From Candidatus Thorarchaeota archaeon (GTDB lineage Archaea > Asgardarchaeota > Thorarchaeia > Thorarchaeales > Thorarchaeaceae), in contig PRDJ01000057.1 in NCBI GenBank assembly GCA_003345555.1, positions 1-64,000 on the forward strand: a stretch of DNA of 64,000 bases, in the 5' to 3' direction. A program made the translations under genes and the position numbers. Every line of letters starts with the position of its first letter. Position 1 is the stretch's first letter. The notes below the pieces were generated by a model that was given only the letters and a program-made list of their open reading frames with translations, did no database searches and had not been told where the DNA came from. Below are positions 1 to 64,000 of this stretch, piece after piece.

Positions 1-1572
1 ACAATGGCTCCCTGCAGCGGTCGTCACGTTGTATGTGCACGATCTCCACTAACAGGGTTCTGGGGCGAATCAAACTCAGGTGGCCACTTTGGGGCGAACC
101 TTAGATTTTCAGGTTACGACGGGATACTCATCAAGGGGCGAGCCAAAAAACCCACTATCCTCTTCATCGATGACGGATCTCCAACTCTGGTTCCCGGGGA
201 GCACCTTTGGGGTATGACTACTGACACTGCTCAAGAGAGAATCAAGAAAGACCTTGGAAGAGTGCAGGTGGCCTGCATTGGTCCTGCAGGAGAGAACAAG
301 GTCAGGTTTGCAAGCATTATGAACGACGAGAGGTCGGCAGCAAGATGCGGCCTCGGAGCAGTCATGGGTTCAAAGCTACTCAAGGCGATTGCAGTTCGAG
401 GCAGAAATGAGGTTCCGCTGGCAGACCCTAGTGGTTTCAAGGCTTTAGCTCAGAAATCCTCTCAGACTCTGGGTGAACTCATGGCGCCACTCAGAGACTC
501 AGGCACCGCAGTCTACGTGGACATAGGCATGGAATTCAATGATATGCCCATCAAGTACTTTCAAGAAACCTCCTTCGACATCTCATCTCTCAATGCCAAG
601 GCCATGGCATCAATCTTGACGGGCAGGATTGCTTGTCACTCGTGTCCCATTGGTTGCGGTCGCAAGGTTTCGATTCCCGAGATGGGTCTCGAAGACATCG
701 CCGGGCCCGAGTATCAGACAATTGCGGCTTTCGGAACCAATGTCATGAATACCGACATCAGACAAGTAGCCAGAATGAATAGGCTCTGCAATCAGCTTGG
801 CATGGATACAATATCTTGCGGCAGTACCTTAGCACTGTCAATGTACCTGCGTGAGACCGGTGTTTTGGACATAGACTTGGATTGGGGCGACAGTGACAAG
901 ATGGCTGACATGATCTACGCCATCGCCCTACGCCAGGGACAAGGGAATCTGCTGGCAGAAGGGTCCAAGCGTCTTGGCGATTCTCTAGGTGCCAGCGACC
1001 AAGTCCTTCATGTAAAGGGGCTGGAGGTTCCGAATCATGACCCTCGCGCATTCTCCGGGATGGCGACAATCTATGCTGTAGCAGCTCGTGGCGCCACGCA
1101 CCTAGAGGGCGATATGTACAGCGTGGACATGGGCGCTGATGTGAGAGAGCTGGGAATAAACAGCGGAGACAGGCTCGACAATGAGGGCAAGGGTGCGATA
1201 GCCGCAAGGGCTCAAGACTACAGAGCATTCTTCGATTCACTAGTGATCTGCCACTTTGCGATACTTCCACTCCAAACGATTGTCGACCTGGTTCGCATGG
1301 CCACAGGGAGCACTCTGACCATCAATGACATGTTGACCCTTGGTGCTCGCAGTGTGGCTATCAAGCGGTTGTTCAATCTGAAGTGCGGTTTGAAGCCCGC
1401 GGATGATATACTGCCGGCAAGGCTACTGAAACCTCTCCCTGACAGTGCAACTGACGACTTTGTACCAGATATTCAGATGCAGCTAAAAGACTACTATGCC
1501 TATCGAAGGTGGGACAGAAAGACGGGCAGACCAAGCAGTGAAGCCTTCAAGGAGCTTGGGCTGGTACCCTAA
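1..1572 (+). CDS. Aldehyde ferredoxin oxidoreductase family protein, 5' end cut by window
   Basis: This is a tungsten- or molybdenum-bis(pterin) oxidoreductase of the AOR family, which usually oxidises aldehydes with ferredoxin as electron acceptor. The reading frame is open to the window edge and enters at the family motif PCSGRHVV, so roughly the first 80-100 residues lie outside. The [4Fe-4S] ligands are visible as CHSCPIGC (codons near 634-657) and a fourth Cys in FNLKCGLKP near the C-terminus, followed by the family ending DDILPARLL. Its stop overlaps by 4 nt, tail to tail, with the SCP2 gene on the other strand. The family is secure; the natural aldehyde cannot be read from sequence. 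Confidence 0.93.
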   Translation, partial: TMAPCSGRHVVCARSPLTGFWGESNSGGHFGANLRFSGYDGILIKGRAKKPTILFIDDGSPTLVPGEHLWGMTTDTAQERIKKDLGRVQVACIGPAGENKVRFASIMNDERSAARCGLGAVMGSKLLKAIAVRGRNEVPLADPSGFKALAQKSSQTLGELMAPLRDSGTAVYVDIGMEFNDMPIKYFQETSFDISSLNAKAMASILTGRIACHSCPIGCGRKVSIPEMGLEDIAGPEYQTIAAFGTNVMNTDIRQVARMNRLCNQLGMDTISCGSTLALSMYLRETGVLDIDLDWGDSDKMADMIYAIALRQGQGNLLAEGSKRLGDSLGASDQVLHVKGLEVPNHDPRAFSGMATIYAVAARGATHLEGDMYSVDMGADVRELGINSGDRLDNEGKGAIAARAQDYRAFFDSLVICHFAILPLQTIVDLVRMATGSTLTINDMLTLGARSVAIKRLFNLKCGLKPADDILPARLLKPLPDSATDDFVPDIQMQLKDYYAYRRWDRKTGRPSSEAFKELGLVP

Positions 1573-1916
1573 GCTTTCATCAGACGCTGAAGCTTCATGA
1601 GATCTCTCACTGGGCCCTTTGTCTTGATTCGGCCTCCCATAGCCGCACGTGTGGCCGACACCGTGCCATTCAGGATTCCAAGTATGGTCTCACTGTCCGT
1701 GGTAACTATCAAGTCGGGGTTCTCTGTGGACCCTTCCATCACCGATGCCTGTCCGTTCTGGAAAACCATCGACACATTGAGTCCTATGTCCTCGAAGCTC
1801 ATTAGAAGGGTTTTATCAAAGCCTTCGAAGTGCTTGCGTGTCTTTGGATCTTCAGTCTTACTGGCCATCTTGTGCATTGCCTGCAGAACCTCTTCCTTCG
1901 TCGCCACCTCGATCAC
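1569..1916 (-). CDS. SCP2 sterol-carrier domain protein
   Basis: A 115-residue protein that is essentially one SCP2 domain, a small fold with a hydrophobic tunnel for lipids or other apolar ligands. Typical features are the central hydrophobic strands, the segment NPDLIVTTDSETILGILNG and the C-terminal helices with GGRIKTKGPVRDLMKL. It starts at GTG 1916 and has no signal peptide or membrane segment, so it is cytosolic. A second SCP2 protein is encoded at 52398. The ligand is unknown. Confidence 0.8.
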   Translation of the reverse strand: MIEVATKEEVLQAMHKMASKTEDPKTRKHFEGFDKTLLMSFEDIGLNVSMVFQNGQASVMEGSTENPDLIVTTDSETILGILNGTVSATRAAMGGRIKTKGPVRDLMKLQRLMKA

Positions 1917-2098
1917 ATCCCTAATTCGCGAATCTTCGATTTTTGAGTTCGCTCGATTCTATTCAGAATGAGGCCTATACAAAAGGTTGCCGAGGGCCAT
2001 ATCGTTCTTATGAGATGGCAACCAAGGCTGCGCAACAGCATGTCCGTATCCGACACCTTATTTCATGACTCTGGCCGCCTTCGGACCGGCGTGACACC

Positions 2099-3025
2099 GT
2101 GCAAATCATCCAAGACCTTTTGTTCAGGTTTGGCTTGTTCTATTTCCTAATCTTGGCAGGATACCTGCTGAGCAGGGTGTCACAGAAAGTCTTCACATTC
2201 GGCAAGCTTCTCAACTCTCTTCTCATCAATCTCCTTCTGCCCCTCCTAGTACTCTACACACTCCTGAATGTCTCTGGTCAGATTCTTGCTGAATTCTTTG
2301 CGATAATTGGGTTAGCAGTACTTGCTCACTTGCTTGGCGCAGGGATAATGCTCCTAAGACTCAGGAAGTCGAAACTCGAACGCAGGGCACAAGGTGCTCT
2401 GCTGCTTTCTGCTGCATATATTAACAGCATTTTCTTGCCCATTCCTCTGGTTCTGATTCTCATTGGACCCGAGGGTATTCCGATTGTGGCGCTGTTCTCT
2501 GTCGTCCAGGTTACACTGCTGGCCCTTATCGGTCCCGTAATAGGTTCTGCATACGGCGGCAAGAAGTCCAGCTGGAGATCCGCCGCCCGCTCGGTTCTCT
2601 TGTTTCCACCCCTGTTGGCTGTGTTTCTTGCAGTTGTACTCATGACCTTCGGCATAGTGCTACCCACCGTACTGGCATCAGGTCTCTCTCTGAGTGGCAC
2701 ACTGACCACTTATCTGGCACTGCTTGAAGTGGGTATCAGTGTCGGCCATCGTTTCTCCTTGGTGGATGCACGCACTGCATTGGATGCGATACTTGTTCGC
2801 CAGCTTATCGTACCTGCAATCATTGTCGCGGTCTTGTTATTCATTGGTTTGTCGGAGATCACGACGAAGGTTCTCATCCTAGAGGCCATGATGCCTTCGG
2901 CGGTAACGACAGTCGTCTACGCGGCAGGTCTGAACCTAGATTCCGAGCTGACGGCGACAGTTGTTACTGTTGGCACGCTCTTGCTTCTCCCGGTGATTCC
3001 GTTCTTGTGGTTGATAATCGGCTAG
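2099..3025 (+). CDS. Auxin efflux carrier (AEC) family permease
   Basis: An integral membrane protein of 308 residues with about ten hydrophobic segments arranged in two halves, as in the AEC/BART superfamily (plant PIN carriers, bacterial malate permeases). The first half has FGKLLNSLLINLLLPLLVLY and the second half the equivalent MMPSAVTTVVYAAGLNLDSE, the usual crossover region. The start is GTG 2099, directly before the first hydrophobic helix. The substrate, probably an organic anion, is not predictable. The gene stands alone. Confidence 0.8.
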   Translation: MQIIQDLLFRFGLFYFLILAGYLLSRVSQKVFTFGKLLNSLLINLLLPLLVLYTLLNVSGQILAEFFAIIGLAVLAHLLGAGIMLLRLRKSKLERRAQGALLLSAAYINSIFLPIPLVLILIGPEGIPIVALFSVVQVTLLALIGPVIGSAYGGKKSSWRSAARSVLLFPPLLAVFLAVVLMTFGIVLPTVLASGLSLSGTLTTYLALLEVGISVGHRFSLVDARTALDAILVRQLIVPAIIVAVLLFIGLSEITTKVLILEAMMPSAVTTVVYAAGLNLDSELTATVVTVGTLLLLPVIPFLWLIIG

Positions 3026-3121
3026 CTGCATTCAGAGACCGCACTTGCCATCGAGGACAGACAACTCCATCCGAATGCATATATCATCCGATTCTCAAGC
3101 CAGTCATTGGCAGTGAGTTGT

Positions 3122-3445
3122 ATGAGCCGACACGTTTCTGAAAAGGAGCGAGACCCCGGCAAGATCAAGAAATCGCTCGACGATGCAGTGCACAAGTTGG
3201 ACCAAGAGTCCAGTTCAAGCGAAAGCTGGGGCGAGAAGCTGTCTGAGAATCGGGAAGAGTGGGAGGACCTCAAGAAGAAGATCAAGGAACGACAGAGGGC
3301 GCTAAAGGCTCTGGTGCGCGAAAAGAGGGCTGGCACGATTGGGGCAGAGGAATTCGAAAGGAAATACAAAGTGCTACAAGACGAACTCACAGAACTTGAG
3401 TTCGAAGTATACAACATGCGGCTAGGAACAGATCTGCATGTATGA
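3122..3445 (+). CDS. Small charged coiled-coil protein, function unknown
   Basis: A hydrophilic protein of 107 residues, rich in Lys and Glu, almost entirely helical. Residues about 40-100 show heptad-like spacing (EEWEDLKKKIKERQRALKAL, then EEFERKYKVLQDELTELEFE), so a dimeric coiled coil is likely. A TATA-like GCATATATC at 3077-3085 would place transcription start near 3107, which favours the ATG at 3122 over upstream TTG and GTG codons. No catalytic motif or Cys/His site is visible and I do not recognise a family. Confidence 0.7.
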   Translation: MSRHVSEKERDPGKIKKSLDDAVHKLDQESSSSESWGEKLSENREEWEDLKKKIKERQRALKALVREKRAGTIGAEEFERKYKVLQDELTELEFEVYNMRLGTDLHV

Positions 3446-3476
3446 TGGATGAATCCCCTTTTCTCATGGCTGTCAA

Positions 3477-4547
3477 CTACTCATGCTTCGCGCGCTGAAT
3501 AAGAACGGCGGTCTCAATTATCGCAACGACGGACAGTAGACCGGACATCATGATTAGAACGAGATTTGTTACACCGCTTGAGTTGGAGGCTGCTCCATGC
3601 TCAAGGGCGGACACCAATACGCCGAGGTTGTAAGACATCATTGCCACATAGTCTGCGAACCCCGAGAATGACACGGTATTCCACCAAATCAGTGTCCCTC
3701 CGTAGTCTTGGACCAACTGGTAAGCGAACTCCCCACCAGTCTCGAGTCGGGAGACGTCAGAACCCAGAATCAATTGGATAGTGCCGTTTCTGAGTGCGTC
3801 TTGGACCGTTAGAAGTTCACCGGGGGAGATGAATACGTTCTCAACCTGTAGGACCGCATCACAAATGATTCCGAATGTCTCCGCCACATAGGCCTCCTCT
3901 GCAGCGACCACTATTGCCCGCATGCTTGAGAAATGATATTGTGAGTTTCGAACGGCCACTAGGTCTTCGAATCCCTGTACGTCACCAACGAATCCTCTGA
4001 AGTTAGCGTTCCAGATACTGGACATCGTGAAATTGAGCATGCCAAGGGCTGCGCGTGTGGCATTCGCTATAGCAATAGCATTACGCGGTAACAACCAATA
4101 TCCGTGAGGGTTCGCATTCTGTTCCTCTTGGGACGTCTGGTTGCCTTCTCCCGTTCCCGGCATGGCCGACAATGTTGCTCCATAGTCTTCGTATCGTGCA
4201 ATCGCACTGCTGTCCTCTAGGCTTACGAATGGTTTGCCGGTTTGATTAATCAAGTCCGTTTCCCATGGGAAGTGGCCTGTAAGAACGAGCAGGTCCGCCG
4301 CATTTGCAGCATTGACAACATCCTGCGGCAACTGAGATGCATGGGGATCCAATCCTTCAGGGAACAAGGTGGATGCATTCACGTAATCTCCCCCAACCTG
4401 CTGCGCAATCCCTGCAAGGGGGGCAATGGATCCAGCAACTCTCAGAACGTTAGAGCTGCGATTTGAGGGTGAAGCAGGTGCTGCCAGTGGATAGAGTGTC
4501 AGAAGTATCGCTGACACAACAGCAATCACAGCTCTCTTTCTGGCCAC
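3477..4547 (-). CDS. Metal ABC transporter substrate-binding protein (ZnuA-like)
   Basis: An extracytoplasmic receptor of the cluster A-I family (ZnuA/MntC/TroA), which captures Zn, Mn or a related metal. It has an N-terminal signal sequence (residues 1-25), the metal motifs LDPHASQ and NPHGYWL, each giving one His ligand, and a C-terminal transmembrane helix (about residues 328-350, ending QRAKHE) that would anchor it to the membrane. The third family His is not obvious. It is transcribed away from the NikR-type regulator and ATPase/permease genes at 4680-6811, which complete the transporter. The exact metal is uncertain; a NikR-type regulator makes nickel worth considering. Confidence 0.87.
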   Translation of the reverse strand: MARKRAVIAVVSAILLTLYPLAAPASPSNRSSNVLRVAGSIAPLAGIAQQVGGDYVNASTLFPEGLDPHASQLPQDVVNAANAADLLVLTGHFPWETDLINQTGKPFVSLEDSSAIARYEDYGATLSAMPGTGEGNQTSQEEQNANPHGYWLLPRNAIAIANATRAALGMLNFTMSSIWNANFRGFVGDVQGFEDLVAVRNSQYHFSSMRAIVVAAEEAYVAETFGIICDAVLQVENVFISPGELLTVQDALRNGTIQLILGSDVSRLETGGEFAYQLVQDYGGTLIWWNTVSFSGFADYVAMMSYNLGVLVSALEHGAASNSSGVTNLVLIMMSGLLSVVAIIETAVLIQRAKHE

Positions 4548-4568
4548 TGGTCTCTACTCCTCCTGTGT

Positions 4569-4598
4569 GATATTAACATTTCATGGAATGCTAATATT
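4569..4598. promoter_or_regulatory. 30-bp inverted repeat between metal receptor and NikR-type regulator
   Basis: Left arm GATATTAACAT (4569-4579), 8-nt spacer, right arm ATGCTAATATT (4588-4598). The right arm read in reverse complement matches the left at 9 of 11 positions. It sits in the 132-bp divergent intergenic region and is AT-rich enough to overlap promoter elements of both units. NikR operators in bacteria are also paired half-sites of about 28 bp, so this is the natural candidate operator; binding is inferred. Confidence 0.55.
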
Positions 4599-4679
4599 CT
4601 TAAGGGTTCCGACAGAAGGCAAGATGCATCCTCGTGTTGCATCGAGGCAGACTCGTCAACCGTAGTGCGGGCGACCAAG

Positions 4680-5075
4680 ATGGCAATAGTAGCAGTCTCA
4701 ATGCCTGATTCTGATTTGAACGAACTTGAGAAGATGCAGACCGATGGAGGTTTTTCCAGCAGGTCCGAAGTGGTCCGACACGCACTGCAGTCACTTATCG
4801 CCGAACAGAGGACGCTGGAATTGGCTTCAGGTGACATCACGGCAGTCTTCACGGTCATATACTCGGAAAGAGGAAAGAACGACCAGTGTGACCAAGTGCA
4901 GCACGACTACAGCCGAATGGTAGCTGCGGTCATGCATGCTCATGCGACCGATGGCGGTTGTGTTGAAGTGATGCTGGTCAAGGGAGCGGCGAGCGGCGTG
5001 AGGGAATTCCTGAATAGGCTCAGGACCCAAAGGCAGGTGATTCGCGTTCAGGTCAGTCTTGTGGGAGCACAATGA
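4680..5075 (+). CDS. nikR: NikR-type metal-responsive ribbon-helix-helix regulator
   Basis: A transcription factor of 131 residues with an N-terminal CopG-type ribbon-helix-helix (residues 1-45, MAIVAVSMPDSDLNELEKM then SSRSEVVRHALQSLI) and a C-terminal ACT-like metal domain. The NikR ligand set is complete: H75 in QHDYS, H86 and H88 in HAHATDGGC, and C94. ATG 4680 aligns the first beta-strand with the family and is preferred to the upstream GTG 4665. It is the first gene of a three-gene operon with the ATPase (1-nt gap) and permease, so it probably controls this transporter through the palindrome at 4569-4598. Confidence 0.88.
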   Translation: MAIVAVSMPDSDLNELEKMQTDGGFSSRSEVVRHALQSLIAEQRTLELASGDITAVFTVIYSERGKNDQCDQVQHDYSRMVAAVMHAHATDGGCVEVMLVKGAASGVREFLNRLRTQRQVIRVQVSLVGAQ

Positions 5076-5076
5076 T

Positions 5077-5880
5077 ATGGAACCCCGGTATCTATTCGAT
5101 GCTGCAGACCTGATGGTCAGGTATCCGAACGGCGAGGTAGCATTGCATGATGTCACGTTCAAAGTGAAAGCTCCATCATTTACTGCTATCATTGGGCCGA
5201 ATGGATCGGGGAAGAGCACCCTCCTCAAGACAGCACTGGGCATGATGAAGCCCATGAAGGGTTACATAAGAGTTCTCGGCTATGACTCTCAACGTGATAA
5301 GGCCAAGATACGAAGACTCGTACGATATGTGCCCCAGCGAGATCGGATTGGTCTCACTGTGCCTATGAAAGTGAAGGATATCGTGCTCATGGGCCGACTG
5401 TTGAAGAAGCTACCTCCAAGGCTTGCCTCCAGTCATGACGTCGAGGTCGCGAAGACTGCACTTGAACAGGTTGACATGCTTGACATGTGGAACCATCCTT
5501 TTCCTGAATTGTCTGGTGGTCAACGCCAAAGGGTTCTGGTTGCGAGAGCATTGGCTGGAGAGGGAGAGATACTCATGCTTGATGAACCTCTTACAGGCAC
5601 CGATATAGAGAGTCAGGATCTAATTGTGAAAGCTCTGAGCGAGTATCATGAGAATAATGAAGTCAGCATTGTAATCGTCACGCACGACCTGAATCCGGTC
5701 CATACGATGGTCGAGAATGTTCTTCTTCTCAAGGGAACCGTCGAAGGAATCGGCGAGCCATGTAGTATCATGGACCCAGAGATTGTTGCTCGCGTCTACG
5801 GACCAACGGCGAGGATAGTAGAGTATGGTGGGCACAAGTACTGTGTTATGAAGGATCTGGGATTTGATCGTCATGATTGA
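5077..5880 (+). CDS. Metal ABC transporter ATP-binding protein (ZnuC-like)
   Basis: The cytosolic ATPase of the metal importer. It has Walker A GPNGSGKST (residues 40-48), the signature LSGGQRQR, Walker B ILMLDEP and the H-loop VTHD. The Zn/Mn family of ABC ATPases is the best fit because the permease that follows belongs to the ABC-3 family. ATG 5077 begins one base after the regulator's stop codon, indicating cotranscription. Its last eight bases overlap the start of the permease gene. Confidence 0.92.
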   Translation: MEPRYLFDAADLMVRYPNGEVALHDVTFKVKAPSFTAIIGPNGSGKSTLLKTALGMMKPMKGYIRVLGYDSQRDKAKIRRLVRYVPQRDRIGLTVPMKVKDIVLMGRLLKKLPPRLASSHDVEVAKTALEQVDMLDMWNHPFPELSGGQRQRVLVARALAGEGEILMLDEPLTGTDIESQDLIVKALSEYHENNEVSIVIVTHDLNPVHTMVENVLLLKGTVEGIGEPCSIMDPEIVARVYGPTARIVEYGGHKYCVMKDLGFDRHD

Positions 5881-6811
5881 TATCATTCAACTCATCTTAA
5901 CGACGCCGTTTCTGCAGCGCGCGCTCGTTGGTGCAATACTAATCGCCATCGTGTCCTCGACTAGCGGCACATTTCTTGTGTTCCGAGGGCTCTCGTTCAT
6001 GACCTCAGGTGTTGCTCATGCAGCTCTAGGCGGTGCAGCTCTGGGTTTGTTCCTGCAGTACACAGGAATAGCCCCTTGGTTCGACCCGATACTTGGAGCG
6101 CTTGTCTTTAGCGTCTTTGTGGCCTTGGTAACGGGCTACGCTGGCGAATCTGGAATAACGGAGAAAATGGAGGTTGCAGTCGGCGTATCCTTCGCATTAT
6201 CAATGAGCATTGCCGTGTTCCTGATGTACTATATTCCGCCAACTCAGGTTCCGCAAATTTGGGGCTATCTCATAGGCGATATCTTACTGCTGAACACCTT
6301 CGACATTATCATGTTAGCAGGAACCGCCTTGCTTCTTCTGCTGATCACGATGATGTTCAACAAGGAGTTCGTCTATGTCAGCGTTGACATGGAGGGCTCT
6401 CTTGCACATGGACTGAATGCACGCTTGTATCACTACTTGATGCTCATAACTTCAGCCCTCGCCATTGCTCTTGCTACCAAAGCTGTTGGGGCCATTCTTG
6501 TATATGCCATAATGGTTGCACCTGCCGCGGCGTCAAACGAGGTTGTCCATTCTGTGAGGGGTGTTGTGGTGGGAGTATTCTGCATAGCTGTGCTGTCAGA
6601 AGTGGTTGGACTCGTTGTGTCATTCGCAGTCAGGGCATCGCCGAGCGCGATTGCGGGAATCATCGCGGCATTGTCATATGTCATAGCGATGCAGATCAAG
6701 AGGATTCGAGAGCGGGTGAAGCAAGTTGGAGTCCCATCCAGGTCTCAGGACTTGAAGAAGACGATATCCCCGCCGACTCCAGACGGGCCTGATGCCAATC
6801 ATGCGCATTGA
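5873..6811 (+). CDS. Metal ABC transporter permease (ZnuB-like, ABC-3 family)
   Basis: A membrane protein of 312 residues with about eight helices and the ABC-3 features RALVGAILIAIVSSTSGTFL, MTSGVAHAALGGAALG and ALATKAVGAILVYAIMVAPAA. It forms the transport channel together with the ATPase encoded just upstream and the receptor encoded at 3477-4547. The ATG at 5873 overlaps the ATPase stop codon (ATGATTGA), which indicates translational coupling. The C-terminal 30 residues are polar and end in HAH, possibly a weak metal site. Confidence 0.92.
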   Translation: MIDIIQLILTTPFLQRALVGAILIAIVSSTSGTFLVFRGLSFMTSGVAHAALGGAALGLFLQYTGIAPWFDPILGALVFSVFVALVTGYAGESGITEKMEVAVGVSFALSMSIAVFLMYYIPPTQVPQIWGYLIGDILLLNTFDIIMLAGTALLLLLITMMFNKEFVYVSVDMEGSLAHGLNARLYHYLMLITSALAIALATKAVGAILVYAIMVAPAAASNEVVHSVRGVVVGVFCIAVLSEVVGLVVSFAVRASPSAIAGIIAALSYVIAMQIKRIRERVKQVGVPSRSQDLKKTISPPTPDGPDANHAH

Positions 6812-6867
6812 ACGAACTCGTGTCCGAACGCCAGACTTGCTCTGTCTAGGCACATTCTTGGCGGTAT

Positions 6868-6876
6868 GTTTAAGTA
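6868..6876 (+). promoter_or_regulatory. TATA-like promoter element
   Basis: GTTTAAGTA lies 31-39 nt upstream of GTG 6907 and resembles the CTTAAG-type elements found before several other genes in this window. Transcription is predicted to begin near 6898, giving a very short leader. Confidence 0.5.
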
Positions 6877-6906
6877 AGATACGAGGGCTCTCCGGCGCCA
6901 AGGTCG

Positions 6907-7311
6907 GTGAGAACGGCTGTGAGCGATGAGGTTCCAGAGCGCCGCGAGGTTGTACGATCCACAGTGGTATCGGTGATTCTTGCTGTAGTCTTCCTTATTC
7001 TCGCTATCGCACTCTGGGCGTGGTCAGCTCCTGGACTGGTAAGCCCGGTTTCTTACCTGAATTCCATCAATCCATACATATCCGTGGTCCTTGAGATTCT
7101 TGCGATGTTTGGGTTCTTTGTCTTCATCACAGTAACCGTAGTGAATCTCAGGCTTGGTCTTACTGAGATAAGAGCAGGATGGACCGAGGTTGTCACGACG
7201 ATTGTCTTGGTCACGATAGTGTCGTGGGCCATGTTTGGTGCTAGCATAAGCGGAGCTAGCTTGATTCTTTCCTTGGCCTTCGTTGTCTACCTGTACTTGC
7301 TGCAAGACTGA
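6907..7311 (+). CDS. Small integral membrane protein, unknown function
   Basis: A protein of 134 residues with a short charged N-terminus (DEVPERREVVRS) and four hydrophobic helices at about residues 18-40, 54-78, 90-108 and 113-131. No transport or catalytic motif is visible. It has its own promoter element and sits between the metal transporter operon and the proteasome gene. GTG 6907 is used; GTG 6919 is a possible alternative. I do not recognise the family. Confidence 0.65.
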   Translation: MRTAVSDEVPERREVVRSTVVSVILAVVFLILAIALWAWSAPGLVSPVSYLNSINPYISVVLEILAMFGFFVFITVTVVNLRLGLTEIRAGWTEVVTTIVLVTIVSWAMFGASISGASLILSLAFVVYLYLLQD

Positions 7312-7455
7312 TCAGGATGTCACGTCCTGAAGGACAGGTTGTTTCTCTGTCATCTAGAAGACAAGCTCTTAATGGCAAACTTTATGTGCCGTAATAGAGA
7401 GGCCTCCTTAGTCCAGTGACAGAACTCGAGAACGCTGGCCGCATTGAACGCGTCT

Positions 7456-7482
7456 GAACTGGCCGGCCTCATCGGCTGGTTC
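7456..7482 (+). other. Hairpin in the leader of the proteasome alpha gene
   Basis: GAACTGGCCG (7456-7465) and CGGCTGGTTC (7473-7482) pair over ten positions with two G-U pairs and a 7-nt loop. It lies 54 nt before the ATG at 7536 in an otherwise gene-free 224-nt interval. TATA-like sequences near 7362 and 7378 would put it inside the 5' untranslated region. Function is unknown. Confidence 0.4.
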
Positions 7483-7535
7483 TGAGCTCGTGACTTCGCG
7501 GAATTCGTTGCGAGCATTACTTGGAGGATATTGTC

Positions 7536-8270
7536 ATGTTTGGTATCAGCGGCGCAGGCTACGATATGAGCACAAGCATATTCAGCCCGGACGGCCGTAT
7601 ATTCGCCGCAGAATATGCAAAGAAAGCTGTCGAGCAAGGCGCGACATCCATCGGCATTCTTGTCAACGAGGGCGTGGTCCTTCTTGCAGAGAAGAAGATG
7701 ATGCCACTGCAGGAGTCTGAGAGTGTAGAGAAGATATCCAAAGTGGACGACCACATTGGAGTGGCAACGTCCGGCTTCATGGCTGATGCACGGCGGCTGC
7801 TTGAGGAAGCAAGAATCAAGGCGCAGTCGTATTGGATTACTTACGACGAACCTATCCCCGCCGAGGCATTGGCCGAACACATATGCGATATCAAGTCACA
7901 GTTCACTCTGGATGCGAGGGGTCGTCCCTTTGGCGTGGCAATGATTATTGCATCAGTTGATGCCGATAGCCAACCTCATCTCTTCGTCACAGACCCGGTA
8001 GGAACCTACTTTGGTTTTCTCGCCGCAGTAATCGGACGCGGAAGCACTCGGGCAGGAGAGTATCTTGAGAAACAGTACAAGCGCAAGTTGAAGCTGCCCC
8101 AGGCAACTACTCTGGCTATTGATGCTCTTCGACAGGCCAGCGATACAGAGCTGACCTCAGAGAACGTCGAGATAGCAAGAATAGCGGTCAGTGACGGCAG
8201 ATTTCGCAGGCTTTCGCGGTCAGAGATCGATAGTCTCTTGATGCCCGCGAAACCAGAGAAGAAACCGTAA
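7536..8270 (+). CDS. psmA: Proteasome subunit alpha
   Basis: This alpha-ring subunit of the 20S proteasome forms the gated outer rings of the protein-degrading chamber. The start ATG 7536 is set by a GGAGG ribosome-binding site at 7523-7527 and by the family N-terminus MFGISGAGYD...FSPDGRIF. Residues 9-11 read YDM where archaeal and eukaryotic alpha subunits usually have YDR, a motif involved in gate opening and regulator docking. The rest (EYAKKAVEQGATSIGI, LTLDARGRPFGVA-like core) is typical. It opens the classical archaeal superoperon continuing with SBDS and the exosome. Confidence 0.95.
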   Translation: MFGISGAGYDMSTSIFSPDGRIFAAEYAKKAVEQGATSIGILVNEGVVLLAEKKMMPLQESESVEKISKVDDHIGVATSGFMADARRLLEEARIKAQSYWITYDEPIPAEALAEHICDIKSQFTLDARGRPFGVAMIIASVDADSQPHLFVTDPVGTYFGFLAAVIGRGSTRAGEYLEKQYKRKLKLPQATTLAIDALRQASDTELTSENVEIARIAVSDGRFRRLSRSEIDSLLMPAKPEKKP

Positions 8271-8288
8271 GGAGCTGGCAGCAAGTTG

Positions 8289-9011
8289 ATGGGTTCGGGC
8301 ACTAAGGCGGGCGAGAAGTGGGTAAAGCTTGATTCCGTAATCATAGGCTGGCAGAAGGGCCATCTTCGGTTTGAGATACTCGTGGATCCGGAATTGGCTT
8401 TCAGGTACAGACGTGGTGAGGACGTGCCCCTTGAGGACATCCTGAAGTCCTATGATGTCTATGAGGATGCCAAGCGAGGTGGTCACGCTTCAATGGATCT
8501 CGTGAAAGACACCTTCGGGACGACCGAGATATTCGAAATCGCTCCCAACATAATCAAGCATGGACAATTCAAACTCACGGCGGAGCAACGAACGCAGCTC
8601 GTGAATGAGAAAACCGAAACGATCATTGCTAGCATCGCGAAACGCGCTATCAACCCACAGACAGGGCACCCGCATCCTCCAGACAGGATTCGCCAAGCAA
8701 TGCAGGAAGCCAAGGTCAGGGTTGACCCGTTCATTAAGGTTGATGAGCAAATCCCCAGCGTTGTCAAGGCACTACTTGTAATCATTCCGATTTCCTTTGA
8801 GAGTGTCAAAATCAGGATTACGATACCTGCGGCCTATACTGGAAAGGGGTACAGCATGGTGGCGAATGTTGGCGTGATCAAATCGGATGCCTGGGAGCGT
8901 GATGGCTCGTGGTCTGGACTTGTCGAGATACCCGCGTCGCAGAGACAGACGCTCTACGATGAACTGAACAAGCTGTCAAAGGGACAGATTCGGATTGAGG
9001 TGGAGAGGTAA
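8289..9011 (+). CDS. SBDS/Sdo1 ribosome maturation protein
   Basis: The archaeal ortholog of Shwachman-Bodian-Diamond protein, which helps release the anti-association factor from the large ribosomal subunit. The three expected parts are present: the N-terminal FYSH domain (VNEKTE preceded by FGTTEIFEIAPNIIKHGQ), a central three-helix domain (NPQTGHPHPPDRIRQAMQEA) and a ferredoxin-like C-terminal domain. ATG 8289 is chosen over the adjacent TTG 8286. The gene lies 18 nt after psmA and before the exosome genes, its conserved archaeal position. Confidence 0.95.
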   Translation: MGSGTKAGEKWVKLDSVIIGWQKGHLRFEILVDPELAFRYRRGEDVPLEDILKSYDVYEDAKRGGHASMDLVKDTFGTTEIFEIAPNIIKHGQFKLTAEQRTQLVNEKTETIIASIAKRAINPQTGHPHPPDRIRQAMQEAKVRVDPFIKVDEQIPSVVKALLVIIPISFESVKIRITIPAAYTGKGYSMVANVGVIKSDAWERDGSWSGLVEIPASQRQTLYDELNKLSKGQIRIEVER

Positions 9012-9078
9012 ACCTCGGTCCTAACCATGCAATCAAGATCATCTACACACAAGTAAAGAATGAGGGAATGAGAACACA

Positions 9079-9831
9079 TTGGCAGGCATATTCTTTCAGA
9101 AAAGGGAGATAGTGGTCCCAGGACAGCTGTTGGCCGAAGGAAGATATCGTGCCACGACAGGGACTTACTCCGAAGCCGATGGTAAGATATACTCGGCATT
9201 GGTTGGTCTCGCAGAACTACGAGGAAATACGGTGAAAGTGGTTCCACTCGAGGGCGTCTACATTCCGAGAGAGGGTGACTTCGTCATCGGAACAATAACG
9301 CAAGTAGCCGGCAATAATTGGAAGGTTGACATTGGTGGTCCATATGAGGCGTCTCTCCATGCTAATAACGCGCTCCGGCGTCCGTATGATGAGGACATCT
9401 CGCACTACATGGACATAGGCGATGTCATATCTGCAGAGGTCATAACATTCGACAGGAACAGCGGACCGTTTCTCTCCATGAAGGGCAGGGGGTTCAGGAA
9501 GCTCACCGAAGGGATGATACTTGAAGTCAGTCCTGCAAAGATACCTCGGATTATCGGAAGAAGAGGTTCGATGATAAACATGATCAAGGACTTGCTGCAC
9601 ATCCAGACCGCAGTTGGACAGAACGGTCGGATCTGGATTCGGGCCCCAGACATTCCGACCCAACGTCTCGCCGTAAAGGCGTTCAAGATGATAGAAGAAC
9701 AGGCCCACACGTCAAAACTGACTGATAGAATCAACGTCATGCTCCAAGAAGAGACGGTCAAGCTGAAAGGGTCTCAAGGTGCGCGAGTCGCAAACGAGAC
9801 GATTGATAGTGAAAAGGAGGATTCGAACTAA
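9079..9831 (+). CDS. rrp4: Exosome RNA-binding subunit Rrp4
   Basis: The cap subunit of the archaeal RNA exosome, guiding RNA into the Rrp41/Rrp42 ring. Domain order is an N-terminal beta domain (VPGQLLAEGRYRATTGTYSE), an S1 domain (residues about 68-140) and a KH domain with IIGRRGSMINMI as the GxxG loop near residues 155-170. It starts at TTG 9079; no in-frame ATG lies nearby upstream. It is followed after 2 nt by rrp41. A 20-residue polar tail follows the KH domain. Confidence 0.95.
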   Translation: MAGIFFQKREIVVPGQLLAEGRYRATTGTYSEADGKIYSALVGLAELRGNTVKVVPLEGVYIPREGDFVIGTITQVAGNNWKVDIGGPYEASLHANNALRRPYDEDISHYMDIGDVISAEVITFDRNSGPFLSMKGRGFRKLTEGMILEVSPAKIPRIIGRRGSMINMIKDLLHIQTAVGQNGRIWIRAPDIPTQRLAVKAFKMIEEQAHTSKLTDRINVMLQEETVKLKGSQGARVANETIDSEKEDSN

Positions 9832-9833
9832 GA

Positions 9834-10670
9834 ATGAGTCCAGAAACAAGACCAGACTTTCTTATCACACCTGAAGGTCTGAGGTTAGATGGTCGTAGAT
9901 TCGATGAACTGAGGCCGATTGAGCTTCAGTGTGGTGTGTTGAAAACCGCAGATGGGTCAGCTTCGATAAGACAAGGCAAGACCTACATCTTAGCGGCTGT
10001 CTACGGTCCGCGAGAGCTCCATCCTCGACATCTCACCCTGGGCGACAGGGCATTCCTAAGATGTGTGTACAGGATGGCGACGTTTTCGGTTCCCGATAGA
10101 AAGAAGGCTGCTCCCTCGCGTCGAGAGCGTGAGATCTCAATGGTTGTGGCAAATGCGTTGGAACCCGCCTTGTTCTTGGAAGAATTTCCTAAGACAGTCA
10201 TAGATGTCTTCATACAGGTAATCCAAGCAGACGGAGGCACTCGCTGTGCTTCAATCACTGCAGCTTCTCTCGCATTGGCAGACGCAGGCATCCCTATGCG
10301 TAGTTTGGTTCCGGCGGTAGCAGTTGGCAAAGCTGATGGCAAGCTGATTGTGGACCTAGGCGACGAAGAGGACAAGTACGGTCAGGGTGACGTGCCGATT
10401 GCGATTCTCCCACGTACGGAAGAGTTGACCCTTCTACAACAAGACGGCTACTTCACGCGCGAGGAGTTCTTGGAAGCGATGCAAATGGGCATAAACGCCT
10501 GCAAGTACATCCACGAGCTCCAGAAAGACGCCCTCAAGCGGGCATATGCGAAAAGGGCACCTGAGGGTTCCGATGAAGAAGAGGAAGAAGATGAGGGTGG
10601 ATCAGAATACGAGGACAACCTTGAGGCCGATATCGGCGAGTCTGACTATGATGAGGAGGATGAACGATAA
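9834..10670 (+). CDS. rrp41: Exosome catalytic subunit Rrp41
   Basis: A phosphorolytic 3'-5' exoribonuclease subunit of the RNase PH family, active in a hexameric ring with Rrp42. The phosphate-binding segment GGTRCASITAAS (134-145) and the two conserved Asp residues, D180 and D186 in EEDKYGQGDVP, are present, so catalysis should be intact. An unusual feature is a strongly acidic C-terminal tail (about residues 243-278, runs of Glu and Asp) that extends beyond the usual 245-250 residue length. The stop TAA is followed without a gap by the ATG of rrp42. Confidence 0.96.
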   Translation: MSPETRPDFLITPEGLRLDGRRFDELRPIELQCGVLKTADGSASIRQGKTYILAAVYGPRELHPRHLTLGDRAFLRCVYRMATFSVPDRKKAAPSRREREISMVVANALEPALFLEEFPKTVIDVFIQVIQADGGTRCASITAASLALADAGIPMRSLVPAVAVGKADGKLIVDLGDEEDKYGQGDVPIAILPRTEELTLLQQDGYFTREEFLEAMQMGINACKYIHELQKDALKRAYAKRAPEGSDEEEEEDEGGSEYEDNLEADIGESDYDEEDER

Positions 10671-11504
10671 ATGGGAGACTTCAGTGCCGAGGTAATCAGC
10701 CATATTGACCGCAACTACATCATGGAGCTTCTCAAGAAGGGAGAGAGGATCGACGGAAGAGCCTTTGACCAGTACAGGCCCATTGATATCCAAGTTGATG
10801 TGGTTCCAGCAAAGGCTGATGGTTCAGCTATCGTAAAGCTTGGTGATACAAGCGTCATTGCTGGCGTTAAGGTATTGGTCGGCGAGCCATTCCCGGACAC
10901 TCCAGATGAGGGTGTCACAATGATTTCTGCAGAGATGGCGCCCATCGCATCACCTCTTTTCGAGGTCGGGCCTCCGAAGGAGGACGCAATAGAGCTGGCC
11001 AGAGTGGTCGACAGGGGTGTCCGAGAGTCTGAGACAGTGGATGCCAAGGCTTTGTGCATCGAGTCCGGCAAGAAGGTCTACATGGTCTTTGTAGACATCT
11101 ATCCACTTGAGCATGATGGCAACCTAATCGATGCTTCATCTATCGCCTCTAATGTAGCAGTGATGACTACGCGATTCCCTGAGATGAAGGTCGAAGACAA
11201 GGAAGTTGTACCGACAGGGAAGCTGATTCCGATTCCAATCAAGAATCTGGCCGTGGAATGCACTATCGTCAAAATCGGCCAGAATCTTATAGTCGACCCG
11301 GTGCTCAAGGAAGAGTTCGTTCAGGACTGCAGACTCACAATATCCGTCGACCAGAATGATAACCTAACAGCCATGCAGAAGGGCGGAGGCTCTGGTCCAA
11401 TCTCTGTGAAGGAAATCGAGGCGGCTATTGACATTGCGCTCGAACGATCGAAGGACATCAGGAAGATTACAGAGGACGCAGTGAAGTCAAAGAAGCCACG
11501 TTAG
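10671..11504 (+). CDS. rrp42: Exosome structural subunit Rrp42
   Basis: The non-catalytic RNase PH-fold partner of Rrp41. Family features include the N-terminal GERIDGRAFDQYRPIDIQV, LGDTSVIAGVKVLVGEPFPD, and DASSIASNVAVMTTRFPEM. As in other Rrp42 proteins the catalytic Asp pair of Rrp41 is not in place. It starts directly at the rrp41 stop codon. A strong hairpin follows its stop codon at 11507-11547, perhaps ending or processing the upstream transcript. Confidence 0.96.
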   Translation: MGDFSAEVISHIDRNYIMELLKKGERIDGRAFDQYRPIDIQVDVVPAKADGSAIVKLGDTSVIAGVKVLVGEPFPDTPDEGVTMISAEMAPIASPLFEVGPPKEDAIELARVVDRGVRESETVDAKALCIESGKKVYMVFVDIYPLEHDGNLIDASSIASNVAVMTTRFPEMKVEDKEVVPTGKLIPIPIKNLAVECTIVKIGQNLIVDPVLKEEFVQDCRLTISVDQNDNLTAMQKGGGSGPISVKEIEAAIDIALERSKDIRKITEDAVKSKKPR

Positions 11505-11506
11505 AT

Positions 11507-11547
11507 GCTGTACGGGTGCTGCGATGGATGCAGCACTCGTGTAATGC
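11507..11547 (+). terminator. Hairpin directly after rrp42
   Basis: ACGGGTGCTGC (11512-11522) and GCAGCACTCGT (11530-11540) form an 11-bp stem with one G-U pair and a 7-nt loop, with weaker pairing extending outward. It begins 3 nt after the rrp42 stop. A clear U-tract is lacking, so processing or stabilisation of the exosome transcript is as likely as termination. Confidence 0.4.
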
Positions 11548-11659
11548 TTTGATAGATAGATATGCTAATAAGAGGAACCAACCCGCGAGACCCAAACCCG
11601 GCTACCCCTTTGGGGAATCGATTCTGGGTATGCTCGCATGTATCTAGGAGAGCAGTAAG

Positions 11660-11962
11660 TTGCCACGTACCAAGAAAGTGCACAGCACAGGCAGATTCGG
11701 AGCTAGATACGGTGCCAAACTTCGTCGCAGAGTTCTCGACATCGATAACAAGCGACATGAGCCGCATCGTTGTCCGTCATGCGCGACAAGAGCCCTGAAA
11801 CGAGAGGCAGCTGGCCTGTGGCGATGCAGCAAGTGCGGTCTCCTTTTTGCCGGTGGCGCCTATGTCCCATATACTGAGGCAGGTAAGGCGGCTCTCCGTG
11901 CAGTGTCCCAGAGAGTTTCCGGAGACTTCCTCGCTCTCCAAAGCGAGGAGAAGACTGAGTAA
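11660..11962 (+). CDS. rpl37ae: Large ribosomal subunit protein eL43 (L37Ae)
   Basis: A 100-residue zinc-binding ribosomal protein with the ribbon CPSC...CSKC (spacing of 14 residues between pairs) and the basic N-terminus TKKVHSTGRFGARYGAKLRR typical of eL43. It starts at TTG 11660. Upstream, 11590-11629 can fold into a two-tier stem (ACCCA/TGGGT and CCCC/GGGG), which may be leader structure. In many archaea rpoP (RNA polymerase subunit P) follows this gene; here only 38 nt separate it from the Brix gene, so rpoP is absent from this place. Confidence 0.95.
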   Translation: MPRTKKVHSTGRFGARYGAKLRRRVLDIDNKRHEPHRCPSCATRALKREAAGLWRCSKCGLLFAGGAYVPYTEAGKAALRAVSQRVSGDFLALQSEEKTE

Positions 11963-12000
11963 TCGTTCCATGAAGCCCGGCTAGTCCAGGGGGACCTCGT

Positions 12001-12573
12001 GTGCCCTCAGTACTCATTACCACCTCACGAAGGACTTCAAATCGTGTGCGTTCATTCACGCACGATCTCATGTCTGTCCTTCCGAACAGTGAGAGGTTCA
12101 ATCGCGGCGGAATGAGCTCTGGGGAGCTCGTCGCGAGGATCAACCAGTCCGGAGCCAAAGCTGTTCTCATGGTCACGATTTTGAAAGGAAATCCTCACGA
12201 ACTGAGAATAATCTCGGGAGAAGGGACCATCCAACTGTCAGCTTTGCTGGAAAGTGTACAGCTGCGACGCGAGATACAGCCATCACAAGGTCCTCGCATT
12301 AATGGACTTCTTGAAATCGTCATCGGAAGTTCACCCAGTGTCCAAACCAAGCAGGTGGCAGAGATGATGTCGTCCCTGTTGGAGGTGCCATTGAAGGTGT
12401 CCGAAAACGTGGTTCCAGTGGGAGAGCAGGGCGTCAACCGGGCCATCATGAGATTTGTAGACCTTCCTCAGGGCAGACTTATTTGGACTCATCATCATGC
12501 ATACGATGGAGTGGAAATCGGACCTAGAATCCGAGTCCTTTCTGTCAGGAGGCTCGTCTCCAATGAGTCTTAG
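12001..12573 (+). CDS. Brix domain ribosome biogenesis protein (Imp4-like)
   Basis: A single Brix domain of 190 residues, related to eukaryotic Imp4/Rpf proteins that act in ribosomal RNA assembly. It opens with VLITTSRRTSNRVRSFTHDL, a strong family signature, followed by ERFNRGGMSSGELVARI and AKAVLMVTILKGNP. The gene starts at GTG 12001 and overlaps the following pcc1 gene by 11 nt. It is in its standard position within the exosome superoperon. Confidence 0.88.
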   Translation: MPSVLITTSRRTSNRVRSFTHDLMSVLPNSERFNRGGMSSGELVARINQSGAKAVLMVTILKGNPHELRIISGEGTIQLSALLESVQLRREIQPSQGPRINGLLEIVIGSSPSVQTKQVAEMMSSLLEVPLKVSENVVPVGEQGVNRAIMRFVDLPQGRLIWTHHHAYDGVEIGPRIRVLSVRRLVSNES

Positions 12574-12832
12574 GATGCTCGGTGGTCACGCAGTTCTCGA
12601 AATTGATTTGGAATCGGCTCAGATGGCGGAGACCATTAGATGTGCTCTAGAGCCTGAGACTGACTCAGTCCCTTCCGAGCGTTCGACAACGCAAGTGAGT
12701 GCTGAAGGTACGAAACTAATCATCAAGATCACTGCAGAGGACCTGACTGCTCTGCGGGCCGCAATGAACTCATACTTGGCTTGGGTCTCCGGTTCCAAGA
12801 GAGCTCTTGAATCCGTTGAGCAGGAGTCATGA
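12563..12832 (+). CDS. pcc1: KEOPS complex subunit Pcc1
   Basis: The small dimerising subunit of the KEOPS/EKC complex, which makes the t6A modification of ANN-decoding tRNAs. The protein has about 89 residues with a beta-alpha-beta core (HAVLEIDLESAQMAETIRCA, GTKLIIKITAEDLTALRAAM, NSYLAWV). An AGGAGG ribosome-binding site at 12547-12552 lies 10 nt before ATG 12563, which decides the start and places it inside the end of the Brix gene. The KEOPS subunit Cgi121 and the t6A enzyme Sua5 are encoded at 27388 and 28550. Confidence 0.85.
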   Translation: MSLRMLGGHAVLEIDLESAQMAETIRCALEPETDSVPSERSTTQVSAEGTKLIIKITAEDLTALRAAMNSYLAWVSGSKRALESVEQES

Positions 12833-12869
12833 TGGTCTTCACTGAGTGTGGCGTGTAGCTCACAGGGGA

Positions 12870-12881
12870 AAACGCTTAAGT
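12870..12881 (+). promoter_or_regulatory. TATA/BRE-like element before prefoldin beta
   Basis: AAACGCTTAAGT, with a purine-rich GGGGAA just upstream, precedes ATG 12939 by about 58 nt. The predicted transcription start is near 12905. The element marks an internal promoter after pcc1. Confidence 0.5.
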
Positions 12882-12938
12882 TCCGAGCCCAGCCTCGCAT
12901 CCGAGATAGACTAGTGTCTTTTCTGGAGTGGTGATACT

Positions 12939-13301
12939 ATGGCACAGAGGCTGCCCCCGGCTCTTGAACAGAAATATGAGCGATATCGGAAGATGGTAGA
13001 AGAACACGAGAACTGGCTGGCAACTGCAAGGTTGTGGGAGGCTCAGATAGGCGAACTGAAGAGGACCCTAGAGGAGTTGAGCAAGCAACCGGAAGATGTC
13101 ATTACATACAAGGCTGTAGGACAGGTAATGTTCAAGGTTGAGAAACCTAAGATTGTCGAAGAAATGGAGAATGAGAAGCAGGATAAGGAAAGAAGTCTCA
13201 CCGTCTTGTCGAAGAAACTCGAAACCCAAGCTACGAAGATTAAGGAACTCCATGATGAGCTACAAGTGGAATTGGGCAAACAGAATCTAAGGCTTCAGTG
13301 A
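12939..13301 (+). CDS. pfdB: Prefoldin subunit beta
   Basis: A chaperone subunit of 120 residues with two long helices forming a coiled coil (about 1-45 and 75-118) joined by a beta hairpin containing DVITYKAVGQVMFKVEKP, the prefoldin-beta hallmark. Prefoldin hexamers hold unfolded proteins for the thermosome; in eukaryotes their main clients are actin and tubulin, which is notable given the actin gene at 36727. The stop codon overlaps the GTG of the next gene. Confidence 0.95.
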   Translation: MAQRLPPALEQKYERYRKMVEEHENWLATARLWEAQIGELKRTLEELSKQPEDVITYKAVGQVMFKVEKPKIVEEMENEKQDKERSLTVLSKKLETQATKIKELHDELQVELGKQNLRLQ

Positions 13302-13615
13302 GAGAGATGAATCCGACTGTCTCCATCGGACTGCCGAGTCTTACAGACTCGGATGTCGAGAAACTAGCAGAGGAATGCGAGTCCGAGATCAGCAGATTCC
13401 TGCTCGGAAAAGTACCGAGGAAGAGCATCTCCGATATGTCTGTCGTCTGCACGATGGAGCTATCTTCAGATGGAAGCCAGCTTGACATGGACATTCAAAT
13501 AGACATCTCGCAGAGTTACGACACTGGGCACTCGCTCGATCGTCTTGTCGATGAGGCGACCAAACAGGCTTCTGCCTGGCTCGAAAAGCGTCTGATGGAG
13601 ATGAAGGGAGCTTGA
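13298..13615 (+). CDS. DUF3194 family protein
   Basis: An archaeal protein of 105 residues of unknown function, found conserved directly downstream of prefoldin beta in many archaea. It has an N-terminal helix (SDVEKLAEECESEISRFLL) and a beta-rich central part with a SSDGSQLDMDIQIDISQSY strand pair. GTG 13298 overlaps the prefoldin stop (GTGA); ATG 13307 is an alternative start. Its own stop TGA overlaps the TTG of the DHH gene, so the three are probably translationally coupled. Confidence 0.75.
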   Translation: MREMNPTVSIGLPSLTDSDVEKLAEECESEISRFLLGKVPRKSISDMSVVCTMELSSDGSQLDMDIQIDISQSYDTGHSLDRLVDEATKQASAWLEKRLMEMKGA

Positions 13616-14619
13616 GCATAAGAGCCCTTCTTGAGAAATCGTCGAGCATGCTAGTTCTTGGTCATCAAAATGCAGACCCTGATGCGGTCTGTTCCATGGC
13701 CGCAGTCGCGGAGCTATACAGGCTGGTCAACGAAAGGGGGAGCATCAGTCTAGTATGTGATGATGTCAGTCGTCTCGCTGCACAGGTTCTGGAAACCTTC
13801 TTGCCCGGAACAATGATCTCGAGAACCATAGATGGCAATCATGAACTCGTCGTCATTGTTGATACAAACAATAGATTCCAGCTTGGCGAAGCCCTGCAGT
13901 CATTCAGGAGCGACCCGTCTAGGACCATCCTCATCGACCATCATGAACCTAGCCCCGAGGCCAATGAGATAGCAGGGCATCTCATAGTCAAGAGCAACAA
14001 ATCATCAACCTGTGAGATAGTAATCGATGTGTTCGATGATTTTGGGCTGTCCTTCAGTAAGACCACGGCAAGTCTTTTGCTTGCAGGAATTCTGTTCGAC
14101 ACGAGACGGTTCTTCTACACCACGACCGATACTCTGTCCACTGCAATCAGACTTGTTAAAGCCGGAGCAGACTACCAAGCATGCGTCGACGCTCTTGTTA
14201 CGAAACCCGACCGTTCTGAGAGGATTGCGAGACTGAAAGCTGCTGCAAGGTCGGAGATGTACCTACTAGACGGCTGGCTTGTCGTCACTTCGCGGGTTAG
14301 CGCCTTCGAAGCAAGTGCCTGTCGTGCTCTCATTGATTTGGGAGCAGACGTGGCAATCGTGGGCGGAACTCCTTCGAAGGATGTGGTCAGAATAAGTTCT
14401 CGCAGCACGAATGAATTCTACCAGCGGACGCACGTCAACCTAGGGACCGACGTGATGGAGCGTTTGGGCGAGCTGATTGGCGGCGTGGGCGGCGGGCATC
14501 CGAATGCAGCAGGGGCAAATGGCAAGAAGAGCTGCGATAGAGCCCTCACAAGGTCAGTAGAGCTCGTTAGGGAGGCAATAGGCAAAGGCAAGGCTCCCGT
14601 CAAGGAACTGGAGCCCTGA
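13612..14619 (+). CDS. DHH/DHHA1 phosphoesterase (NrnA-like)
   Basis: A metal-dependent phosphoesterase likely to act on short oligonucleotides or related nucleotides, such as nanoRNA or pAp. Motifs: HQNADPDA (D22, D24) for the first metal site, VVIVDTNNR, IDHHEPS (the DHH motif), GILFDTRRF, and the C-terminal DHHA1 substrate motif GGGHPNAAGA. It starts at TTG 13612 within the stop codon of the previous gene. As the last gene of the superoperon, a role in clearing short fragments left by the exosome is a reasonable inference. Confidence 0.88.
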   Translation: MSIRALLEKSSSMLVLGHQNADPDAVCSMAAVAELYRLVNERGSISLVCDDVSRLAAQVLETFLPGTMISRTIDGNHELVVIVDTNNRFQLGEALQSFRSDPSRTILIDHHEPSPEANEIAGHLIVKSNKSSTCEIVIDVFDDFGLSFSKTTASLLLAGILFDTRRFFYTTTDTLSTAIRLVKAGADYQACVDALVTKPDRSERIARLKAAARSEMYLLDGWLVVTSRVSAFEASACRALIDLGADVAIVGGTPSKDVVRISSRSTNEFYQRTHVNLGTDVMERLGELIGGVGGGHPNAAGANGKKSCDRALTRSVELVREAIGKGKAPVKELEP

Positions 14620-14628
14620 GGAGTCCGG

Positions 14629-15471
14629 ATGTCAATGGCTCTAGTAGAGTTTGTCGACTTCAGCTTCAAGTACCTCGGGGCAGACTCTTTGGCTCTGAAG
14701 CGCATCAGCCTAAGGATTAACCCGGGCGAATATGTAGTTGTCACTGGTCCGTCAGGCTGCGGAAAGACAACGCTTTGCAGAGCGATAAATGGATTAGTTC
14801 CGCACTTCCATCGTGGTTACATCGGAGGGCACGTATTTGTCGATTCGAAAGACACAAGGGAGAATGAGGTCTCACAGCTTGCAAATGTGGTAGGCCTGGT
14901 CTTTCAAGATCCGGTCAATCAGCTTGTCACCTTGAACGTAGAGAGAGAACTCGCTTTTGGGCCCGAAAACCTGGGAGTCGAAGCAGACGAAATCAGGCAG
15001 AGGGTCGAAGAACTGATTGCCCGTCTAGACCTTGAGGGTCTTCGTCGTAAGCACCCTCATGAAATGTCTGGGGGCGAGCAGCAGAGGGTGGCGTTGGCGG
15101 CAGTTCTAGCGCTGAATCCCAAAGTCCTCGTTGCTGATGAGCCTACGTCGAATCTGGACCCCAAGAGCGCCGAACTCATTTTGGGCTTGGTCGCTGAACT
15201 GAATAGACAGGGAATGACCATCGTCCTTGTTGAGCATCGGTTGGATCTTGTGTCAAAGGATGCGACAAGAATGATTCTGATGGATAAGGGATCGATTGTC
15301 GCTGATGGTCCTCCTCGGGATATTCTAATCATGAATCTCTGTCAGGAGATCGGTGTCGGCATTCCCAAGGCTACTCAGGTGTACAAGCGGCTAGCGTCTC
15401 GGGGCGTGCAACTGCCTTGGGTTCCTCTTACAGGTGAAGAGCTTGCAGCTGCAGTGGCGGAGGCTCGATAG
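14629..15471 (+). CDS. ecfA1: ECF transporter ATPase subunit 1
   Basis: One of the paired ATPases of an energy-coupling factor transporter for a vitamin or metal. Walker A GPSGCGKTT (residues 40-48), the Q-loop VGLVFQDPVNQL, the signature MSGGEQQR and Walker B VLVADEPTSNLDP are all intact. The QDP(V)NQ segment is typical of EcfA proteins. It lies 9 nt after the DHH gene and 2 nt before the second ATPase; ATG 14629 and ATG 14635 are both possible starts. Confidence 0.9.
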   Translation: MSMALVEFVDFSFKYLGADSLALKRISLRINPGEYVVVTGPSGCGKTTLCRAINGLVPHFHRGYIGGHVFVDSKDTRENEVSQLANVVGLVFQDPVNQLVTLNVERELAFGPENLGVEADEIRQRVEELIARLDLEGLRRKHPHEMSGGEQQRVALAAVLALNPKVLVADEPTSNLDPKSAELILGLVAELNRQGMTIVLVEHRLDLVSKDATRMILMDKGSIVADGPPRDILIMNLCQEIGVGIPKATQVYKRLASRGVQLPWVPLTGEELAAAVAEAR

Positions 15472-15473
15472 CC

Positions 15474-16304
15474 ATGATAATGCTTGACGACGTTCACTTC
15501 AGCTACGAAGGAATCTATACTGCACTCAGAGGGGTCTCCTTACAGATTGATGATGGGGAAAGGGTCGCAATCATGGGCGCAAATGGCGCGGGAAAGACCA
15601 CATTGATGAAGCATCTAAACGGCTTGCTTCGACCGCAGAAGGGCAAAGTGTTTCTAGATGGCCGAGACACGAGCAGGCTTTCTGTGGCACAGATGGCGAG
15701 AGTCGTAGGGCTTGTCTTTCAGTCGCCTGACTATCAGCTCTTTCTGGATTCCGTTCACACAGAGATAGCATTCGGTCTTAGAAACCTCGGGTTCACCGAC
15801 GAAGAGGTTGAAGAGCGTTGTTCAAAGACCATGGAAGGTCTTGGGCTCAGTGGTCTCTCCGAACGCTCTCCGTTTGATCTGTCTGGTGGTGAAAGGAAAC
15901 GCGTGGCGTTGGCGTCAGTGCTGGCAGTCGAGCCACGTGTCTTGGCTCTCGATGAACCAACTATAGGACAAGATGCAGGACAGAAGGAACGACTGGCTGA
16001 GCTTCTCATGGATCTCAACAAGGCAGGGCGCACTGTGATTGTAGTCACGCATGACATAGAGTTTATTGTCGAGAACTTCCCACGGACCATTGCGATGGCA
16101 GACGGCAAGATAATTGCCGATGGCCCGACGAGTTCGGTGCTTAGCAATGAAAGAGCAATCGATCTATGCTCTCTCACTTATCCACAGATGACACAGGCCG
16201 CAAGAGCATTGAAACGTGCTTTTCCTGACATATCCGAACGTCTTACTTCATTGTCAGAGGTTGAGGACACAATCGTAAGTATACTAGGAGGTAGGCGAAA
16301 GTGA
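15474..16304 (+). CDS. ecfA2: ECF transporter ATPase subunit 2
   Basis: The second ECF ATPase, with Walker A GANGAGKTT (residues 35-43), VVGLVFQSPDYQLF, signature LSGGERKR and Walker B VLALDEPTIGQD. It forms a heterodimer with the product of the preceding gene. The ATG 15474 start lies 2 nt after its stop, and its own stop overlaps the next gene by 4 nt (GTGA), so the three subunits are made from one transcript. Confidence 0.9.
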   Translation: MIMLDDVHFSYEGIYTALRGVSLQIDDGERVAIMGANGAGKTTLMKHLNGLLRPQKGKVFLDGRDTSRLSVAQMARVVGLVFQSPDYQLFLDSVHTEIAFGLRNLGFTDEEVEERCSKTMEGLGLSGLSERSPFDLSGGERKRVALASVLAVEPRVLALDEPTIGQDAGQKERLAELLMDLNKAGRTVIVVTHDIEFIVENFPRTIAMADGKIIADGPTSSVLSNERAIDLCSLTYPQMTQAARALKRAFPDISERLTSLSEVEDTIVSILGGRRK

Positions 16305-17080
16305 GTCTCCTTGGGTTTTTAGAGGTCTTTCAGTACACCCGCAGAGACTCACCAATACACAGTCTTGATCCGAGGTCCAAGCTGTTTCTCTCAATCGTTT
16401 GCGCTGTAATATCCGTACTCTTTACTGATATCTTGCCCCTCTTGATAGTCTTCTTCTGCGTGCTTCCTTTGATTGCATTGGCCAGGTCAATGAAGCGGTG
16501 GGCCAGAAGCATGAAAGGGCTCTCAATCCTGCTCGTATTCGTGATTGTCTTCAATACTCTGCTATCTCCAGTGACTAACCCATTCTCTCGCTCAATTGCG
16601 CTGACAATTCGCTTGATTGCCCTGATGACATCAATCTCGGTCTTCTTCTTAACGGTGCATCCCGATCAACTTTCACAGGCACTCATCCAGATGCATGTGA
16701 AATTCGAGTTTGCATTCGCGATGAGCATGGCCATGAGATATGTGCCGACCCTAGCTCAGGAGGCTTATGCAATAATGGACTCTCAGAAAGCTCGCGGAGT
16801 GGAGCTTGATAGGGGCAACCCTGTCAGACGAATAAGAAACATCGTGCCTATTATCGTTCCATTGATCATAGTCTCTATGAGGAGAGCTCTATCCATAGCG
16901 GAGAGTATGGAGTCCAGAGGATTCGGTGCATCCAAGAAGCGCACGTACATGGACAGGCTCAGATTCAGAAAGCGGGACTGGGGCGTTGTGCTGGCGTCTG
17001 TCTTAGCGCTTGTCCTGTTGACGTATGTTAGGCTGTACGTTCCGCTGCCTGAATGGATGCTATGGTCTCTTCCATTCTAA
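16301..17080 (+). CDS. ecfT: ECF transporter transmembrane subunit EcfT
   Basis: The coupling membrane subunit that links the ATPase pair to a substrate-binding S protein. It has about six hydrophobic helices and the EcfT coupling-helix motifs around MDSQKARGVEL and ESMESRGFGA, the two Ala-Arg-Gly type motifs that dock on the ATPases. It starts at GTG 16301 overlapping the previous stop. No S subunit is encoded nearby, so this is probably a shared (group II) ECF module using S proteins encoded elsewhere, or the S component is unrecognised. Confidence 0.9.
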   Translation: MSLLGFLEVFQYTRRDSPIHSLDPRSKLFLSIVCAVISVLFTDILPLLIVFFCVLPLIALARSMKRWARSMKGLSILLVFVIVFNTLLSPVTNPFSRSIALTIRLIALMTSISVFFLTVHPDQLSQALIQMHVKFEFAFAMSMAMRYVPTLAQEAYAIMDSQKARGVELDRGNPVRRIRNIVPIIVPLIIVSMRRALSIAESMESRGFGASKKRTYMDRLRFRKRDWGVVLASVLALVLLTYVRLYVPLPEWMLWSLPF

Positions 17081-17160
17081 TCATCATACTACCTCCGGTC
17101 TTGGGCGAATAGTCCATGCTCAGAGAATTTATCTTGTGGTTGAACAAATAGTGTTAGCCA

Positions 17161-17745
17161 ATGACAGGGACCAATAAGCTGAAACTGCCTACGAGGGAGA
17201 GCTATTCAGTAGGGAGTTTGATAGAGGATCTCAAGGTAGTTGAGCCCACTCCTTCGAGTCTGTACAAGATTGGTTCTGAGGTTGTATACTTCGAATGGAC
17301 CTGCTGCAAGGACAACCTTGGTGAAGGGAGTTCAGTCACTAGTGGGTTGTCGCAGCTTCTCGAGTTCATGCAAGGCGGATATGAACAGCGACTGGTTAAG
17401 GGAGAATTGTGGAGAGCAACTGACACTCCGAAGACTGCCATCGGCCAATTCGCGAAGACGTTGCCGGGCGAGCTAATGGACTACGTGCTTGGCAGGCCTG
17501 TTGACTATATCCAGAATGTCCTGCAATCCGCATATGAGCAGCAGCTGCACGATATGAAGGACTACGAGCGACTAGAAGAAGGCGTTCGGAGGGAAATAGA
17601 TGCCTCCCCGAACGATTCCGATCTCTACAACAAGCTGAGGTTGCTACTCTGGATCCTAGGTCGCTATAAGGAATCCAGCCAAGCATTCAGGGTAGCCAAG
17701 AAGCTTGGGTGGAATCCAGAGACCAGCAAACTGGTTGCGCTCTGA
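17161..17745 (+). CDS. Hypothetical protein with a TPR-like C-terminus
   Basis: A soluble protein of 194 residues that I do not recognise. The N-terminal 80 residues are mixed alpha/beta with an aromatic Cys pair (YFEWTCCKDN). The C-terminal part is helical, and SDLYNKLRLLLWILGRYKES resembles one tetratricopeptide-like helical hairpin followed by AFRVAKKLGWNPE. It is read from ATG 17161, 80 nt after ecfT, and no operon partner is evident. Confidence 0.65.
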   Translation: MTGTNKLKLPTRESYSVGSLIEDLKVVEPTPSSLYKIGSEVVYFEWTCCKDNLGEGSSVTSGLSQLLEFMQGGYEQRLVKGELWRATDTPKTAIGQFAKTLPGELMDYVLGRPVDYIQNVLQSAYEQQLHDMKDYERLEEGVRREIDASPNDSDLYNKLRLLLWILGRYKESSQAFRVAKKLGWNPETSKLVAL

Positions 17746-17830
17746 GCAATGCAAGCCTGACATGGTTTGCTATCCTGAAAGGTTCCTGCTGTCCACTTTC
17801 CCAGTGTTCCGACATCGGAGCTTTCCGTCT

Positions 17831-18355
17831 TCACCTATAGGGCGTCGTGGCGGGACAACCCCTGCATTGAAACTGGACCCTCAGGCCGCAGTCTTCGCAG
17901 TCGGCCCCACATGGTGCCTTTCTGGATATTCTGGCATCTTTCTGTCTGAACCTGACTGCGGACACAAGATTGTCAATCGTGGCAATATCCACGCTGATTG
18001 CGCCAATGATATCCGGTTTGTCTCGAGGATACTCGAGCCACCACATCTTTGTTCTAGGCACAACAAGAATATTGTAAAACTGGTCTCCTGATGTGCCAAC
18101 AGCAATAGAGTATGGGCAAGTACTCATGGCCTGTGCCAATCTTTCGGCTTCTTCTGGGGACGGCATCTTTGCAGTCAGAACACCGCAGACATACTCCTCA
18201 TCACTTGCACCCGGCTTCTTCGGCGTATCTAAGCACCCCGTTGCTTGATCATGGCCAAGTTTGCATGTCCGCCGCAGGTTTTGACGGCCTAGTGCTTTAC
18301 GCCATAGTACGTCATCATGTCTACCTGCTTGCCCGCCAACTTCAAGTACATCCAC
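17831..18355 (-). CDS. Cysteine-rich protein, start uncertain, possibly 5'-truncated
   Basis: The C-terminus carries CGADCEDCG...CRGC (about residues 149-169 of the longest frame), a likely zinc or Fe-S site resembling DUF3795 proteins. A middle segment with CKLGHDQATGC and CPYSIAVGTSGDQ also looks protein-coding. The start is a problem: the only upstream ATG (18355) lies 67 nt inside the DinB-like gene, no GTG or TTG follows that gene's stop, and the next ATG is at 18166. Either a long overlap, a rare CTG start near 18277, or a truncated gene is possible. Function unknown. Confidence 0.5.
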   Translation of the reverse strand: MDVLEVGGQAGRHDDVLWRKALGRQNLRRTCKLGHDQATGCLDTPKKPGASDEEYVCGVLTAKMPSPEEAERLAQAMSTCPYSIAVGTSGDQFYNILVVPRTKMWWLEYPRDKPDIIGAISVDIATIDNLVSAVRFRQKDARISRKAPCGADCEDCGLRVQFQCRGCPATTPYR

Positions 18356-18783
18356 AGCTGCATCTTGTGCATGGCCATATGTGTGGTCAGCTCCTGCAGG
18401 TAATCAACCCATCTCTTTGGGGGGCCCTGCTCATAGAATGGTTTCACCTTGGGGTCAAGGATTTCCTTGTCTGTTAGTTTCTTGACATACTTGCTGACTG
18501 AATCTACGCCTTGGTCGAAGACCTTCAGGATATCTGGAAGAGAATCACGATTCAGTTTCTTCTCCATGGCTTGAGCTTGTTCGGGCTTGGCAATCTCACC
18601 GAGGAGAACGGCCAAGTCCATTTGCGGACTCTGTGCAAGGTGGTTTGATAGCTGCACGAGTGTTCGCATTCCTTGCTTTGCTTGGAACTTCGGGTCGACG
18701 CCCTGTGTGGCCTCAATGACAACTCTCACTTGCTTGGCTTCATGTGTAAAGCCATCAAGCAGCACGCTAGCGATAGTAACCAT
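18289..18783 (-). CDS. DinB-like four-helix-bundle protein
   Basis: A helical protein of about 164 residues similar in layout to the DinB/YfiT superfamily, whose members are metal-binding thiol-dependent transferases or stress proteins. The best marker is the last bundle helix THMAMHKMQLWMYLKLAGKQ, with His residues spaced as metal ligands, together with a lone His in the first helix (DGFTHEAKQV). ATG 18783 follows a TGAGG ribosome-binding site by 8 nt. Substrate unknown; the family assignment is by pattern only. Confidence 0.6.
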   Translation of the reverse strand: MVTIASVLLDGFTHEAKQVRVVIEATQGVDPKFQAKQGMRTLVQLSNHLAQSPQMDLAVLLGEIAKPEQAQAMEKKLNRDSLPDILKVFDQGVDSVSKYVKKLTDKEILDPKVKPFYEQGPPKRWVDYLQELTTHMAMHKMQLWMYLKLAGKQVDMMTYYGVKH

Positions 18784-18928
18784 ATTCACATCCTCAGTTG
18801 TAGGAATCAGGTTTTCCTTCGAGATAGACGTTTCGGCTAGCGTAGAATTCGAATCTCATATTCATAGGGATGCGGCTATGGCTTCTGATATATTGTGAAA
18901 GATCAGCGCTTGGCTGTCACCATACTTC

Positions 18929-18947
18929 TTTATGTTGCACTTGTGCA
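18929..18947 (+). promoter_or_regulatory. Promoter and 12-bp palindrome before hutU
   Basis: A TATA-like TTTATG (18929-18934) runs into the perfect palindrome TGCACTTGTGCA (18936-18947). Predicted transcription start is near 18957, so a protein bound to the palindrome would block the promoter. The 9-mer CACTTGTGC recurs at 23694-23702 before hutH, which may be chance. Confidence 0.4.
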
Positions 18948-18968
18948 TAACGCACTCAGTGTGAGGAC

Positions 18969-20999
18969 GTGGTTCTCTTGCAGACTGATGTCTCGAAGGC
19001 AATGACGATCAAGCTATCGTCTGAACTCCCTCCAGACCCTGTCTTTGACCCGAAGTACAGGAGAGCTCCGAACAGGGGTTTCAATCTGGGCAATCAGGAG
19101 ACAGTGTTAGCTGTCAAGAACGCGCTGAGGTACGTGCCTCAGAATCTGCATGCCAAGCTGACACCCGAATTCTTGAGCGAGCTAACGACTCGTGGGCGGA
19201 TCTACGGGTATCGCTACCGTCCGGCAGGCGCCATCAAGGCCAAACCGGTCGACGAATACAAGGGCGTTCTTGAGGCTAGGGCACTACAACTGATGATGGA
19301 CAACAACGTCAGTTTCGACGTTGCCTTGTATCCGTATGAGCTCGTGACTTACGGTGAGAGCGGCCAGGTTTGTCAGAATTGGATGCAATTCCAACTGATC
19401 AAGAAGTACTTGGAGGCAATGACCGAAGACCAGACGTTAGTTGTCAGTTCTGGACATCCTGTTGGCCTGTTCCCATCTCACAGGAATGCTCCTCGGGCCA
19501 TCTTGACGAATGGTCTGATGGTTGGTATGTTCGACACTCCTGAAGGGTTTCATCGTGCTGCAGCGCTGGGTGTAGCAAACTATGCACAAATGACAGCTGG
19601 CGGTTGGATGTATATTGGTCCACAGGGAATCGTCCATGGAACATACATCACGTTGTTGAATGCCGGCCGGCTCTATCTTGGTATCTCTCAGAACCAAGAC
19701 ATTCGCGGCAGGGTCTATCTCTCTTCGGGCTTGGGTGGCATGAGTGGCGCTCAAGCAAAGGCAGTCGAGATTGCAGGCGGAATTGGTGTCATTGCTGAAG
19801 TTGACAAGAGCCGCATAGACACGAGAAAGGAGCAGGGTTGGCTAAGCAAATGGTCAGCTGACCTAAAGGAGGTCTTCAGCTGGGTTGACCAGTATCGGAA
19901 GAAGAAGGAGCAAGTATCCATTGGTTACTATGGCAATGTCGTGGATCTCTGGCAGTACGTAGTAGACCACAAAATCCCGATCGACTTGGCTTCCGATCAG
20001 ACATCTTGCCACGACGCTTACGGTGGAGGATACACTCCACAAGGTGTTACGTTCGAACTAGGCAGAGAGCTACTCAAGAGCGACCGTGAGCGATTCAGAC
20101 AGCTGGTTGACTCTTCGCTCCGCAAGCAATTCGAGCTCATTCTTACGATGACGAAGCGCGGCACTCACTTCTGGGACTATGGCAACAGCTTCATGAAAGC
20201 AGTCTTTGATGCCGGTGTTATGTCGATTGCCAAGAACGGAAAGGACACCATGGAGGGCTTCATCTTCCCGTCGTATGTGGAAGACATTATGGGCCCAATC
20301 TGTTTTGACTATGGCTATGGTCCGTTCCGTTGGGTCTGCTTGAGCGGAAAACACGATGATTTGATAGCGACCGACAAAGCAGCGATGAGATGCATTGACC
20401 CGAATCGACGCGGACAAGACAGGGACAATCATACATGGATTCGCGATGCTGAGAAGCATAACTTGGTCGTAGGCTCTCAGGCTAGGATTCTCTATTCAGA
20501 TGCGGGCGGCAGGGTTAAGATTGCGCTGGAATTCAACAGGATGGTGCGAGAAGGCAAGGTTGGTCCAGTGATGCTTGGCCGCGATCACCATGATACAGGA
20601 GGAACAGATTCGCCGTTCAGAGAGACGTCGAACATACGTGACGGCAGCAACGTAATGAGCGACATGGCACATCAGTGCTGGGCGGGAAATGCTGCACGTG
20701 GGATGACACTCTGTGTTCTGTCCAATGGTGGAGGTGTCGGAACTGGAAAGGCTATCAACGGTGGCTTTGGACTGGTTCTCGATGGCACGCAGAGAGTTGA
20801 TGAAATCATCAAGTCTGCGGTGGAATGGGACGTAATGGGCGGTGTGGCGCGCAGGGCTTGGGCGCAGAATGGCCATGCCGTCGAGACTGCGGTTGTATGG
20901 AATGACGCGATGAAAGGCAGGGGCCACATCACACTGCCATTCATACCGGAAGATGGTCTGGTAGAGCGGCTCATACAGGAATTCATGGACACAAGATAG
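18969..20999 (+). CDS. hutU: Urocanate hydratase, long form
   Basis: An NAD-dependent lyase converting urocanate to imidazolone propionate, the second step of histidine breakdown. The NAD-binding stretch contains SSGLGGMSGAQAKAVEIAGG, and the C-terminal part has GRDHHDTGGTDSPFRETSNI, with the conserved active-site region. At 676 residues it is the long type, like the animal enzyme, not the common bacterial form of about 555 residues; the N-terminus (ETVLAVKNALRYVPQNLHAK) also follows the long type. GTG 18969 is used, with ATG 19002 as an alternative. The gene is monocistronic. Confidence 0.95.
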   Translation: MVLLQTDVSKAMTIKLSSELPPDPVFDPKYRRAPNRGFNLGNQETVLAVKNALRYVPQNLHAKLTPEFLSELTTRGRIYGYRYRPAGAIKAKPVDEYKGVLEARALQLMMDNNVSFDVALYPYELVTYGESGQVCQNWMQFQLIKKYLEAMTEDQTLVVSSGHPVGLFPSHRNAPRAILTNGLMVGMFDTPEGFHRAAALGVANYAQMTAGGWMYIGPQGIVHGTYITLLNAGRLYLGISQNQDIRGRVYLSSGLGGMSGAQAKAVEIAGGIGVIAEVDKSRIDTRKEQGWLSKWSADLKEVFSWVDQYRKKKEQVSIGYYGNVVDLWQYVVDHKIPIDLASDQTSCHDAYGGGYTPQGVTFELGRELLKSDRERFRQLVDSSLRKQFELILTMTKRGTHFWDYGNSFMKAVFDAGVMSIAKNGKDTMEGFIFPSYVEDIMGPICFDYGYGPFRWVCLSGKHDDLIATDKAAMRCIDPNRRGQDRDNHTWIRDAEKHNLVVGSQARILYSDAGGRVKIALEFNRMVREGKVGPVMLGRDHHDTGGTDSPFRETSNIRDGSNVMSDMAHQCWAGNAARGMTLCVLSNGGGVGTGKAINGGFGLVLDGTQRVDEIIKSAVEWDVMGGVARRAWAQNGHAVETAVVWNDAMKGRGHITLPFIPEDGLVERLIQEFMDTR

Positions 21000-21014
21000 T
21001 AACTTGGTTTCTGG

Positions 21015-21662
21015 CTATCTGACGCTAGGGCCTTCTGCCACCAGCCGGAACGACCTACGACAGTTCTGGCATATCGCCTTTCCTTCAACTATGTGATCAG
21101 GTAGGTAGTTGTAGACTGCCTTGCAGTTTGGGCAGGTGCCAAGAATCGCAATCGATTCTGCCTGTTTTTCAGTGCTGATGCCAAATCGGAAGCGAGACAA
21201 GGCCAATCCAGCCAGACCATTGAACACGGAAGCACCAGCAATCCAGAGTGCGATTAGAAGAGATAATTGTAGTGCGCTTAGAACGAAAACTGGACCTGCC
21301 AACCCTGCGATAAGCGTCAGTAGATAGAATATCAGTGCCGATAGAGAAAACAACACTGGTCCACGAACCAAGAAATCCATCCGAGCAGACTTCTTGGGCG
21401 TTGACCAGAGAATCTTTGAGACTTCTCTGTTGACTAGCCCCTCTAGAATACCGAATGACAAGAAAGTGACCACTAGGGCATTGAAACCTACAAAGTCGAT
21501 CTGCCAAGGCAGACCAGACGAAAAGAAGACAATCAGATAAGCTATGAATATTCCTGTGACTACCAAGCCGTGCAGGAGAAGCTTGCCAACTCTGATTGGT
21601 AGCGAACGGACATGCCCAGTGCTGTCTAGAGTAGAAGCTCGCCGTCCCTCAATTTCAACCAT
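21015..21662 (-). CDS. Membrane protein with C-terminal zinc ribbon
   Basis: A protein of 215 residues with four hydrophobic helices (about 28-48, 58-75, 100-120 and 128-155) and a soluble C-terminal zinc ribbon, CPNC...CQNC, near residues 176-204. The ribbon closely resembles the one ending the protein at 23112 (shared pattern C-x2-C-x3-Y-x-Y-x-P-x6-GK-x2-CQNC). It faces hutU convergently with 15 nt between them. The function is unknown. Confidence 0.7.
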   Translation of the reverse strand: MVEIEGRRASTLDSTGHVRSLPIRVGKLLLHGLVVTGIFIAYLIVFFSSGLPWQIDFVGFNALVVTFLSFGILEGLVNREVSKILWSTPKKSARMDFLVRGPVLFSLSALIFYLLTLIAGLAGPVFVLSALQLSLLIALWIAGASVFNGLAGLALSRFRFGISTEKQAESIAILGTCPNCKAVYNYLPDHIVEGKAICQNCRRSFRLVAEGPSVR

Positions 21663-21811
21663 TTCTTATTCCCTCGATCCAAGGTCTAGTTCCTGAATCC
21701 AGCCTACGAAGATAAAATTTGCGTCTGCTCGCGGAGTTCCCAGGTTGAACAATGCGAATGGACTCTATTCACAGCGAGCAAGGACACATGATGATCGGCC
21801 TTTCTATTCAA

Positions 21812-22957
21812 TCATGCTGCGAAGCCTGTCATCTGTTTACGTGCTCTTCCGGCAATGGCTTTGGCTCCTGTCCAGACGAAGAGGCTGGGTCCCAAGACCA
21901 GTATCATCAGATAAAGCACGCTTCCCACAATCGAGTCAATTATGGGCACCGCGCACATGATGATTATCAACAGCGTGAGTGCACCAAAGCAGTATTCAAC
22001 GTCCCTGAGCGTGATCATTCTGAAGGGCGAGGGCGGTGTAGTGCTGATTTCATCTTTCGCAGGGTCTATCAGAACCAGCATTGCAACAAGCGCATACAGA
22101 CACAATGTCCACAGGATTGTTGCTGGACTAGGAATGGCTTCGGGCCGAAGAAGTGGAAATGTCACAATGTAGAGCAGCAGCACGTACAAAGTCACTACAG
22201 AGAATCCTGGTCTGCCAAGTTTGAGTGAGTTGATTGACATCTGCCCTCCATATCTGCGCTTGGTTAGTTTCGTCACCAATACTATCGCTAACAGACTGAC
22301 GACCGCGGTCAGACCTGCAGCCAGCACATTCAGAAATGAGTTGGCCGAGAGGAAGGCTGCCCCACCTACGAATACGATCCCGAAGAGAATCGAAGTGCGT
22401 TTGCTTCTCCTTAGGTATCTAATGTGACTTGGCAACACAACCTGTGTGACATCTCGTCCGCCATTGGTTGATACTGCAATAATCTGGAAGATGAGTATTG
22501 GTACAATGAATGACATGACGGGGTGCCAAAAGAAGACAATGACGGGTACCTCTGCCACTGCAAACCCGAGTACCGTGCCCCATCCTGGTAACTGCCCGAA
22601 ATAACCCGCCCAAACCACTTTCGTGACCCACGATTCGTACAGGCCGAAAAGCACACCCAAGAGGTACAGGTCAGAAATGGAGGTACGTCTGAGTCTGAAC
22701 GCAATATTGAGGAAAAGCAGCGTGTGTGACCAGTACAGAGGCAGTGTAACAAGCCAAGACCAGACACTAAGGAACCACAGCACGGAGGAACCAGAGAGTG
22801 CTTCCGCAAAGACCATGGAAAGGATGCCTACGAGTAACAATGCAAGGGGCTGGGAACCCGAGCTGAGCTCTGTACGAGTCATATAGGGTGTCGATGCAAT
22901 GACCTTCCGATATTCCTTCCTCTGCCAGAATGCGGCATTCTTCGTTGATCCACTCAT
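21812..22957 (-). CDS. Polytopic membrane protein, unknown family
   Basis: A protein of 381 residues with roughly ten transmembrane helices and a polar N-terminus of about 35 residues. Features include a tryptophan-rich second region (WFLSVWSWLVTLPLYWSH), a GLYESWVTKVVWAGYFG segment and a central charged loop (SHIRYLRRSKRT). I do not recognise a transporter or enzyme family. It lies between two zinc-ribbon genes and is read in the same direction as the one at 21015, 149 nt away. Confidence 0.65.
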   Translation of the reverse strand: MSGSTKNAAFWQRKEYRKVIASTPYMTRTELSSGSQPLALLLVGILSMVFAEALSGSSVLWFLSVWSWLVTLPLYWSHTLLFLNIAFRLRRTSISDLYLLGVLFGLYESWVTKVVWAGYFGQLPGWGTVLGFAVAEVPVIVFFWHPVMSFIVPILIFQIIAVSTNGGRDVTQVVLPSHIRYLRRSKRTSILFGIVFVGGAAFLSANSFLNVLAAGLTAVVSLLAIVLVTKLTKRRYGGQMSINSLKLGRPGFSVVTLYVLLLYIVTFPLLRPEAIPSPATILWTLCLYALVAMLVLIDPAKDEISTTPPSPFRMITLRDVEYCFGALTLLIIIMCAVPIIDSIVGSVLYLMILVLGPSLFVWTGAKAIAGRARKQMTGFAA

Positions 22958-23054
22958 GATAAGACTCCAGCATTGTGCGTCTTGGGTTGGGACACATCTC
23001 TAGCCGGGAACGGAATCGATCATGGTTCCGGTGACCGCCTATAAGTACGTAAAA

Positions 23055-23062
23055 GCTTAAGT
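23055..23062 (+). promoter_or_regulatory. TATA-like element GCTTAAGT
   Basis: An exact copy of the element before prefoldin beta (12874-12881). It lies 50 nt upstream of GTG 23112, with predicted transcription start near 23085. Confidence 0.5.
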
Positions 23063-23111
23063 CAGAATAAACGAAGTATGTCTGTGAAAGTCGGTACAGG
23101 CGGGGAATAGT

Positions 23112-23567
23112 GTGAAGGAAATAGAACTGGACGTATTCGAAATTGATAGTTTGTTGCGCTTTCTTCAGCAGAACTATTCAAAGGTGCTCCAAAGGATTTG
23201 GCAAGAAGGCTCAAAGACCCTTGCAGTGTTCATTCATGAGGAATTCGTGTGGCGAACGAGCAGCAATCAGACGATAACGGTCATTCTTGAGTATGATGCA
23301 CAGGAAGGTCGCTGTAAGCTCGCGGTTGTTGCCAGTGGTGGTAGATCCGGCGTGTTACAGTTCGACTGGGGGTCCCAGGGCTCCGCAGAATCTACTTTCA
23401 TCAAGGCCGTGGAGCAATTCAGGAATAACATGCATAGTGTGAAGATAAGGTGCTCCGCTTGTGGTGTAACCTATTCCTACCCACCTGTCACACAAAGGAC
23501 GGGGAAATTGAGATGCCAGAACTGCGGCCACGTCATAATAGTTGATGGCGCTGAGGCTTTGTGGTGA
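23112..23567 (+). CDS. Soluble protein with C-terminal zinc ribbon
   Basis: A protein of 151 residues. The N-terminal 105 residues are alpha/beta with no recognised motif (EIDSLLRFLQQNYSKVLQRI, then TITVILEYDAQEGRCKLAVV). The last 40 residues form a zinc ribbon, CSAC...CQNC, nearly identical in layout to that of the membrane protein at 21015. It starts at GTG 23112 and is followed by a T-rich tract (23651-23660) that probably terminates its transcript. A binding or adaptor role is only a guess. Confidence 0.65.
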   Translation: MKEIELDVFEIDSLLRFLQQNYSKVLQRIWQEGSKTLAVFIHEEFVWRTSSNQTITVILEYDAQEGRCKLAVVASGGRSGVLQFDWGSQGSAESTFIKAVEQFRNNMHSVKIRCSACGVTYSYPPVTQRTGKLRCQNCGHVIIVDGAEALW

Positions 23568-23650
23568 AATAGCACGGCCTACGAGGTTGAAAAGCAAACT
23601 ACGCACGCCGATTTGAGATCTAGTTTGATTGCATCGAAACGGCACGGGTG

Positions 23651-23660
23651 TTTTTTCTTT
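23651..23660 (+). terminator. T-tract terminator
   Basis: TTTTTTCTTT lies 84 nt after the zinc-ribbon gene and immediately before the hutH promoter. Such pyrimidine tracts end transcription in archaea. Confidence 0.5.
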
Positions 23661-23670
23661 CACTGATTAA

Positions 23671-23678
23671 GTTAAGTA
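23671..23678 (+). promoter_or_regulatory. TATA-like promoter element of hutH
   Basis: GTTAAGTA lies 127 nt upstream of GTG 23798. With the normal archaeal spacing of about 26 nt from the TATA centre, transcription would start near 23700, just where the folded leader element begins. Confidence 0.5.
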
Positions 23679-23700
23679 CCGGGAATTGACAATCACTTGT

Positions 23701-23760
23701 GCTCTCAGATATCACAAGGTAATCGCATCTATGGTGTCGGTCTGATCCAGACCCGAGAGC
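23701..23760 (+). ncRNA. Possible structured leader RNA before hutH
   Basis: GCTCTC (23701-23706) pairs exactly with GAGAGC (23755-23760), closing a 60-nt domain. Inside it GGTCTG (23739-23744) and CAGACC (23748-23753) form a second 6-bp stem with a 3-nt loop. The domain starts at the predicted transcription start and ends 37 nt before the hutH start codon. This is a plausible cis-regulatory RNA, but no known riboswitch class is recognised. Confidence 0.35.
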
Positions 23761-23797
23761 ATCAAGATTATCACTACACAGAACCGAGGCGAAACCT

Positions 23798-25330
23798 GTG
23801 ACTGTGACTGTCGACGGCGCGAGTCTCACAATCGAGGACGTTGTCCGTGTGGCAAGACATACAGAGCGTGTAGAGCTTGCCAATTCTGCGCGTGAGGGCA
23901 TTCTAAGCAGCCGAGGTGTTGTTGATGCTGCCGTGAAGGCTGGTCGCACCGTCTACGGTGTCAACACCGGTTTCGGAGATCTTGCTCAAGTGACCATAGC
24001 AAAAGGAGATCTCTCCCGTCTGCAACTGAACCTCATCAGAAGTCACAGTGTTGGCGTGGGCCCGCCATTCTCTAGCGACATTGTGCGTGCAATGATGCTT
24101 CTCAGAGCCAATGCTCTAGCAAAGGGCTATTCCGGCGTTCGTCCCCAAGTCATAGAGACCCTGCTTGATATGATTAACAGAGGAGTAATCCCCGTCGTTC
24201 CTCAACAAGGATCTGTGGGGTCAAGTGGTGATCTTGCGCCACTTGCGCACATGGTCTTGGTCCTAATAGGCGAGGGAGAGGCCTACTACGATGATGCGAA
24301 GCTCGACGGAGCTTCTGCAATGAAAAGAGCAAAGATCAAACCCGTGGTTCTGGAAGAGAAGGAGGGCGTCTCTCTCATCAATGGCACTCAACCTATGACG
24401 GCGGTGGGAGCTCTGACAGTTCACGATGCGATGGCTCTTGTGAAAGACGCTTCAATAGCTGCTGCATTGAGCTTGGAAGCTCTTAGAGGAACAAGGAAGG
24501 CCTTTGACGAACGGATACATTCGGTGCGGCCTCACAAGGGCCAGCTTGCAGTCGCGAAAGCCATGAGAACCCTCCTTGTTGACAGCGAAATCAACAGGTC
24601 TCATGCGAACTGTGGGAAGGTTCAGGATGCGTACTCGCTGCGGTGTATTCCTCAGGTTCTCGGTGCGTCACTGGATGCGGTCCGATACGCAAGGACCGTT
24701 ATCCAAGTAGAGATAAACTCTGCAACGGACAACCCACTAGTCTTCTCTGATACGGAAGAAGTCATCTCAGGCGGCAATTTCCACGGAGAGCCCATTGCAT
24801 TGGCCATGGACTTCTTGGGCATAGCTCTTTCCGAAATCGCCAACATATCCGAGAGACGCGTAAACAGACTTGTAGATCCGAAGCTCAGCGGTCTCCCTGC
24901 ATTCCTCACGCGAGAGAGTGGGATTCAATCAGGCATGATGATTGCTCAATACACGGCAGCTGCTCTGGTCTCTGAAAACAAGGTGCTGGCACATCCTGCA
25001 AGTGTGGACTCGATACCGACGAGTGCTGACCAAGAAGATCATGTGAGCATGGGCACGATAGCTGCCAGAAAGGCCTCCCAAATATTGGAAAACGCTCAGA
25101 ATGTCATTGCGATAGAATACATGTGCGCTGCTCAAGGTTTGGACTTACTGTCGCCGCTGAAGCCGTCAGAGCCTCTTCAGAAGGCAATGTCTGTGATCAG
25201 GAGTTCTGTGAGGACACTTCAGGATGATAGGCCGCTGCAATCTGACATAGCACAGATAAGGGCGTTGATGAAATCCGGAGCTATCATGAATGAGGTGGAG
25301 AGGATTACGGGTTCTCTCTATGAGGACTAA
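23798..25330 (+). CDS. hutH: Histidine ammonia-lyase
   Basis: This enzyme removes ammonia from histidine to give urocanate, the first step of the Hut pathway. The active-site Tyr lies in YGVNTGFGDL (Y53), and the self-processing MIO cofactor site is at residues 142-144. The site reads Ser-Ser-Gly (GSVGSSGDLAPLAH) where Ala-Ser-Gly is usual; related MIO enzymes tolerate changes at the first position, so activity is still expected. The length of 510 residues is normal. GTG 23798 is chosen; GTG 23804 is nearly equivalent. Confidence 0.95.
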   Translation: MTVTVDGASLTIEDVVRVARHTERVELANSAREGILSSRGVVDAAVKAGRTVYGVNTGFGDLAQVTIAKGDLSRLQLNLIRSHSVGVGPPFSSDIVRAMMLLRANALAKGYSGVRPQVIETLLDMINRGVIPVVPQQGSVGSSGDLAPLAHMVLVLIGEGEAYYDDAKLDGASAMKRAKIKPVVLEEKEGVSLINGTQPMTAVGALTVHDAMALVKDASIAAALSLEALRGTRKAFDERIHSVRPHKGQLAVAKAMRTLLVDSEINRSHANCGKVQDAYSLRCIPQVLGASLDAVRYARTVIQVEINSATDNPLVFSDTEEVISGGNFHGEPIALAMDFLGIALSEIANISERRVNRLVDPKLSGLPAFLTRESGIQSGMMIAQYTAAALVSENKVLAHPASVDSIPTSADQEDHVSMGTIAARKASQILENAQNVIAIEYMCAAQGLDLLSPLKPSEPLQKAMSVIRSSVRTLQDDRPLQSDIAQIRALMKSGAIMNEVERITGSLYED

Positions 25331-25388
25331 CCGGCCTCTTGGACAAGACTGAGTGGTATCGCACGCGAACTGATCAAGTGGAAGCGCC

Positions 25389-26654
25389 TTAGGGTCCCAA
25401 TCTTGTACGAATTACTTGCCCGTTTGCTACAATCGTGTGGACAAGATTCACTCCGAATCTATATGCTAGGTACTCGGGGGTCGGACAATCAAGGATGATA
25501 ATGTCTGCCTTCTTGCCCGGTTCAAGGCTTCCGATGCTATCTCCATGGCCAATCGCATGAGCCGCATTGATCGTCACCGCTGTAATCGCTTCACGGGGAT
25601 GCATCCTCATCTTATGACAGGCTAGGGCAATCGTAAAGAAGAGCGATTCGTTCGCACAGTTTGGATTGAAATCCGTCGCCAGGGCGACCGGGAGACCCAT
25701 CTCAATCATTTTCCGTGCGTTCGCATAGTCGCTGTTCATACTGAAGGAGGTCGCCGGTAGGAGCGTCGCGATAGTTCCAGCTTTCCGCATTGCCTCAAGG
25801 CCATCTTCGGACGCCATCAGCAGGTGGTCAGCTGATGTTGCACCTACCTCTGCTGCTAGGTCGGCTCCACCCAGATGCACTATCTCATCTGCATGCACCT
25901 TGAGCCTCAATCCTGCTTTTCTAGCTGCCAGCAGAATGCGCCGAGACTGCTCAACATCGAAGACTCCTTTCTCGCAGAACACGTCGCAGAATTCAGCCAA
26001 CTTGCGCTTGGTCACTGCCGGAATCATCTTATTGATGACCAAGTCGACGTAGTCGTTGGTCTTTCCATCATATTCAGGAGGAACGGCATGTGCGCCGAGG
26101 AATGTGCTGACGAAGCCCATCGGCAGACGCCGCGGCAATCCTTCGATGGCCTCTAGTATCTTGATTTCGTCGTTCACACTAAGCCCATACCCGCTTTTCG
26201 CTTCCACGGTCGTGGTTCCTTCAGCGAGCATATTTGAAGCAAAAGAGTAAGCCAAGTTCGATAGTTGGTCACGACTGGCTGCACGAGTGGCTCGAACAGT
26301 ATTCAGGATGCCACCTCCGGCCTTGAGTATGTCCATGTATGTCTTTCCTGCGAGCTTCATTGTAAAGTCGTTCTCGCGAGAACCGCCAAACACGAGGTGC
26401 GTGTGGCTGTCCACGAAACCGGGTAAACCTAGCATGCCCGGAAACTCAAGGCTGGGAAGGGCTGGGTCCTCTGTCACTTGATTCAGAACTTCCTTCGTGG
26501 TGCCGATTGCTGCGATTGTTCCCCCTTTGATGGCAACTGCAGCATCTTCCACTATGGAAAGCTCTTTCATGCTCTCTCCTGTCCTGGCGACATAGCTATT
26601 GCCCCGGAGAGTCGCAAGCTGGGCAATATGTGTGAGCAAAACATCGGGTTTCAA
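25389..26654 (-). CDS. hutI: Imidazolonepropionase
   Basis: A zinc- or iron-dependent amidohydrolase that opens the imidazolone ring to formiminoglutamate, the third step of histidine degradation. The metal motif DSHTHLVFGG, the KSGYGL segment, FLGAHAVPPE and VKVHADE-like LKVHADEIVHLGG are all present. TTG 26654 starts the protein, and the TATA-like ATTAATAG upstream (near 26680) implies a short leader. It faces hutH tail to tail. No hutG or formiminotransferase gene is in the window, so the final step must be encoded elsewhere. Confidence 0.94.
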   Translation of the reverse strand: MKPDVLLTHIAQLATLRGNSYVARTGESMKELSIVEDAAVAIKGGTIAAIGTTKEVLNQVTEDPALPSLEFPGMLGLPGFVDSHTHLVFGGSRENDFTMKLAGKTYMDILKAGGGILNTVRATRAASRDQLSNLAYSFASNMLAEGTTTVEAKSGYGLSVNDEIKILEAIEGLPRRLPMGFVSTFLGAHAVPPEYDGKTNDYVDLVINKMIPAVTKRKLAEFCDVFCEKGVFDVEQSRRILLAARKAGLRLKVHADEIVHLGGADLAAEVGATSADHLLMASEDGLEAMRKAGTIATLLPATSFSMNSDYANARKMIEMGLPVALATDFNPNCANESLFFTIALACHKMRMHPREAITAVTINAAHAIGHGDSIGSLEPGKKADIIILDCPTPEYLAYRFGVNLVHTIVANGQVIRTRLGP

Positions 26655-26778
26655 TGCATTTCGCGCTAAGGTTCTCTATTAATCACCTGATTTGTATTTC
26701 GTTGACCATTGTCGCAGCCGCATTAATTAGGCGGCCTTGTCTGCCAAAGTCAAGGCATTCTTGGTGGTTCCAAGAACA

Positions 26779-27360
26779 GTGAAGTACATTATCTTGAGTT
26801 GGCAGGATGTCTACAACCTGACCCTACAGCTTTCGGAGCGTATTGTAGAGAGTGGTTTCAAGCCCCAAGTCATTGTTGGCATAGCACGAGGTGGGTGGAT
26901 CCCTGCAAGGATTCTTTCGGATGTACTCTACACGAATGCGATGTTCAATGTGCGGATAGAGTACTATAGCGAGCTTGGAATTAAGGGCCCAGAGCCGAAG
27001 GTGACACAGCCACTTTCAGTTCCCATTGAAGGCAAGAGAGTGCTGCTCGTGGATGAAATAGCAGACACGGGTGATAGCTTGATTCACGGAATTGACTACA
27101 TAAAGAAGCTCGGTGCCAGTGAAGTCCGCTCTGCAGTCTTGCAGCTCAAGCCATCGTGTAGGATTCTTCCTGACTACTTCATCCAGAAAGTTGACGCTTG
27201 GACTGTCTATCCTTGGGAACACCGAGAGTCGATAATAGCCATGGTGAAAGCGTTTAAGACGGAGAATCCATCTCTCGATATGAAGCACATTCGGGACAAG
27301 CTTGTGTTCGAGGTCGGCTTTGATCCGGCTGTTGCTGATTATTTCATCAAACGTCTGTAG
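26779..27360 (+). CDS. Phosphoribosyltransferase (purine salvage type)
   Basis: A type I phosphoribosyltransferase of the archaeal hypoxanthine/xanthine group. The PRPP-binding motif is VLLVDEIADTGDSL, and the pyrophosphate loop is GIARGGWIPARIL. An ATTAATTAG promoter element at 26722-26730 predicts transcription from about 26752, which excludes the TTG at 26737. GTG 26779 (VKYIILSWQDVYN) matches the usual family N-terminus; TTG 26761 is also possible. It is divergent from hutI across a shared 80-nt promoter region. The base specificity cannot be fixed. Confidence 0.87.
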   Translation: MKYIILSWQDVYNLTLQLSERIVESGFKPQVIVGIARGGWIPARILSDVLYTNAMFNVRIEYYSELGIKGPEPKVTQPLSVPIEGKRVLLVDEIADTGDSLIHGIDYIKKLGASEVRSAVLQLKPSCRILPDYFIQKVDAWTVYPWEHRESIIAMVKAFKTENPSLDMKHIRDKLVFEVGFDPAVADYFIKRL

Positions 27361-27387
27361 TCCCGTCGCGTTGCAGAGGTTCAGAAC

Positions 27388-27969
27388 TTGCTCTTGGAGA
27401 AGATAAGGCATCACGAATCCTCTCTAGGGGTTGCCGTTGGCCATCTGAAGAATGAGAAGCACTTGAAGAAAGACGAGCTGGTTCGCTTGTCCACCAAGAC
27501 GCGCAACAAGATTCTTGCAATTCAGTTCTTGAACCCCGCCCTTATTGCAGGCGACCTTCATATTCTTTCAGCTGCTCAAAACGCGGTGAATGCTTGGTCG
27601 GAAGGATATGCGATCTCGCGGGGTCTGGATGTCGAGATTGCAGTATACGCTTCCGGACAGCGACAGATAGGGCCCGCACTTGAATCGATGGGATTGCGGG
27701 ACAACATGATTTCGCTTGCTCTCGTGATAATCGGTGACGATGACTCAGCTGTGAAGGATGCATTTGAGGAACTCGTACACGCGGTCGGCAGAGAGATTCA
27801 TCCCAGCTTCCCTGTGAGTGCAGACAAGAAGCGAAAGATCATGGAGCATTTTGGGATTAACGACACTGAAATCAAGGCGATAAGTGATTCGGACAATCCG
27901 GACGAAGTTCTTGAAGCGTTGAGTAGATGCGTCGCCAGCAGAGTTTCCATGGTATCCATCGAGACGTGA
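27388..27969 (+). CDS. cgi121: KEOPS complex subunit Cgi121
   Basis: This subunit of the t6A-forming KEOPS complex binds tRNA and stimulates Bud32. The family core is clear: NPALIAGDLHILSAAQNAVN, then LDVEIAVYASGQRQIGPALE with the YASGxRQI motif. The C-terminal extension to 193 residues (after about 155) is longer than the compact archaeal proteins. It starts at TTG 27388, 27 nt after the phosphoribosyltransferase, and may be cotranscribed with it. Convergent to the Tan1/Sua5 operon. Confidence 0.85.
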   Translation: MLLEKIRHHESSLGVAVGHLKNEKHLKKDELVRLSTKTRNKILAIQFLNPALIAGDLHILSAAQNAVNAWSEGYAISRGLDVEIAVYASGQRQIGPALESMGLRDNMISLALVIIGDDDSAVKDAFEELVHAVGREIHPSFPVSADKKRKIMEHFGINDTEIKAISDSDNPDEVLEALSRCVASRVSMVSIET

Positions 27970-28005
27970 TTCTGTGAAAACACGAATCTGTTGAGCCGGA
28001 AATGC

Positions 28006-28563
28006 CTAGGGAACTCCGTTCTCTATTGTTCTCACAGACAGAATATCATCATCTCTGACAAGGACCGAGATTCCACTAATCTCGCCGATGATCTCGACCC
28101 ACACAGTCTTGTCGGGCCTCTTCAAGTCAACTCTCCGATGTATGACCTCGGCAACCTTGTGAACAACGTCCATGCTAGTGAGCTTGGACTGTCTTCTTCT
28201 AACGGTGACCCTAAACGATTCGTTGTCTTGTATCTTATCTCTGAGATCAACGACTGCGCTGACGATTTCATCCAGGCTTGAGGGTACACATCTCTCAATC
28301 GGGGTAAATCTTAGCGCAAAACGGAACTGGTAGGGATTCTCGATTGCGAACTTCCTAAGTTCGTGCGTGGTCTGGAAAGGGTCGAGTGTGGTCCAACATG
28401 TTAGAAGGCCAGAGCCTGAAATGGCCATGATGAGAAGGTCCGGGTCGTCTAGCAAATCCCCAATGAAGTACTGAACTTCCGACTTTGCAGCATGCTCTCG
28501 CTCACGGGGACACCCAACCAAGAGATTGAATCTCCGCAGAACCAATCCCTCATCGGTCTGCAT
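28006..28563 (-). CDS. THUMP domain protein, Tan1-like tRNA acetylation factor
   Basis: A 185-residue protein matching the archaeal/eukaryotic Tan1 family, which brings tRNA to the ac4C acetyltransferase. The opening FNLLVGCPREREHAAKSEV with GCxRxRE is characteristic, and the second half is a THUMP domain (FRVTVRRRQSKLTSMDVVHK, then PDKTVWVEIIGEISGISVL). It overlaps the end of the upstream Sua5 gene by 14 nt, so both tRNA modification genes form one operon. Confidence 0.85.
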   Translation of the reverse strand: MQTDEGLVLRRFNLLVGCPREREHAAKSEVQYFIGDLLDDPDLLIMAISGSGLLTCWTTLDPFQTTHELRKFAIENPYQFRFALRFTPIERCVPSSLDEIVSAVVDLRDKIQDNESFRVTVRRRQSKLTSMDVVHKVAEVIHRRVDLKRPDKTVWVEIIGEISGISVLVRDDDILSVRTIENGVP

Positions 28564-29275
28564 AGACTATTCTTTTGCTCCAAAGACCCAGAGCCTTCGC
28601 ATCAACCTTTAGGACTTCGCTCAGACGTTCAACTGTCAGCTCCCCTTCACGGTACACTCTGATATTACTTGGAGCGCCGGGTTCAACTCCTATTATTGTG
28701 GAGTTGGCTGTTGACTTTGACGGCCCATCGTCGACGTAGAGGTCTACAGAATCTCCAAGCTGTTCAATTGCCGTGTTGACGTCAAAGGGACTCTGCCCGC
28801 CACTAATGTTCGCACTTGTGCCTACAATAGGTCCTCCGAGTTCCCTTGTGATAGTTCTCGGCACTGGGTGATTGGGAACCCTTACAGCAATGGAGTCCCG
28901 CTTTCCTGAGACTTTCGCAAGAACTGGATGTCTTGCCGTAACAACAAGGGTGAGTGCACCGGGCCAAAACAGCTTGACAAGGACTCTCTCAAGTTCTCCG
29001 AAGTCATGATACGTCTCGCATTGGGCCAAGTCCGCGAATAGGAGCGGCACTCCCATACTCGGGTCCCGCTTCTTTGCAGCCACCAGTTTGTCCATTGCTT
29101 TGTCTTGTGTAGGATCGCAGCCCAGCCCATAGCTTGTATCCGTGGGATACACAACGAGCCCACCAGATCTAATCACCGACACAGCTCTGTTGACAGCTTT
29201 TCCTAGATTCTTCGTCGATTCGATTGCTGGTTTCTTTTTTCCCATCTGGTCTCTGAACCTTATCGGTACAAACAC
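28550..29275 (-). CDS. sua5: L-threonylcarbamoyladenylate synthase (Sua5/YrdC family)
   Basis: Makes threonylcarbamoyl-AMP from threonine, bicarbonate and ATP, the activated group that KEOPS transfers to tRNA. YrdC-domain signatures: GGLVVYPTDTSYGLGCDP, KKRDPSMGVPLLF (the usual KxR replaced in part), FWPGALTLV, and GTSANISGGQSP. At 241 residues it lacks the separate C-terminal Sua5 domain. The ATG giving MGKKKP, 30 nt downstream, is an alternative start. Pcc1 and Cgi121 of the same pathway are in the window. Confidence 0.93.
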   Translation of the reverse strand: MFVPIRFRDQMGKKKPAIESTKNLGKAVNRAVSVIRSGGLVVYPTDTSYGLGCDPTQDKAMDKLVAAKKRDPSMGVPLLFADLAQCETYHDFGELERVLVKLFWPGALTLVVTARHPVLAKVSGKRDSIAVRVPNHPVPRTITRELGGPIVGTSANISGGQSPFDVNTAIEQLGDSVDLYVDDGPSKSTANSTIIGVEPGAPSNIRVYREGELTVERLSEVLKVDAKALGLWSKRIVYADR

Positions 29276-29299
29276 ACATATGGCCGTTATGCTTCGCTG

Positions 29300-30355
29300 T
29301 TGCCAAAGGAGGAACCCCTCATCCGCGCGGTGATACTAGCGGCTGGCAGAGGAGAGAGAATGCAGCCGCTAAGCGATTTCGTGCCAAAGCCGCTCTTGTT
29401 CTGTGCAGGTTTGACGCTAATAGAGCGACTCATTCGCTCATTGATTGAAGCTGGTGTCGGGAAATTCACAGTAGGCGTCGGCTGGAAAGGTGACCTCGTC
29501 AGGGAACACCTGACAGCAATTCCAGAGGGCAGACTCATCGAGGTTGTGGATGTGCCTGATTACAGACGGGGTCCGCTGCGAACATTAGTATCAGCTCTCT
29601 CGAATGTAGGTGACCGATCATTTCTGCTCTGCCCTGCTGACTATGTCGTTGAGCCAGAAACAGTATCCGGACTGATATCAGAGCACACCCACGGATCCGG
29701 CCGCCGAGTCATTACCATGCTTGTTGATTCGAATAGACAAGAAGGTACTCCGGTGTTTGGACATGGCAATGGGCTCGTAGCAGGCATAGGGGATTCTGCA
29801 ATATCCTTCAATCACATTGGTTCCAGTGCTATGTTATTGCTAGCAATGCGAAGCTTCAAAGCTGATTGTGAGGCGGCGCTCGAAGAAGGCAGTACTCAGG
29901 TTGTGTCAGCCATCAACAGGATGATCACTGAAGGCAAACCTATACGATATGCGTTAGTTAGGCAGCCATGGTTTGACGTCGATAGTCTTTCGGCTCTACT
30001 GGATGCAAACCATCATTTGCTGGAGCGCAGAACATCAGGAACAACTGGCACACTGTATGTACCTTCCGGGCAAGAAGTGGATTGGCGAAGCAACATACCA
30101 TCATCTATCCACTTAGACGCCGGGGTCAAGGTGACTGGTCCTACCCTTGTATGCGAATCATGTCGCATAGAATCGGAATCCAGAATCGGCCCATTCGCAA
30201 CAATCGGCCCGAACTGTCATGTCGGTGCGAGGACCATTATCGCAGAATCAATCCTATTCGAGCAATCTGAAGTACCGGGCGATGTCACTCTCGAGAATGC
30301 GGCCGTTTATGGGCAGACACCGTACAGGAGCAAAACCAGATATGTCCCCCAGTAG
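29300..30355 (+). CDS. Nucleotidyltransferase with left-handed beta-helix tail
   Basis: A sugar- or polyol-phosphate nucleotidyltransferase. The N-terminal Rossmann domain has the nucleotide loop ILAAGRGERMQPLSDFVPKP (residues 12-31) and the metal-binding Asp in LLCPADYVVE. The C-terminus (about 255-340) shows hexapeptide-like beta-helix repeats (GPFATIGPNCHVGARTIIAE). It overlaps the next gene, a CDP-alcohol phosphotransferase, by 14 nt. That pairing suggests CTP-dependent activation of a phosphorylated alcohol such as inositol phosphate for the partner enzyme, an inference from context. Start TTG 29300. Confidence 0.82.
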   Translation: MPKEEPLIRAVILAAGRGERMQPLSDFVPKPLLFCAGLTLIERLIRSLIEAGVGKFTVGVGWKGDLVREHLTAIPEGRLIEVVDVPDYRRGPLRTLVSALSNVGDRSFLLCPADYVVEPETVSGLISEHTHGSGRRVITMLVDSNRQEGTPVFGHGNGLVAGIGDSAISFNHIGSSAMLLLAMRSFKADCEAALEEGSTQVVSAINRMITEGKPIRYALVRQPWFDVDSLSALLDANHHLLERRTSGTTGTLYVPSGQEVDWRSNIPSSIHLDAGVKVTGPTLVCESCRIESESRIGPFATIGPNCHVGARTIIAESILFEQSEVPGDVTLENAAVYGQTPYRSKTRYVPQ

Positions 30356-30956
30356 GTTTCGGCTCAGACGCGTCTTCAGAAGACCCATTTCACTCGTGGC
30401 TCGTCCGCTCGTGAAGGCGGGAGTTCGCCCTGATACAGTCAGCTATCTTTCGCTTCTTGCCGCGGTCATTGCGTGGCTCACACTTCTGATTTTGCACCTT
30501 CCCGTCGAGTACGGAATACTTGTCTTCATCGTAGGCATTCTCGACGGATTGGATGGGGCTGTTGCAAGGGGAAGCGGTCGCGTTTCAAGAAGTGGTGCAC
30601 TGACGGACTCGGTCGTTGATAAGGTCGCTGAAGTTGTGCTGCTCGTAGCAATAGGAACCGCATACCCCGATGATGTTGTCCTAGGCCTCCCTGTCAGCAT
30701 TTGGGTCATTCTTTGCGTGTCGGGTTGGTTACTGACCAGTTACACTAGGTCAAGAGCCGAAGCGCTGGGTGTGACTGACTTGGATGTTGGTCTGGGTGGG
30801 CGTTCTGAGCGTCTCTTAATCTTGGCAGTCTTCTCCATGCTCGGGTGTCTACTTTGGGGTCTGGTGGTGTCAACATTCTTGGGGTTACTTACTGCTGGCT
30901 ATCGATTCAGTCACTACAAAGGCGAACTCGGAATTGCGGATCGAACCGTTTCTTAG
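30342..30956 (+). CDS. CDP-alcohol phosphatidyltransferase family enzyme
   Basis: A membrane enzyme of about 204 residues that moves a phosphoalcohol from a CDP carrier. The complete family motif D-G-x2-A-R-x8-G-x3-D-x3-D is present: D71, G72, A75, R76, G85, D89 and D93 counting from ATG 30342. About five to six hydrophobic helices follow. The start inside the end of the previous gene signals coupling. Archaetidylinositol-phosphate synthase or a di-myo-inositol-phosphate type synthase are both candidates. Confidence 0.88.
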   Translation: MSPSRFRLRRVFRRPISLVARPLVKAGVRPDTVSYLSLLAAVIAWLTLLILHLPVEYGILVFIVGILDGLDGAVARGSGRVSRSGALTDSVVDKVAEVVLLVAIGTAYPDDVVLGLPVSIWVILCVSGWLLTSYTRSRAEALGVTDLDVGLGGRSERLLILAVFSMLGCLLWGLVVSTFLGLLTAGYRFSHYKGELGIADRTVS

Positions 30957-30994
30957 AGAGTGCCTCAATTCATCTCAGCATTTGTGACCACCAT

Positions 30995-31002
30995 GCTTAA
31001 GA
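30995..31002 (+). promoter_or_regulatory. TATA-like element GCTTAAGA
   Basis: Lies 53-60 nt upstream of ATG 31055. The same octamer occurs at 32616 and 61578, also just upstream of genes. Confidence 0.45.
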
Positions 31003-31054
31003 GTCGCCTCAGGCCGCGCGCCTCTTGAAATCATCAAGTGGGAGTCTCGCGACT

Positions 31055-31471
31055 ATGGCCAAGTTCAGAGCGGATCATTACTTGACGGCGGAGTTCGAGA
31101 AGGCTGATGCCAGCACAGATACAAAGAGGGTCTTAGAAGCGCTCCAAGGTATAAAGGAACTCAAGGATCTCGCCGTAGTTTCAAGGAAATTAGAGGGTAA
31201 ACAGTGGTCTGAGATTCTAGGGCGGGTAGACATTCCAGCTGGTTCGAGGGAGTTCTTCGCAATGATCAAGAAAGACACAACACCACGCGAGCCCTACAAC
31301 CTCTTCATAAGAATCGACATCAATCAAGAGGCCCCAGATATCGGCGCGGCCCGCGCGGCGGCGAAGGGCTGGATTGAAAGTGAGTTCGTGCCCAGAATCA
31401 GGGCGAAGATAATTGTAAGGTCAATAAGGGTTCTGCAGCCAGAAGAGCTATACCGACCCAGAATCAGCTAG
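31055..31471 (+). CDS. Hypothetical small alpha/beta protein
   Basis: A soluble protein of 138 residues with no recognised family. The second half shows a beta-alpha-beta pattern (PYNLFIRIDINQEA, then a helix IGAARAAAKGWIESEFVPRI, then AKIIVRSIRVLQP) reminiscent of a ferredoxin-like or ACT-type half domain. ATG 31055 is preferred, though TTG 31025 would fit a leaderless transcript from the upstream TATA element. It is convergent with the FG-GAP gene (7-nt gap). Confidence 0.6.
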   Translation: MAKFRADHYLTAEFEKADASTDTKRVLEALQGIKELKDLAVVSRKLEGKQWSEILGRVDIPAGSREFFAMIKKDTTPREPYNLFIRIDINQEAPDIGAARAAAKGWIESEFVPRIRAKIIVRSIRVLQPEELYRPRIS

Positions 31472-31478
31472 CACCGAA

Positions 31479-32483
31479 TCACGGTACGGCTGTGATGAGG
31501 TTCAAGTTGTTACCTATCGCCTGTACAATTTCCGTGTTACCGTCTCCATCGAAATCACCAAGTGCCAAGAGAGACTCCACGGGCTTTGGGGCGGTTTTCA
31601 GCGACGCATCTTGAATTAGCTCCTCGCCGTTGTAGGAGAGGAGCAGGATTGTTGAGTCTCTCAGGCTAAGTACAATATGCTGCAGGTGCGAGTCCTTCTG
31701 GAGGTGTCCCACTTGAAGGGAGCTCACTTCAGATGGCAATTTCAGGCCCGTCTTCATTTCTAGCTTGCTCTGCCCCATGGCAAGCAAACCAAGAGCGCGG
31801 CCGTCCGATACAATGACCACATCGTCATTCTTGTCCCCCGTTATGTTGCCTGTGGCTAGAAGATGCCCCTCGCCCCCCACAGTCAGTCTCGAAAGCTCCT
31901 GCAGCCTATCATCTGCATAATGGTACACATAAAGCGACCCAGAATCATCGCCGAATACAAGTCCGCTATATGGCATTCCTCTATTTCTCAAGGGCTGCAA
32001 AGAAAATGTTGGCCTATCTGTCGTCTTGTGGGCCAATTTGTCAAGGGATGCTTCGAACCATCCATAGCATCTCAATGCTCCGTCATTAGTAGCGACTATC
32101 ACTTCTGCTGTCTCATTGCCAACAACATTGGTGACACAGAGAGCAGTGGGGAGGCTGCCAAGTTGAACAGTGTCCCTTACAACCAATTTTCTTTCCACCG
32201 ACGATATCACTCGAAGGGCATTGTCGAGGCCGCCAACTATGAGGTCGGTGGTGCCAACGTCTGTGACGTTTCCTGTAGAAAGAGCAACTACGGGCGGTAG
32301 TCCTGTTGCCACAGATACTTGAACCAGTCTCGGCTTTCTGACGGTCTCGATACGCATGATTCTTACGTCGCCATCAATTGTCGAGACAACAAGGTTGCTA
32401 CGTTCTCGTCCGCTAAAGGCCGCCGCACTCAGGGACGTTATTGCTTCCTTTAATGAAAACTCAGCAATGACTCCCAGATTCAT
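31479..32483 (-). CDS. Cytosolic FG-GAP-like beta-propeller protein
   Basis: A 334-residue protein built of repeated beta-strand units with Gly-Asp turns, for example STIDGDVRI, ATNDGALRCYGWF, GDDSGSLYVYHYADD and finally ALGDFDGDGNTEIVQA, a textbook FG-GAP calcium-loop sequence. Roughly six to seven blades are implied. There is no signal peptide or membrane helix, so unlike most FG-GAP proteins it should be cytosolic. It may be a scaffold; cytosolic propellers of this kind occur in eukaryotic trafficking complexes, but no direct orthology can be claimed. Confidence 0.7.
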   Translation of the reverse strand: MNLGVIAEFSLKEAITSLSAAAFSGRERSNLVVSTIDGDVRIMRIETVRKPRLVQVSVATGLPPVVALSTGNVTDVGTTDLIVGGLDNALRVISSVERKLVVRDTVQLGSLPTALCVTNVVGNETAEVIVATNDGALRCYGWFEASLDKLAHKTTDRPTFSLQPLRNRGMPYSGLVFGDDSGSLYVYHYADDRLQELSRLTVGGEGHLLATGNITGDKNDDVVIVSDGRALGLLAMGQSKLEMKTGLKLPSEVSSLQVGHLQKDSHLQHIVLSLRDSTILLLSYNGEELIQDASLKTAPKPVESLLALGDFDGDGNTEIVQAIGNNLNLITAVP

Positions 32484-32615
32484 CTGGTGACGACCTCTTC
32501 GGTAGTACGATTACCGCGAGGTGGTTGGGAGTCGTGGACTTGATTTAAGACTTGTTCCACCGGTATCATCGATAGAGCCACAACCGTAATCGCACGGCTG
32601 TGCATGTAGTGATGC

Positions 32616-32623
32616 GCTTAAGA
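32616..32623 (+). promoter_or_regulatory. TATA-like element GCTTAAGA
   Basis: Lies 33 nt upstream of ATG 32656, predicting a leader of about ten nucleotides. Confidence 0.5.
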
Positions 32624-32655
32624 CCTTCAGTGAATGATATGAGTGTGGATTGCCC

Positions 32656-33201
32656 ATGGATCAACACGATAGCAGCGTTTCCCTGAGTCCTGAGGCATGG
32701 GCCGCGTCGTCTGAGAGAGTAGCGGAGGAGTTGCGTTCGTTCATTAGGGACATGGGTTCCTTCTCCCCTGACTGGTTCGTGGAAGTCAAATTCCATCTAC
32801 TTCGACAGTCTGGACTGACCAAGGCGAGCAGAGCAGAACTGTGCAGGATATCAATCCAAGGAAGTCACTGCAAGAAGTGCGAGGAACTCTATGAGGCGAG
32901 GACTTGCCTGCTATGGTCTCGCCTGTTCTCGATGGCAAGAACCGCTGTGGACGACCGCTGTCCTCCGTGTATCAGGATAGCCCTCAGTAGGAACAGTCTC
33001 AAGACCGTAGCTAATTTCCTGACGAGCGCATACCTGATTGATGCTCCCTTCTACAAACACCGCAAAGCGTCATCCTGCAAGACTATGGCACAATGGGGGT
33101 ATTGCAGACCTGATGAATACTGTCGGGGAATAAAGAGTGGAAATCCTCTCGAATACATCTCTGCCAGGGAAAGAGTGAAGCTGGCTCGACCGATTCATTA
33201 A
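32656..33201 (+). CDS. Cys-rich protein resembling the PriL Fe-S domain
   Basis: A protein of 181 residues with nine Cys. The C-terminal half follows the [4Fe-4S] domain of the archaeal/eukaryotic primase large subunit: CPPCIRIAL (C105), SSCKTMAQWGYC (C141, C150), then C156 and NPLEYI. In PriL about 60 residues separate the first two Cys; here there are 35, and the PriL N-terminal domain is absent. A second Cys group (C63, C72, C75, C84) lies ahead and could bind zinc. The start is ATG 32656. It is probably a free-standing nucleic-acid-binding Fe-S protein; PriL kinship is inferred from motif order. Confidence 0.6.
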   Translation: MDQHDSSVSLSPEAWAASSERVAEELRSFIRDMGSFSPDWFVEVKFHLLRQSGLTKASRAELCRISIQGSHCKKCEELYEARTCLLWSRLFSMARTAVDDRCPPCIRIALSRNSLKTVANFLTSAYLIDAPFYKHRKASSCKTMAQWGYCRPDEYCRGIKSGNPLEYISARERVKLARPIH

Positions 33202-33224
33202 ACAATGCCTTGGGCCGCGTAGCT

Positions 33225-33232
33225 CCTTAAGT
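33225..33232 (+). promoter_or_regulatory. TATA-like element CCTTAAGT
   Basis: Predicts transcription from about 33255, close to GTG 33254, so the HD-domain gene has its own promoter and may be leaderless. Confidence 0.45.
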
Positions 33233-33253
33233 ACACCTTACCGCATACTCACA

Positions 33254-34801
33254 GTGAGGTCGGATTCCTTGCCAAGGAAACGTATGGAGACCGAGTCATC
33301 GCCGCCCGGAGACATGGACCCAGCTATTGCAGAACTCATCCGTTTGACAGGAATGCGGGAATCAGCTATTGTCACAGCCCGCAAGAGACAGGATGAGGCT
33401 TGGAAGGGAATTGGCGCAATACTCTCGGAACACAAACGCATCATTGCCATTGGTGGTCGGCATACTCGTCAAAAAGCAATTCAGGACCCTGTTCACGGGG
33501 CGATTATCCTAGATCCATGGGAACTGGATCTGATTTCCAGCTGGGAGATGCTGAGGCTCCGATACATTAAGCAGCTCGGGCCTGCCTGTATAGTCTATCC
33601 AGGAGCAACGCATACTCGATTCGAACACTGCCTTGGCACGAACTTTCTCACTCAGAAGTGCATTAGGGTCGTCAACTACTGTGAAGACCTTCGTGGTGCC
33701 TGCTTCAAGCCACTCTCCGAGCTACTTGACGCCGACCAGCAGAAAGTCTTCAGGGCTGCTGCCTTGCTACACGATGTTGGTCATCCTCCGACGTCACACA
33801 CAATCGAATTCCCGTTAAGATGCTGGACCGGTCTCACCCATGTTGACCTCGGTGAGTTGCTCATAATGCGTAGCGGTATCACGGAGATACTTGAGCAGAG
33901 TGGTATCGAACCGAGAGCGGTCGTGGATGTTCTCAAGCGTAGGAAGAGCGACCCAGTGCTGGATCTTCTGTCCGATTTTCTGGACTCGCCTCTCGATTTG
34001 GACAAGACTGACTATCTGATTCGTGATGCTCATTTCAGCGGTGTCCAGCTCGGGATCTTCCCTGCAGAGCGAATCATGCTGACAAACCGCGTGGTTCGCG
34101 ACTCTGAAGGCAAGTATGTGCGGGCATTCATGTTGAAGGCATTACACTCGCTTGAGGCACTGATTCTAAGCCGTAACTGGATGTTCTCAGACCTTTATCT
34201 GCATCATGCCGTCCGGGTCGCAGAAGCGCTTACGTCCAAAGCCACCTACTTCAGGATGAAGGAAGAGAAACTTTCCAAGAATGAGTGCATTGGCTTCTTC
34301 ACCAGGATGACCGATTCCGACCTATACCAGTGGCTTGGTGAGTCTAAGATTGATTTTGTTCGTGAGTACGTGGCTAGGATTAGGTACCGGAGACTGTTCA
34401 AAGTGGCCATATCAAGACCGATTGCTGCCCTTGAACCCGACGCAAGGAAGCGAGTCCTCGCCATGCTCTCCGACATTGATCGCCTCCTTGAAGCTGAGAC
34501 TGCGCTTGACGAGAACCCCGGGAGAGTGATAATTGATGTGCTGAATCCTGAACTGGGGTTCAGATTCCTATCGACTATTCCTCTCCTCATCGGGAAAGAA
34601 GACTCGGGCTTGGAGATAGCGAGTCTAAGAGACACAGATGAAGGGCGGCCTCTTGTACACGCATTGAACCAGCAGAGGTTCACCATTCCATCAGTCCGAG
34701 TTTACTGCGACCCAGAAATCGCGATTCACGTTAGGCGGCAGTTCCATAGAGAATTTCCGACAGTTCGACCTGAGCACAACGCAGAAGATGACTTCCAATG
34801 A
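33254..34801 (+). CDS. HD-domain phosphohydrolase, SAMHD1/dGTPase-like
   Basis: An HD-superfamily enzyme of 515 residues. The core matches dNTP triphosphohydrolases: DPVHGAIILDPWE (79-91), PGATHTRFEHCLGT with H125, LLHDVGHPPTSH with H173-D174 and the distal His, and LDLDKTDYLIRD supplying the last metal Asp (D250). These are the ligands used by SAMHD1. The likely reaction is dNTP to deoxynucleoside plus triphosphate. GTG 33254 suits a leaderless message; ATG 33284 is the alternative. It converges on the RNase III-like gene with a 24-nt gap. Confidence 0.87.
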   Translation: MRSDSLPRKRMETESSPPGDMDPAIAELIRLTGMRESAIVTARKRQDEAWKGIGAILSEHKRIIAIGGRHTRQKAIQDPVHGAIILDPWELDLISSWEMLRLRYIKQLGPACIVYPGATHTRFEHCLGTNFLTQKCIRVVNYCEDLRGACFKPLSELLDADQQKVFRAAALLHDVGHPPTSHTIEFPLRCWTGLTHVDLGELLIMRSGITEILEQSGIEPRAVVDVLKRRKSDPVLDLLSDFLDSPLDLDKTDYLIRDAHFSGVQLGIFPAERIMLTNRVVRDSEGKYVRAFMLKALHSLEALILSRNWMFSDLYLHHAVRVAEALTSKATYFRMKEEKLSKNECIGFFTRMTDSDLYQWLGESKIDFVREYVARIRYRRLFKVAISRPIAALEPDARKRVLAMLSDIDRLLEAETALDENPGRVIIDVLNPELGFRFLSTIPLLIGKEDSGLEIASLRDTDEGRPLVHALNQQRFTIPSVRVYCDPEIAIHVRRQFHREFPTVRPEHNAEDDFQ

Positions 34802-34825
34802 AATCCTGAGTCCAAGCATCATCGA

Positions 34826-35536
34826 TCAGAAATCATGCGTCGGGTCATTGTGTCTTTCTAGATGAGAGATAAGTCGTCTCACCTCATCCAAGCCCTGCTC
34901 AATGTACACGATTCCGTAGACAGCCTCCAGAAGTGTACCTTTTGTATGACTAATCTCAGACTTTGTAGGACTGGGCGGATCGAAATGAATGCGATAGTCA
35001 TAGAGCCCCCAGAGGTCACACAGCCATGCCAGATGTTCGTTGCTGACAAGTTCCGCCCGCGACTGGGTCAGCAGCCCTGCATCAGCAACCTTAGGACGCC
35101 ACAGATGATGAAGGACTGCCATTGAGATTGCTGCATCTCCAACTAGGGCCAAGACTTTAGCCATGTCACTCAGCGACTTCAGATTCACGAAAAGATCTGA
35201 ATCAGGAAATGACCTCTCATTCGCAAAATGAGTTTCAAGCTCAAGGAATAGGTTTCTCGTGCTGGGCTGGAACATTGCTATCGAGAGAAGCTCTGTCTCT
35301 TCAAAGTGCAATCCTACTATTGACGAAAGTCTTGGCACCAAGACGTTGCGAATCTGAGCCAGTGCAGAGATGATGGTCTCAAGCTGCTGTCTCCAGCGCT
35401 CAAGCCTGGCGAGTAGGCGTGTGTTCTGTCGTGGGATGTCTGCCGCACTGGAATTGACCCCGGCAAGCAACAATCCCAGCTTGTCTTCAATGCCTACGTG
35501 TTCCCAGTGCAGTTCCGTCCCTGTTCGGGTTCTCAT
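34826..35536 (-). CDS. RNase III-fold protein with degraded active site
   Basis: A 236-residue protein. After a helical N-terminus (about 1-65, coiled-coil-like) residues 70-225 follow an RNase III domain: VLALVGDAAIS (125-138), GLLTQSRAELVSNEHLA (154-170) and KGTLLEAVYGIVYIEQG (199-215). Of the four catalytic acidic residues, the Asp of GDA (D134) and the Glu of LLEA (E204) remain, but the first Glu is A130 and the second Asp is T201. No double-stranded-RNA-binding domain follows. RNase III is uncommon in archaea. It starts within the stop codon of the CARF-like regulator gene (ATGA), so the two are coupled. Confidence 0.65.
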   Translation of the reverse strand: MRTRTGTELHWEHVGIEDKLGLLLAGVNSSAADIPRQNTRLLARLERWRQQLETIISALAQIRNVLVPRLSSIVGLHFEETELLSIAMFQPSTRNLFLELETHFANERSFPDSDLFVNLKSLSDMAKVLALVGDAAISMAVLHHLWRPKVADAGLLTQSRAELVSNEHLAWLCDLWGLYDYRIHFDPPSPTKSEISHTKGTLLEAVYGIVYIEQGLDEVRRLISHLERHNDPTHDF

Positions 35537-36330
35537 ATCATGCCTTCTCCAGGGACTATGTGAGTTACCGCAGTCTTCTCTCCCTCATGACGTTGTATGT
35601 AAATGGCCGTGAGTGAGTACTGCATTGCGATAAGGCATAGTGCCAGCAAGATCACTGAAGGTCCTGTAGAGAGGTTCACAATGGGTTCGGACTCCGGCAG
35701 GGCCTCAAGAACAACCTTCTCAATATGTGCATAGGTCGCCATCAGGTCTCCTCTTATGCGTCCTTCCTCATAGCCTGCCACCTTGGCTGGCAGTTCATGC
35801 CAAGTGGTCTGCCATTTCTTTGTTACTCCTTCGGGCACATATCTGTCAATGTTCTTGCTGACCCCTCGGGCGAAGCGCTCTTGTTCAACAACCAGCCGGA
35901 GGAACTTGAAGTTGAATGTCATTTCCTTGGCATACCACATCATGAGCGGACGTGCATCTTCTGGTTGACCAATGGATGTGATCAGAGTGCCTGGCCTCGA
36001 AATGCCTAGAGCTCTTCTGGCAGACTGGATTGCTCTCGGGTGTAGCTCGAATATTCTTTGCTGCGAATCCTTTCTGCTCACGATTATGCCTAGGTCTTCC
36101 AGATGCTTTGTGTTGAAGTAGAGCTTGGGGTCGGTTACCTTGAAGTCGTCGGGTTTCACGTTCTTCATGCCTGCCTGAACTGCCTCAGCCATCATGTTCT
36201 TTCTGATGCTTTCTCTAAGTTCAGTCCCCGTCTTTGAGCCGCCTTCGAGCTGGTCCAGTATTATGCGACGAACCGCAACGCTCTGCACTTCCGCCTTGAC
36301 GAGCGTGTCCATGTGGTTTGAGAACATCAT
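35533..36330 (-). CDS. Winged-helix regulator with C-terminal CARF-like sensor domain
   Basis: A 265-residue protein. Residues 17-110 form an ArsR-like winged helix (VRRIILDQLEGGSKTGTELR, then YFNTKHLEDLGIIVSRKDSQ). From about 113 the pattern is Rossmann-like: GTLITSIGQPEDARPLMMWY, then IVNLSTGPSVILLALCLIAM near residues 217-236, in the place of the NxTGGT loop of CARF domains, followed by AIYIQR. CARF domains bind cyclic oligoadenylates or similar ligands. The HTH-then-CARF order is the reverse of Csa3. ATG 36330 is used; ATG 36327 is equivalent. Confidence 0.6.
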   Translation of the reverse strand: MMFSNHMDTLVKAEVQSVAVRRIILDQLEGGSKTGTELRESIRKNMMAEAVQAGMKNVKPDDFKVTDPKLYFNTKHLEDLGIIVSRKDSQQRIFELHPRAIQSARRALGISRPGTLITSIGQPEDARPLMMWYAKEMTFNFKFLRLVVEQERFARGVSKNIDRYVPEGVTKKWQTTWHELPAKVAGYEEGRIRGDLMATYAHIEKVVLEALPESEPIVNLSTGPSVILLALCLIAMQYSLTAIYIQRHEGEKTAVTHIVPGEGMI

Positions 36331-36726
36331 ATTCGGTCAAACTCTACTAACAATACTTCATATATATAATGTGTATATTCGCATAAGTGTTCCTGCATTT
36401 TCCCGGGCAAGAAGTGGGCGCGCACGATTATGAAATGACTCGGTGCAGTGGCGAATTTCGGCATGCTCAATGCCTCCGCCAAGAACCATCTAAGCCAGTT
36501 CTGACAAGTCGCATCTCTGCTGCCATTGCCAGAGGAAGAGAGGCATATACAGTATACATAGGTCATGTCGTTCTTTGTCGGATATGCCCGTTTTTTCGGA
36601 CTTATCTAAGATTCCCTTAAATGTCCCGGTCCGACTCTTCCTCTCAATTAGGGTTCTAGTAGGATGCTTCATGCATTCTGAATCTTAACACAAGTCAAAA
36701 ACAGAAAACAAGAGGACCGACACAAA
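36331..36726. other. Gene-free divergent intergenic region before actin
   Basis: This 396-bp interval separates the CARF-like regulator from actin. I find no convincing gene. It contains the AT-rich regulator promoter (36362-36378), the repeat TATACAGTATAC (36546-36557), a T-run (36591-36596) and two possible actin TATA elements: CTTAAATG near 36614 and ATCTTAAC near 36682. A GAGGA stretch near 36712 may be the actin ribosome-binding site. The 36380-36540 part is featureless to me. Confidence 0.5.
36362..36378 (-). promoter_or_regulatory. AT-rich promoter with imperfect palindrome
   Basis: ATATATA, spacer ATG, then TGTATAT: arms match at six of seven positions. On the minus strand it supplies a TATA box about 32 nt upstream of the CARF-like regulator start, so regulator binding here would give autoregulation. 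Confidence 0.4.
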
Positions 36727-37866
36727 TTGGCCGAAGACGAATTCCTGGGCGCAAAGCCAGTTGTCATCGACAATGGCACTGGACTTAGCAAAAACGGGTA
36801 TGCAGGAGAAGACCAACCACGAAGTGTCTGGCCGACGCTGATTGGCTATCCAAGATACGAGTCAATCATGACCGACGTAGATCACTACACTCGTGACTAC
36901 TATATCGGCGAGGAGGCCATCAACCTACGAGGTGTCTTGCGTCTTGTGTATCCTATTACTCACGGAGTAATTGATGACTGGGACGCTATCGAGAAGATCT
37001 GGTCGTACACATTCTATAACGACCTGAAAGTCGACCCGAGCGAGAATCCTGTGCTTCTTACAGAAGCTCCATTCAATCCGCGAGAGAACAGAGAGCGAAT
37101 GGCATCAGTGATGTTCGAGAACTTTGGAGTCCCAGCAGTGTATGTAGCGACGCAAGCAGTGCTGTCACTGTACGCGTCCGGAAGAACAACGGGTCTAGTC
37201 ATTGACTCGGGTGACGGTGTTACTCACATAGTCCCAATTTACGAAGGATTCGCGATTACACACGCTATCCGAAGAATCGACTTGGCTGGCCGTGACGTAA
37301 CGGAATACCTGCGTAGGCTGCTCAGACAGAGGGGTTACTCCTTCGTGAGCGGTGCTGAGAAAGAGATCGTTAGGGACATCAAGGAGAAGCTCTGCTATGT
37401 CGCCCTCGACCCTGAGAGGGAGAGAACAGTGGCTGACAAAGCAGGTGTCGACAAGCCCTACATGCTGCCAGACGGCGAGGTAATCACCGTTGGCGCTGAG
37501 AGGTTCCAAGCACCAGAGCTGTACTTCAACCCGAGCGCGATCGGCCTTGACACTTCGCCACTCGACGACCACATTGTCGAGTCAATCAAGGCGTGTGATG
37601 TGGACCTAAGACGTGATCTGTACGCGAACATCGTACTATCCGGTGGTTCAACTATGTTCCCAGGACTGAAGGAGAGACTCCACAAGGAAATCACCGAACT
37701 GGTCCCGGAGAACATCGAGGTCAGAATCATTGCTCCTCCGGAGAGACAATACTCGGTCTGGATTGGTGGAAGCATCCTTGCTTCACTCAAGACCTTCCAG
37801 AAGATGTGGGTGTCGAAGAAGGAGTTCGAGGAATCAGGCCCCGAAGTCATCCACCGCTGTATCTAA
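36727..37866 (+). CDS. Eukaryote-like actin (Asgard actin, lokiactin family)
   Basis: A full-length actin of 379 residues (eukaryotic actin is 375). Both phosphate loops are present: [16 protein letters not shown] (residues 12-27) and [18 protein letters not shown] (157-174). So are the hinge segment [18 protein letters not shown] (139-156), [13 protein letters not shown] (301-313), the [13 protein letters not shown] region and a C-terminus VIHRCI like actin's. It differs most in the D-loop (residues 40-60). It should form ATP-dependent filaments. TTG 36727 is the start. A gelsolin gene in the same window (57154) is a probable partner. Confidence 0.97.
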
Positions 37867-37880
37867 GCGCGATAGTTTCC

Positions 37881-37907
37881 GAAGGAGCGGCTGCAAAGCC
37901 CTCCTTC
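37881..37907 (+). repeat. 27-bp hairpin element, copy 1 (3' of actin)
   Basis: GAAGGAG (37881-37887) pairs with CTCCTTC (37901-37907); an inner GGCT/AGCC stem closes a GCAA tetraloop, with one bulged C. It begins 15 nt after the actin stop and is followed by a T-run near 37914, so it may act as a terminator. A second copy lies at 40569-40595. Confidence 0.6.
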
Positions 37908-38121
37908 AGGCTCATTTTTCTGATGTTCTTGGACGTGAGCACAAGGCATCTGGTTCATCAAGCGAGTTGCCGAATCCTTGACTGCAATGTAGGCGCTTTC
38001 ACAGCATCTCTTATTAGAGGCGTTCACTTGAAAGTGAAAGGCCGGCGGTCTGGAAGATGCTACAAACAAGCACCCTTCTGGGCAATTCTGCATGTCTTTC
38101 ATGATAGACGAGGACGCCTAA

Positions 38122-39570
38122 GTGACGAAGTCAATCTCTAGAAAGCACCGTCTTGCCTCGACATTTTCTCCCATGTGGCAGGCCCTTGCGCACACTCTCG
38201 CGGCCAAGTGTGAGACGTGCGGGCAACAAAGGATGGTGTCGATATTCCGGTTCTACTCGGAAGGTTATCATCCTAGCTGCAAGGGCTGTTTGCTTGCGTG
38301 TGCGACCATGATGCCGTTCATAGACCTGCTATTTCGACGACTCGGAATCGCCAAGAGCACGACAAAGTCACTACTAAGGGATCCAGTGATTCGTAGGTCT
38401 ATGGTAAGCGTTGTCAAGGGAATTGCGAGCTTTGGTATAAGGTATCCACAGCCCACCGGTGCACCCATCTCCATTGTATGGAACGTCACAAACAGATGCA
38501 ACCTGCGTTGTATTCATTGCCATCAGGACTCATCCCCCACCTGCTTGGACCCGGAATTGACTACCTCGGAGGCATATAGAGTCATAGATAACATGAGCGA
38601 AGCAGGACTCGTGACACTGACGTTCTCAGGAGGCGAACCCTTGGTTAGAAAAGACTTGTACGATCTGATCAAGAGGGCAGATGACAGCGGCCTACTATGC
38701 ACAATCGCATCCAATGGGACTCTTCTCACTGCAGAGACTGCTCGGGAACTCGCGAGAGCCGGAGTAAAGCGCGTCGAAATGGGCCTAGATGGGGCAAGAC
38801 CTGAAACGCATGACTTTCTGAGAAACCGACCTGGTAGCTTTGAAGCAACCGTTGCGGCAGTCCGTGCCTGCGCTGCTCAGGGCTTCGATGAGATTGCCAC
38901 CACCATGACTTTGCACTCGAAGAACGTCGATGAACTGGAAGATACGATGGAGTTGGCCGAGAAGCTGGGCGCAACGAGATTCTATCTGAACCGACTCATA
39001 CCTGCAGGCCGGGGAGTGGATGTGTCCTACCTTGATGTGACAGCCAAGCAGAAAGCAGACGCGCTCAAGACGTTGTACTCCAAGTTCTACAAGAGCGCAA
39101 CCTGCGGGTCCGGGATGCAGTGCTACGCTCGAGGGATGACATACTACGCACGTCTAGGCTATGAACACTCTCGCGGCAGAATCTTCACAGTGAGTGAATC
39201 GTTGTCAGGTCACGAAAGGATGTTCGAAGACAAGTTTGGGTCTGCAGTATCCGGCATTGTCAGGAGACTCGCAGAGGGCTTCGGAGGATGTTCTGCAGGG
39301 TTAACTTATGCTGGTCTCACTGCTTCGGGTGATCTGTTACCATGCGTTCCTGCGGCAGAACCATTAGGCAATCTGCTCACGCAGAGTCTCGAAGATATAT
39401 GGGTTCACAATCGAGTATTGGATTACATCAGAAACCGCAAGGCATTGAGAGGCAACTGTGGGGAGTGTGCGTACAACCATCTGTGCGGCGGCTGCAGATA
39501 CACGGCCTATGTAGCTACAGGTGATTGGTTGGGAACTGATGTCTCTTGCCCCTTTGGTCCGGCATCATAG
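38122..39570 (+). CDS. Radical SAM protein with SPASM-type C-terminus
   Basis: A radical S-adenosylmethionine enzyme of 482 residues. The cluster motif is CNLRCIHC (C126, C130, C133), followed by FSGGEPL and IASNGTLL. The C-terminus carries extra cluster ligands, CGECAYNHLCGGCR, as in SPASM/twitch enzymes that modify peptides or act in haem and cofactor chemistry. Unusually, the N-terminal 60 residues hold five Cys (C30, C33, C53, C56, C60) before the radical SAM barrel, perhaps a zinc site. It starts at GTG 38122. No small precursor-peptide gene is adjacent. Confidence 0.9.
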   Translation: MTKSISRKHRLASTFSPMWQALAHTLAAKCETCGQQRMVSIFRFYSEGYHPSCKGCLLACATMMPFIDLLFRRLGIAKSTTKSLLRDPVIRRSMVSVVKGIASFGIRYPQPTGAPISIVWNVTNRCNLRCIHCHQDSSPTCLDPELTTSEAYRVIDNMSEAGLVTLTFSGGEPLVRKDLYDLIKRADDSGLLCTIASNGTLLTAETARELARAGVKRVEMGLDGARPETHDFLRNRPGSFEATVAAVRACAAQGFDEIATTMTLHSKNVDELEDTMELAEKLGATRFYLNRLIPAGRGVDVSYLDVTAKQKADALKTLYSKFYKSATCGSGMQCYARGMTYYARLGYEHSRGRIFTVSESLSGHERMFEDKFGSAVSGIVRRLAEGFGGCSAGLTYAGLTASGDLLPCVPAAEPLGNLLTQSLEDIWVHNRVLDYIRNRKALRGNCGECAYNHLCGGCRYTAYVATGDWLGTDVSCPFGPAS

Positions 39571-39742
39571 GATTGTTTGATTGGTCATTCAAAGTGAAGC
39601 ACGGCAATAATAACATTGACAACCAACAAACTGAGTCTCGTTTGAATGGTATATGCAAGGTTCCGAACGAGTCACCGACGGGTTGACAGTGGGTATCCCG
39701 GGTTGTCAGAACCATGAACTGATCTAAATACGGGGCTGTGAC

Positions 39743-39823
39743 ATGTCGGACTTCGAGAGGACCAAAGTCATGATATCCGCAGTCGGGGCGAATGCAACAA
39801 CAATCCCTGTAGCGTCAGTCTAG
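39743..39823 (+). other. Possible 26-codon microORF
   Basis: An ATG at 39743 opens a 26-codon frame (MSDFERTKVMISAVGANATT...) 18 nt after a TATA-like CTAAATAC (39725). It overlaps the end of the opposite small Cys gene by 9 nt. It could be a remnant of a longer gene or chance; I cannot support translation. Confidence 0.2.
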
Positions 39824-39991
39824 TTTCCCATGTTCTCTCCAGCACGGAAGACCGATTGAGTTCAAGACTGTCTCTCTCTTGTTTGCACCGAACCTTGAAC
39901 AGACAACATAGGTCTGCGGGCGACCTTCAGTACGGCTTGCGAACGAGGAGATTTTGTGGGCGCAGTTCATGCAGCTCTTTATCGAAACCAC
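39815..39991 (-). CDS. Small zinc-ribbon-like Cys protein
   Basis: A protein of about 58 residues: SIKSCMNCAHKISSF, then VVCSRFG and LPCWREH, giving a C-x2-C...C...C set suited to one zinc ion. The start is GTG at 39991, 8 nt after AAGGAGG (minus strand, about 39998-40004), one of the strongest ribosome-binding sites in the window, with a CTTTAATC promoter-like stretch further upstream. It is divergent from the membrane protein at 40132. The function is unknown. Confidence 0.6.
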   Translation of the reverse strand: MVSIKSCMNCAHKISSFASRTEGRPQTYVVCSRFGANKRETVLNSIGLPCWREHGKLD

Positions 39992-40131
39992 GTTCCAAGC
40001 CTCCTTGATCAACGGATGTCACACTATCGTCACTAGGTCTCCTGCCAGATTAAAGAGTCTTGTCATGGCAAAGAACTGGCAGTGCGCTTATATCGTGGCA
40101 TATGACGCGAATTCCGACAGGTATTCCTGAT

Positions 40132-40524
40132 ATGGATAGGAGTAAGTACCATCGACTGATGTTCCTCATTGCGGCAATATGGAACTGGGCATTAGCGGCA
40201 ACTTTCCTGATACTCCCCAGAATCGACATCAACTATTTTCTGCTTGGCGGATATACAATTCCACCAACACTGCTCTGGTTTGATTGCTTCATGGGTGAGA
40301 TTCTTGCCTTCGGATTCGGTTTCTATATTGTGAGTCTAAATGTCAAGGCTAACCACGGGATTATCGTAATTGGCGCTTTCGAGAAGCTATGGGTGTTCGC
40401 ACTAAGCCTCTACTATTTCCTTATACATGAGGCAACCCCATTGCTGCTCCTAGTTGTTGTCGGAGACCTTCTCTTCGCTCTGCTTTTCATCGAGGACTTA
40501 CGGGCAATTCGCAGGATGACATAG
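40132..40524 (+). CDS. Small four-helix membrane protein
   Basis: A protein of 130 residues with four hydrophobic helices at about 8-28, 38-65, 75-93 and 97-115, and a short basic C-terminus (RAIRRMT). ATG 40132 follows a G-rich stretch, and the sequence upstream in the same frame is not hydrophobic, so it is preferred to TTG 40060 and ATG 40102. No known family is recognised. The second copy of the 27-bp hairpin follows it at 40569. Confidence 0.6.
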   Translation: MDRSKYHRLMFLIAAIWNWALAATFLILPRIDINYFLLGGYTIPPTLLWFDCFMGEILAFGFGFYIVSLNVKANHGIIVIGAFEKLWVFALSLYYFLIHEATPLLLLVVVGDLLFALLFIEDLRAIRRMT

Positions 40525-40568
40525 TTGCCACAGACTCGTTCGTCATAGTCTGAACGCATATCGACCCG

Positions 40569-40595
40569 GAAGGAGCGGCCAAGAAGCCCTCCTTC
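40569..40595 (+). repeat. 27-bp hairpin element, copy 2
   Basis: GAAGGAG (40569-40575) pairs with CTCCTTC (40589-40595); an inner GGC/GCC stem encloses loop CAAGAA, with the same bulged C as copy 1. Only four loop positions differ between the copies, while the flanks are unrelated. It lies 45 nt after a gene end; a T-run follows at 40674-40679. Confidence 0.6.
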
Positions 40596-40673
40596 ACATT
40601 CCATTGAAGAATCCCGTTGCAGGCAGACACGATAGCCCTTGCTGCCTAGTCGATTGCTCAATTCCCACAAGCC

Positions 40674-40679
40674 TTTTTT
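40674..40679 (+). terminator. T-run before the glycyl radical enzyme
   Basis: Six T residues followed by CCCC in the 205-bp interval between the membrane protein and the glycyl radical enzyme gene. A possible archaeal termination tract. Confidence 0.35.
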
Positions 40680-40729
40680 CCCCGCTCAGGTCTCGTAGGC
40701 CGTCTTCCAGATTACGGACGTTAGTATCC

Positions 40730-43129
40730 ATGGCGAGCACATGTGCACCCCCGACTGCTTTGTGGCAACCATCAAAGCAGCTATCCCCTCGTATCAAGAG
40801 ACTAAGGGACGAGTACTTTGCGTTCGAACAGAGGTCGAAGTACTTCACAAATGAGGTCCGAGCCTACACAACTGGACGCCCTTGGGATCAGGTGTATAGC
40901 TTCAACCAATGGGGTGTAACCCCTGAGGCTATCCCGTTTATGCCGGGATTCAGAGACAGCCTGCGAGCTTTGGCGGAGCCAGTGCGATTTGATGATGAGA
41001 TGTTCAAGTTCTCGATTGCTGAGCGGCGTGCACACTTCCTTAACGAGGTTCTTGCAAAGCACTTGCCTGTGATGATACTTGACGGAGAGCTAATAGTAGG
41101 TAGTTACTTCAACACAGCACTCAGCAAGGTCCTCACCAAGGACGAACAGAAGGAGTGGAACAAGGGTCAGAGCCTCTTCTACAAGGAGCTGAAACACAGA
41201 TGTGATACTGGCGAGTTCAACTACGGGGCTATCCCTGGCCACCTAGTTCCTAACTACCCAAAGGTATTGCAGAAAGGATTCAGGGGAATTCAGGAAGATT
41301 TGAAGGCGCTGTCGAGCAGGATTCGCAACCCTAAGCATCAGGCTTGGCTCAGGGCACTCATACTTTCGTGTGAAGCAGCACGTATCCTATCTGAACGGTA
41401 TGCCTCCGAGGCAGATCGTCTTGCCCAACTGGAGAACAACCCGGCGCGTCGTCGTGAGCTTGAGACAATCGCCCGCACATGCCGCAAGGTCCCTTGGGAG
41501 CCCGCCGAATCTTTCTGGGAAGCTATCCAATCTCTATGGATGACTCACATGCTTGTAATGGCCGCTGAAAGCTATCCCGGGCCCGGCACGAGTCCCGGAC
41601 GTATCGATCAGTATCTTGCGCCCTACTACGAGCGCGACCTGAAGAAGTGTGCTTTGACGCGCGAGTTTGCCAAGGAGTTGCTTGAGTGCTACTGGATCAA
41701 GCACAACTACGCCTACGATTTCCAAGCTAGGGTGGGCAACTCTCAAGGCATCAATTCTAGCTTCGGCCAGCTGATTACCGTCGGTGGCATCAACAGCGAC
41801 CACGAAGACAGCAGCAATGACTTGACTTGGCTCATTCTCGAAGTAATTGAAGAGACGAACCTGTTAGAGCCAAAGCCCAACATACGCCTTCATGCCAATA
41901 CACCCGAACCCCTGATGCGGCGCGTTGCTCAAATGGTCGCTCGTGCACAGGGCAGCCCCTTCCTAATTAACTTCGACGAGACCGCGATAAGAGGTCTAAT
42001 CTGGCAAGGGGTTCCGCCAGAAGAAGCTTGGAACTATGCTCCTGTGGGCTGCCTAGAGAATACCATGATTGGCAATGATGTCTCGGGCACGGTTGACGTT
42101 AACCCCAACATAGCCAAGGCGATTGAACTCACTCTCAGTAATGGGAAGGATATTCGGCTTGCCCTTCAGCTCGGCCCCATGACTGGTGATCCACTCGCCT
42201 TCAAGACCTTTGCTCAGTTCTACAACGCTTTCAAAACCCAAGTCCGCGCATTGCTTGATCGCGCAATTCAGGCGAACGATTTTGCTGATAGTCTACGTGT
42301 GAAGTTCGAACCAGTTCCTTACCTATCACTTATCGTCGATAATTGTGCTGAGTCTGGCAAAGACTGTCGCGCCGGTGGCGCCAAGTACAACTTCATTACT
42401 GTTGAAGCCTTAGGGCTTGCGACGGCGGCTGACTCTGTTGCAGCAGTCCGGAAACTTGTCTATGACGAACAACGTGTGACCATGGACCGACTCGTTCACG
42501 CTCTCCAGACCAACTTTGAAGAAGATGAAGAGCTTCGGCAGATTCTGTTGCATCACGCACCTAAGTTCGGGAACGATGATTCAGCCGCCGATGAGTTTGC
42601 GCGCGAAATCTCTCGCCTCTGGGGTGAATACGTCTTCCAGCGTGCTGCTCCTGCGAGCGGCAGGCGATACAGAGGCGGGTATCTAAGCTGGAACTACTTC
42701 ATCAGTTTCGCTCCGAAAACAGCAGCAACGCCTGATGGCCGCCGGCGGGGTGAGTACTTGTCCAATGGTGTCTGCCCTGCTCAGGGTAGAGACCTTCGGG
42801 GACCAACAGCGGCGGCCATTAGCGTGGGCAATCTTGGCCTTGAAGTACAGCCCAATGGTTCATCACACACTATCACCTTCAGCCCTTCGTCGCTTCGTGA
42901 TGAAGAGCATCTTGAGAAGCTCGTAGCATTCCTTCGCACCTACGGCAAGGTCGGTGGCACCGCCATCCAAACCAATGTTATCAGTCCGGATACTCTTCGT
43001 GCCGCACAACAACATCCTGAGGACTACCGAAACCTTCTCGTCCGTGTCACGGGCTACAATGCCTACTTCACTACGCTGGGAAAGGAACAACAGGACGAAA
43101 TCATCAATCGAGTCAGTCACGAGCTGTAG
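40730..43129 (+). CDS. Glycyl radical enzyme (pyruvate formate-lyase/diol dehydratase family)
   Basis: An oxygen-sensitive radical enzyme of 799 residues. The active-site Cys and Glu lie in PVGCLEN (C441, E443); the G-C-x-E form is that of the dehydratases and C-C or C-N lyases and differs from the Cys-Cys pair of true pyruvate formate-lyase. The radical-bearing Gly is G775 in RVTGYNAYF, 25 residues from the C-terminus. The substrate is not predictable. ATG 40730 gives the family N-terminus; upstream codons in frame are non-homologous. The activase is encoded 18 nt downstream. Confidence 0.93.
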   Translation: MASTCAPPTALWQPSKQLSPRIKRLRDEYFAFEQRSKYFTNEVRAYTTGRPWDQVYSFNQWGVTPEAIPFMPGFRDSLRALAEPVRFDDEMFKFSIAERRAHFLNEVLAKHLPVMILDGELIVGSYFNTALSKVLTKDEQKEWNKGQSLFYKELKHRCDTGEFNYGAIPGHLVPNYPKVLQKGFRGIQEDLKALSSRIRNPKHQAWLRALILSCEAARILSERYASEADRLAQLENNPARRRELETIARTCRKVPWEPAESFWEAIQSLWMTHMLVMAAESYPGPGTSPGRIDQYLAPYYERDLKKCALTREFAKELLECYWIKHNYAYDFQARVGNSQGINSSFGQLITVGGINSDHEDSSNDLTWLILEVIEETNLLEPKPNIRLHANTPEPLMRRVAQMVARAQGSPFLINFDETAIRGLIWQGVPPEEAWNYAPVGCLENTMIGNDVSGTVDVNPNIAKAIELTLSNGKDIRLALQLGPMTGDPLAFKTFAQFYNAFKTQVRALLDRAIQANDFADSLRVKFEPVPYLSLIVDNCAESGKDCRAGGAKYNFITVEALGLATAADSVAAVRKLVYDEQRVTMDRLVHALQTNFEEDEELRQILLHHAPKFGNDDSAADEFAREISRLWGEYVFQRAAPASGRRYRGGYLSWNYFISFAPKTAATPDGRRRGEYLSNGVCPAQGRDLRGPTAAAISVGNLGLEVQPNGSSHTITFSPSSLRDEEHLEKLVAFLRTYGKVGGTAIQTNVISPDTLRAAQQHPEDYRNLLVRVTGYNAYFTTLGKEQQDEIINRVSHEL

Positions 43130-43147
43130 CCGAGAGTTGATGCCCTA

Positions 43148-44119
43148 TTGTCTCCAGAGAATCTAGCAAATTCCGGCATTGTGCTGAACGTTCAGCGGTT
43201 CTCGACGGAGGATGGCCCAGGCATTCGCACGACGGTCTTTCTGAAGGGCTGTTCATTACGGTGCGACTGGTGTCAAAACCCAGAATCATGGACCTTGGTG
43301 CCTCAAGTCGTCTGGTACAAAGACAGGTGCATTGGGGCACGGCATTGCCTGTCTGCATGTCCGAAGCAAGCTCTGACGCTGACATCGAGAGGAATGGTCA
43401 TTGACAGAAAGCGGTGCGATGGTTGTGGGAGTTGCGCCTCTGTGTGTCCTCCCGGGGCCATTGAAGTGCTCGGGGTTCGACGCACAGTAGATGACGTAAC
43501 TGCTGAGGTTTTGCGCGATTGTGTCTTCTATGAACAATCGGGTGGAGGTGTTACACTCAGCGGCGGCGATCCTCTCTTTCAGTTCGGTTTTGCTCACGAA
43601 CTACTCCGACGTTTCAGATCCCACGGCTTGCACACAGCACTAGACACGGCAGGCTATGCCAAGCAAGAGCAGTTTCAAGCATTGGTTGACAACTCCAACC
43701 TTGTCTTACTAGATCTGAAACTGATGGAACCAACCCAGCACCAAGCATTTACAGGAATCCCTCTTGAACCGATTTTGCGAAACGCGACGTGGTTGGGTGC
43801 TCAATCCAAACCCATATGGATTCGGACGCCCATAATTCCTGGATTCACGGACAGCACGGATAACATCAAGACGATTGCTACTTTCATTCGCGAGAACCTT
43901 CCGAGGGTAGAGCGATGGGACCTTCTTGGTTTCAACAAGCTTTGCATTTCGAAATGGCAAAGGCTCGATATGCCCTTTGCATGTGCTGATACCCCTCTTG
44001 TCAGTATAGACCAGATGGCTCATCTTATGGAAACTGCACGTGAGTCTCTTGTCTCGCGAATTACGTGGTCTGGAGTAACACGCGAGGCGATGGCATCTGT
44101 TCAACATCAGCTCGAATAG
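43148..44119 (+). CDS. Glycyl radical enzyme activase
   Basis: A radical SAM activating enzyme that installs the glycyl radical on the upstream enzyme. Order of motifs: QRFSTEDGPGIRTTVFLKGC, the cluster CSLRCDWC, then two inserted ferredoxin-type clusters (CIGARHCLSACPKQA and CDGCGSCASVCPPGA), then LSGGDPLFQ. The 8-Fe insert is typical of activases for non-PFL glycyl radical enzymes. TTG 43148 begins 18 nt after the enzyme's stop, so the pair is one operon. Confidence 0.94.
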   Translation: MSPENLANSGIVLNVQRFSTEDGPGIRTTVFLKGCSLRCDWCQNPESWTLVPQVVWYKDRCIGARHCLSACPKQALTLTSRGMVIDRKRCDGCGSCASVCPPGAIEVLGVRRTVDDVTAEVLRDCVFYEQSGGGVTLSGGDPLFQFGFAHELLRRFRSHGLHTALDTAGYAKQEQFQALVDNSNLVLLDLKLMEPTQHQAFTGIPLEPILRNATWLGAQSKPIWIRTPIIPGFTDSTDNIKTIATFIRENLPRVERWDLLGFNKLCISKWQRLDMPFACADTPLVSIDQMAHLMETARESLVSRITWSGVTREAMASVQHQLE

Positions 44120-44132
44120 GTCGTATGAAAAG

Positions 44133-44951
44133 ATGGCAACGAAACTTCCCGCTGCAGCACGCGATGCTTTCGATTTGGACATGGCGGCAAAATTCATGGC
44201 AACACTAAACACCGAAGGTGAGCCGAACATTGCCCCGGTCATAACCACCTATCCATGGGACGACGAGACACTCATCTTCGGGGACTTCCTGATTCGAAAG
44301 ACGAAGGAGAACCTGCTCCGTGAGAAAGAGTCTCCTGTCTCTGTCGCCGTAATGACTCTCGGCTTCAGTGTCTTCGAGGTGCAAGGTCGGTTTCTGGGCT
44401 TCGAAACAAAGGGCCCCAAGTTCGATCGGATGAGCAGCAAGGATTTGTTTCGATACTCTGCCATTGGCCTGCTAAGGAGTGTCGGAACCATAGCCGTTGA
44501 CAAAGTTCGTGCTATGCCCATGAGTAAGATGGGTATCGCGTCTGAGTGGTTGACAACCCGTATGGCGGCTAAGCGGCCAAAAGATGCGAAAGCTGGTCTC
44601 TCGATTCATCCGGTCGTTCGCGCTAAAGTCGGTGTGCTGAATGGTGCCAAGTTCCTCGCAGTCGCTCGAGGCCCTTTGGTAGAGCAATTTCCTGTCTTGT
44701 GCCTTCAGCCTGCCGGCCACGACCACGTCGTCTTTCGCACCAAGTTAGTCAGTGACCGGCGAAAGTCTCTCAAGACGGGAGATTCCGTGGCCATCTCTGT
44801 TTTCACAATGGATCCTCAAGCTTACCAGCTTAAGGGCAAGTTCGTTGACTATCGCCGAGTGCGTGGCTTTGAAGTTGGGTTGGTGAACGTTACAAGCGTT
44901 TGGACCCAGGTGCCACCAATACCCGGGGCTGAAATCATCTACAGGGGATAG
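44133..44951 (+). CDS. Flavin-binding split-barrel (PNPOx-like) protein
   Basis: A protein of 272 residues whose first 110 residues follow the pyridoxamine-phosphate-oxidase-like split barrel (FMATLNTEGEPNIAPVITTY, then LIFGDFLIRKTKENLLREKE). The C-terminal half seems to repeat a similar barrel (SDRRKSLKTGDSVAISVFTM). Members use FMN, F420 or haem. It follows the activase by 13 nt and may be part of its operon, giving a redox partner to the glycyl radical system, which is an inference. Confidence 0.75.
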   Translation: MATKLPAAARDAFDLDMAAKFMATLNTEGEPNIAPVITTYPWDDETLIFGDFLIRKTKENLLREKESPVSVAVMTLGFSVFEVQGRFLGFETKGPKFDRMSSKDLFRYSAIGLLRSVGTIAVDKVRAMPMSKMGIASEWLTTRMAAKRPKDAKAGLSIHPVVRAKVGVLNGAKFLAVARGPLVEQFPVLCLQPAGHDHVVFRTKLVSDRRKSLKTGDSVAISVFTMDPQAYQLKGKFVDYRRVRGFEVGLVNVTSVWTQVPPIPGAEIIYRG

Positions 44952-45038
44952 CCGCAATCGGCTCTATTCGAGAAGTACACTCTATCATCCTCGCTTCGGC
45001 AGGTTGGTAATACACGGATATGACCTGTTGGTAGTACT

Positions 45039-46670
45039 TTACTTTGCAGTCACATCGAGGGCTATACTGTCCGCATGATCCCCGATTCTCTCGAGGTTCC
45101 TCACTGTCTCCACGAAAATAGTGTCTGCCTGTGGATTACAGATACCGGCTTCCATACGTGAAATATGACCAGCCCTCAGTTCTCTCTCCATAGCGTCGAT
45201 TTGTTCTTCCAGCCTTTCGGTCTGCTTTGCCAGTTCCAAATCCCTCGTTTTCAGCGATTGAATCGCTGTTGTATATGCTCCCTCGGCAAGGTCAAACATG
45301 CGGCTGAGATCTGATACTCCAGTGTCTGAGAAGGCAATGTTTCTGTTGACTCGATCCAAAGCAAACTCGGCGATATTGGAGGCGAGGTCTCCGACTCTTC
45401 TGATATCTACAATAACTGCAAGGAGTCTTGTTCTCCACAGGATATTGCCTTCATTCAGGTAGTCTTCTTTAATCTTGTCAATGAATTGCGCCGTCGCACT
45501 GCAGCTCTCTTCCACTTCGCGGTCTAGTCTTGTTACTCGATGAGAAGCATCAATGTCTCGCTTCAGCAAGGCCGCTCTACTCAGCTGAATCATCTGAATC
45601 GTGGTGTCGCCCGTTCTTGTCAGTTCTCGCTCGGCCTCGAGGAGTGCTGCTTGGGGGTAGTGTAGCATTTCGTCATCAAACATATGCTTGCCTACGACTT
45701 CTCCCTGCTTGTCGGGTATGATTATCTCACAGAGCCTGACGAGTCCGCCAACGAGAGGGATGAGTATCAGACTCGTGATTACGTTGAATATAGTATGACA
45801 GTTCGCTATCTGCCTCGGCAGGTCCGTTGCCGTAAGTGTGACTATCTCTGCGTACGGTGTTAGGAAGGGTAGGAACAAGATTACGCCTATGATCTTCATG
45901 AGCGACTGTGCGAGACTCGTCCTCTTGGCAGGCGAGGTTGCTCCTATTCCCGCTATCAGTTCAAAGAAAGTTGTCCCGATGTTGGCGCCCAACACGAGGG
46001 CAATTGCGGCTGGGAGGCTGACGAGGTTGCTTCTTCCCAAGGCGATTACCAGACTGACTGTGCCAGCGCTGCTGTTTGTGATGCCGGCAATGGCCGCTCC
46101 GACAAGGATTCCAGCTAAGGGATTCGTCGCAAATGTGGTCATTATGTTGACAAACGCCGGGCTCTGTGCGAGAGGCGCAGCAGCCTGCCCTATGAAATCC
46201 ATTCCAAGGAACATCAAGCCAAGGCTGAAGATTACATCAGCGACGAGCTTTGTTCTTTCTTTTCTTGAGAACATGCGAGCAAAGAAGCCGATTGCGATTA
46301 GCGGCCAGTATGCCATGCCGACTTCGAATGCGACGATTTGGGCCACTACGGTGGTACCGATTTCAGCACCCAACATAATGTTGACAGACTGCCGGAATGT
46401 CATAATTCCCGCATTCACGAAACCAATCAGAGTCAGGACCGTAATGCTTGAGCTTTGAGTCATAATTGTCGCGGCAGTGCCTGCAAACATGCCCTTGACG
46501 GGGTTATTGGACACTTTCTCGAGGATCTTGGCAACGCGAGCACCTGAGACTTTGCCCAGAGTCTCTCTAAGTCTGTACATCGCGAACATGAAGAGGCCGA
46601 GACCGCCCAGGATACTGAAGAGGAGCGGTAGTGCACTCCAAATGCCCAGTGCGATGTCAATGATTTGCAT
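45039..46670 (-). CDS. Na+/phosphate cotransporter with PhoU-like tail
   Basis: A 543-residue symporter of the NptA/SLC34 family. Two inverted PNaS repeats are seen, with TIMTQSSSITVLTLIGFVNA in the first and IAGITNSSAGTVSLVIALG in the second. About residues 335-543 are a cytosolic PhoU-like helical bundle (ELTRTGDTTIQMIQLSRAAL, ETVRNLERIGDHADSIA) that probably regulates transport. The QSSS of the second repeat has become NSSAGT. It stands alone. Confidence 0.92.
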   Translation of the reverse strand: MQIIDIALGIWSALPLLFSILGGLGLFMFAMYRLRETLGKVSGARVAKILEKVSNNPVKGMFAGTAATIMTQSSSITVLTLIGFVNAGIMTFRQSVNIMLGAEIGTTVVAQIVAFEVGMAYWPLIAIGFFARMFSRKERTKLVADVIFSLGLMFLGMDFIGQAAAPLAQSPAFVNIMTTFATNPLAGILVGAAIAGITNSSAGTVSLVIALGRSNLVSLPAAIALVLGANIGTTFFELIAGIGATSPAKRTSLAQSLMKIIGVILFLPFLTPYAEIVTLTATDLPRQIANCHTIFNVITSLILIPLVGGLVRLCEIIIPDKQGEVVGKHMFDDEMLHYPQAALLEAERELTRTGDTTIQMIQLSRAALLKRDIDASHRVTRLDREVEESCSATAQFIDKIKEDYLNEGNILWRTRLLAVIVDIRRVGDLASNIAEFALDRVNRNIAFSDTGVSDLSRMFDLAEGAYTTAIQSLKTRDLELAKQTERLEEQIDAMERELRAGHISRMEAGICNPQADTIFVETVRNLERIGDHADSIALDVTAK

Positions 46671-46918
46671 CTTAGCACAACAGGTCCCGACATCCTACAT
46701 ATGAAAGTTATGGACTGCAGTCTTCAACCATTGCTGTTTCAAGGGGCTCCTTAGAAGGCCGCCTGGTTCTGGCAACATCGTGAAGGGGAATCTGCCCAGG
46801 CAGCGAATCATCTAGGCGCACTAGGGTTGAGGCCTCGAGGAGGCCGGGGTCATGAACAATCCCCCGCAAGCAAATATAGGGCCGTCTTGCTCTTGAGATG
46901 ACGGGGCAACTCTGAATA

Positions 46919-48004
46919 TTGCAGGCCGATGCGTATGAGAGACTAGCGGCTAGACTCAACAAGATGCCGCTTGGATTCCCTTCCGTTGAGGACGGAACCC
47001 ATCTGAGAATACTCCGATGGATCTTCACCCCTGAAGAAGCTGAGATTGCTAGTCAGATGAAGCTCAGAGGCGAAACCGCAGAGGAACTAGCGAACCGACT
47101 TGGATTGCGGCTCAGAAACGTGCAGACGCGACTTGAAGCAATGGCAAGGAAAGGTCAGATCAGAGCATGGGACTCGAGCACGGGCAGACGATATGCTCTG
47201 ATCGTCTTTGTAGGAGGAATCTGGGAAAACCAGCTCCGGAGAATGGACAAGGAGTTTGCCCAACTTGCCGAGGGCTACTTCAGCAAGAGCGTGGGCAGGG
47301 GGCTGTTCGATACCCCTCCGGCACTATTCAAGGTGATTCCTATCAATCGTGCAATTCGTCCGGAGCTGGAGGTATATCCATATGAGATCGCACAATCAAT
47401 GGTGCAGGATTCAAAATCCTGGGGACTGAGAGAGTGCATGTGCAAGAAACAGAAGCAGGCAGTAGGAGAACCCTGCAAGTTTCCGTCCTCAGTGTGTATT
47501 CTCATCAGCCCGAACAAAGAGCATGCATACGACAATGACTCCTTCACAAAGGCGATTACGAAAGAAGAGGCGCTTGCGGTTCTTCATCAAGCCGAAGAAG
47601 CGGGACTAGTCCATTGCTCAATGAACGTACAGACCGGGTATTCTTACATATGCAACTGCTGTACCTGTTGCTGTCTGATGCTGAGAAGTCTTGTCAAGTG
47701 GAAGCAGCCACACGCCTTTATCAGGTCAAACTACATGACACAGGTTGACGCAGAATCATGCACTGGTTGCGGCCGATGCATTGAGAGATGCCAATTCGGG
47801 GCATTGAGCATTCCTGAGAGCACATGTGAGGTTGACTCGAATCTTTGTGTCGGCTGCGGTGTCTGCTCCATGGCCTGCAAAGAAGGTGCACTCAGCCTAA
47901 GAGCAAGAAGCCCGGACGATACAACTACTCCTCCCGCATCTAGAGAGGAATGGATGACACTAAAGGCGGAATCGAGGGGTGTGGACCCGTCGGACTTGTT
48001 CTAG
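46919..48004 (+). CDS. Winged-helix/ferredoxin regulator-like protein, paralog A
   Basis: A protein of 361 residues in four parts: an N-terminal winged helix (30-95, RILRWIFTPEEAEIASQMKL...STGRRY), a linker, a Cys-rich centre (CMCKKQ 173-178, C186, C193, HCS 232-234, and CNCCTCCC 245-252), and two [4Fe-4S] ferredoxin motifs (CTGCGRCIERC 281-291, CVGCGVCSMAC 310-320). It would suit a redox- or metal-sensing regulator, or an electron-transfer adaptor. TTG 46919 is the start; a CAAATATAGG promoter lies near 46867. A paralog of equal length is encoded at 53488. Confidence 0.8.
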   Translation: MQADAYERLAARLNKMPLGFPSVEDGTHLRILRWIFTPEEAEIASQMKLRGETAEELANRLGLRLRNVQTRLEAMARKGQIRAWDSSTGRRYALIVFVGGIWENQLRRMDKEFAQLAEGYFSKSVGRGLFDTPPALFKVIPINRAIRPELEVYPYEIAQSMVQDSKSWGLRECMCKKQKQAVGEPCKFPSSVCILISPNKEHAYDNDSFTKAITKEEALAVLHQAEEAGLVHCSMNVQTGYSYICNCCTCCCLMLRSLVKWKQPHAFIRSNYMTQVDAESCTGCGRCIERCQFGALSIPESTCEVDSNLCVGCGVCSMACKEGALSLRARSPDDTTTPPASREEWMTLKAESRGVDPSDLF

Positions 48005-48217
48005 CTTAGATGGCCTGAGATTGGGATGTTGAGATGCAATCATCTCGCAGGTTGATTACACTGGCTACGAGTTAGTGACCGGACTCCAGATCCCGGGCTT
48101 GCTAGTTCAAGCAGATGTACGATAGACCTTTGAGTGTTCGTTCTCTGATGCTTATTGGAAATGAGCTGCGAGTCAGTTCTGTGCCTTCCAAGATCATCTA
48201 TGGATGGTTCAGCATAA

Positions 48218-49063
48218 ATGAGAGGTGTAGACATTGTGCTTCCTGGGGAGGACTTCACTCCAGGAGACTGCATCGTTGGAACAGTTGTGTGCATGTGTGA
48301 TAAGAGCTTCAACTGCAATCGAGTGACTCTGGTGTTGCATGGAGAGGAAATAAGCAGGGTAGTACATGGCTCTGGGAAGAGCAGGCATGTTCACAAGGAA
48401 AGAAGGGAACACGTGAATCAGGAGTTGGAACTCTCGGGACCCTGTGAGGTACCTGAGGGCGACAGCTCATATGAGTTCAGCGTATTCCTTCCCTCCGACC
48501 TGCCCGGGAGCTTCACTGGTCTGTATGGTAACATTGAATATACAATCAAGGCAAACGTGGAAATCTCTCGGGCCCTTGACAAGCAGTCGAAGAAGGTCAT
48601 CAATGTAAGGGTTGTTCCCCCACCTCCTGTTTCTAAGGGGGACCGCATGACACTAGAACGTGACGGGGTATCGATCCTGACCGTTGAGGTTGAGAACGGT
48701 GTCCTGAGACCGGGGCAGGCTTTTCCTCTGAGGTTCTTATTGTCCGGCAGTCCAAGGTTCAGGGGGGTGAGAGTACAGATTATCACCCGTGAGTCCGTGG
48801 CTCCTCAAGGAGTTCGCACAGAGCACGAGACTGCCATTGCAGAGGCATATTATCTGAAGGAGGAAATCCCTGAGGAAACTTGGATAGAAACGGTTCTTGA
48901 GGTGCCAACAGCGTGTCCTCCTCCATTCAAGACAGAACTGATCGAACTGGCATACTGGCTAAAGGTCACACTTGACATCCCGTTGCGTACCGATCAGACA
49001 CTGTTCATGCCCTTGCATTTCTCGATTGTTGGGCATCGGCTGGGTTTGGATACTACACTCTGA
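48218..49063 (+). CDS. Arrestin-fold protein (arrestin/Vps26/Spo0M superfamily)
   Basis: A 281-residue protein with two arrestin-like beta-sandwich halves. The N half (1-132) has PGDCIVGTV, VTLVLHGEEI, FSVFLPSDLPGSFTGLYGNI, EYTIKANVEI and ends KKVINVRVVPP. The C half (150-275) has LRPGQAFPLRFLLSG and ELAYWLKVTLDIPLRTDQTL, the latter a classic arrestin strand. No transmembrane helix is present. Eukaryotic relatives are cargo and receptor adaptors in membrane trafficking, and Asgard archaea are known to carry such folds. It overlaps the next gene tail to tail by 11 nt. Confidence 0.82.
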   Translation: MRGVDIVLPGEDFTPGDCIVGTVVCMCDKSFNCNRVTLVLHGEEISRVVHGSGKSRHVHKERREHVNQELELSGPCEVPEGDSSYEFSVFLPSDLPGSFTGLYGNIEYTIKANVEISRALDKQSKKVINVRVVPPPPVSKGDRMTLERDGVSILTVEVENGVLRPGQAFPLRFLLSGSPRFRGVRVQIITRESVAPQGVRTEHETAIAEAYYLKEEIPEETWIETVLEVPTACPPPFKTELIELAYWLKVTLDIPLRTDQTLFMPLHFSIVGHRLGLDTTL

Positions 49064-49409
49064 ATCTGCGTTTTATGCTGCCCTGATTCAGATATAGCAC
49101 GATTATGAGATTGATAACAAGCGGAATCCAAGAGATTTGTGGATACGAAATGAACGATACTAGAAGGTTTAGAATCGCGAACAGCATGTCCGCCCACCAT
49201 GCCCAAGGAGCCAACATCAGTAAGCCTATGCCGAGAAGCAAATAGAAGAGTCCTAGAATGAGTGAGGCTTGGGGAATGTTCAGCAGTCCCGGGCTTAACA
49301 CCCATTCTTGAAGCGGCCCGAGCATGTCAAGAGATCCGGCCAGCATCAACAATCCTACGAGCAAGTTGAGCAGGGCAAGTACAGCGACACCAGTGGGAGT
49401 TTTGGCCAT
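49053..49409 (-). CDS. Small membrane protein, about four helices
   Basis: A protein of 118 residues with four hydrophobic segments (about 7-27, 45-68, 70-90, 92-108) and a basic C-terminus (KRRFRV). ATG 49409 is set by a GGAGG ribosome-binding site 9 nt upstream, which makes the longer reading from 49436 unlikely. Composition resembles small DoxX/DUF-type membrane proteins, but I assign no family. Confidence 0.65.
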   Translation of the reverse strand: MAKTPTGVAVLALLNLLVGLLMLAGSLDMLGPLQEWVLSPGLLNIPQASLILGLFYLLLGIGLLMLAPWAWWADMLFAILNLLVSFISYPQISWIPLVINLIIVLYLNQGSIKRRFRV

Positions 49410-49605
49410 CCGTGTACCTCCAACCGGGCTACACATGTCGGTCTATTATCTCTTTTTTGGCCATGATCCTTGCCGAGGCTTGTTCATCCATCATGAATGA
49501 TTGGTTGCGAGTAACTTCAAGCCGCCGAGGAGTACGGGGGGTCAGCCTCGTGCCTCTTGACGACTCCTCGCAACGGATAAATCCTACGGCGCCCTGACAG
49601 ACCAG

Positions 49606-51366
49606 TTGATATCCTCTCCGAGGTCTGAGGCGAAAACTGTCTTGACGAAGCATACGGGCGGCGAGATTGTTACAAATTGCCTTATCGAAGAAGGCGTGAA
49701 GTATGTCTTCGGAGTTCCGGGGGACCAACTCTATCCTCTGCTGGACGCTATAGGCAATTCTGGCAAGATCAAGTTCATCACATTTCGGCATGAGCAAGCT
49801 GCAGCACATGCGGCGGATGCGTGGGCCAGGACAACAGGTGAGCCGGGCGTTTGTTTAGGTACAGTAGGACCCGGAGCGGCTGACTTGGTTCCCGGCGTCT
49901 ATCCCGCGTTTGCAGACAGCATACCGATGGTCGTGCTCTGTGCTCAGAATCAATCATGGCGAATCTATCCCGATCATGGCAGTACGCAGGGACTGGATCA
50001 AGTGGACTTGTTCCGGCCGATTACCAAATGGAGAGCAAACGTGTCTCATTGGCAGAGGATTGCTCACCTAGTCCACTGGGCATTCAGGGAGGCAACCTCT
50101 GGTAGACCAGGGCCAGTACACTTGGATATACCCGCCGATGTACTATACCTGAAATGCGAGGACAGTACGCTAGAAGACGGCATAGTTTCCCGCGAGAGGT
50201 ATCGAATGACCCGGCCCCCGGTTGGAGACCCGGAGCTGATTAAGAAGGCAGCTACAATGCTGATGGGCGCCAAGTTTCCGCTCCTTCACGCCGGAGGCGG
50301 CGTGCTGGCATCTGGGGCTTGGAAGGAGTTTGTTGAGCTCGCCGACCATCTTCAAGCTGCCGTGACTACATCCGTCGGTGCTCGAGGAGCGATTCCTGAA
50401 GATCACCCATTGTCGTTAGTTCCGGCCGGCTTCGGCGCCATTGGTGCTCAATGCCAAGCCGATGTTGTCCTCTTAGTGGGTGGAAGACTTGCAGACCTGG
50501 ATTTTTGGGGTCGTCCTCCGGGATGGGCTGAAGCTGCCAAACAGAAACTGATTCAGATAGACATCGCTCCCGAGATGATTGCGCACAATAGGCCCGTTGA
50601 CATGCCCATAGTAGGTGATGCAAAGAGCACGCTCTCGGAAATCCTTAGGCTTGTCAAAGGAAAGCCCAAGGCGAAACCGCGACCCGAGATGAAGGATTGT
50701 CGTGAGGCACAAGATGGCTGGCTTGCCGATTTCGTGCAGCAGGGCAAGTCCGACAATGTGCCGATTCACCCTCTGAGAATGATAAGAGATGTGCGTGATT
50801 TCTTCCCGCGTGACGCTATCTCGATTGTTGACGGCGGCAACATAGCAGTCTGGGCTATCTACCTGAACAGGATATACGAGCCGCGAACTTTCCTCTGGCC
50901 GTCCGACTCGGGTCACCTAGGCGTTGGGACGGGCTATGCGATCGGTGCCAAGCTGGCCCACCCGGAGAAAGAGGTCTATGTCATTTCTGGGGATGGTGCC
51001 TTCATGTTCAATGTTCAGGAACTAGAAACGATGAGAAGGCTGAAGCTCCCCCTGACTGTTGTTATCGCAGATGACAGAGCATATGGTATGATTAAGGCAG
51101 GACAGAAGGGCCTCTATGGCGAAAGATACGTCGGTGTTGATTTTATCGACATCAGATACGATAGGCTAGCAGAGGCAACGGGATGCTTTGGTGTTCGGGT
51201 CGAGAGACCGCAAGACCTGAGGCCCGCGTTGGAAAGGGCGAGGAACTCGGGATTGCCCGCAATCATAGACGTGGTGATTGACCCCGCCGTGAACTTGGAG
51301 CCTCCAGACTTTCAGTCAGTTGCTTCGGTGTGGCTTGAGGGTTGTCAGCTTCCTGGTGGTGAATAG
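49606..51366 (+). CDS. Thiamine-pyrophosphate enzyme (acetolactate synthase/pyruvate oxidase type)
   Basis: A 586-residue TPP enzyme with the three-domain layout of acetohydroxyacid synthase, pyruvate oxidase and relatives. The cofactor-activating Glu is E63 in RHEQAAAHAADAWAR, and the TPP/metal motif begins SGDGAFMFN near residue 462 and ends ADDRAYG, with Asp in the place of the usual Asn metal ligand. The reaction is not determinable. It starts at TTG 49606 and is the first gene of a tight operon: the dehydrogenase gene starts at its stop codon. Confidence 0.88.
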   Translation: MISSPRSEAKTVLTKHTGGEIVTNCLIEEGVKYVFGVPGDQLYPLLDAIGNSGKIKFITFRHEQAAAHAADAWARTTGEPGVCLGTVGPGAADLVPGVYPAFADSIPMVVLCAQNQSWRIYPDHGSTQGLDQVDLFRPITKWRANVSHWQRIAHLVHWAFREATSGRPGPVHLDIPADVLYLKCEDSTLEDGIVSRERYRMTRPPVGDPELIKKAATMLMGAKFPLLHAGGGVLASGAWKEFVELADHLQAAVTTSVGARGAIPEDHPLSLVPAGFGAIGAQCQADVVLLVGGRLADLDFWGRPPGWAEAAKQKLIQIDIAPEMIAHNRPVDMPIVGDAKSTLSEILRLVKGKPKAKPRPEMKDCREAQDGWLADFVQQGKSDNVPIHPLRMIRDVRDFFPRDAISIVDGGNIAVWAIYLNRIYEPRTFLWPSDSGHLGVGTGYAIGAKLAHPEKEVYVISGDGAFMFNVQELETMRRLKLPLTVVIADDRAYGMIKAGQKGLYGERYVGVDFIDIRYDRLAEATGCFGVRVERPQDLRPALERARNSGLPAIIDVVIDPAVNLEPPDFQSVASVWLEGCQLPGGE

Positions 51367-52380
51367 TTGCGGGCCGCAGTGTTTGAGGGCACCCGGGAGA
51401 TTCACGTACGTGACGTACCCGAGCCAACCTTGGGTCCTCATGATGTGCTGCTCAAACCTATGTATGTCGGGATATGCGGCACTGATCTCAACGCTTGGCA
51501 ATATGGCATGTTCGAATCGGGCGTGACAATCGGGCACGAATTCTCCGGAGAAGTCAAGGAAGTCGGAAGAGATGTGACGAAGTGGTCACGTGGGGATCGA
51601 GTAGTGCCCAACTCGCTGCTTCCCTGCGGGGAATGCGGCTATTGTGTCAAGAAGAGATATTCACTATGCAGTGACATGCAGATGGTCGGAATCTCTATGA
51701 ACGGGGGCATGGCCGACCTTGTTTCTGTTCCCGAAGGCATACTCTATCGTTTGCCAAAGTCTGTCGATTACAGGAAGGGTGCGATGATCGAACCGCTTGC
51801 AGTCGTCACAAGGGCATTCGACCGTGCACAACTCGAGAAGGGCACGACTGTCCTAATCTTGGGCGCCGGCACTATCGGTCTTCTCTCTCTGCTTGTGGCT
51901 AAGGACAGACATGCCGGTCGCGTAATCGTATCCGAAGTCAAACCAGCGAGGCTGAACTTGGCAAAGAGTCTTGGAGCAGACGATACAGTGAATCCGCTTG
52001 AAGAGTCGCTTTCATTACGACTTGAGAGTATGACAGGTGCCCAAGGAGCCGATATCGTCGTCGAATGCACAGGCGCACCGGGTCCCAGTTCGGAGACGTT
52101 CAAACTTGTCAGGAGAGGAGGTACGATCTTAGTTCTTGGGATCTGTGAAGCGCCGGTAGAGGCTGATTTCATGACCGGTGTCTTGAACGAACTCAACCTT
52201 CAGTTCAGTTATCTCGGATATGCAGAGTTCCCGAAGGCAATTCAGCTCGTTAACAGTGGCAGAATCAACCCTGCACCACTCATAACTAGGGTGATTCCGC
52301 TTGAGCGCGTCGTAGAAGACGGATTTGAGCTGCTCACGAGTCCGAGCTGCTCAGATGTCAAAGTGTTGATACAAATATGA
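51367..52380 (+). CDS. Zinc-dependent medium-chain alcohol dehydrogenase
   Basis: An MDR-family dehydrogenase of 337 residues (threonine/sorbitol/butanediol dehydrogenase group). Catalytic zinc ligands: C37 in GICGTD and H57-E58 in GHEFSG. The structural zinc is held by C87, C90, C93 and C101. The cofactor loop is GAGTIGLLSL. TTG 51367 follows the TPP enzyme stop without a gap, and its own stop overlaps the region leading to the SCP2 gene. Linkage to a TPP carboligase suggests an acyloin or diol substrate, which is inference. Confidence 0.92.
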   Translation: MRAAVFEGTREIHVRDVPEPTLGPHDVLLKPMYVGICGTDLNAWQYGMFESGVTIGHEFSGEVKEVGRDVTKWSRGDRVVPNSLLPCGECGYCVKKRYSLCSDMQMVGISMNGGMADLVSVPEGILYRLPKSVDYRKGAMIEPLAVVTRAFDRAQLEKGTTVLILGAGTIGLLSLLVAKDRHAGRVIVSEVKPARLNLAKSLGADDTVNPLEESLSLRLESMTGAQGADIVVECTGAPGPSSETFKLVRRGGTILVLGICEAPVEADFMTGVLNELNLQFSYLGYAEFPKAIQLVNSGRINPAPLITRVIPLERVVEDGFELLTSPSCSDVKVLIQI

Positions 52381-52397
52381 CAGGAGGAGATTTTGCG

Positions 52398-52832
52398 ATG
52401 GCTAACAGGATGTTGCTTGGTAGTGATCAGTATCTGGCAGAGTTTCAAAAGAGACTCAGTGCTGACAAGGAATATGCAGAACTAGCAAAAGGGGTCGATG
52501 ACACATACACACTCGTGTTGCAGGCAGAGCCTGACAAAGGGGTCCCAGAAACCATGACCGTGGGGTTCGGTATTAATGCAGGAAGAATGACTGCCATGTG
52601 GAAAGGTGAACGCGAGACGTCGTTCATACTCAGCGCACCCTATGGCGTTTGGGTCGACATACTGCTCGGGAAGATTGGAGCGAACAGGGCCTTCATCACA
52701 CGGAAATTGAAGATCGTAGGAAACATGCCGCGGCTCCTTAAGACTGCCAAGGCCACCGAGAGGCTTGTGGAAGTGCTGCGTGGCGTGCCAACCTCACTAC
52801 ACGGCAAGTATGCAGACCAATCGTTTGGCTGA
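52398..52832 (+). CDS. SCP2 sterol-carrier domain protein, second copy
   Basis: A 144-residue protein with an SCP2-like fold (TYTLVLQAEPDKGVPETMTV, then RETSFILSAPYGVWVDILLG and a helical C-terminus). AGGAGG at 52382-52387, 10 nt upstream of ATG 52398, selects this start over ATG 52377, which overlaps the dehydrogenase stop. As third gene of the TPP enzyme-dehydrogenase operon it may carry or present a hydrophobic substrate. It is diverged from the SCP2 protein at 1569. Confidence 0.72.
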   Translation: MANRMLLGSDQYLAEFQKRLSADKEYAELAKGVDDTYTLVLQAEPDKGVPETMTVGFGINAGRMTAMWKGERETSFILSAPYGVWVDILLGKIGANRAFITRKLKIVGNMPRLLKTAKATERLVEVLRGVPTSLHGKYADQSFG

Positions 52833-53007
52833 ATGTGACCAAGTGGTTCTGTTACAATCAGGGCAACCTTCACTGCTCCTGAAGTCTGGAGTAGTTGTCG
52901 TTCTAACATAGATCAATGAATAGAGGAACGGAGGAAGCAGGTTGCCGTGTTACTCCGGTGGAGTTAACGCCTATTTGGATACAAGGCTAGAGAAGTCAGT
53001 CACTGTC

Positions 53008-53367
53008 ATGAGTACTCGGGCGAAGGACTTGGAACCGTGGTCTCTGACCGGAAGCAACAGGGGTGCCCTGCTCAGGAGACTCCTTGTCTTGCTTCTTCTG
53101 CTCGATTTGGCCGCAATGGTACCTCTCGCACGATATGTCGCAGGTGACATTGTCAATGGGTTGTACTGGCTGTATCCTGGTATGACCCTATTTCCAGTCC
53201 CGCTCGACCTAGGGTCGGTCATAACAGTAACGGCGCCACTTGACGCCATTGATGCATTTGTCTACGTGCTTTTCATATCCAACGGAATATGGATTGCATG
53301 GACCGTTGTTGCAATAGTGTACATTTTCTATCCTGTCTTCCGCAGGCTCAAGCTTCGCAAGTCTTGA
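53008..53367 (+). CDS. Hypothetical membrane protein, two helices
   Basis: A protein of 119 residues with a polar N-terminus, one hydrophobic helix at about 21-42 (RRLLVLLLLLDLAAMVPLAR) and another near 92-112, ending in a basic tail (RRLKLRKS). The extracytoplasmic loop between them contains YWLYPGMTLFPVPLDLGS. ATG 53008 is a reasonable start; a TTG at 52942 would add 22 residues. No family is recognised. Confidence 0.5.
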   Translation: MSTRAKDLEPWSLTGSNRGALLRRLLVLLLLLDLAAMVPLARYVAGDIVNGLYWLYPGMTLFPVPLDLGSVITVTAPLDAIDAFVYVLFISNGIWIAWTVVAIVYIFYPVFRRLKLRKS

Positions 53368-53487
53368 GATTGGCAGAGCTGGAGGGGTCTTGGCGGAAGA
53401 GTTAATGAGACGTGCCGCCTTCGAAATACTCAGATAACGACAGAAGACTTAATCGGAATTGAGTCTGGCTGATAAGAGGTCACATCG

Positions 53488-54573
53488 ATGCCCACAAATC
53501 CATATGAGCGGCTCGCCGCAATACTGGACAAGATACCTAATGGCTTTGTACATACCAAATCCGGCGCACACCTGAGATTGCTCAAGTGGATATTCACTCC
53601 GGAGGAGGCTGACCTCGCGAGTCGGATGAAGCTTAAGGGTGAGACTGCAAGCGAGATTGCTGTTCGCCTCAAGCTGAACGAGAAGGATTTGAAGAATCGC
53701 CTTGAGAAGATGGCCGAGAAGGGCCTCATCCGCGCATGGACATCCAGCACTGGTAGACGTTATGCCCTGATGCCTTTCGCAGTGGGAGTGTATGAAGAAC
53801 AGCTAGGTCGAATGGATAAGACCTTCGCTCGTTTGATTGAGGATTACTACATGGATGCAAGAGGGTCGGGTCTATGGGAAGCAGAACCTCCAATCTTCAG
53901 AGTCATTCCTGTCAACAAGGCGGTGCATTCTGAGCTTGAAATCTTTCCGTACGAAGTCGCCGAGGAGATGATTGAGACTTCGAAGGCATGGGGCGTCCGA
54001 CAGTGTATTTGCAAGAAGCAACAGGGATTGCTTGGCAAGCCATGCAAGTATCCATCCACAGTCTGCATTGTCTTGTCCCCCAAGAAGGAAAACGCGTTTG
54101 ACGAGGACCATCTCACGAAGGCAGTGACGAAGGATGAGGCGTTGCAGATTCTGCATAAGGCGGAAGAAGCGGGGCTGGTCCATTGCTCACAGAACATGCA
54201 GAAAGGGCATTTCTACATCTGCAATTGCTGCACATGCTGTTGCGGCATACTGCGGGCCGTCGCACAATGGGAGCTGCCATATGCGCTCGTCAAGTCAGAC
54301 TACGTCGCTACGGTGGATCCAGAGCTGTGCGCCGGATGTGCTACTTGCGAAGACCGATGCCAGTTCGACGCGCTGAAAGTTGTCGATGATGTCTGCCATG
54401 TGGACGCCACGAGATGCATCGGATGCGGTGTATGCTCAGTGACCTGTCCTCAAAGTGCTCTTACATTGACGATGAGGGACCCTGCGAAACGGAAGGTCCC
54501 GCCTGAAACACTCATGGACTGGATGGTCGAGAAGGCCAAATCCAGAGGAGTCAATCCATCCGATTTGCTCTGA
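53488..54573 (+). CDS. Winged-helix/ferredoxin regulator-like protein, paralog B
   Basis: Equal in length (361 residues) and layout to the protein at 46919: winged helix with the same LRLLKWIFTPEEADLASRMK start, STGRRYAL wing, Cys-rich centre (CICKKQ, CKYPSTVC, CNCCTCCCG) and two ferredoxin motifs (CAGCATCEDRC, CIGCGVCSVTCPQSA), ending SRGVNPSDLL. All cluster Cys are kept. ATG 53488 is the start, with a GACTTAATCGG promoter-like element near 53445. The pair arose by duplication and now flank the arrestin and TPP operon region. Confidence 0.82.
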   Translation: MPTNPYERLAAILDKIPNGFVHTKSGAHLRLLKWIFTPEEADLASRMKLKGETASEIAVRLKLNEKDLKNRLEKMAEKGLIRAWTSSTGRRYALMPFAVGVYEEQLGRMDKTFARLIEDYYMDARGSGLWEAEPPIFRVIPVNKAVHSELEIFPYEVAEEMIETSKAWGVRQCICKKQQGLLGKPCKYPSTVCIVLSPKKENAFDEDHLTKAVTKDEALQILHKAEEAGLVHCSQNMQKGHFYICNCCTCCCGILRAVAQWELPYALVKSDYVATVDPELCAGCATCEDRCQFDALKVVDDVCHVDATRCIGCGVCSVTCPQSALTLTMRDPAKRKVPPETLMDWMVEKAKSRGVNPSDLL

Positions 54574-54614
54574 GCCGGTCATGCCTGCTTTCATTGCATT
54601 TGTCCATATGATTT

Positions 54615-55634
54615 ATGAGCCGTAATGACAAGTGCGCGTCAGTGATACCTACAGCAAAGGAGTTTCAAGATCCGGTCATGACACGACAGCGTGCGAGAAA
54701 GTACATCCCTCACTTGGCGAGGTTCAGCTTCAAACCCACATTTGACTGGACAATCGACGAAGCAAGTGAGCTCTACGCAGCGACTAGGCCGTCTTCGTCG
54801 GAAATGCGGCTTGACCACGTGTTTTTCGAGGACTGCGTGAGTGGCATGGCTCGTCTTCCTGACGAATGTATTGATCTCGTAATTGCAGATCCTCCGTTCG
54901 GAATCGATTTTGATGGAAAAAGCACGGCGTACAATCGAGATAGTGACTACGTTCTCGAGGGCTATGAAGAGATACAATACTCGTACAGTGACTTTACTCG
55001 GAAATGGGTGCACGAGTTGCCAAGGATTCTGAAACCTGATGGATCCGCTTACATATTCAGCGGCTGGACCAATCTTGAAGACGTACTCAAGAGCGGGCGA
55101 GAGGAAGGTCTCACCCTCCTGAATCATATCATCTGGCACTATCCCTTTGGCGTCTACACAAGAAAGCGGCTGGTTACTAGCCACTATCACATACTTCTGT
55201 TCGTGAAGAATCCCCGTGGCTACTTCTTCAACAAGTTCGAACATTACCCGGAGGATGTCTGGCGAATCAAACGTCCCTATCGCATAGCACAGACCAAGAA
55301 TGGTACGCGTCTTCCTCTGAAGGTTGTAAGCAGATGCATTGACTTCTCATCCGTGCCAGGCGATGTCATTCTCGATCCGTTCATGGGTAACGGTACTACT
55401 GCTGTGGCAGCCAAGTCGAACTGGAGGCACTTCATTGGCTTCGAAACCAATGAACAGCTGAAACCAATCATAGAGAAGGAGCTTCAGAGTGTCAGACCTG
55501 GTGAGACCTACCGACCTTACGGAGAGAGACTACCAACGACAGAGGAGTTGGCCAAAATCTATCCCAAGGCCCATAAGCAGTTCCTTAGGGAGGTCACGGG
55601 CGATGACCGTTCATCAACCCGTTCTATTGATTGA
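54615..55634 (+). CDS. Beta-class DNA adenine/cytosine-N4 methyltransferase
   Basis: A site-specific DNA amino-methyltransferase of 339 residues. The catalytic motif ADPPFGIDF (DPPF, 92-95) comes before the AdoMet motif LDPFMGNGTT (254-262), the order that defines the beta class of N6-adenine or N4-cytosine enzymes. Recognition would reside in residues 100-240. No restriction endonuclease is recognisable next to it, so it may be an orphan methyltransferase. The gene that follows 19 nt later encodes an MCM-related protein. Confidence 0.9.
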   Translation: MSRNDKCASVIPTAKEFQDPVMTRQRARKYIPHLARFSFKPTFDWTIDEASELYAATRPSSSEMRLDHVFFEDCVSGMARLPDECIDLVIADPPFGIDFDGKSTAYNRDSDYVLEGYEEIQYSYSDFTRKWVHELPRILKPDGSAYIFSGWTNLEDVLKSGREEGLTLLNHIIWHYPFGVYTRKRLVTSHYHILLFVKNPRGYFFNKFEHYPEDVWRIKRPYRIAQTKNGTRLPLKVVSRCIDFSSVPGDVILDPFMGNGTTAVAAKSNWRHFIGFETNEQLKPIIEKELQSVRPGETYRPYGERLPTTEELAKIYPKAHKQFLREVTGDDRSSTRSID

Positions 55635-55653
55635 CAAAATGAGATGAATCCCT

Positions 55654-57120
55654 TTGCCTAATGCCGGGGTGGCACGAATCGTGGACGAGTACGACCGATT
55701 GCTGCAACAAGGTTCAGACCAAGATCGGCTAGTCGATTCAGTAGGCTATCGGGACGTTTTCGATAGGGAATCTGGAGCAGAACTGGCCGCCTGGGAGCTC
55801 CGACTTCAGAAGCAGTTCCGCGAGAGACTGGGTAGTAGGATATACCGATACAGGGGGTTCGTTCATCATACTCGTGAGGTCTCTCTCATGATGATTACAC
55901 CAAGTCCCTGGCTCTTAGGGGGTGTGTTTGTACATCTCCAAGAAGGACAGGAGCTGCCGCCTGATGGGGCATTCATCGAGATCACTGGTCAGACGACGGC
56001 AGTGCCTACACTTCTTCAGCGTTCGCAGACCCTTGTCAGGGCTATCGCCGCAGAGAGCCTGAGTGTCTTGTCAACCGAGATACCACAGATGGTCTCTCCT
56101 CCTCTTGCCCTCAAGGACCTGTCAGAGCTGTTGTTCGAACATGTCGGGATAGCTGAGGCCAGTAAGGGAGCGTTTGCTCGGCTGTTTGTTTCGAGCCCTC
56201 CGTACAAAGGCGCCGTTGGTGGTCTCACTATGGGCATCCAAGCTCTGGCTGCAGAGTCTGAGGTCAAGAGACTCCTCGCTTTTGTCCGAAAGTTGCTTCC
56301 GCCGACATTCAGGACCAAGTACAGGTCATACCGGTCCGTTGAAGGCATAGACGTGGGATTGCCGAGGCTGTGGCGGCTGGAAGTTGGTCGCACATCTGAG
56401 CCAAGAATGGAATCTATATGTGTGAAACGAGTCGATCCGCTTGGTTATCGAGAGTTATCACTTGGAGCTCTCACAGATTCCAAAACTGCGGCGTTTCCCG
56501 ACATTCCTCTAGCGGTTGCCTCAGGGGACTTCTGGATAGAGGAGAAGGAGGCATCTCAATTGATGCTCCCGCTTCTGAAGGCTGCGATTACTTTTCAGCT
56601 GCTCACGCCAATAGTAACCGAGCGGACCATCGACTCAGTAACCAAGCATATCATTTCACGTCTGGAGATACTGAAGGACACTTACGATTTGAGCGATTCC
56701 GCCTTGGCGAGAGGCGGCATTCTCGATGCTGATTCCTTGGGCAGACCCCTTAGCGCGCTCAGACTCGCACAGTCAACTGCGCGTGCCGAATGGAGAGAGA
56801 CGGTCAACAGCAGTGAATTGAAACGCTCATGGGATCAGATACTGGAACCCGCCCTCAAGGAGTTCATTGAGACCTCCGAGTTGAGTGCTGAAAAGGAAAA
56901 GGAATGGGGTCCCGGGACCAGACTAGGCAAGTATGACACCAAGATTCTCAGAGCCTTGAAGACTCTAGATGAAGGCACACGAGGGTCTCTAGGACCGACT
57001 CTTGACGATATTGCAGGAGAGGCCAGCATAGAGAAGCATGTGGCTGCCGAGAGTCTGACGAAACTGAAAGATGCGGGCGCTATCTATGAGCCGCGCACTG
57101 GCCACTACAGAGTGGTGTGA
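55654..57120 (+). CDS. MCM-related protein lacking the ATPase motifs (inferred)
   Basis: A 488-residue protein. The last 70 residues form a winged helix ending LKDAGAIYEPRTGHYRVV, very like the C-terminus of archaeal MCM helicases. Residues 362-405 (GRPLSALRLAQSTARAEWRE, then VNSSELKRSWDQILEPALKE) match the MCM lid helices, where one expects RQLEAL-RL-EA-AR. Residues 60-120 could be an OB fold. No Walker A or arginine-finger sequence is present, so the ATPase is lost or too diverged to see. Start TTG 55654 or GTG 55669. The function is unknown; replication or DNA modification is suggested by its neighbour. Confidence 0.5.
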   Translation: MPNAGVARIVDEYDRLLQQGSDQDRLVDSVGYRDVFDRESGAELAAWELRLQKQFRERLGSRIYRYRGFVHHTREVSLMMITPSPWLLGGVFVHLQEGQELPPDGAFIEITGQTTAVPTLLQRSQTLVRAIAAESLSVLSTEIPQMVSPPLALKDLSELLFEHVGIAEASKGAFARLFVSSPPYKGAVGGLTMGIQALAAESEVKRLLAFVRKLLPPTFRTKYRSYRSVEGIDVGLPRLWRLEVGRTSEPRMESICVKRVDPLGYRELSLGALTDSKTAAFPDIPLAVASGDFWIEEKEASQLMLPLLKAAITFQLLTPIVTERTIDSVTKHIISRLEILKDTYDLSDSALARGGILDADSLGRPLSALRLAQSTARAEWRETVNSSELKRSWDQILEPALKEFIETSELSAEKEKEWGPGTRLGKYDTKILRALKTLDEGTRGSLGPTLDDIAGEASIEKHVAAESLTKLKDAGAIYEPRTGHYRVV

Positions 57121-57153
57121 TGGTCGTCGTCTGACGATCATTCCATCCTGTGA

Positions 57154-57750
57154 CTAGCGTAGGAGCTTCTTTAGACTCTCTGGTTCTTCGCCTTCGTCAA
57201 CGAGCACAATCTTCTGGGCTCCGACTCTTTCCGCATCGTACTTTCGCGCTATGATTGTCGCATCGAACTTCTCACGAGCACTTGCTTTGCCGCCGCGCCA
57301 AACGTAGATGCTGTCCCAAGTGTCCAAGATAAACACGTCCTCGCTCTTCATTGAGTCGCGTTTCCAAGGCACTTCCGTGAAGTAGGTCTGTCCCTTCACG
57401 TTGGACACTCGCCACATCTTGTACTCATGCTTCTGAAGCTGTACCTTTCTGAGAATGCCAGCTGTGTCGTCGTCAGTAAGTTGGAGGTTTTTGAAGAGCG
57501 CCTTGAATGCCGGCGGTTCATTTCCACCTTCAATGCGCACGAGCTGAGCTTGACCCTTGCGTGCCGTGTCTCTGAAGACCGCCTCGGCAGCGGCTAGGAA
57601 CTGTTCGTCTGCTGTCGACTTGGGCCCAATCCACATGAATACTGTGACGCCTCCATCGACTAGGTAACAGTCTCCTCGACCGAATTTCCCGGGGTCTGGC
57701 ACCCTGACGAGTTTTCCTTTTTGGATATGATATACGGTGAGTTCAGGCAT
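57154..57750 (-). CDS. Two-domain gelsolin-like actin regulator
   Basis: A protein of 198 residues with two gelsolin repeats, the 2DGel form of Asgard archaea. Repeat 1: FGRGDCYLVDGG, VFMWIG, an acidic residue in TADEQ, then GGNEPPAFKALF. Repeat 2: EYKMWRV, SEDVFILDTWDSIYVWRGG, AREK, then DEGEEPESL. The Gly-Asp and downstream Glu residues needed for calcium are present in repeat 1 and Glu-Asp in repeat 2. It should bind, sever or cap the actin at 36727. ATG 57750 is preferred to 57771 because the TATA-like GACTTAAC near 57780 puts transcription start close to 57755. Confidence 0.93.
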   Translation of the reverse strand: MPELTVYHIQKGKLVRVPDPGKFGRGDCYLVDGGVTVFMWIGPKSTADEQFLAAAEAVFRDTARKGQAQLVRIEGGNEPPAFKALFKNLQLTDDDTAGILRKVQLQKHEYKMWRVSNVKGQTYFTEVPWKRDSMKSEDVFILDTWDSIYVWRGGKASAREKFDATIIARKYDAERVGAQKIVLVDEGEEPESLKKLLR

Positions 57751-57830
57751 GAACATGATTGATGCAAGCATCGTAGTTAAGTCATGTTCCTACAGACTAC
57801 AATACACGCCAGATAGAAGAGGCTTCAAAT

Positions 57831-57845
57831 GGGGTGACCCTAATT
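57831..57845 (+). promoter_or_regulatory. Shine-Dalgarno plus apparent AUU start of the Fpg gene
   Basis: GGGGTGA (57831-57837) matches the anti-Shine-Dalgarno complement and stands 5 nt before ATT at 57843. The codon after ATT is the Pro that Fpg enzymes need as residue 1 of the mature protein. Confidence 0.5.
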
Positions 57846-58649
57846 CCTGAGCTGCCTGAGCTAGAAATAATCGCAGAAAGACTGACCGAGGCTCTCGCTG
57901 GCGAAATGATTGATGGAGTTGTAGTCCATAATCACCTTGTGATTCATGGCGGTACTGCGGATCAATTTGCAGAGACTGCAAAGGGCAAGTCATTCCTTGC
58001 TTTCCGCGCAGACGGGAAGTTTCTGATTATGAACTTGAGCGATTCTCTTGAGATTCTTGTCAATCCGATGCTGACAGGTAGGTTTAGGATATCCGCGAAG
58101 CAGAGATCGGCTCTAAAATCGGACATCTTCTCAATCCAAACAGGCAGAGGCACCCTCTGGTATGCTGACAAAAAATCGATGAGCCGCGTTTACATCATAA
58201 TGCAAGGAGATGAAAACAGGGCCGCCGGGTTCGAAGGAAGAGGGCCCTCCGCTCTCGACCCCGCTTTGACTCTCGAGGTTTTTAGAACACGTGTTCCAAG
58301 GTTCCAAGGGCAAATCAAGAATGTGTTGCAGAATCAGCGGTTTGTAAAGGGAATCGGTAATGCGTACGCAGATGAGGTTCTGCTCTATGCGGGGATTCTG
58401 CCATTTCGAAAACGGAGCTCCTTGAATGATGGTGAAATAGTCAAGTTATACGACGCTATGAGGAGCGTCCTTGGACGATATCGTGAAATGCTATCGCACA
58501 AGGGACTTGAGGACTTGGGGCCAGAGAAACGTGATTTCCTGATGATTCACAATAAAGGCGGCGGAATATGCCCGCTCTGTGGCGGCCGTATATCTGAGGT
58601 GACCGCTAATAGGTTCAAGACAAGTTACTGCCAGACCTGCCAGAAGTGA
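57843..58649 (+). CDS. Formamidopyrimidine-DNA glycosylase (Fpg/MutM, Nei family)
   Basis: A bifunctional glycosylase/AP lyase that removes oxidised bases. The N-terminus PELPELEIIAERL provides the catalytic Pro and Glu. The helix-two-turn-helix has VKGIGNAYADEVLLYAGILP, and the C-terminal zinc finger is CPLCGG...CQTC. Fpg uses its N-terminal Pro amine as nucleophile, so initiation must occur one codon before it; that codon is ATT (57843). The only normal start nearby, GTG 57834, would leave Met-Thr-Leu-Ile ahead of the Pro. A rare AUU start, or an ATG-to-ATT change or error, is inferred. Fpg is uncommon in archaea. Confidence 0.9.
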   Translation: MPELPELEIIAERLTEALAGEMIDGVVVHNHLVIHGGTADQFAETAKGKSFLAFRADGKFLIMNLSDSLEILVNPMLTGRFRISAKQRSALKSDIFSIQTGRGTLWYADKKSMSRVYIIMQGDENRAAGFEGRGPSALDPALTLEVFRTRVPRFQGQIKNVLQNQRFVKGIGNAYADEVLLYAGILPFRKRSSLNDGEIVKLYDAMRSVLGRYREMLSHKGLEDLGPEKRDFLMIHNKGGGICPLCGGRISEVTANRFKTSYCQTCQK

Positions 58650-58716
58650 GATTAAGGCGATACGCTAATCAATGGGCTAGACTGCCAATGGCAACTGTCA
58701 GGAGAGCTGACATCCG

Positions 58717-59898
58717 ATGGATAAGTGGGAAGAGAACTTCCTCAGAGACATTGTCGAACTCGACACAAACAGCGAACAGAAGAAGAACTACGTTGAGTGC
58801 TCCAAGATCATTGGGAAGTATTGCGAAGAGGCGGGACTTCGCGTTGACGTTTTCGACGGAAAGCCGGGGGGCATATCACAACCGAACATTGTCGCCACTC
58901 TCAATGCAGGAGCCAAGCAGACGCTCCTGCTCTGTGTTCATTACGATGTGGTGCCCGCCGGGGACGTCGCTGCTTGGAAGAAGCCGCCGTTCAAGCTCAC
59001 TGTTGAAGGCGACAAGGTCTACGGTCGAGGCGCGGCAGATAACAAGGGGAACATCGTGGCGGCTGTGAGTGCCGCAAGGGATCTCATCAAGAAGCGTAGC
59101 TCCAAGGTCAACTGGAAGATACTAATCTCACCGAACGAGGAGATTGGCGGAGAGTGGGGAATTGAATACCTGATGAATGGTCCACCGAAAATCAGGGGCG
59201 ACTTCGCAATCGTTGTTGATTCCGGTCCTGCTTACGTGAGCATTGGCGCAAGCGGCATTCTCGCAGGCACGATTACTGTTCACGGGACACAAGGGCATGC
59301 CGGCTACCCTTTTGCTTTCAACAATGCTATCCACCTATCCATCCCTCTTCTCAACGTCATGCTCGACTATGTTGACGTTCGGGGGAAGGTTGAATCAAAG
59401 CTGCTCGCACCACCAGGAAGCCCACACAAGAACCTCTGGGGACGATTCTCTCTAACTGTTTACAACGCAGGCACGAAGACCAATATCATCCCCGGAAAAG
59501 CTGAGATATCCTTCGACTGCAGGCTGATTCCCGAAGAGAAACCCGATGATGTCGCGAGAAACCTGGAGCAGTTTTTCGAGAAAGCGAAGGAAGAGACCGG
59601 TGTCGATGCCTCCTTGGAGTTTATGACAAAGGCGAATGGCTGGGGCTCAGATCCCAATAACAAGTACATGAAGGCCTTTGCTGTGGCTGTGAGAGAGGCT
59701 GTTGGTGAGGATGTCCCGATGGCAGCAGATCTCGGTGGGAATGATGGTCACTACTTCACATCCCTTGGCATCCCGACGGCATGCTTTGGCACAATTGCCG
59801 ATGACACCCGCTTTCATGGTATCGATGAATTCATGCGCATTGCAGATTACGAGAAAGTCAAGAAGGTCCTGACCTATTTCGCGGAGAAGTGGAAGTGA
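58717..59898 (+). CDS. M20-family metallopeptidase/deacylase
   Basis: A dinuclear zinc hydrolase of 393 residues (ArgE/DapE/carboxypeptidase G2 group). Metal site: LCVHYDVVPAGD (His and Asp), the bridging Asp in GRGAADNKGN, the Glu pair in SPNEEIGGEWG, and Asp in VVDSGPAY. A dimerisation domain (about 180-290) follows, with GTQGHAGYP as lid His motif. The last His ligand is in TRFHGIDEFM. Substrate could be a peptide or an acylated amino acid. The next gene starts directly at its stop codon. Confidence 0.92.
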   Translation: MDKWEENFLRDIVELDTNSEQKKNYVECSKIIGKYCEEAGLRVDVFDGKPGGISQPNIVATLNAGAKQTLLLCVHYDVVPAGDVAAWKKPPFKLTVEGDKVYGRGAADNKGNIVAAVSAARDLIKKRSSKVNWKILISPNEEIGGEWGIEYLMNGPPKIRGDFAIVVDSGPAYVSIGASGILAGTITVHGTQGHAGYPFAFNNAIHLSIPLLNVMLDYVDVRGKVESKLLAPPGSPHKNLWGRFSLTVYNAGTKTNIIPGKAEISFDCRLIPEEKPDDVARNLEQFFEKAKEETGVDASLEFMTKANGWGSDPNNKYMKAFAVAVREAVGEDVPMAADLGGNDGHYFTSLGIPTACFGTIADDTRFHGIDEFMRIADYEKVKKVLTYFAEKWK

Positions 59899-61023
59899 AT
59901 GACCGACCTCAGCAATCTTCAGATTGGAGTCCCCGGGCCCTTTCTGCCGCCGTGGGAAAATGCCGCAAAGAATGCTCGTCTGATTGACTCCTTGGGTTAT
60001 GACAGCATGGCTTTTCCAGACCACTTTTCGGGTTTTGTTCCCGAAAGCATCTGGACACCTGACATAACGCCCTTGGCCATGATTCAGCAGTCTCCTCATA
60101 CGTTCTTCGAGATGAGCACGATAATGGCAGCATGCGCGGCTGTGACAGAGAGAGTGAAACTCATCTCGTCGGTGACTGAGCCGATAAGACGGAGCCCAGT
60201 GCTATTGGCACAGACATTTCTGACGCTTGACCACGTGAGCGGTGGCAGAGCAATTATGGGAATTGGTGCAGGAGAGGTTGAGAACGTCGAGCCCTACGGG
60301 TTCAGTTACTCAGGGCAAGTAGGGCGGCTCAAAGAGGCTCTTGAGATCATTGAACGAATCTGGTCGACCCAAGAACCTTTCGACTACGAAGGCCATTTCT
60401 ACAAGCTCAAGGATGCCGTCATGTCTCTTCGTCCCGCGATTCAGGATCGTCCTCCTCAGATATGGGTTGCAGCTCATGGTCCGAGAATGCTTGACATTGC
60501 GGCGGAGTTTGGTAATGGGTGGATACCTACCTTACTTCGTCCTTCTATCTATGGTCAGAGTCTCAAGAGAATCTTGGGCAATAGGAAGAAGCTTGGAAAG
60601 ACCGGCCCATTCACCGCTGCCATATGGAACTGGAGCATTCTCGATGACGATGAATCGGAATGCGAACGTCTGATGCACACTCCTCTTGCCAAAGCGTTCG
60701 CATTACTCTATCCGGGAAGCGAGTGGAAGAGACTGGGACATAAGCATCCGTTTGGAGACGATTTCTATCCGCTTCGAGACTATGTTCCGATGCGCTGTGA
60801 ACGGGAGAGAGTCCTAAGAGCAATCGAGGAAGTACCTGATGCTGTTCTTCACGAGTTCTACATGTGCGGTTGTTGTGATGACATGATCAAGAAGCTGGAG
60901 GAGTACGTCCGACAGGGGCTTCAGCACATCATCCTATGGAACACTACAGGCATGTTCGACCTTGACAAGACACGGTCTTCATACAAGGTAATGAAAGAGG
61001 TTCTCGCCTACGTCAAAGGATAG
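59899..61023 (+). CDS. Luciferase-like, F420-dependent-type oxidoreductase
   Basis: A TIM-barrel protein of 374 residues of the luciferase-like superfamily, in archaea mostly users of coenzyme F420 (Mer, Adf). Typical segments are NARLIDSLGYDSMAFPDHFS, TERVKLISSVTEPIRRSPVL, LDHVSGGRAIMGIGAGEVEN and PPQIWVAAHGPRMLDIAAEF. A Cys-rich patch near the end (MCGCCDDMIKKLEEY) is not a usual feature. It starts at the stop of the peptidase gene and ends 1 nt before the ITPase gene, so it is the middle of a three-gene operon. Confidence 0.88.
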   Translation: MTDLSNLQIGVPGPFLPPWENAAKNARLIDSLGYDSMAFPDHFSGFVPESIWTPDITPLAMIQQSPHTFFEMSTIMAACAAVTERVKLISSVTEPIRRSPVLLAQTFLTLDHVSGGRAIMGIGAGEVENVEPYGFSYSGQVGRLKEALEIIERIWSTQEPFDYEGHFYKLKDAVMSLRPAIQDRPPQIWVAAHGPRMLDIAAEFGNGWIPTLLRPSIYGQSLKRILGNRKKLGKTGPFTAAIWNWSILDDDESECERLMHTPLAKAFALLYPGSEWKRLGHKHPFGDDFYPLRDYVPMRCERERVLRAIEEVPDAVLHEFYMCGCCDDMIKKLEEYVRQGLQHIILWNTTGMFDLDKTRSSYKVMKEVLAYVKG

Positions 61024-61024
61024 T

Positions 61025-61573
61025 ATGATCGTGGTCACGGGGAACCCGCACAAGCTACTTGAGATACGGCCACTCTTCGAGAAACATGGGATACGGATTG
61101 AGGTCTCACAAGTTGACAAGATGGAAGTCAAGTCTGATGATGTTGTTGTAGTAGCACGTGAGGCTGCAAAGGCGGCCTATCGTGTCCTCAAGCGTCCGCT
61201 CGTCATCGATGATACGGGTCTTTACATATCTGCATTGAGCGGTTTTCCCGGGGCTTACGCGTCATTTGTGCAGAAGACAATCGGTAACCTTGGTATTCTC
61301 AAGCTCATGGAGGGGATTACCGATAGGACAGCGAACTTTGTCACAGCAGCGGCCTATGCGGATGGCAAGAATATCGAAGCATTCGTAGGTGAAATGCCCG
61401 GTCGAATCGCGCTTGCGCCATCAGGTAGAGAGGGTTTTGGGTATGATCCAATCTTCATCTGTGATGGTGAGATGCGAACATATGCCGAGATGAGTTTCTC
61501 GGAGAAGGTTGCAGTATCGCACAGGACCAAGGCGTTTGCTTCGTTACTTGACTGGTACGACCGAGTTCGCTAA
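61025..61573 (+). CDS. Non-canonical purine NTP pyrophosphatase (RdgB/HAM1 family)
   Basis: A house-cleaning enzyme hydrolysing dITP, XTP and similar nucleotides to monophosphates. The family motifs are complete: VTGNPHKLLEIRP at the N-terminus, LVIDDTGLYISALSGFPGAY, GREGFGYDPIF and SHRTKAF. Length, 182 residues, is normal. ATG 61025 lies 1 nt after the stop of the luciferase-like gene. Together with the Fpg enzyme upstream it suggests a damage-control theme. Confidence 0.95.
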   Translation: MIVVTGNPHKLLEIRPLFEKHGIRIEVSQVDKMEVKSDDVVVVAREAAKAAYRVLKRPLVIDDTGLYISALSGFPGAYASFVQKTIGNLGILKLMEGITDRTANFVTAAAYADGKNIEAFVGEMPGRIALAPSGREGFGYDPIFICDGEMRTYAEMSFSEKVAVSHRTKAFASLLDWYDRVR

Positions 61574-61577
61574 CAAC

Positions 61578-61585
61578 GCTTAAGA
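61578..61585 (+). promoter_or_regulatory. TATA-like element GCTTAAGA
   Basis: Lies 28 nt upstream of GTG 61613. It implies a leader of only a few nucleotides for the TrmB-like regulator. Confidence 0.5.
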
Positions 61586-61612
61586 CAGGGGTCAGTAGTA
61601 ACATCTCTGCTG

Positions 61613-62389
61613 GTGCACCTATTGTCTGCTAGCGAGAAGGCAGTGAGGGCTCTGAAGAACTTGGGTCTCACTGAATACGAGACTGCTTCCTACTTGGCTC
61701 TTGTTGAAAAGGGTCCCATGTCAGCATCTGAGATAAGCACAAAGTCACTCGTGCCATACTCACGAATATACGACGTGCTGACCCGGCTTGAGGAGAAAGG
61801 CTTCATACAAGTGAGGCGTGCTCGTCCGACCGTGTATGTTGCGAAAGCACCCACCGAAGTTGTACGCCTCGTTCGGTTGGCATGGGAGGACAAGATTGAC
61901 AAGTCAAGCAAGGTAGTAGTCGGAGAGCTTCAGCCGCGTTTCGAACGAGAGGTCCAAGCAACGACCCGAGACGTCTGGGTCATGCATGGCAAAGCGTCCA
62001 TTCTGGCAAAAGCCATCGAGATGCTGACCTCCGCTAGGGAGGAAATCAAGTTATCCATTCCACATCTTGACCCAGACTCTGGTGATATTGCCTCGCTCGC
62101 TGACAGAGTTCTTCAGGTCAAGACGGAGAGAGTCTACATTCTGACATCTCAGGTTGCTGAATCGGTTAGAAACCTGATTCCGAGCAACTTCGAAATCAGA
62201 ATCCGACATGTGTTCGGGGCTGGGCTTGTTGTCGACGGGCGGGAGACACTGATAATGCTCGCAGGTGCGACCGAGGACTGGGACTCAGAGTTCTTAGGTG
62301 TATACTCGAGTCATGCCGTATTCGCAGCTATGGGTGGCGCGTATTTCGATAGTCTATATGCTTCCTCGCAGCCCTTCAAGACACGCTAG
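61613..62389 (+). CDS. TrmB-family transcriptional regulator
   Basis: A regulator of 258 residues. The N-terminal TrmB winged helix is unmistakable: LKNLGLTEYETASYLALVEK, SASEISTKSLVPYSRIYDVL, LEEKGFIQV. The C-terminal part (about 110-250) is the PLD-like TrmB sensor domain (VWVMHGKASILAKAIEML, SAREEIKLSIPHLD). TrmB proteins usually respond to sugars or other small molecules. It starts at GTG 61613 and carries its own promoter element. Confidence 0.9.
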   Translation: MHLLSASEKAVRALKNLGLTEYETASYLALVEKGPMSASEISTKSLVPYSRIYDVLTRLEEKGFIQVRRARPTVYVAKAPTEVVRLVRLAWEDKIDKSSKVVVGELQPRFEREVQATTRDVWVMHGKASILAKAIEMLTSAREEIKLSIPHLDPDSGDIASLADRVLQVKTERVYILTSQVAESVRNLIPSNFEIRIRHVFGAGLVVDGRETLIMLAGATEDWDSEFLGVYSSHAVFAAMGGAYFDSLYASSQPFKTR

Positions 62390-62391
62390 TC

Positions 62392-62399
62392 GTTTAAAT
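62392..62399 (+). promoter_or_regulatory. TATA-like element GTTTAAAT
   Basis: Lies 3 nt after the TrmB gene and 63-70 nt upstream of the next start. It suggests a separate transcript for the double-HTH regulator. Confidence 0.4.
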
Positions 62400-62464
62400 C
62401 AAAGGCATAGCACTACCAATCGGCATAATGCAAAGCGGCAGAGCGGATTGCCGAAAAGGACTTG

Positions 62465-63841
62465 ATGTCAGTGCCGGAAAGCGACATCTCTCAGGACCTA
62501 GGAGCTGGTCTCTCGCCTTCCGCGAAAGCCTTGCTTCAGGTGCTTGCACGTATGGAGCTTGGAGAAGAGACCGAGGTTTTCCAAGAGAACCCCGACACAA
62601 GAAACCTCAGTATGATGGTTAGTACATTTCGCGGAAGTCTACCGTCGGCCCTCCAGAGACGACTAGCAGGTCTCCCGGGAGTGGGCAGGTTCTCTACAAT
62701 CACACAGAACGACCTCATTTCGTTAGTCACCGAACTCTGGGCAGACAACCTATCGCGTTTCAGCGGCACCGAGATTGCAGTATTGAAGGCTTATGCAGAG
62801 ACACCTAGTGTGAGTCTGAATGATTTGGCAACGAAGATGCACATGAGTTACCCACAGGCAAGGAGGGCCTACAAGAGACTGCGAGATTCAGGCGTTCTAC
62901 AGGTAAGAGGGCTGCTGAATATCGATCAATATGGAATAGAGCGGATGCTACTGGCTCTCAAATCGCCCAGTCTCGCTATTAGCGGACCATACGTGGAAAA
63001 ATCGCTCTTTATCGATGGCCCTTCACCCTCCGCATATCTCGTTACTGCTCATCCCACAGAACGAAAGGAGGAGTTCCTTCAATTGGTCAAGACCTTGAGG
63101 AGTGCAGCGGATGGGGTTTCGCTTTGGCATCTGTCAAAAGGCAAAGTTGGATTCTCAGATGCATACCTTCATCCCGGAAGAGGACAATGGAAACTAGACT
63201 CTCTTCAGTTTCGCTTGGCATGTCGTGGTGGTGGAGATTCCATTGTGCTTGGTGAGTCCACTTCCCCGCCCGCAGGTGCCCCTAATCCCACACCAGCTGA
63301 GCTTCCGATAATCGATCAACTCCGTATGAATTATGAGTGTACAGCAGCAGAGGTCGTGGCATCGACAGGAGTGTCTGAGAGCACTGCGTTCAGGAAGTGT
63401 CGAGAACTGAGAGAGAGCGGCCTTGTCGAACCCCGGGCACAGATTGCCATCCCAAACCTCACAGAACATGTACTTGCTGTGGTCTCCCCAAGTGCCGCTG
63501 ATGACGTGGTACGCGCTTGGAAAGCTCTACCGGTGACCTACGTCACAAAGATTCGGAACATTGAGAACCCGGCAGAGAACAGAATACTGCTTATTGCTGC
63601 TCTTCCACGAGGTACAAGCAGAGACCTTGTGAGTATATTACACTCTGAGTTCAGCCGCGCCGACAACTATGTGGCTCAGATCGTGTCTGCAGGAACCGAG
63701 AGTTTCGTCTCGACAGCTGCGATGTTCGACCGGAAGAGCAGGTCTTGGCGATGGAGTCAAGGAGACTTCTTTGATGTTCGGTCATACGGTGTTGTTCGAA
63801 ATGAGGCAGAGACAAGCAAGGTCCCGATTGACTTGGCTTAA
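62465..63841 (+). CDS. Regulator with two winged-helix/Lrp-like modules
   Basis: A protein of 458 residues containing two DNA-binding HTH units: one near 105-155 (AVLKAYAETPSVSLNDLATK, SYPQARRAYKRLRDSGVLQV) and one near 280-325 (IIDQLRMNYECTAAEVVAST, STAFRKCRELRESGLVEPRA). Each is followed by an alpha/beta segment resembling the Lrp/AsnC ligand-binding domain. The N-terminal 90 residues are unique. ATG 62465 and the adjoining TTG 62462 are equivalent starts. The targets are unknown; the neighbours are a TrmB regulator and RNase Z. Confidence 0.72.
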   Translation: MSVPESDISQDLGAGLSPSAKALLQVLARMELGEETEVFQENPDTRNLSMMVSTFRGSLPSALQRRLAGLPGVGRFSTITQNDLISLVTELWADNLSRFSGTEIAVLKAYAETPSVSLNDLATKMHMSYPQARRAYKRLRDSGVLQVRGLLNIDQYGIERMLLALKSPSLAISGPYVEKSLFIDGPSPSAYLVTAHPTERKEEFLQLVKTLRSAADGVSLWHLSKGKVGFSDAYLHPGRGQWKLDSLQFRLACRGGGDSIVLGESTSPPAGAPNPTPAELPIIDQLRMNYECTAAEVVASTGVSESTAFRKCRELRESGLVEPRAQIAIPNLTEHVLAVVSPSAADDVVRAWKALPVTYVTKIRNIENPAENRILLIAALPRGTSRDLVSILHSEFSRADNYVAQIVSAGTESFVSTAAMFDRKSRSWRWSQGDFFDVRSYGVVRNEAETSKVPIDLA

Positions 63842-63901
63842 TGTGAGGCAGAGGCACAAGCGATATCTGCACTAGCATGTCCCAGTAGTCCGGTCCTGTC
63901 G

Positions 63902-64000
63902 ATGTTGCGAGTTGTCTTCCTAGGCACGGGGGGTTCAATGCCAACCGAAGGAAGGAACTTGCCAGCATTTGCGGCAGAATTCAACGGTTGGGTTCTGCTG
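63902..64000 (+). CDS. RNase Z (tRNA 3' processing endonuclease), N-terminus only
   Basis: The last 99 nt encode 33 residues beginning MLRVVFLGTGGSMPTEGRNL, the diagnostic opening of RNase Z metallo-beta-lactamases (FLGTGG-x2-P-x3-RN). The enzyme cuts the 3' trailer from tRNA precursors. The gene starts at ATG 63902, 60 nt after the double-HTH regulator, and continues beyond the window edge, so the HxHxDH motif is not visible. Confidence 0.85.
   Translation, partial: MLRVVFLGTGGSMPTEGRNLPAFAAEFNGWVLL

Follow-up and report, generated by a model that had tools for sequence, protein, structure and literature searches.

What is the role of a two-gene operon that joins a putative sensory regulator to a relative of RNase III in an Asgard archaeon? 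We addressed this question for a locus within a 64,000-nucleotide stretch of a Candidatus Thorarchaeota contig (PRDJ01000057.1, assembly GCA_003345555.1), referred to here as the window. On its minus strand, the gene for a 265-aa protein that we call CA (35533..36330) is followed by the gene for a 236-aa protein that we call RF (34826..35536). The two open reading frames overlap by 4 nt (ATGA), as described in an earlier note on this DNA that was made from the sequence alone. That note read the operon as a nucleotide-signal-responsive regulator tied to a double-stranded-RNA-binding pseudo-nuclease, and it omitted the actin gene that lies divergently on the other side of CA.

Conservation of the CA-RF operon

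Among 47 Thorarchaeia genomes, CA was found in 43 and RF in 42, and the two genes were adjacent in 41, the rest breaking at contig ends. The proteins of the pair are ~40 to 60% identical across the Thorarchaeia, where the spacing from CA to RF ranges from -62 to +71 nt and is most commonly the 4-nt overlap seen in the window. Conservation of the pair is far beyond chance. Outside this family, CA orthologs were present in 25 further genomes, from families that include Hermod-, Jord-, Frey-, Baldr-, and Helarchaeota, and in none of these 25 was an RF homolog found beside CA. Full-length homologs of RF were likewise detected in five other Asgard families (17 genomes), with no CA adjoining, and outside the Thorarchaeia their gene context was not conserved beyond one genus. 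A pattern-based scan of 84,980 prokaryote genomes, which can miss distant relatives, returned Asgard loci only.

Other genes of the window also drew our attention. The gene for an HD-domain phosphohydrolase (33254-34801, plus strand; PF01966 and PF19276, dGTPase/SAMHD1-like) is conserved in convergent orientation next to RF at almost every thorarchaeial locus. A beta-propeller protein (31479-32483, minus strand), syntenic near actin in Thorarchaeia, has Pfam matches to the propellers of RSE1/DDB1/CPSF1 and BBS2/BBS7, and is possibly a eukaryotic-signature-like protein. Downstream of actin and on the same strand is a Radical SAM/SPASM protein (38122-39570, plus strand); the genes past actin vary in most other thorarchaeial loci. 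Farther along, two apparently paralogous proteins of 361 aa (46919-48004 and 53488-54573, both plus strand) have similar N-termini and 4Fe-4S ferredoxin domains.

Fold and domain order of CA

The AlphaFold model of CA is confident (pLDDT 89.6, with 32 sequences in the alignment) and places a winged helix ahead of a CARF domain. Residues 19-97 (36040..36276, minus strand) form a PadR/ArsR-like winged-helix domain that is predicted to bind DNA, and a Foldseek search of the PDB matched the N-terminal half to ArsR-type winged helices. Residues 113-265 (35536..35994, minus strand) form a Rossmann-like domain of CARF-type topology, which runs from E114-119 to E255-259 with strands 5 and 6 as the last two. 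The top structural matches of this domain (Cam1, Csm6, Card1, Can2, Sso2081, and Csa3; E 8e-5) are all CARF proteins. In sequence comparisons, single CA orthologs gave weak, sub-threshold, yet independent matches to five CARF families (HFX_2341_N, Card1, Csa3, Csm6, and TIGR02710) and weak matches to PadR. Structure prediction and structural search thus bear out the N-terminal winged helix and C-terminal CARF fold that the earlier note had proposed. The note had also named what would speak against it, namely a fold for residues 113-265 unrelated to CARF or a gene pair not conserved in related genomes; neither was found, since the domain is a CARF fold and the pair is conserved.

A winged helix joined to a CARF domain is not in itself new. 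Proteins of the Csa3a, Csa3b, MM_0565, and HFX_2341 family, roughly 220 to 265 aa in length, share this combination, and CARF-winged-helix regulators such as Csa3 are dimeric DNA-binding regulators where they have been studied (PMC8699464, PMC8844856, PMC7465815). In Csa3 and MM_0565, however, the CARF domain is N-terminal and the winged helix C-terminal, which is the reverse of the order in CA, and in most CARF regulators the winged helix does not come first (PMC4012209). Csa3 and MM_0565 are also tied to CRISPR, whereas CA is unconnected with CRISPR and adjoins actin. The N-terminal winged helix of CA is shared with PadR/ArsR-type repressors (LmrR, SqrR, and SrnR), but those families have no CARF domain, so that CA carries an added C-terminal ligand domain. 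On the genomic evidence, then, CA would be a CARF and winged-helix regulator of a known kind, new in its reversed architecture, its non-CRISPR setting, its tie to actin, and its lineage-specific RNase III-like partner.

CA lies head-to-head with actin

The divergent neighbor of CA (36727-37866, plus strand) encodes a eukaryote-like, lokiactin-type actin (Pfam Actin, E=5.8e-134); among solved structures, HC1 actin is its nearest relative and eukaryotic actins come next. It is separated from CA by an intergenic region of 396 bp (36331..36726) and is the proposed target of CA. Using a list of actin genes completed with positions read from individual loci, we found CA head-to-head with actin at less than 900 bp in 40 of the 43 CA-bearing Thorarchaeia genomes, the three exceptions being two contig ends and one gap of 1.5 kb. 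The same arrangement, with no RF downstream of CA, was found in 15 of the 25 CA-bearing genomes of other Asgard families. Head-to-head spacing ranged from 110 to 611 bp.

Since the link to actin exists without RF in several families, the pairing of CA with actin is probably the older arrangement, and RF probably entered the operon later, in the Thorarchaeia. We consider the actin link to be a stronger functional clue than the CA/RF pair. Finding CA beside actin without RF led us to abandon the idea that the pair is a self-contained system. The recurrence of the head-to-head arrangement across many Asgards suggests that CA is probably a switch controlling the adjoining actin gene. Some observations weigh against this view. 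Among the ten non-thorarchaeial genomes in which CA and actin are not paired, two have contig ends and one has actin 3.3 kb away, and overall, of the 23 non-thorarchaeial genomes that could be assessed, 8 have CA unlinked to actin. Furthermore, a divergent gene order can outlast any regulation. A limited search of the open-access literature found no transcription regulator of Asgard actin.

Candidate operators between CA and actin

Candidate binding sites were found in the shared intergenic region. Baldrarchaeota (TATAGATGATATCGTCTATA), Jord/Freyarchaeota (TATGGATGATATCGATGATA), and a family with 1.4-Mb genomes, f26 (TATAGACGATATCGCTTATA), share a related 20-bp dyad in the CA-actin gap, ~20 to 25 bp upstream of the actin TATA. 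Compared across lineages, the dyads match significantly between Baldr and Jord/Frey and between f26 and f3, and weakly in other pairs. At up to one mismatch, the dyad occurs in 9 of 17 whole genomes, in one place each and always in the CA-actin gap; the pattern was derived after the sites had been seen, so that its recovery there is by construction and only the absence of further copies is independent. This absence of any second near-identical copy in a genome speaks for the dyad as a putative dedicated site rather than part of a regulon.

Other lineages carry sites of their own. Hermodarchaeota have a perfect palindrome with 11-bp arms at the same position. In Thorarchaeia, AT-rich inverted repeats, which are hard to tell from AT tracts, lie ~45 to 55 bp upstream of GGCTTAAATA, the element corresponding in relatives to the putative TATA-like element of the actin promoter in the window (CTTAAATGT, 36616..36624, plus strand). 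The candidate operator of the window, ACATGACCTATGTA (36555..36568, minus strand), is the only exact match in the genome to its pattern ACATNACCTATGTA. A cross-lineage comparison of 18-mers revealed no operator shared between Thorarchaeia and the other lineages, and no comparable site was found upstream of actin in Asgards that have no CA. Judged by the strength of dyads in single sequences, CA-bearing genomes were not separated from controls, some of which scored equally high; Hermodarchaeota, Baldrarchaeota, and one thorarchaeial sequence stood out as exceptions. Upstream of unlinked actin genes in five genomes, dyad scores were mixed (p=0.005 in G076, p=0.02 in G081, and not significant in three), and nothing was found upstream of unlinked CA; these results count against CA as an actin regulator and we do not use them as support.

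These observations bear on an alternative in which CA regulates its own operon along with other genes, and actin is a conserved but unregulated neighbor. Archaeal regulators often autoregulate, and some lineages do encode CA away from actin. Yet the conserved dyad adjoins the TATA of actin and not CA, a position-weight dyad scan found no similar site upstream of unlinked CA genes, and at up to one mismatch no second site was found elsewhere in a genome. We therefore regard this alternative as rather unlikely, and prefer CA as a probable regulator of actin.

RF is an RNase III relative with an altered active site

RF matches the Pfam family Ribonuclease_3 (PF00636, E=3.3e-11) over residues 128-215 (34892..35155, minus strand), and Foldseek found its AlphaFold model to resemble structures of RNase III and Drosha. 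Two of the four catalytic positions retain their acids (D134 and E204), while the expected E and D are replaced by A130 and T201, much as the earlier note had read them. The alteration is not peculiar to the window: across 40 aligned homologs (RF and 39 others), the four positions are A in 38 and G in 2, D in 40, T in 39 and S in 1, and E in 40, so that loss of the two acids, seen in 40/40, is a fixed property of the family. H197 is nearly invariant among these homologs and K199 invariant. RF thus has the fold of a class I RNase III without its four-acid E-D-D-E signature, and the double loss makes it a probable pseudo-nuclease, judging from its sequence.

The supposition that RF binds double-stranded RNA fared less well. 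The N-terminus of RF bears a helical extension, no dsrm match was found in Pfam, and in the model nothing follows the RNase III domain; canonical Asgard RNase III does have a dsRNA-binding domain, as in two examples (L197 and L203) that also retain the E/D acids. Among known relatives, mL44 (MRPL44) is a non-catalytic RNase III homolog without part of the active site. Its active site is incomplete, as is that of RF, but RF is not ribosomal as far as is known. The helical extension, the missing dsRNA-binding domain, and the fixed A...D...T...E signature set RF apart from RNase III, Drosha, and mL44, and RF would represent an archaeal family related to RNase III in which the active site is broken. 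Although RNase III had been taken to be rare in archaea, the domain scored above the cut-off in 151 of 228 Asgard genomes. According to a 2021 review, archaea have no RNase III (PMC8708148), and our literature search returned nothing on point for RNase III in Asgards.

Could RF nevertheless be an active nuclease that cleaves actin or CA mRNA, using D134 and E204 with re-wired ligands such as H197 and K199? The two retained acids correspond to D45 and E117 of Escherichia coli RNase III, the more critical pair there: their loss abolishes activity in vivo, whereas the E41A and D114A single mutants are still weakly active in vitro (PMC8708148, Table 1); the strong conservation of H197 and K199 would also fit. 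Still, two of the four metal ligands are missing throughout the family and RF has no dsRNA-binding domain, and we find this possibility improbable. Our best reading is that RF is a putative Thorarchaeia-specific partner of CA.

The ligand loop and the distribution of Cas10

Nucleotide-binding CARF domains are marked by a K/R in a motif, [DN]x[ST]xxx[RK], that follows strand 4; the residue is typical and not universal, and families without it have been listed (PMC4012209). In CA, the sequence NLSTGPS (residues 219-225; 35656..35676, minus strand) directly follows the fourth strand (E215-219). Its placement at the CARF ligand loop, as suggested in the earlier note, agrees with the end of that strand at residue 219 in the model. 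The loop itself does not fit the motif, as S225 replaces the typical K/R. This basic residue is present in 20/20 CA proteins from non-thorarchaeial Asgards vs 0/21 from Thorarchaeia, where the position is S, P, A, or T. For the CA of the window, a response to nucleotide signals is thus not supported. The lineage that lost the K/R is the lineage that gained RF, which suggests that a protein partner may have taken over there from a small molecule as the input of CA. This correlation amounts to a single evolutionary event and proves nothing alone.

The distribution of Cas10 also bears on the ligand. Cas10 was detected in only 9 of the 47 thorarchaeial genomes, as against 43 with CA. No Cas10 match was found in the genome of the window and no array-like, CRISPR-like repeats in the window itself, which bears out the earlier note's remark on the absence of a CRISPR locus. 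No CA ortholog was found near Cas10. From the scarcity of Cas10 in Thorarchaeia and its absence from this genome, the cyclic oligoadenylate of type III CRISPR is not the general ligand of CA, and a CRISPR-derived ligand is unlikely; a literal reading of CA and RF in terms of cyclic oligoadenylate and CRISPR was rejected on this distribution. Separately, remote CARF homologs (L178, L180, L192, and L193, in genomes G117, G141, and G079) share contigs with Cas10. They are distinct from the actin-linked CA and are probably accessory proteins of type III CRISPR systems.

It is accordingly very improbable that CA is a Csa3-like, cyclic-oligoadenylate-responsive regulator of CRISPR type, with RF an RNA-acting defense effector and actin an incidental neighbor: CA has the CARF fold, CARF regulators that sense such ligands are known (e.g., Csa3; PMC8844856), and remoter homologs accompany Cas10, but the Cas10 record is as just described, the CA-actin linkage spans several families, and thorarchaeial CA has no basic ligand residue.

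A model for CA and RF

We lean toward a model in which CA is a dedicated regulator of the actin gene, acting through a dyad operator, and RF serves as its partner in Thorarchaeia. CA would act as a one-component regulator that binds the dyad operator in the CA-actin gap, with its winged helix contacting DNA and its CARF domain serving as a dimerizing sensor. By activation or by repression, it would set the transcription of actin and possibly its own. In most Asgard lineages, a CARF domain with the basic pocket residue may respond to a nucleotide-type ligand whose source is not type III CRISPR. The thorarchaeial pocket has lost this residue, and there CA would be co-produced with RF. RF probably does not work as a normal nuclease; it may be a protein partner of CA or a co-regulator at the level of RNA.

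A more far-reaching evolutionary scenario can be sketched, if only tentatively, and we hold it to be doubtful in full. A CARF sensor would have left immunity in an early Asgard ancestor to become a dedicated, signal-dependent switch of the eukaryote-like actin gene, and the Thorarchaeia would then have exchanged its small-molecule pocket for a catalytically dead RNase III partner.

CARF domains are known mainly from CRISPR signaling. If the model is true, CA would be a CARF domain at work outside CRISPR immunity. Control of the actin cytoskeleton in the archaeal relatives of eukaryotes would also become directly testable through a regulator whose DNA site and sensor domain can be identified.
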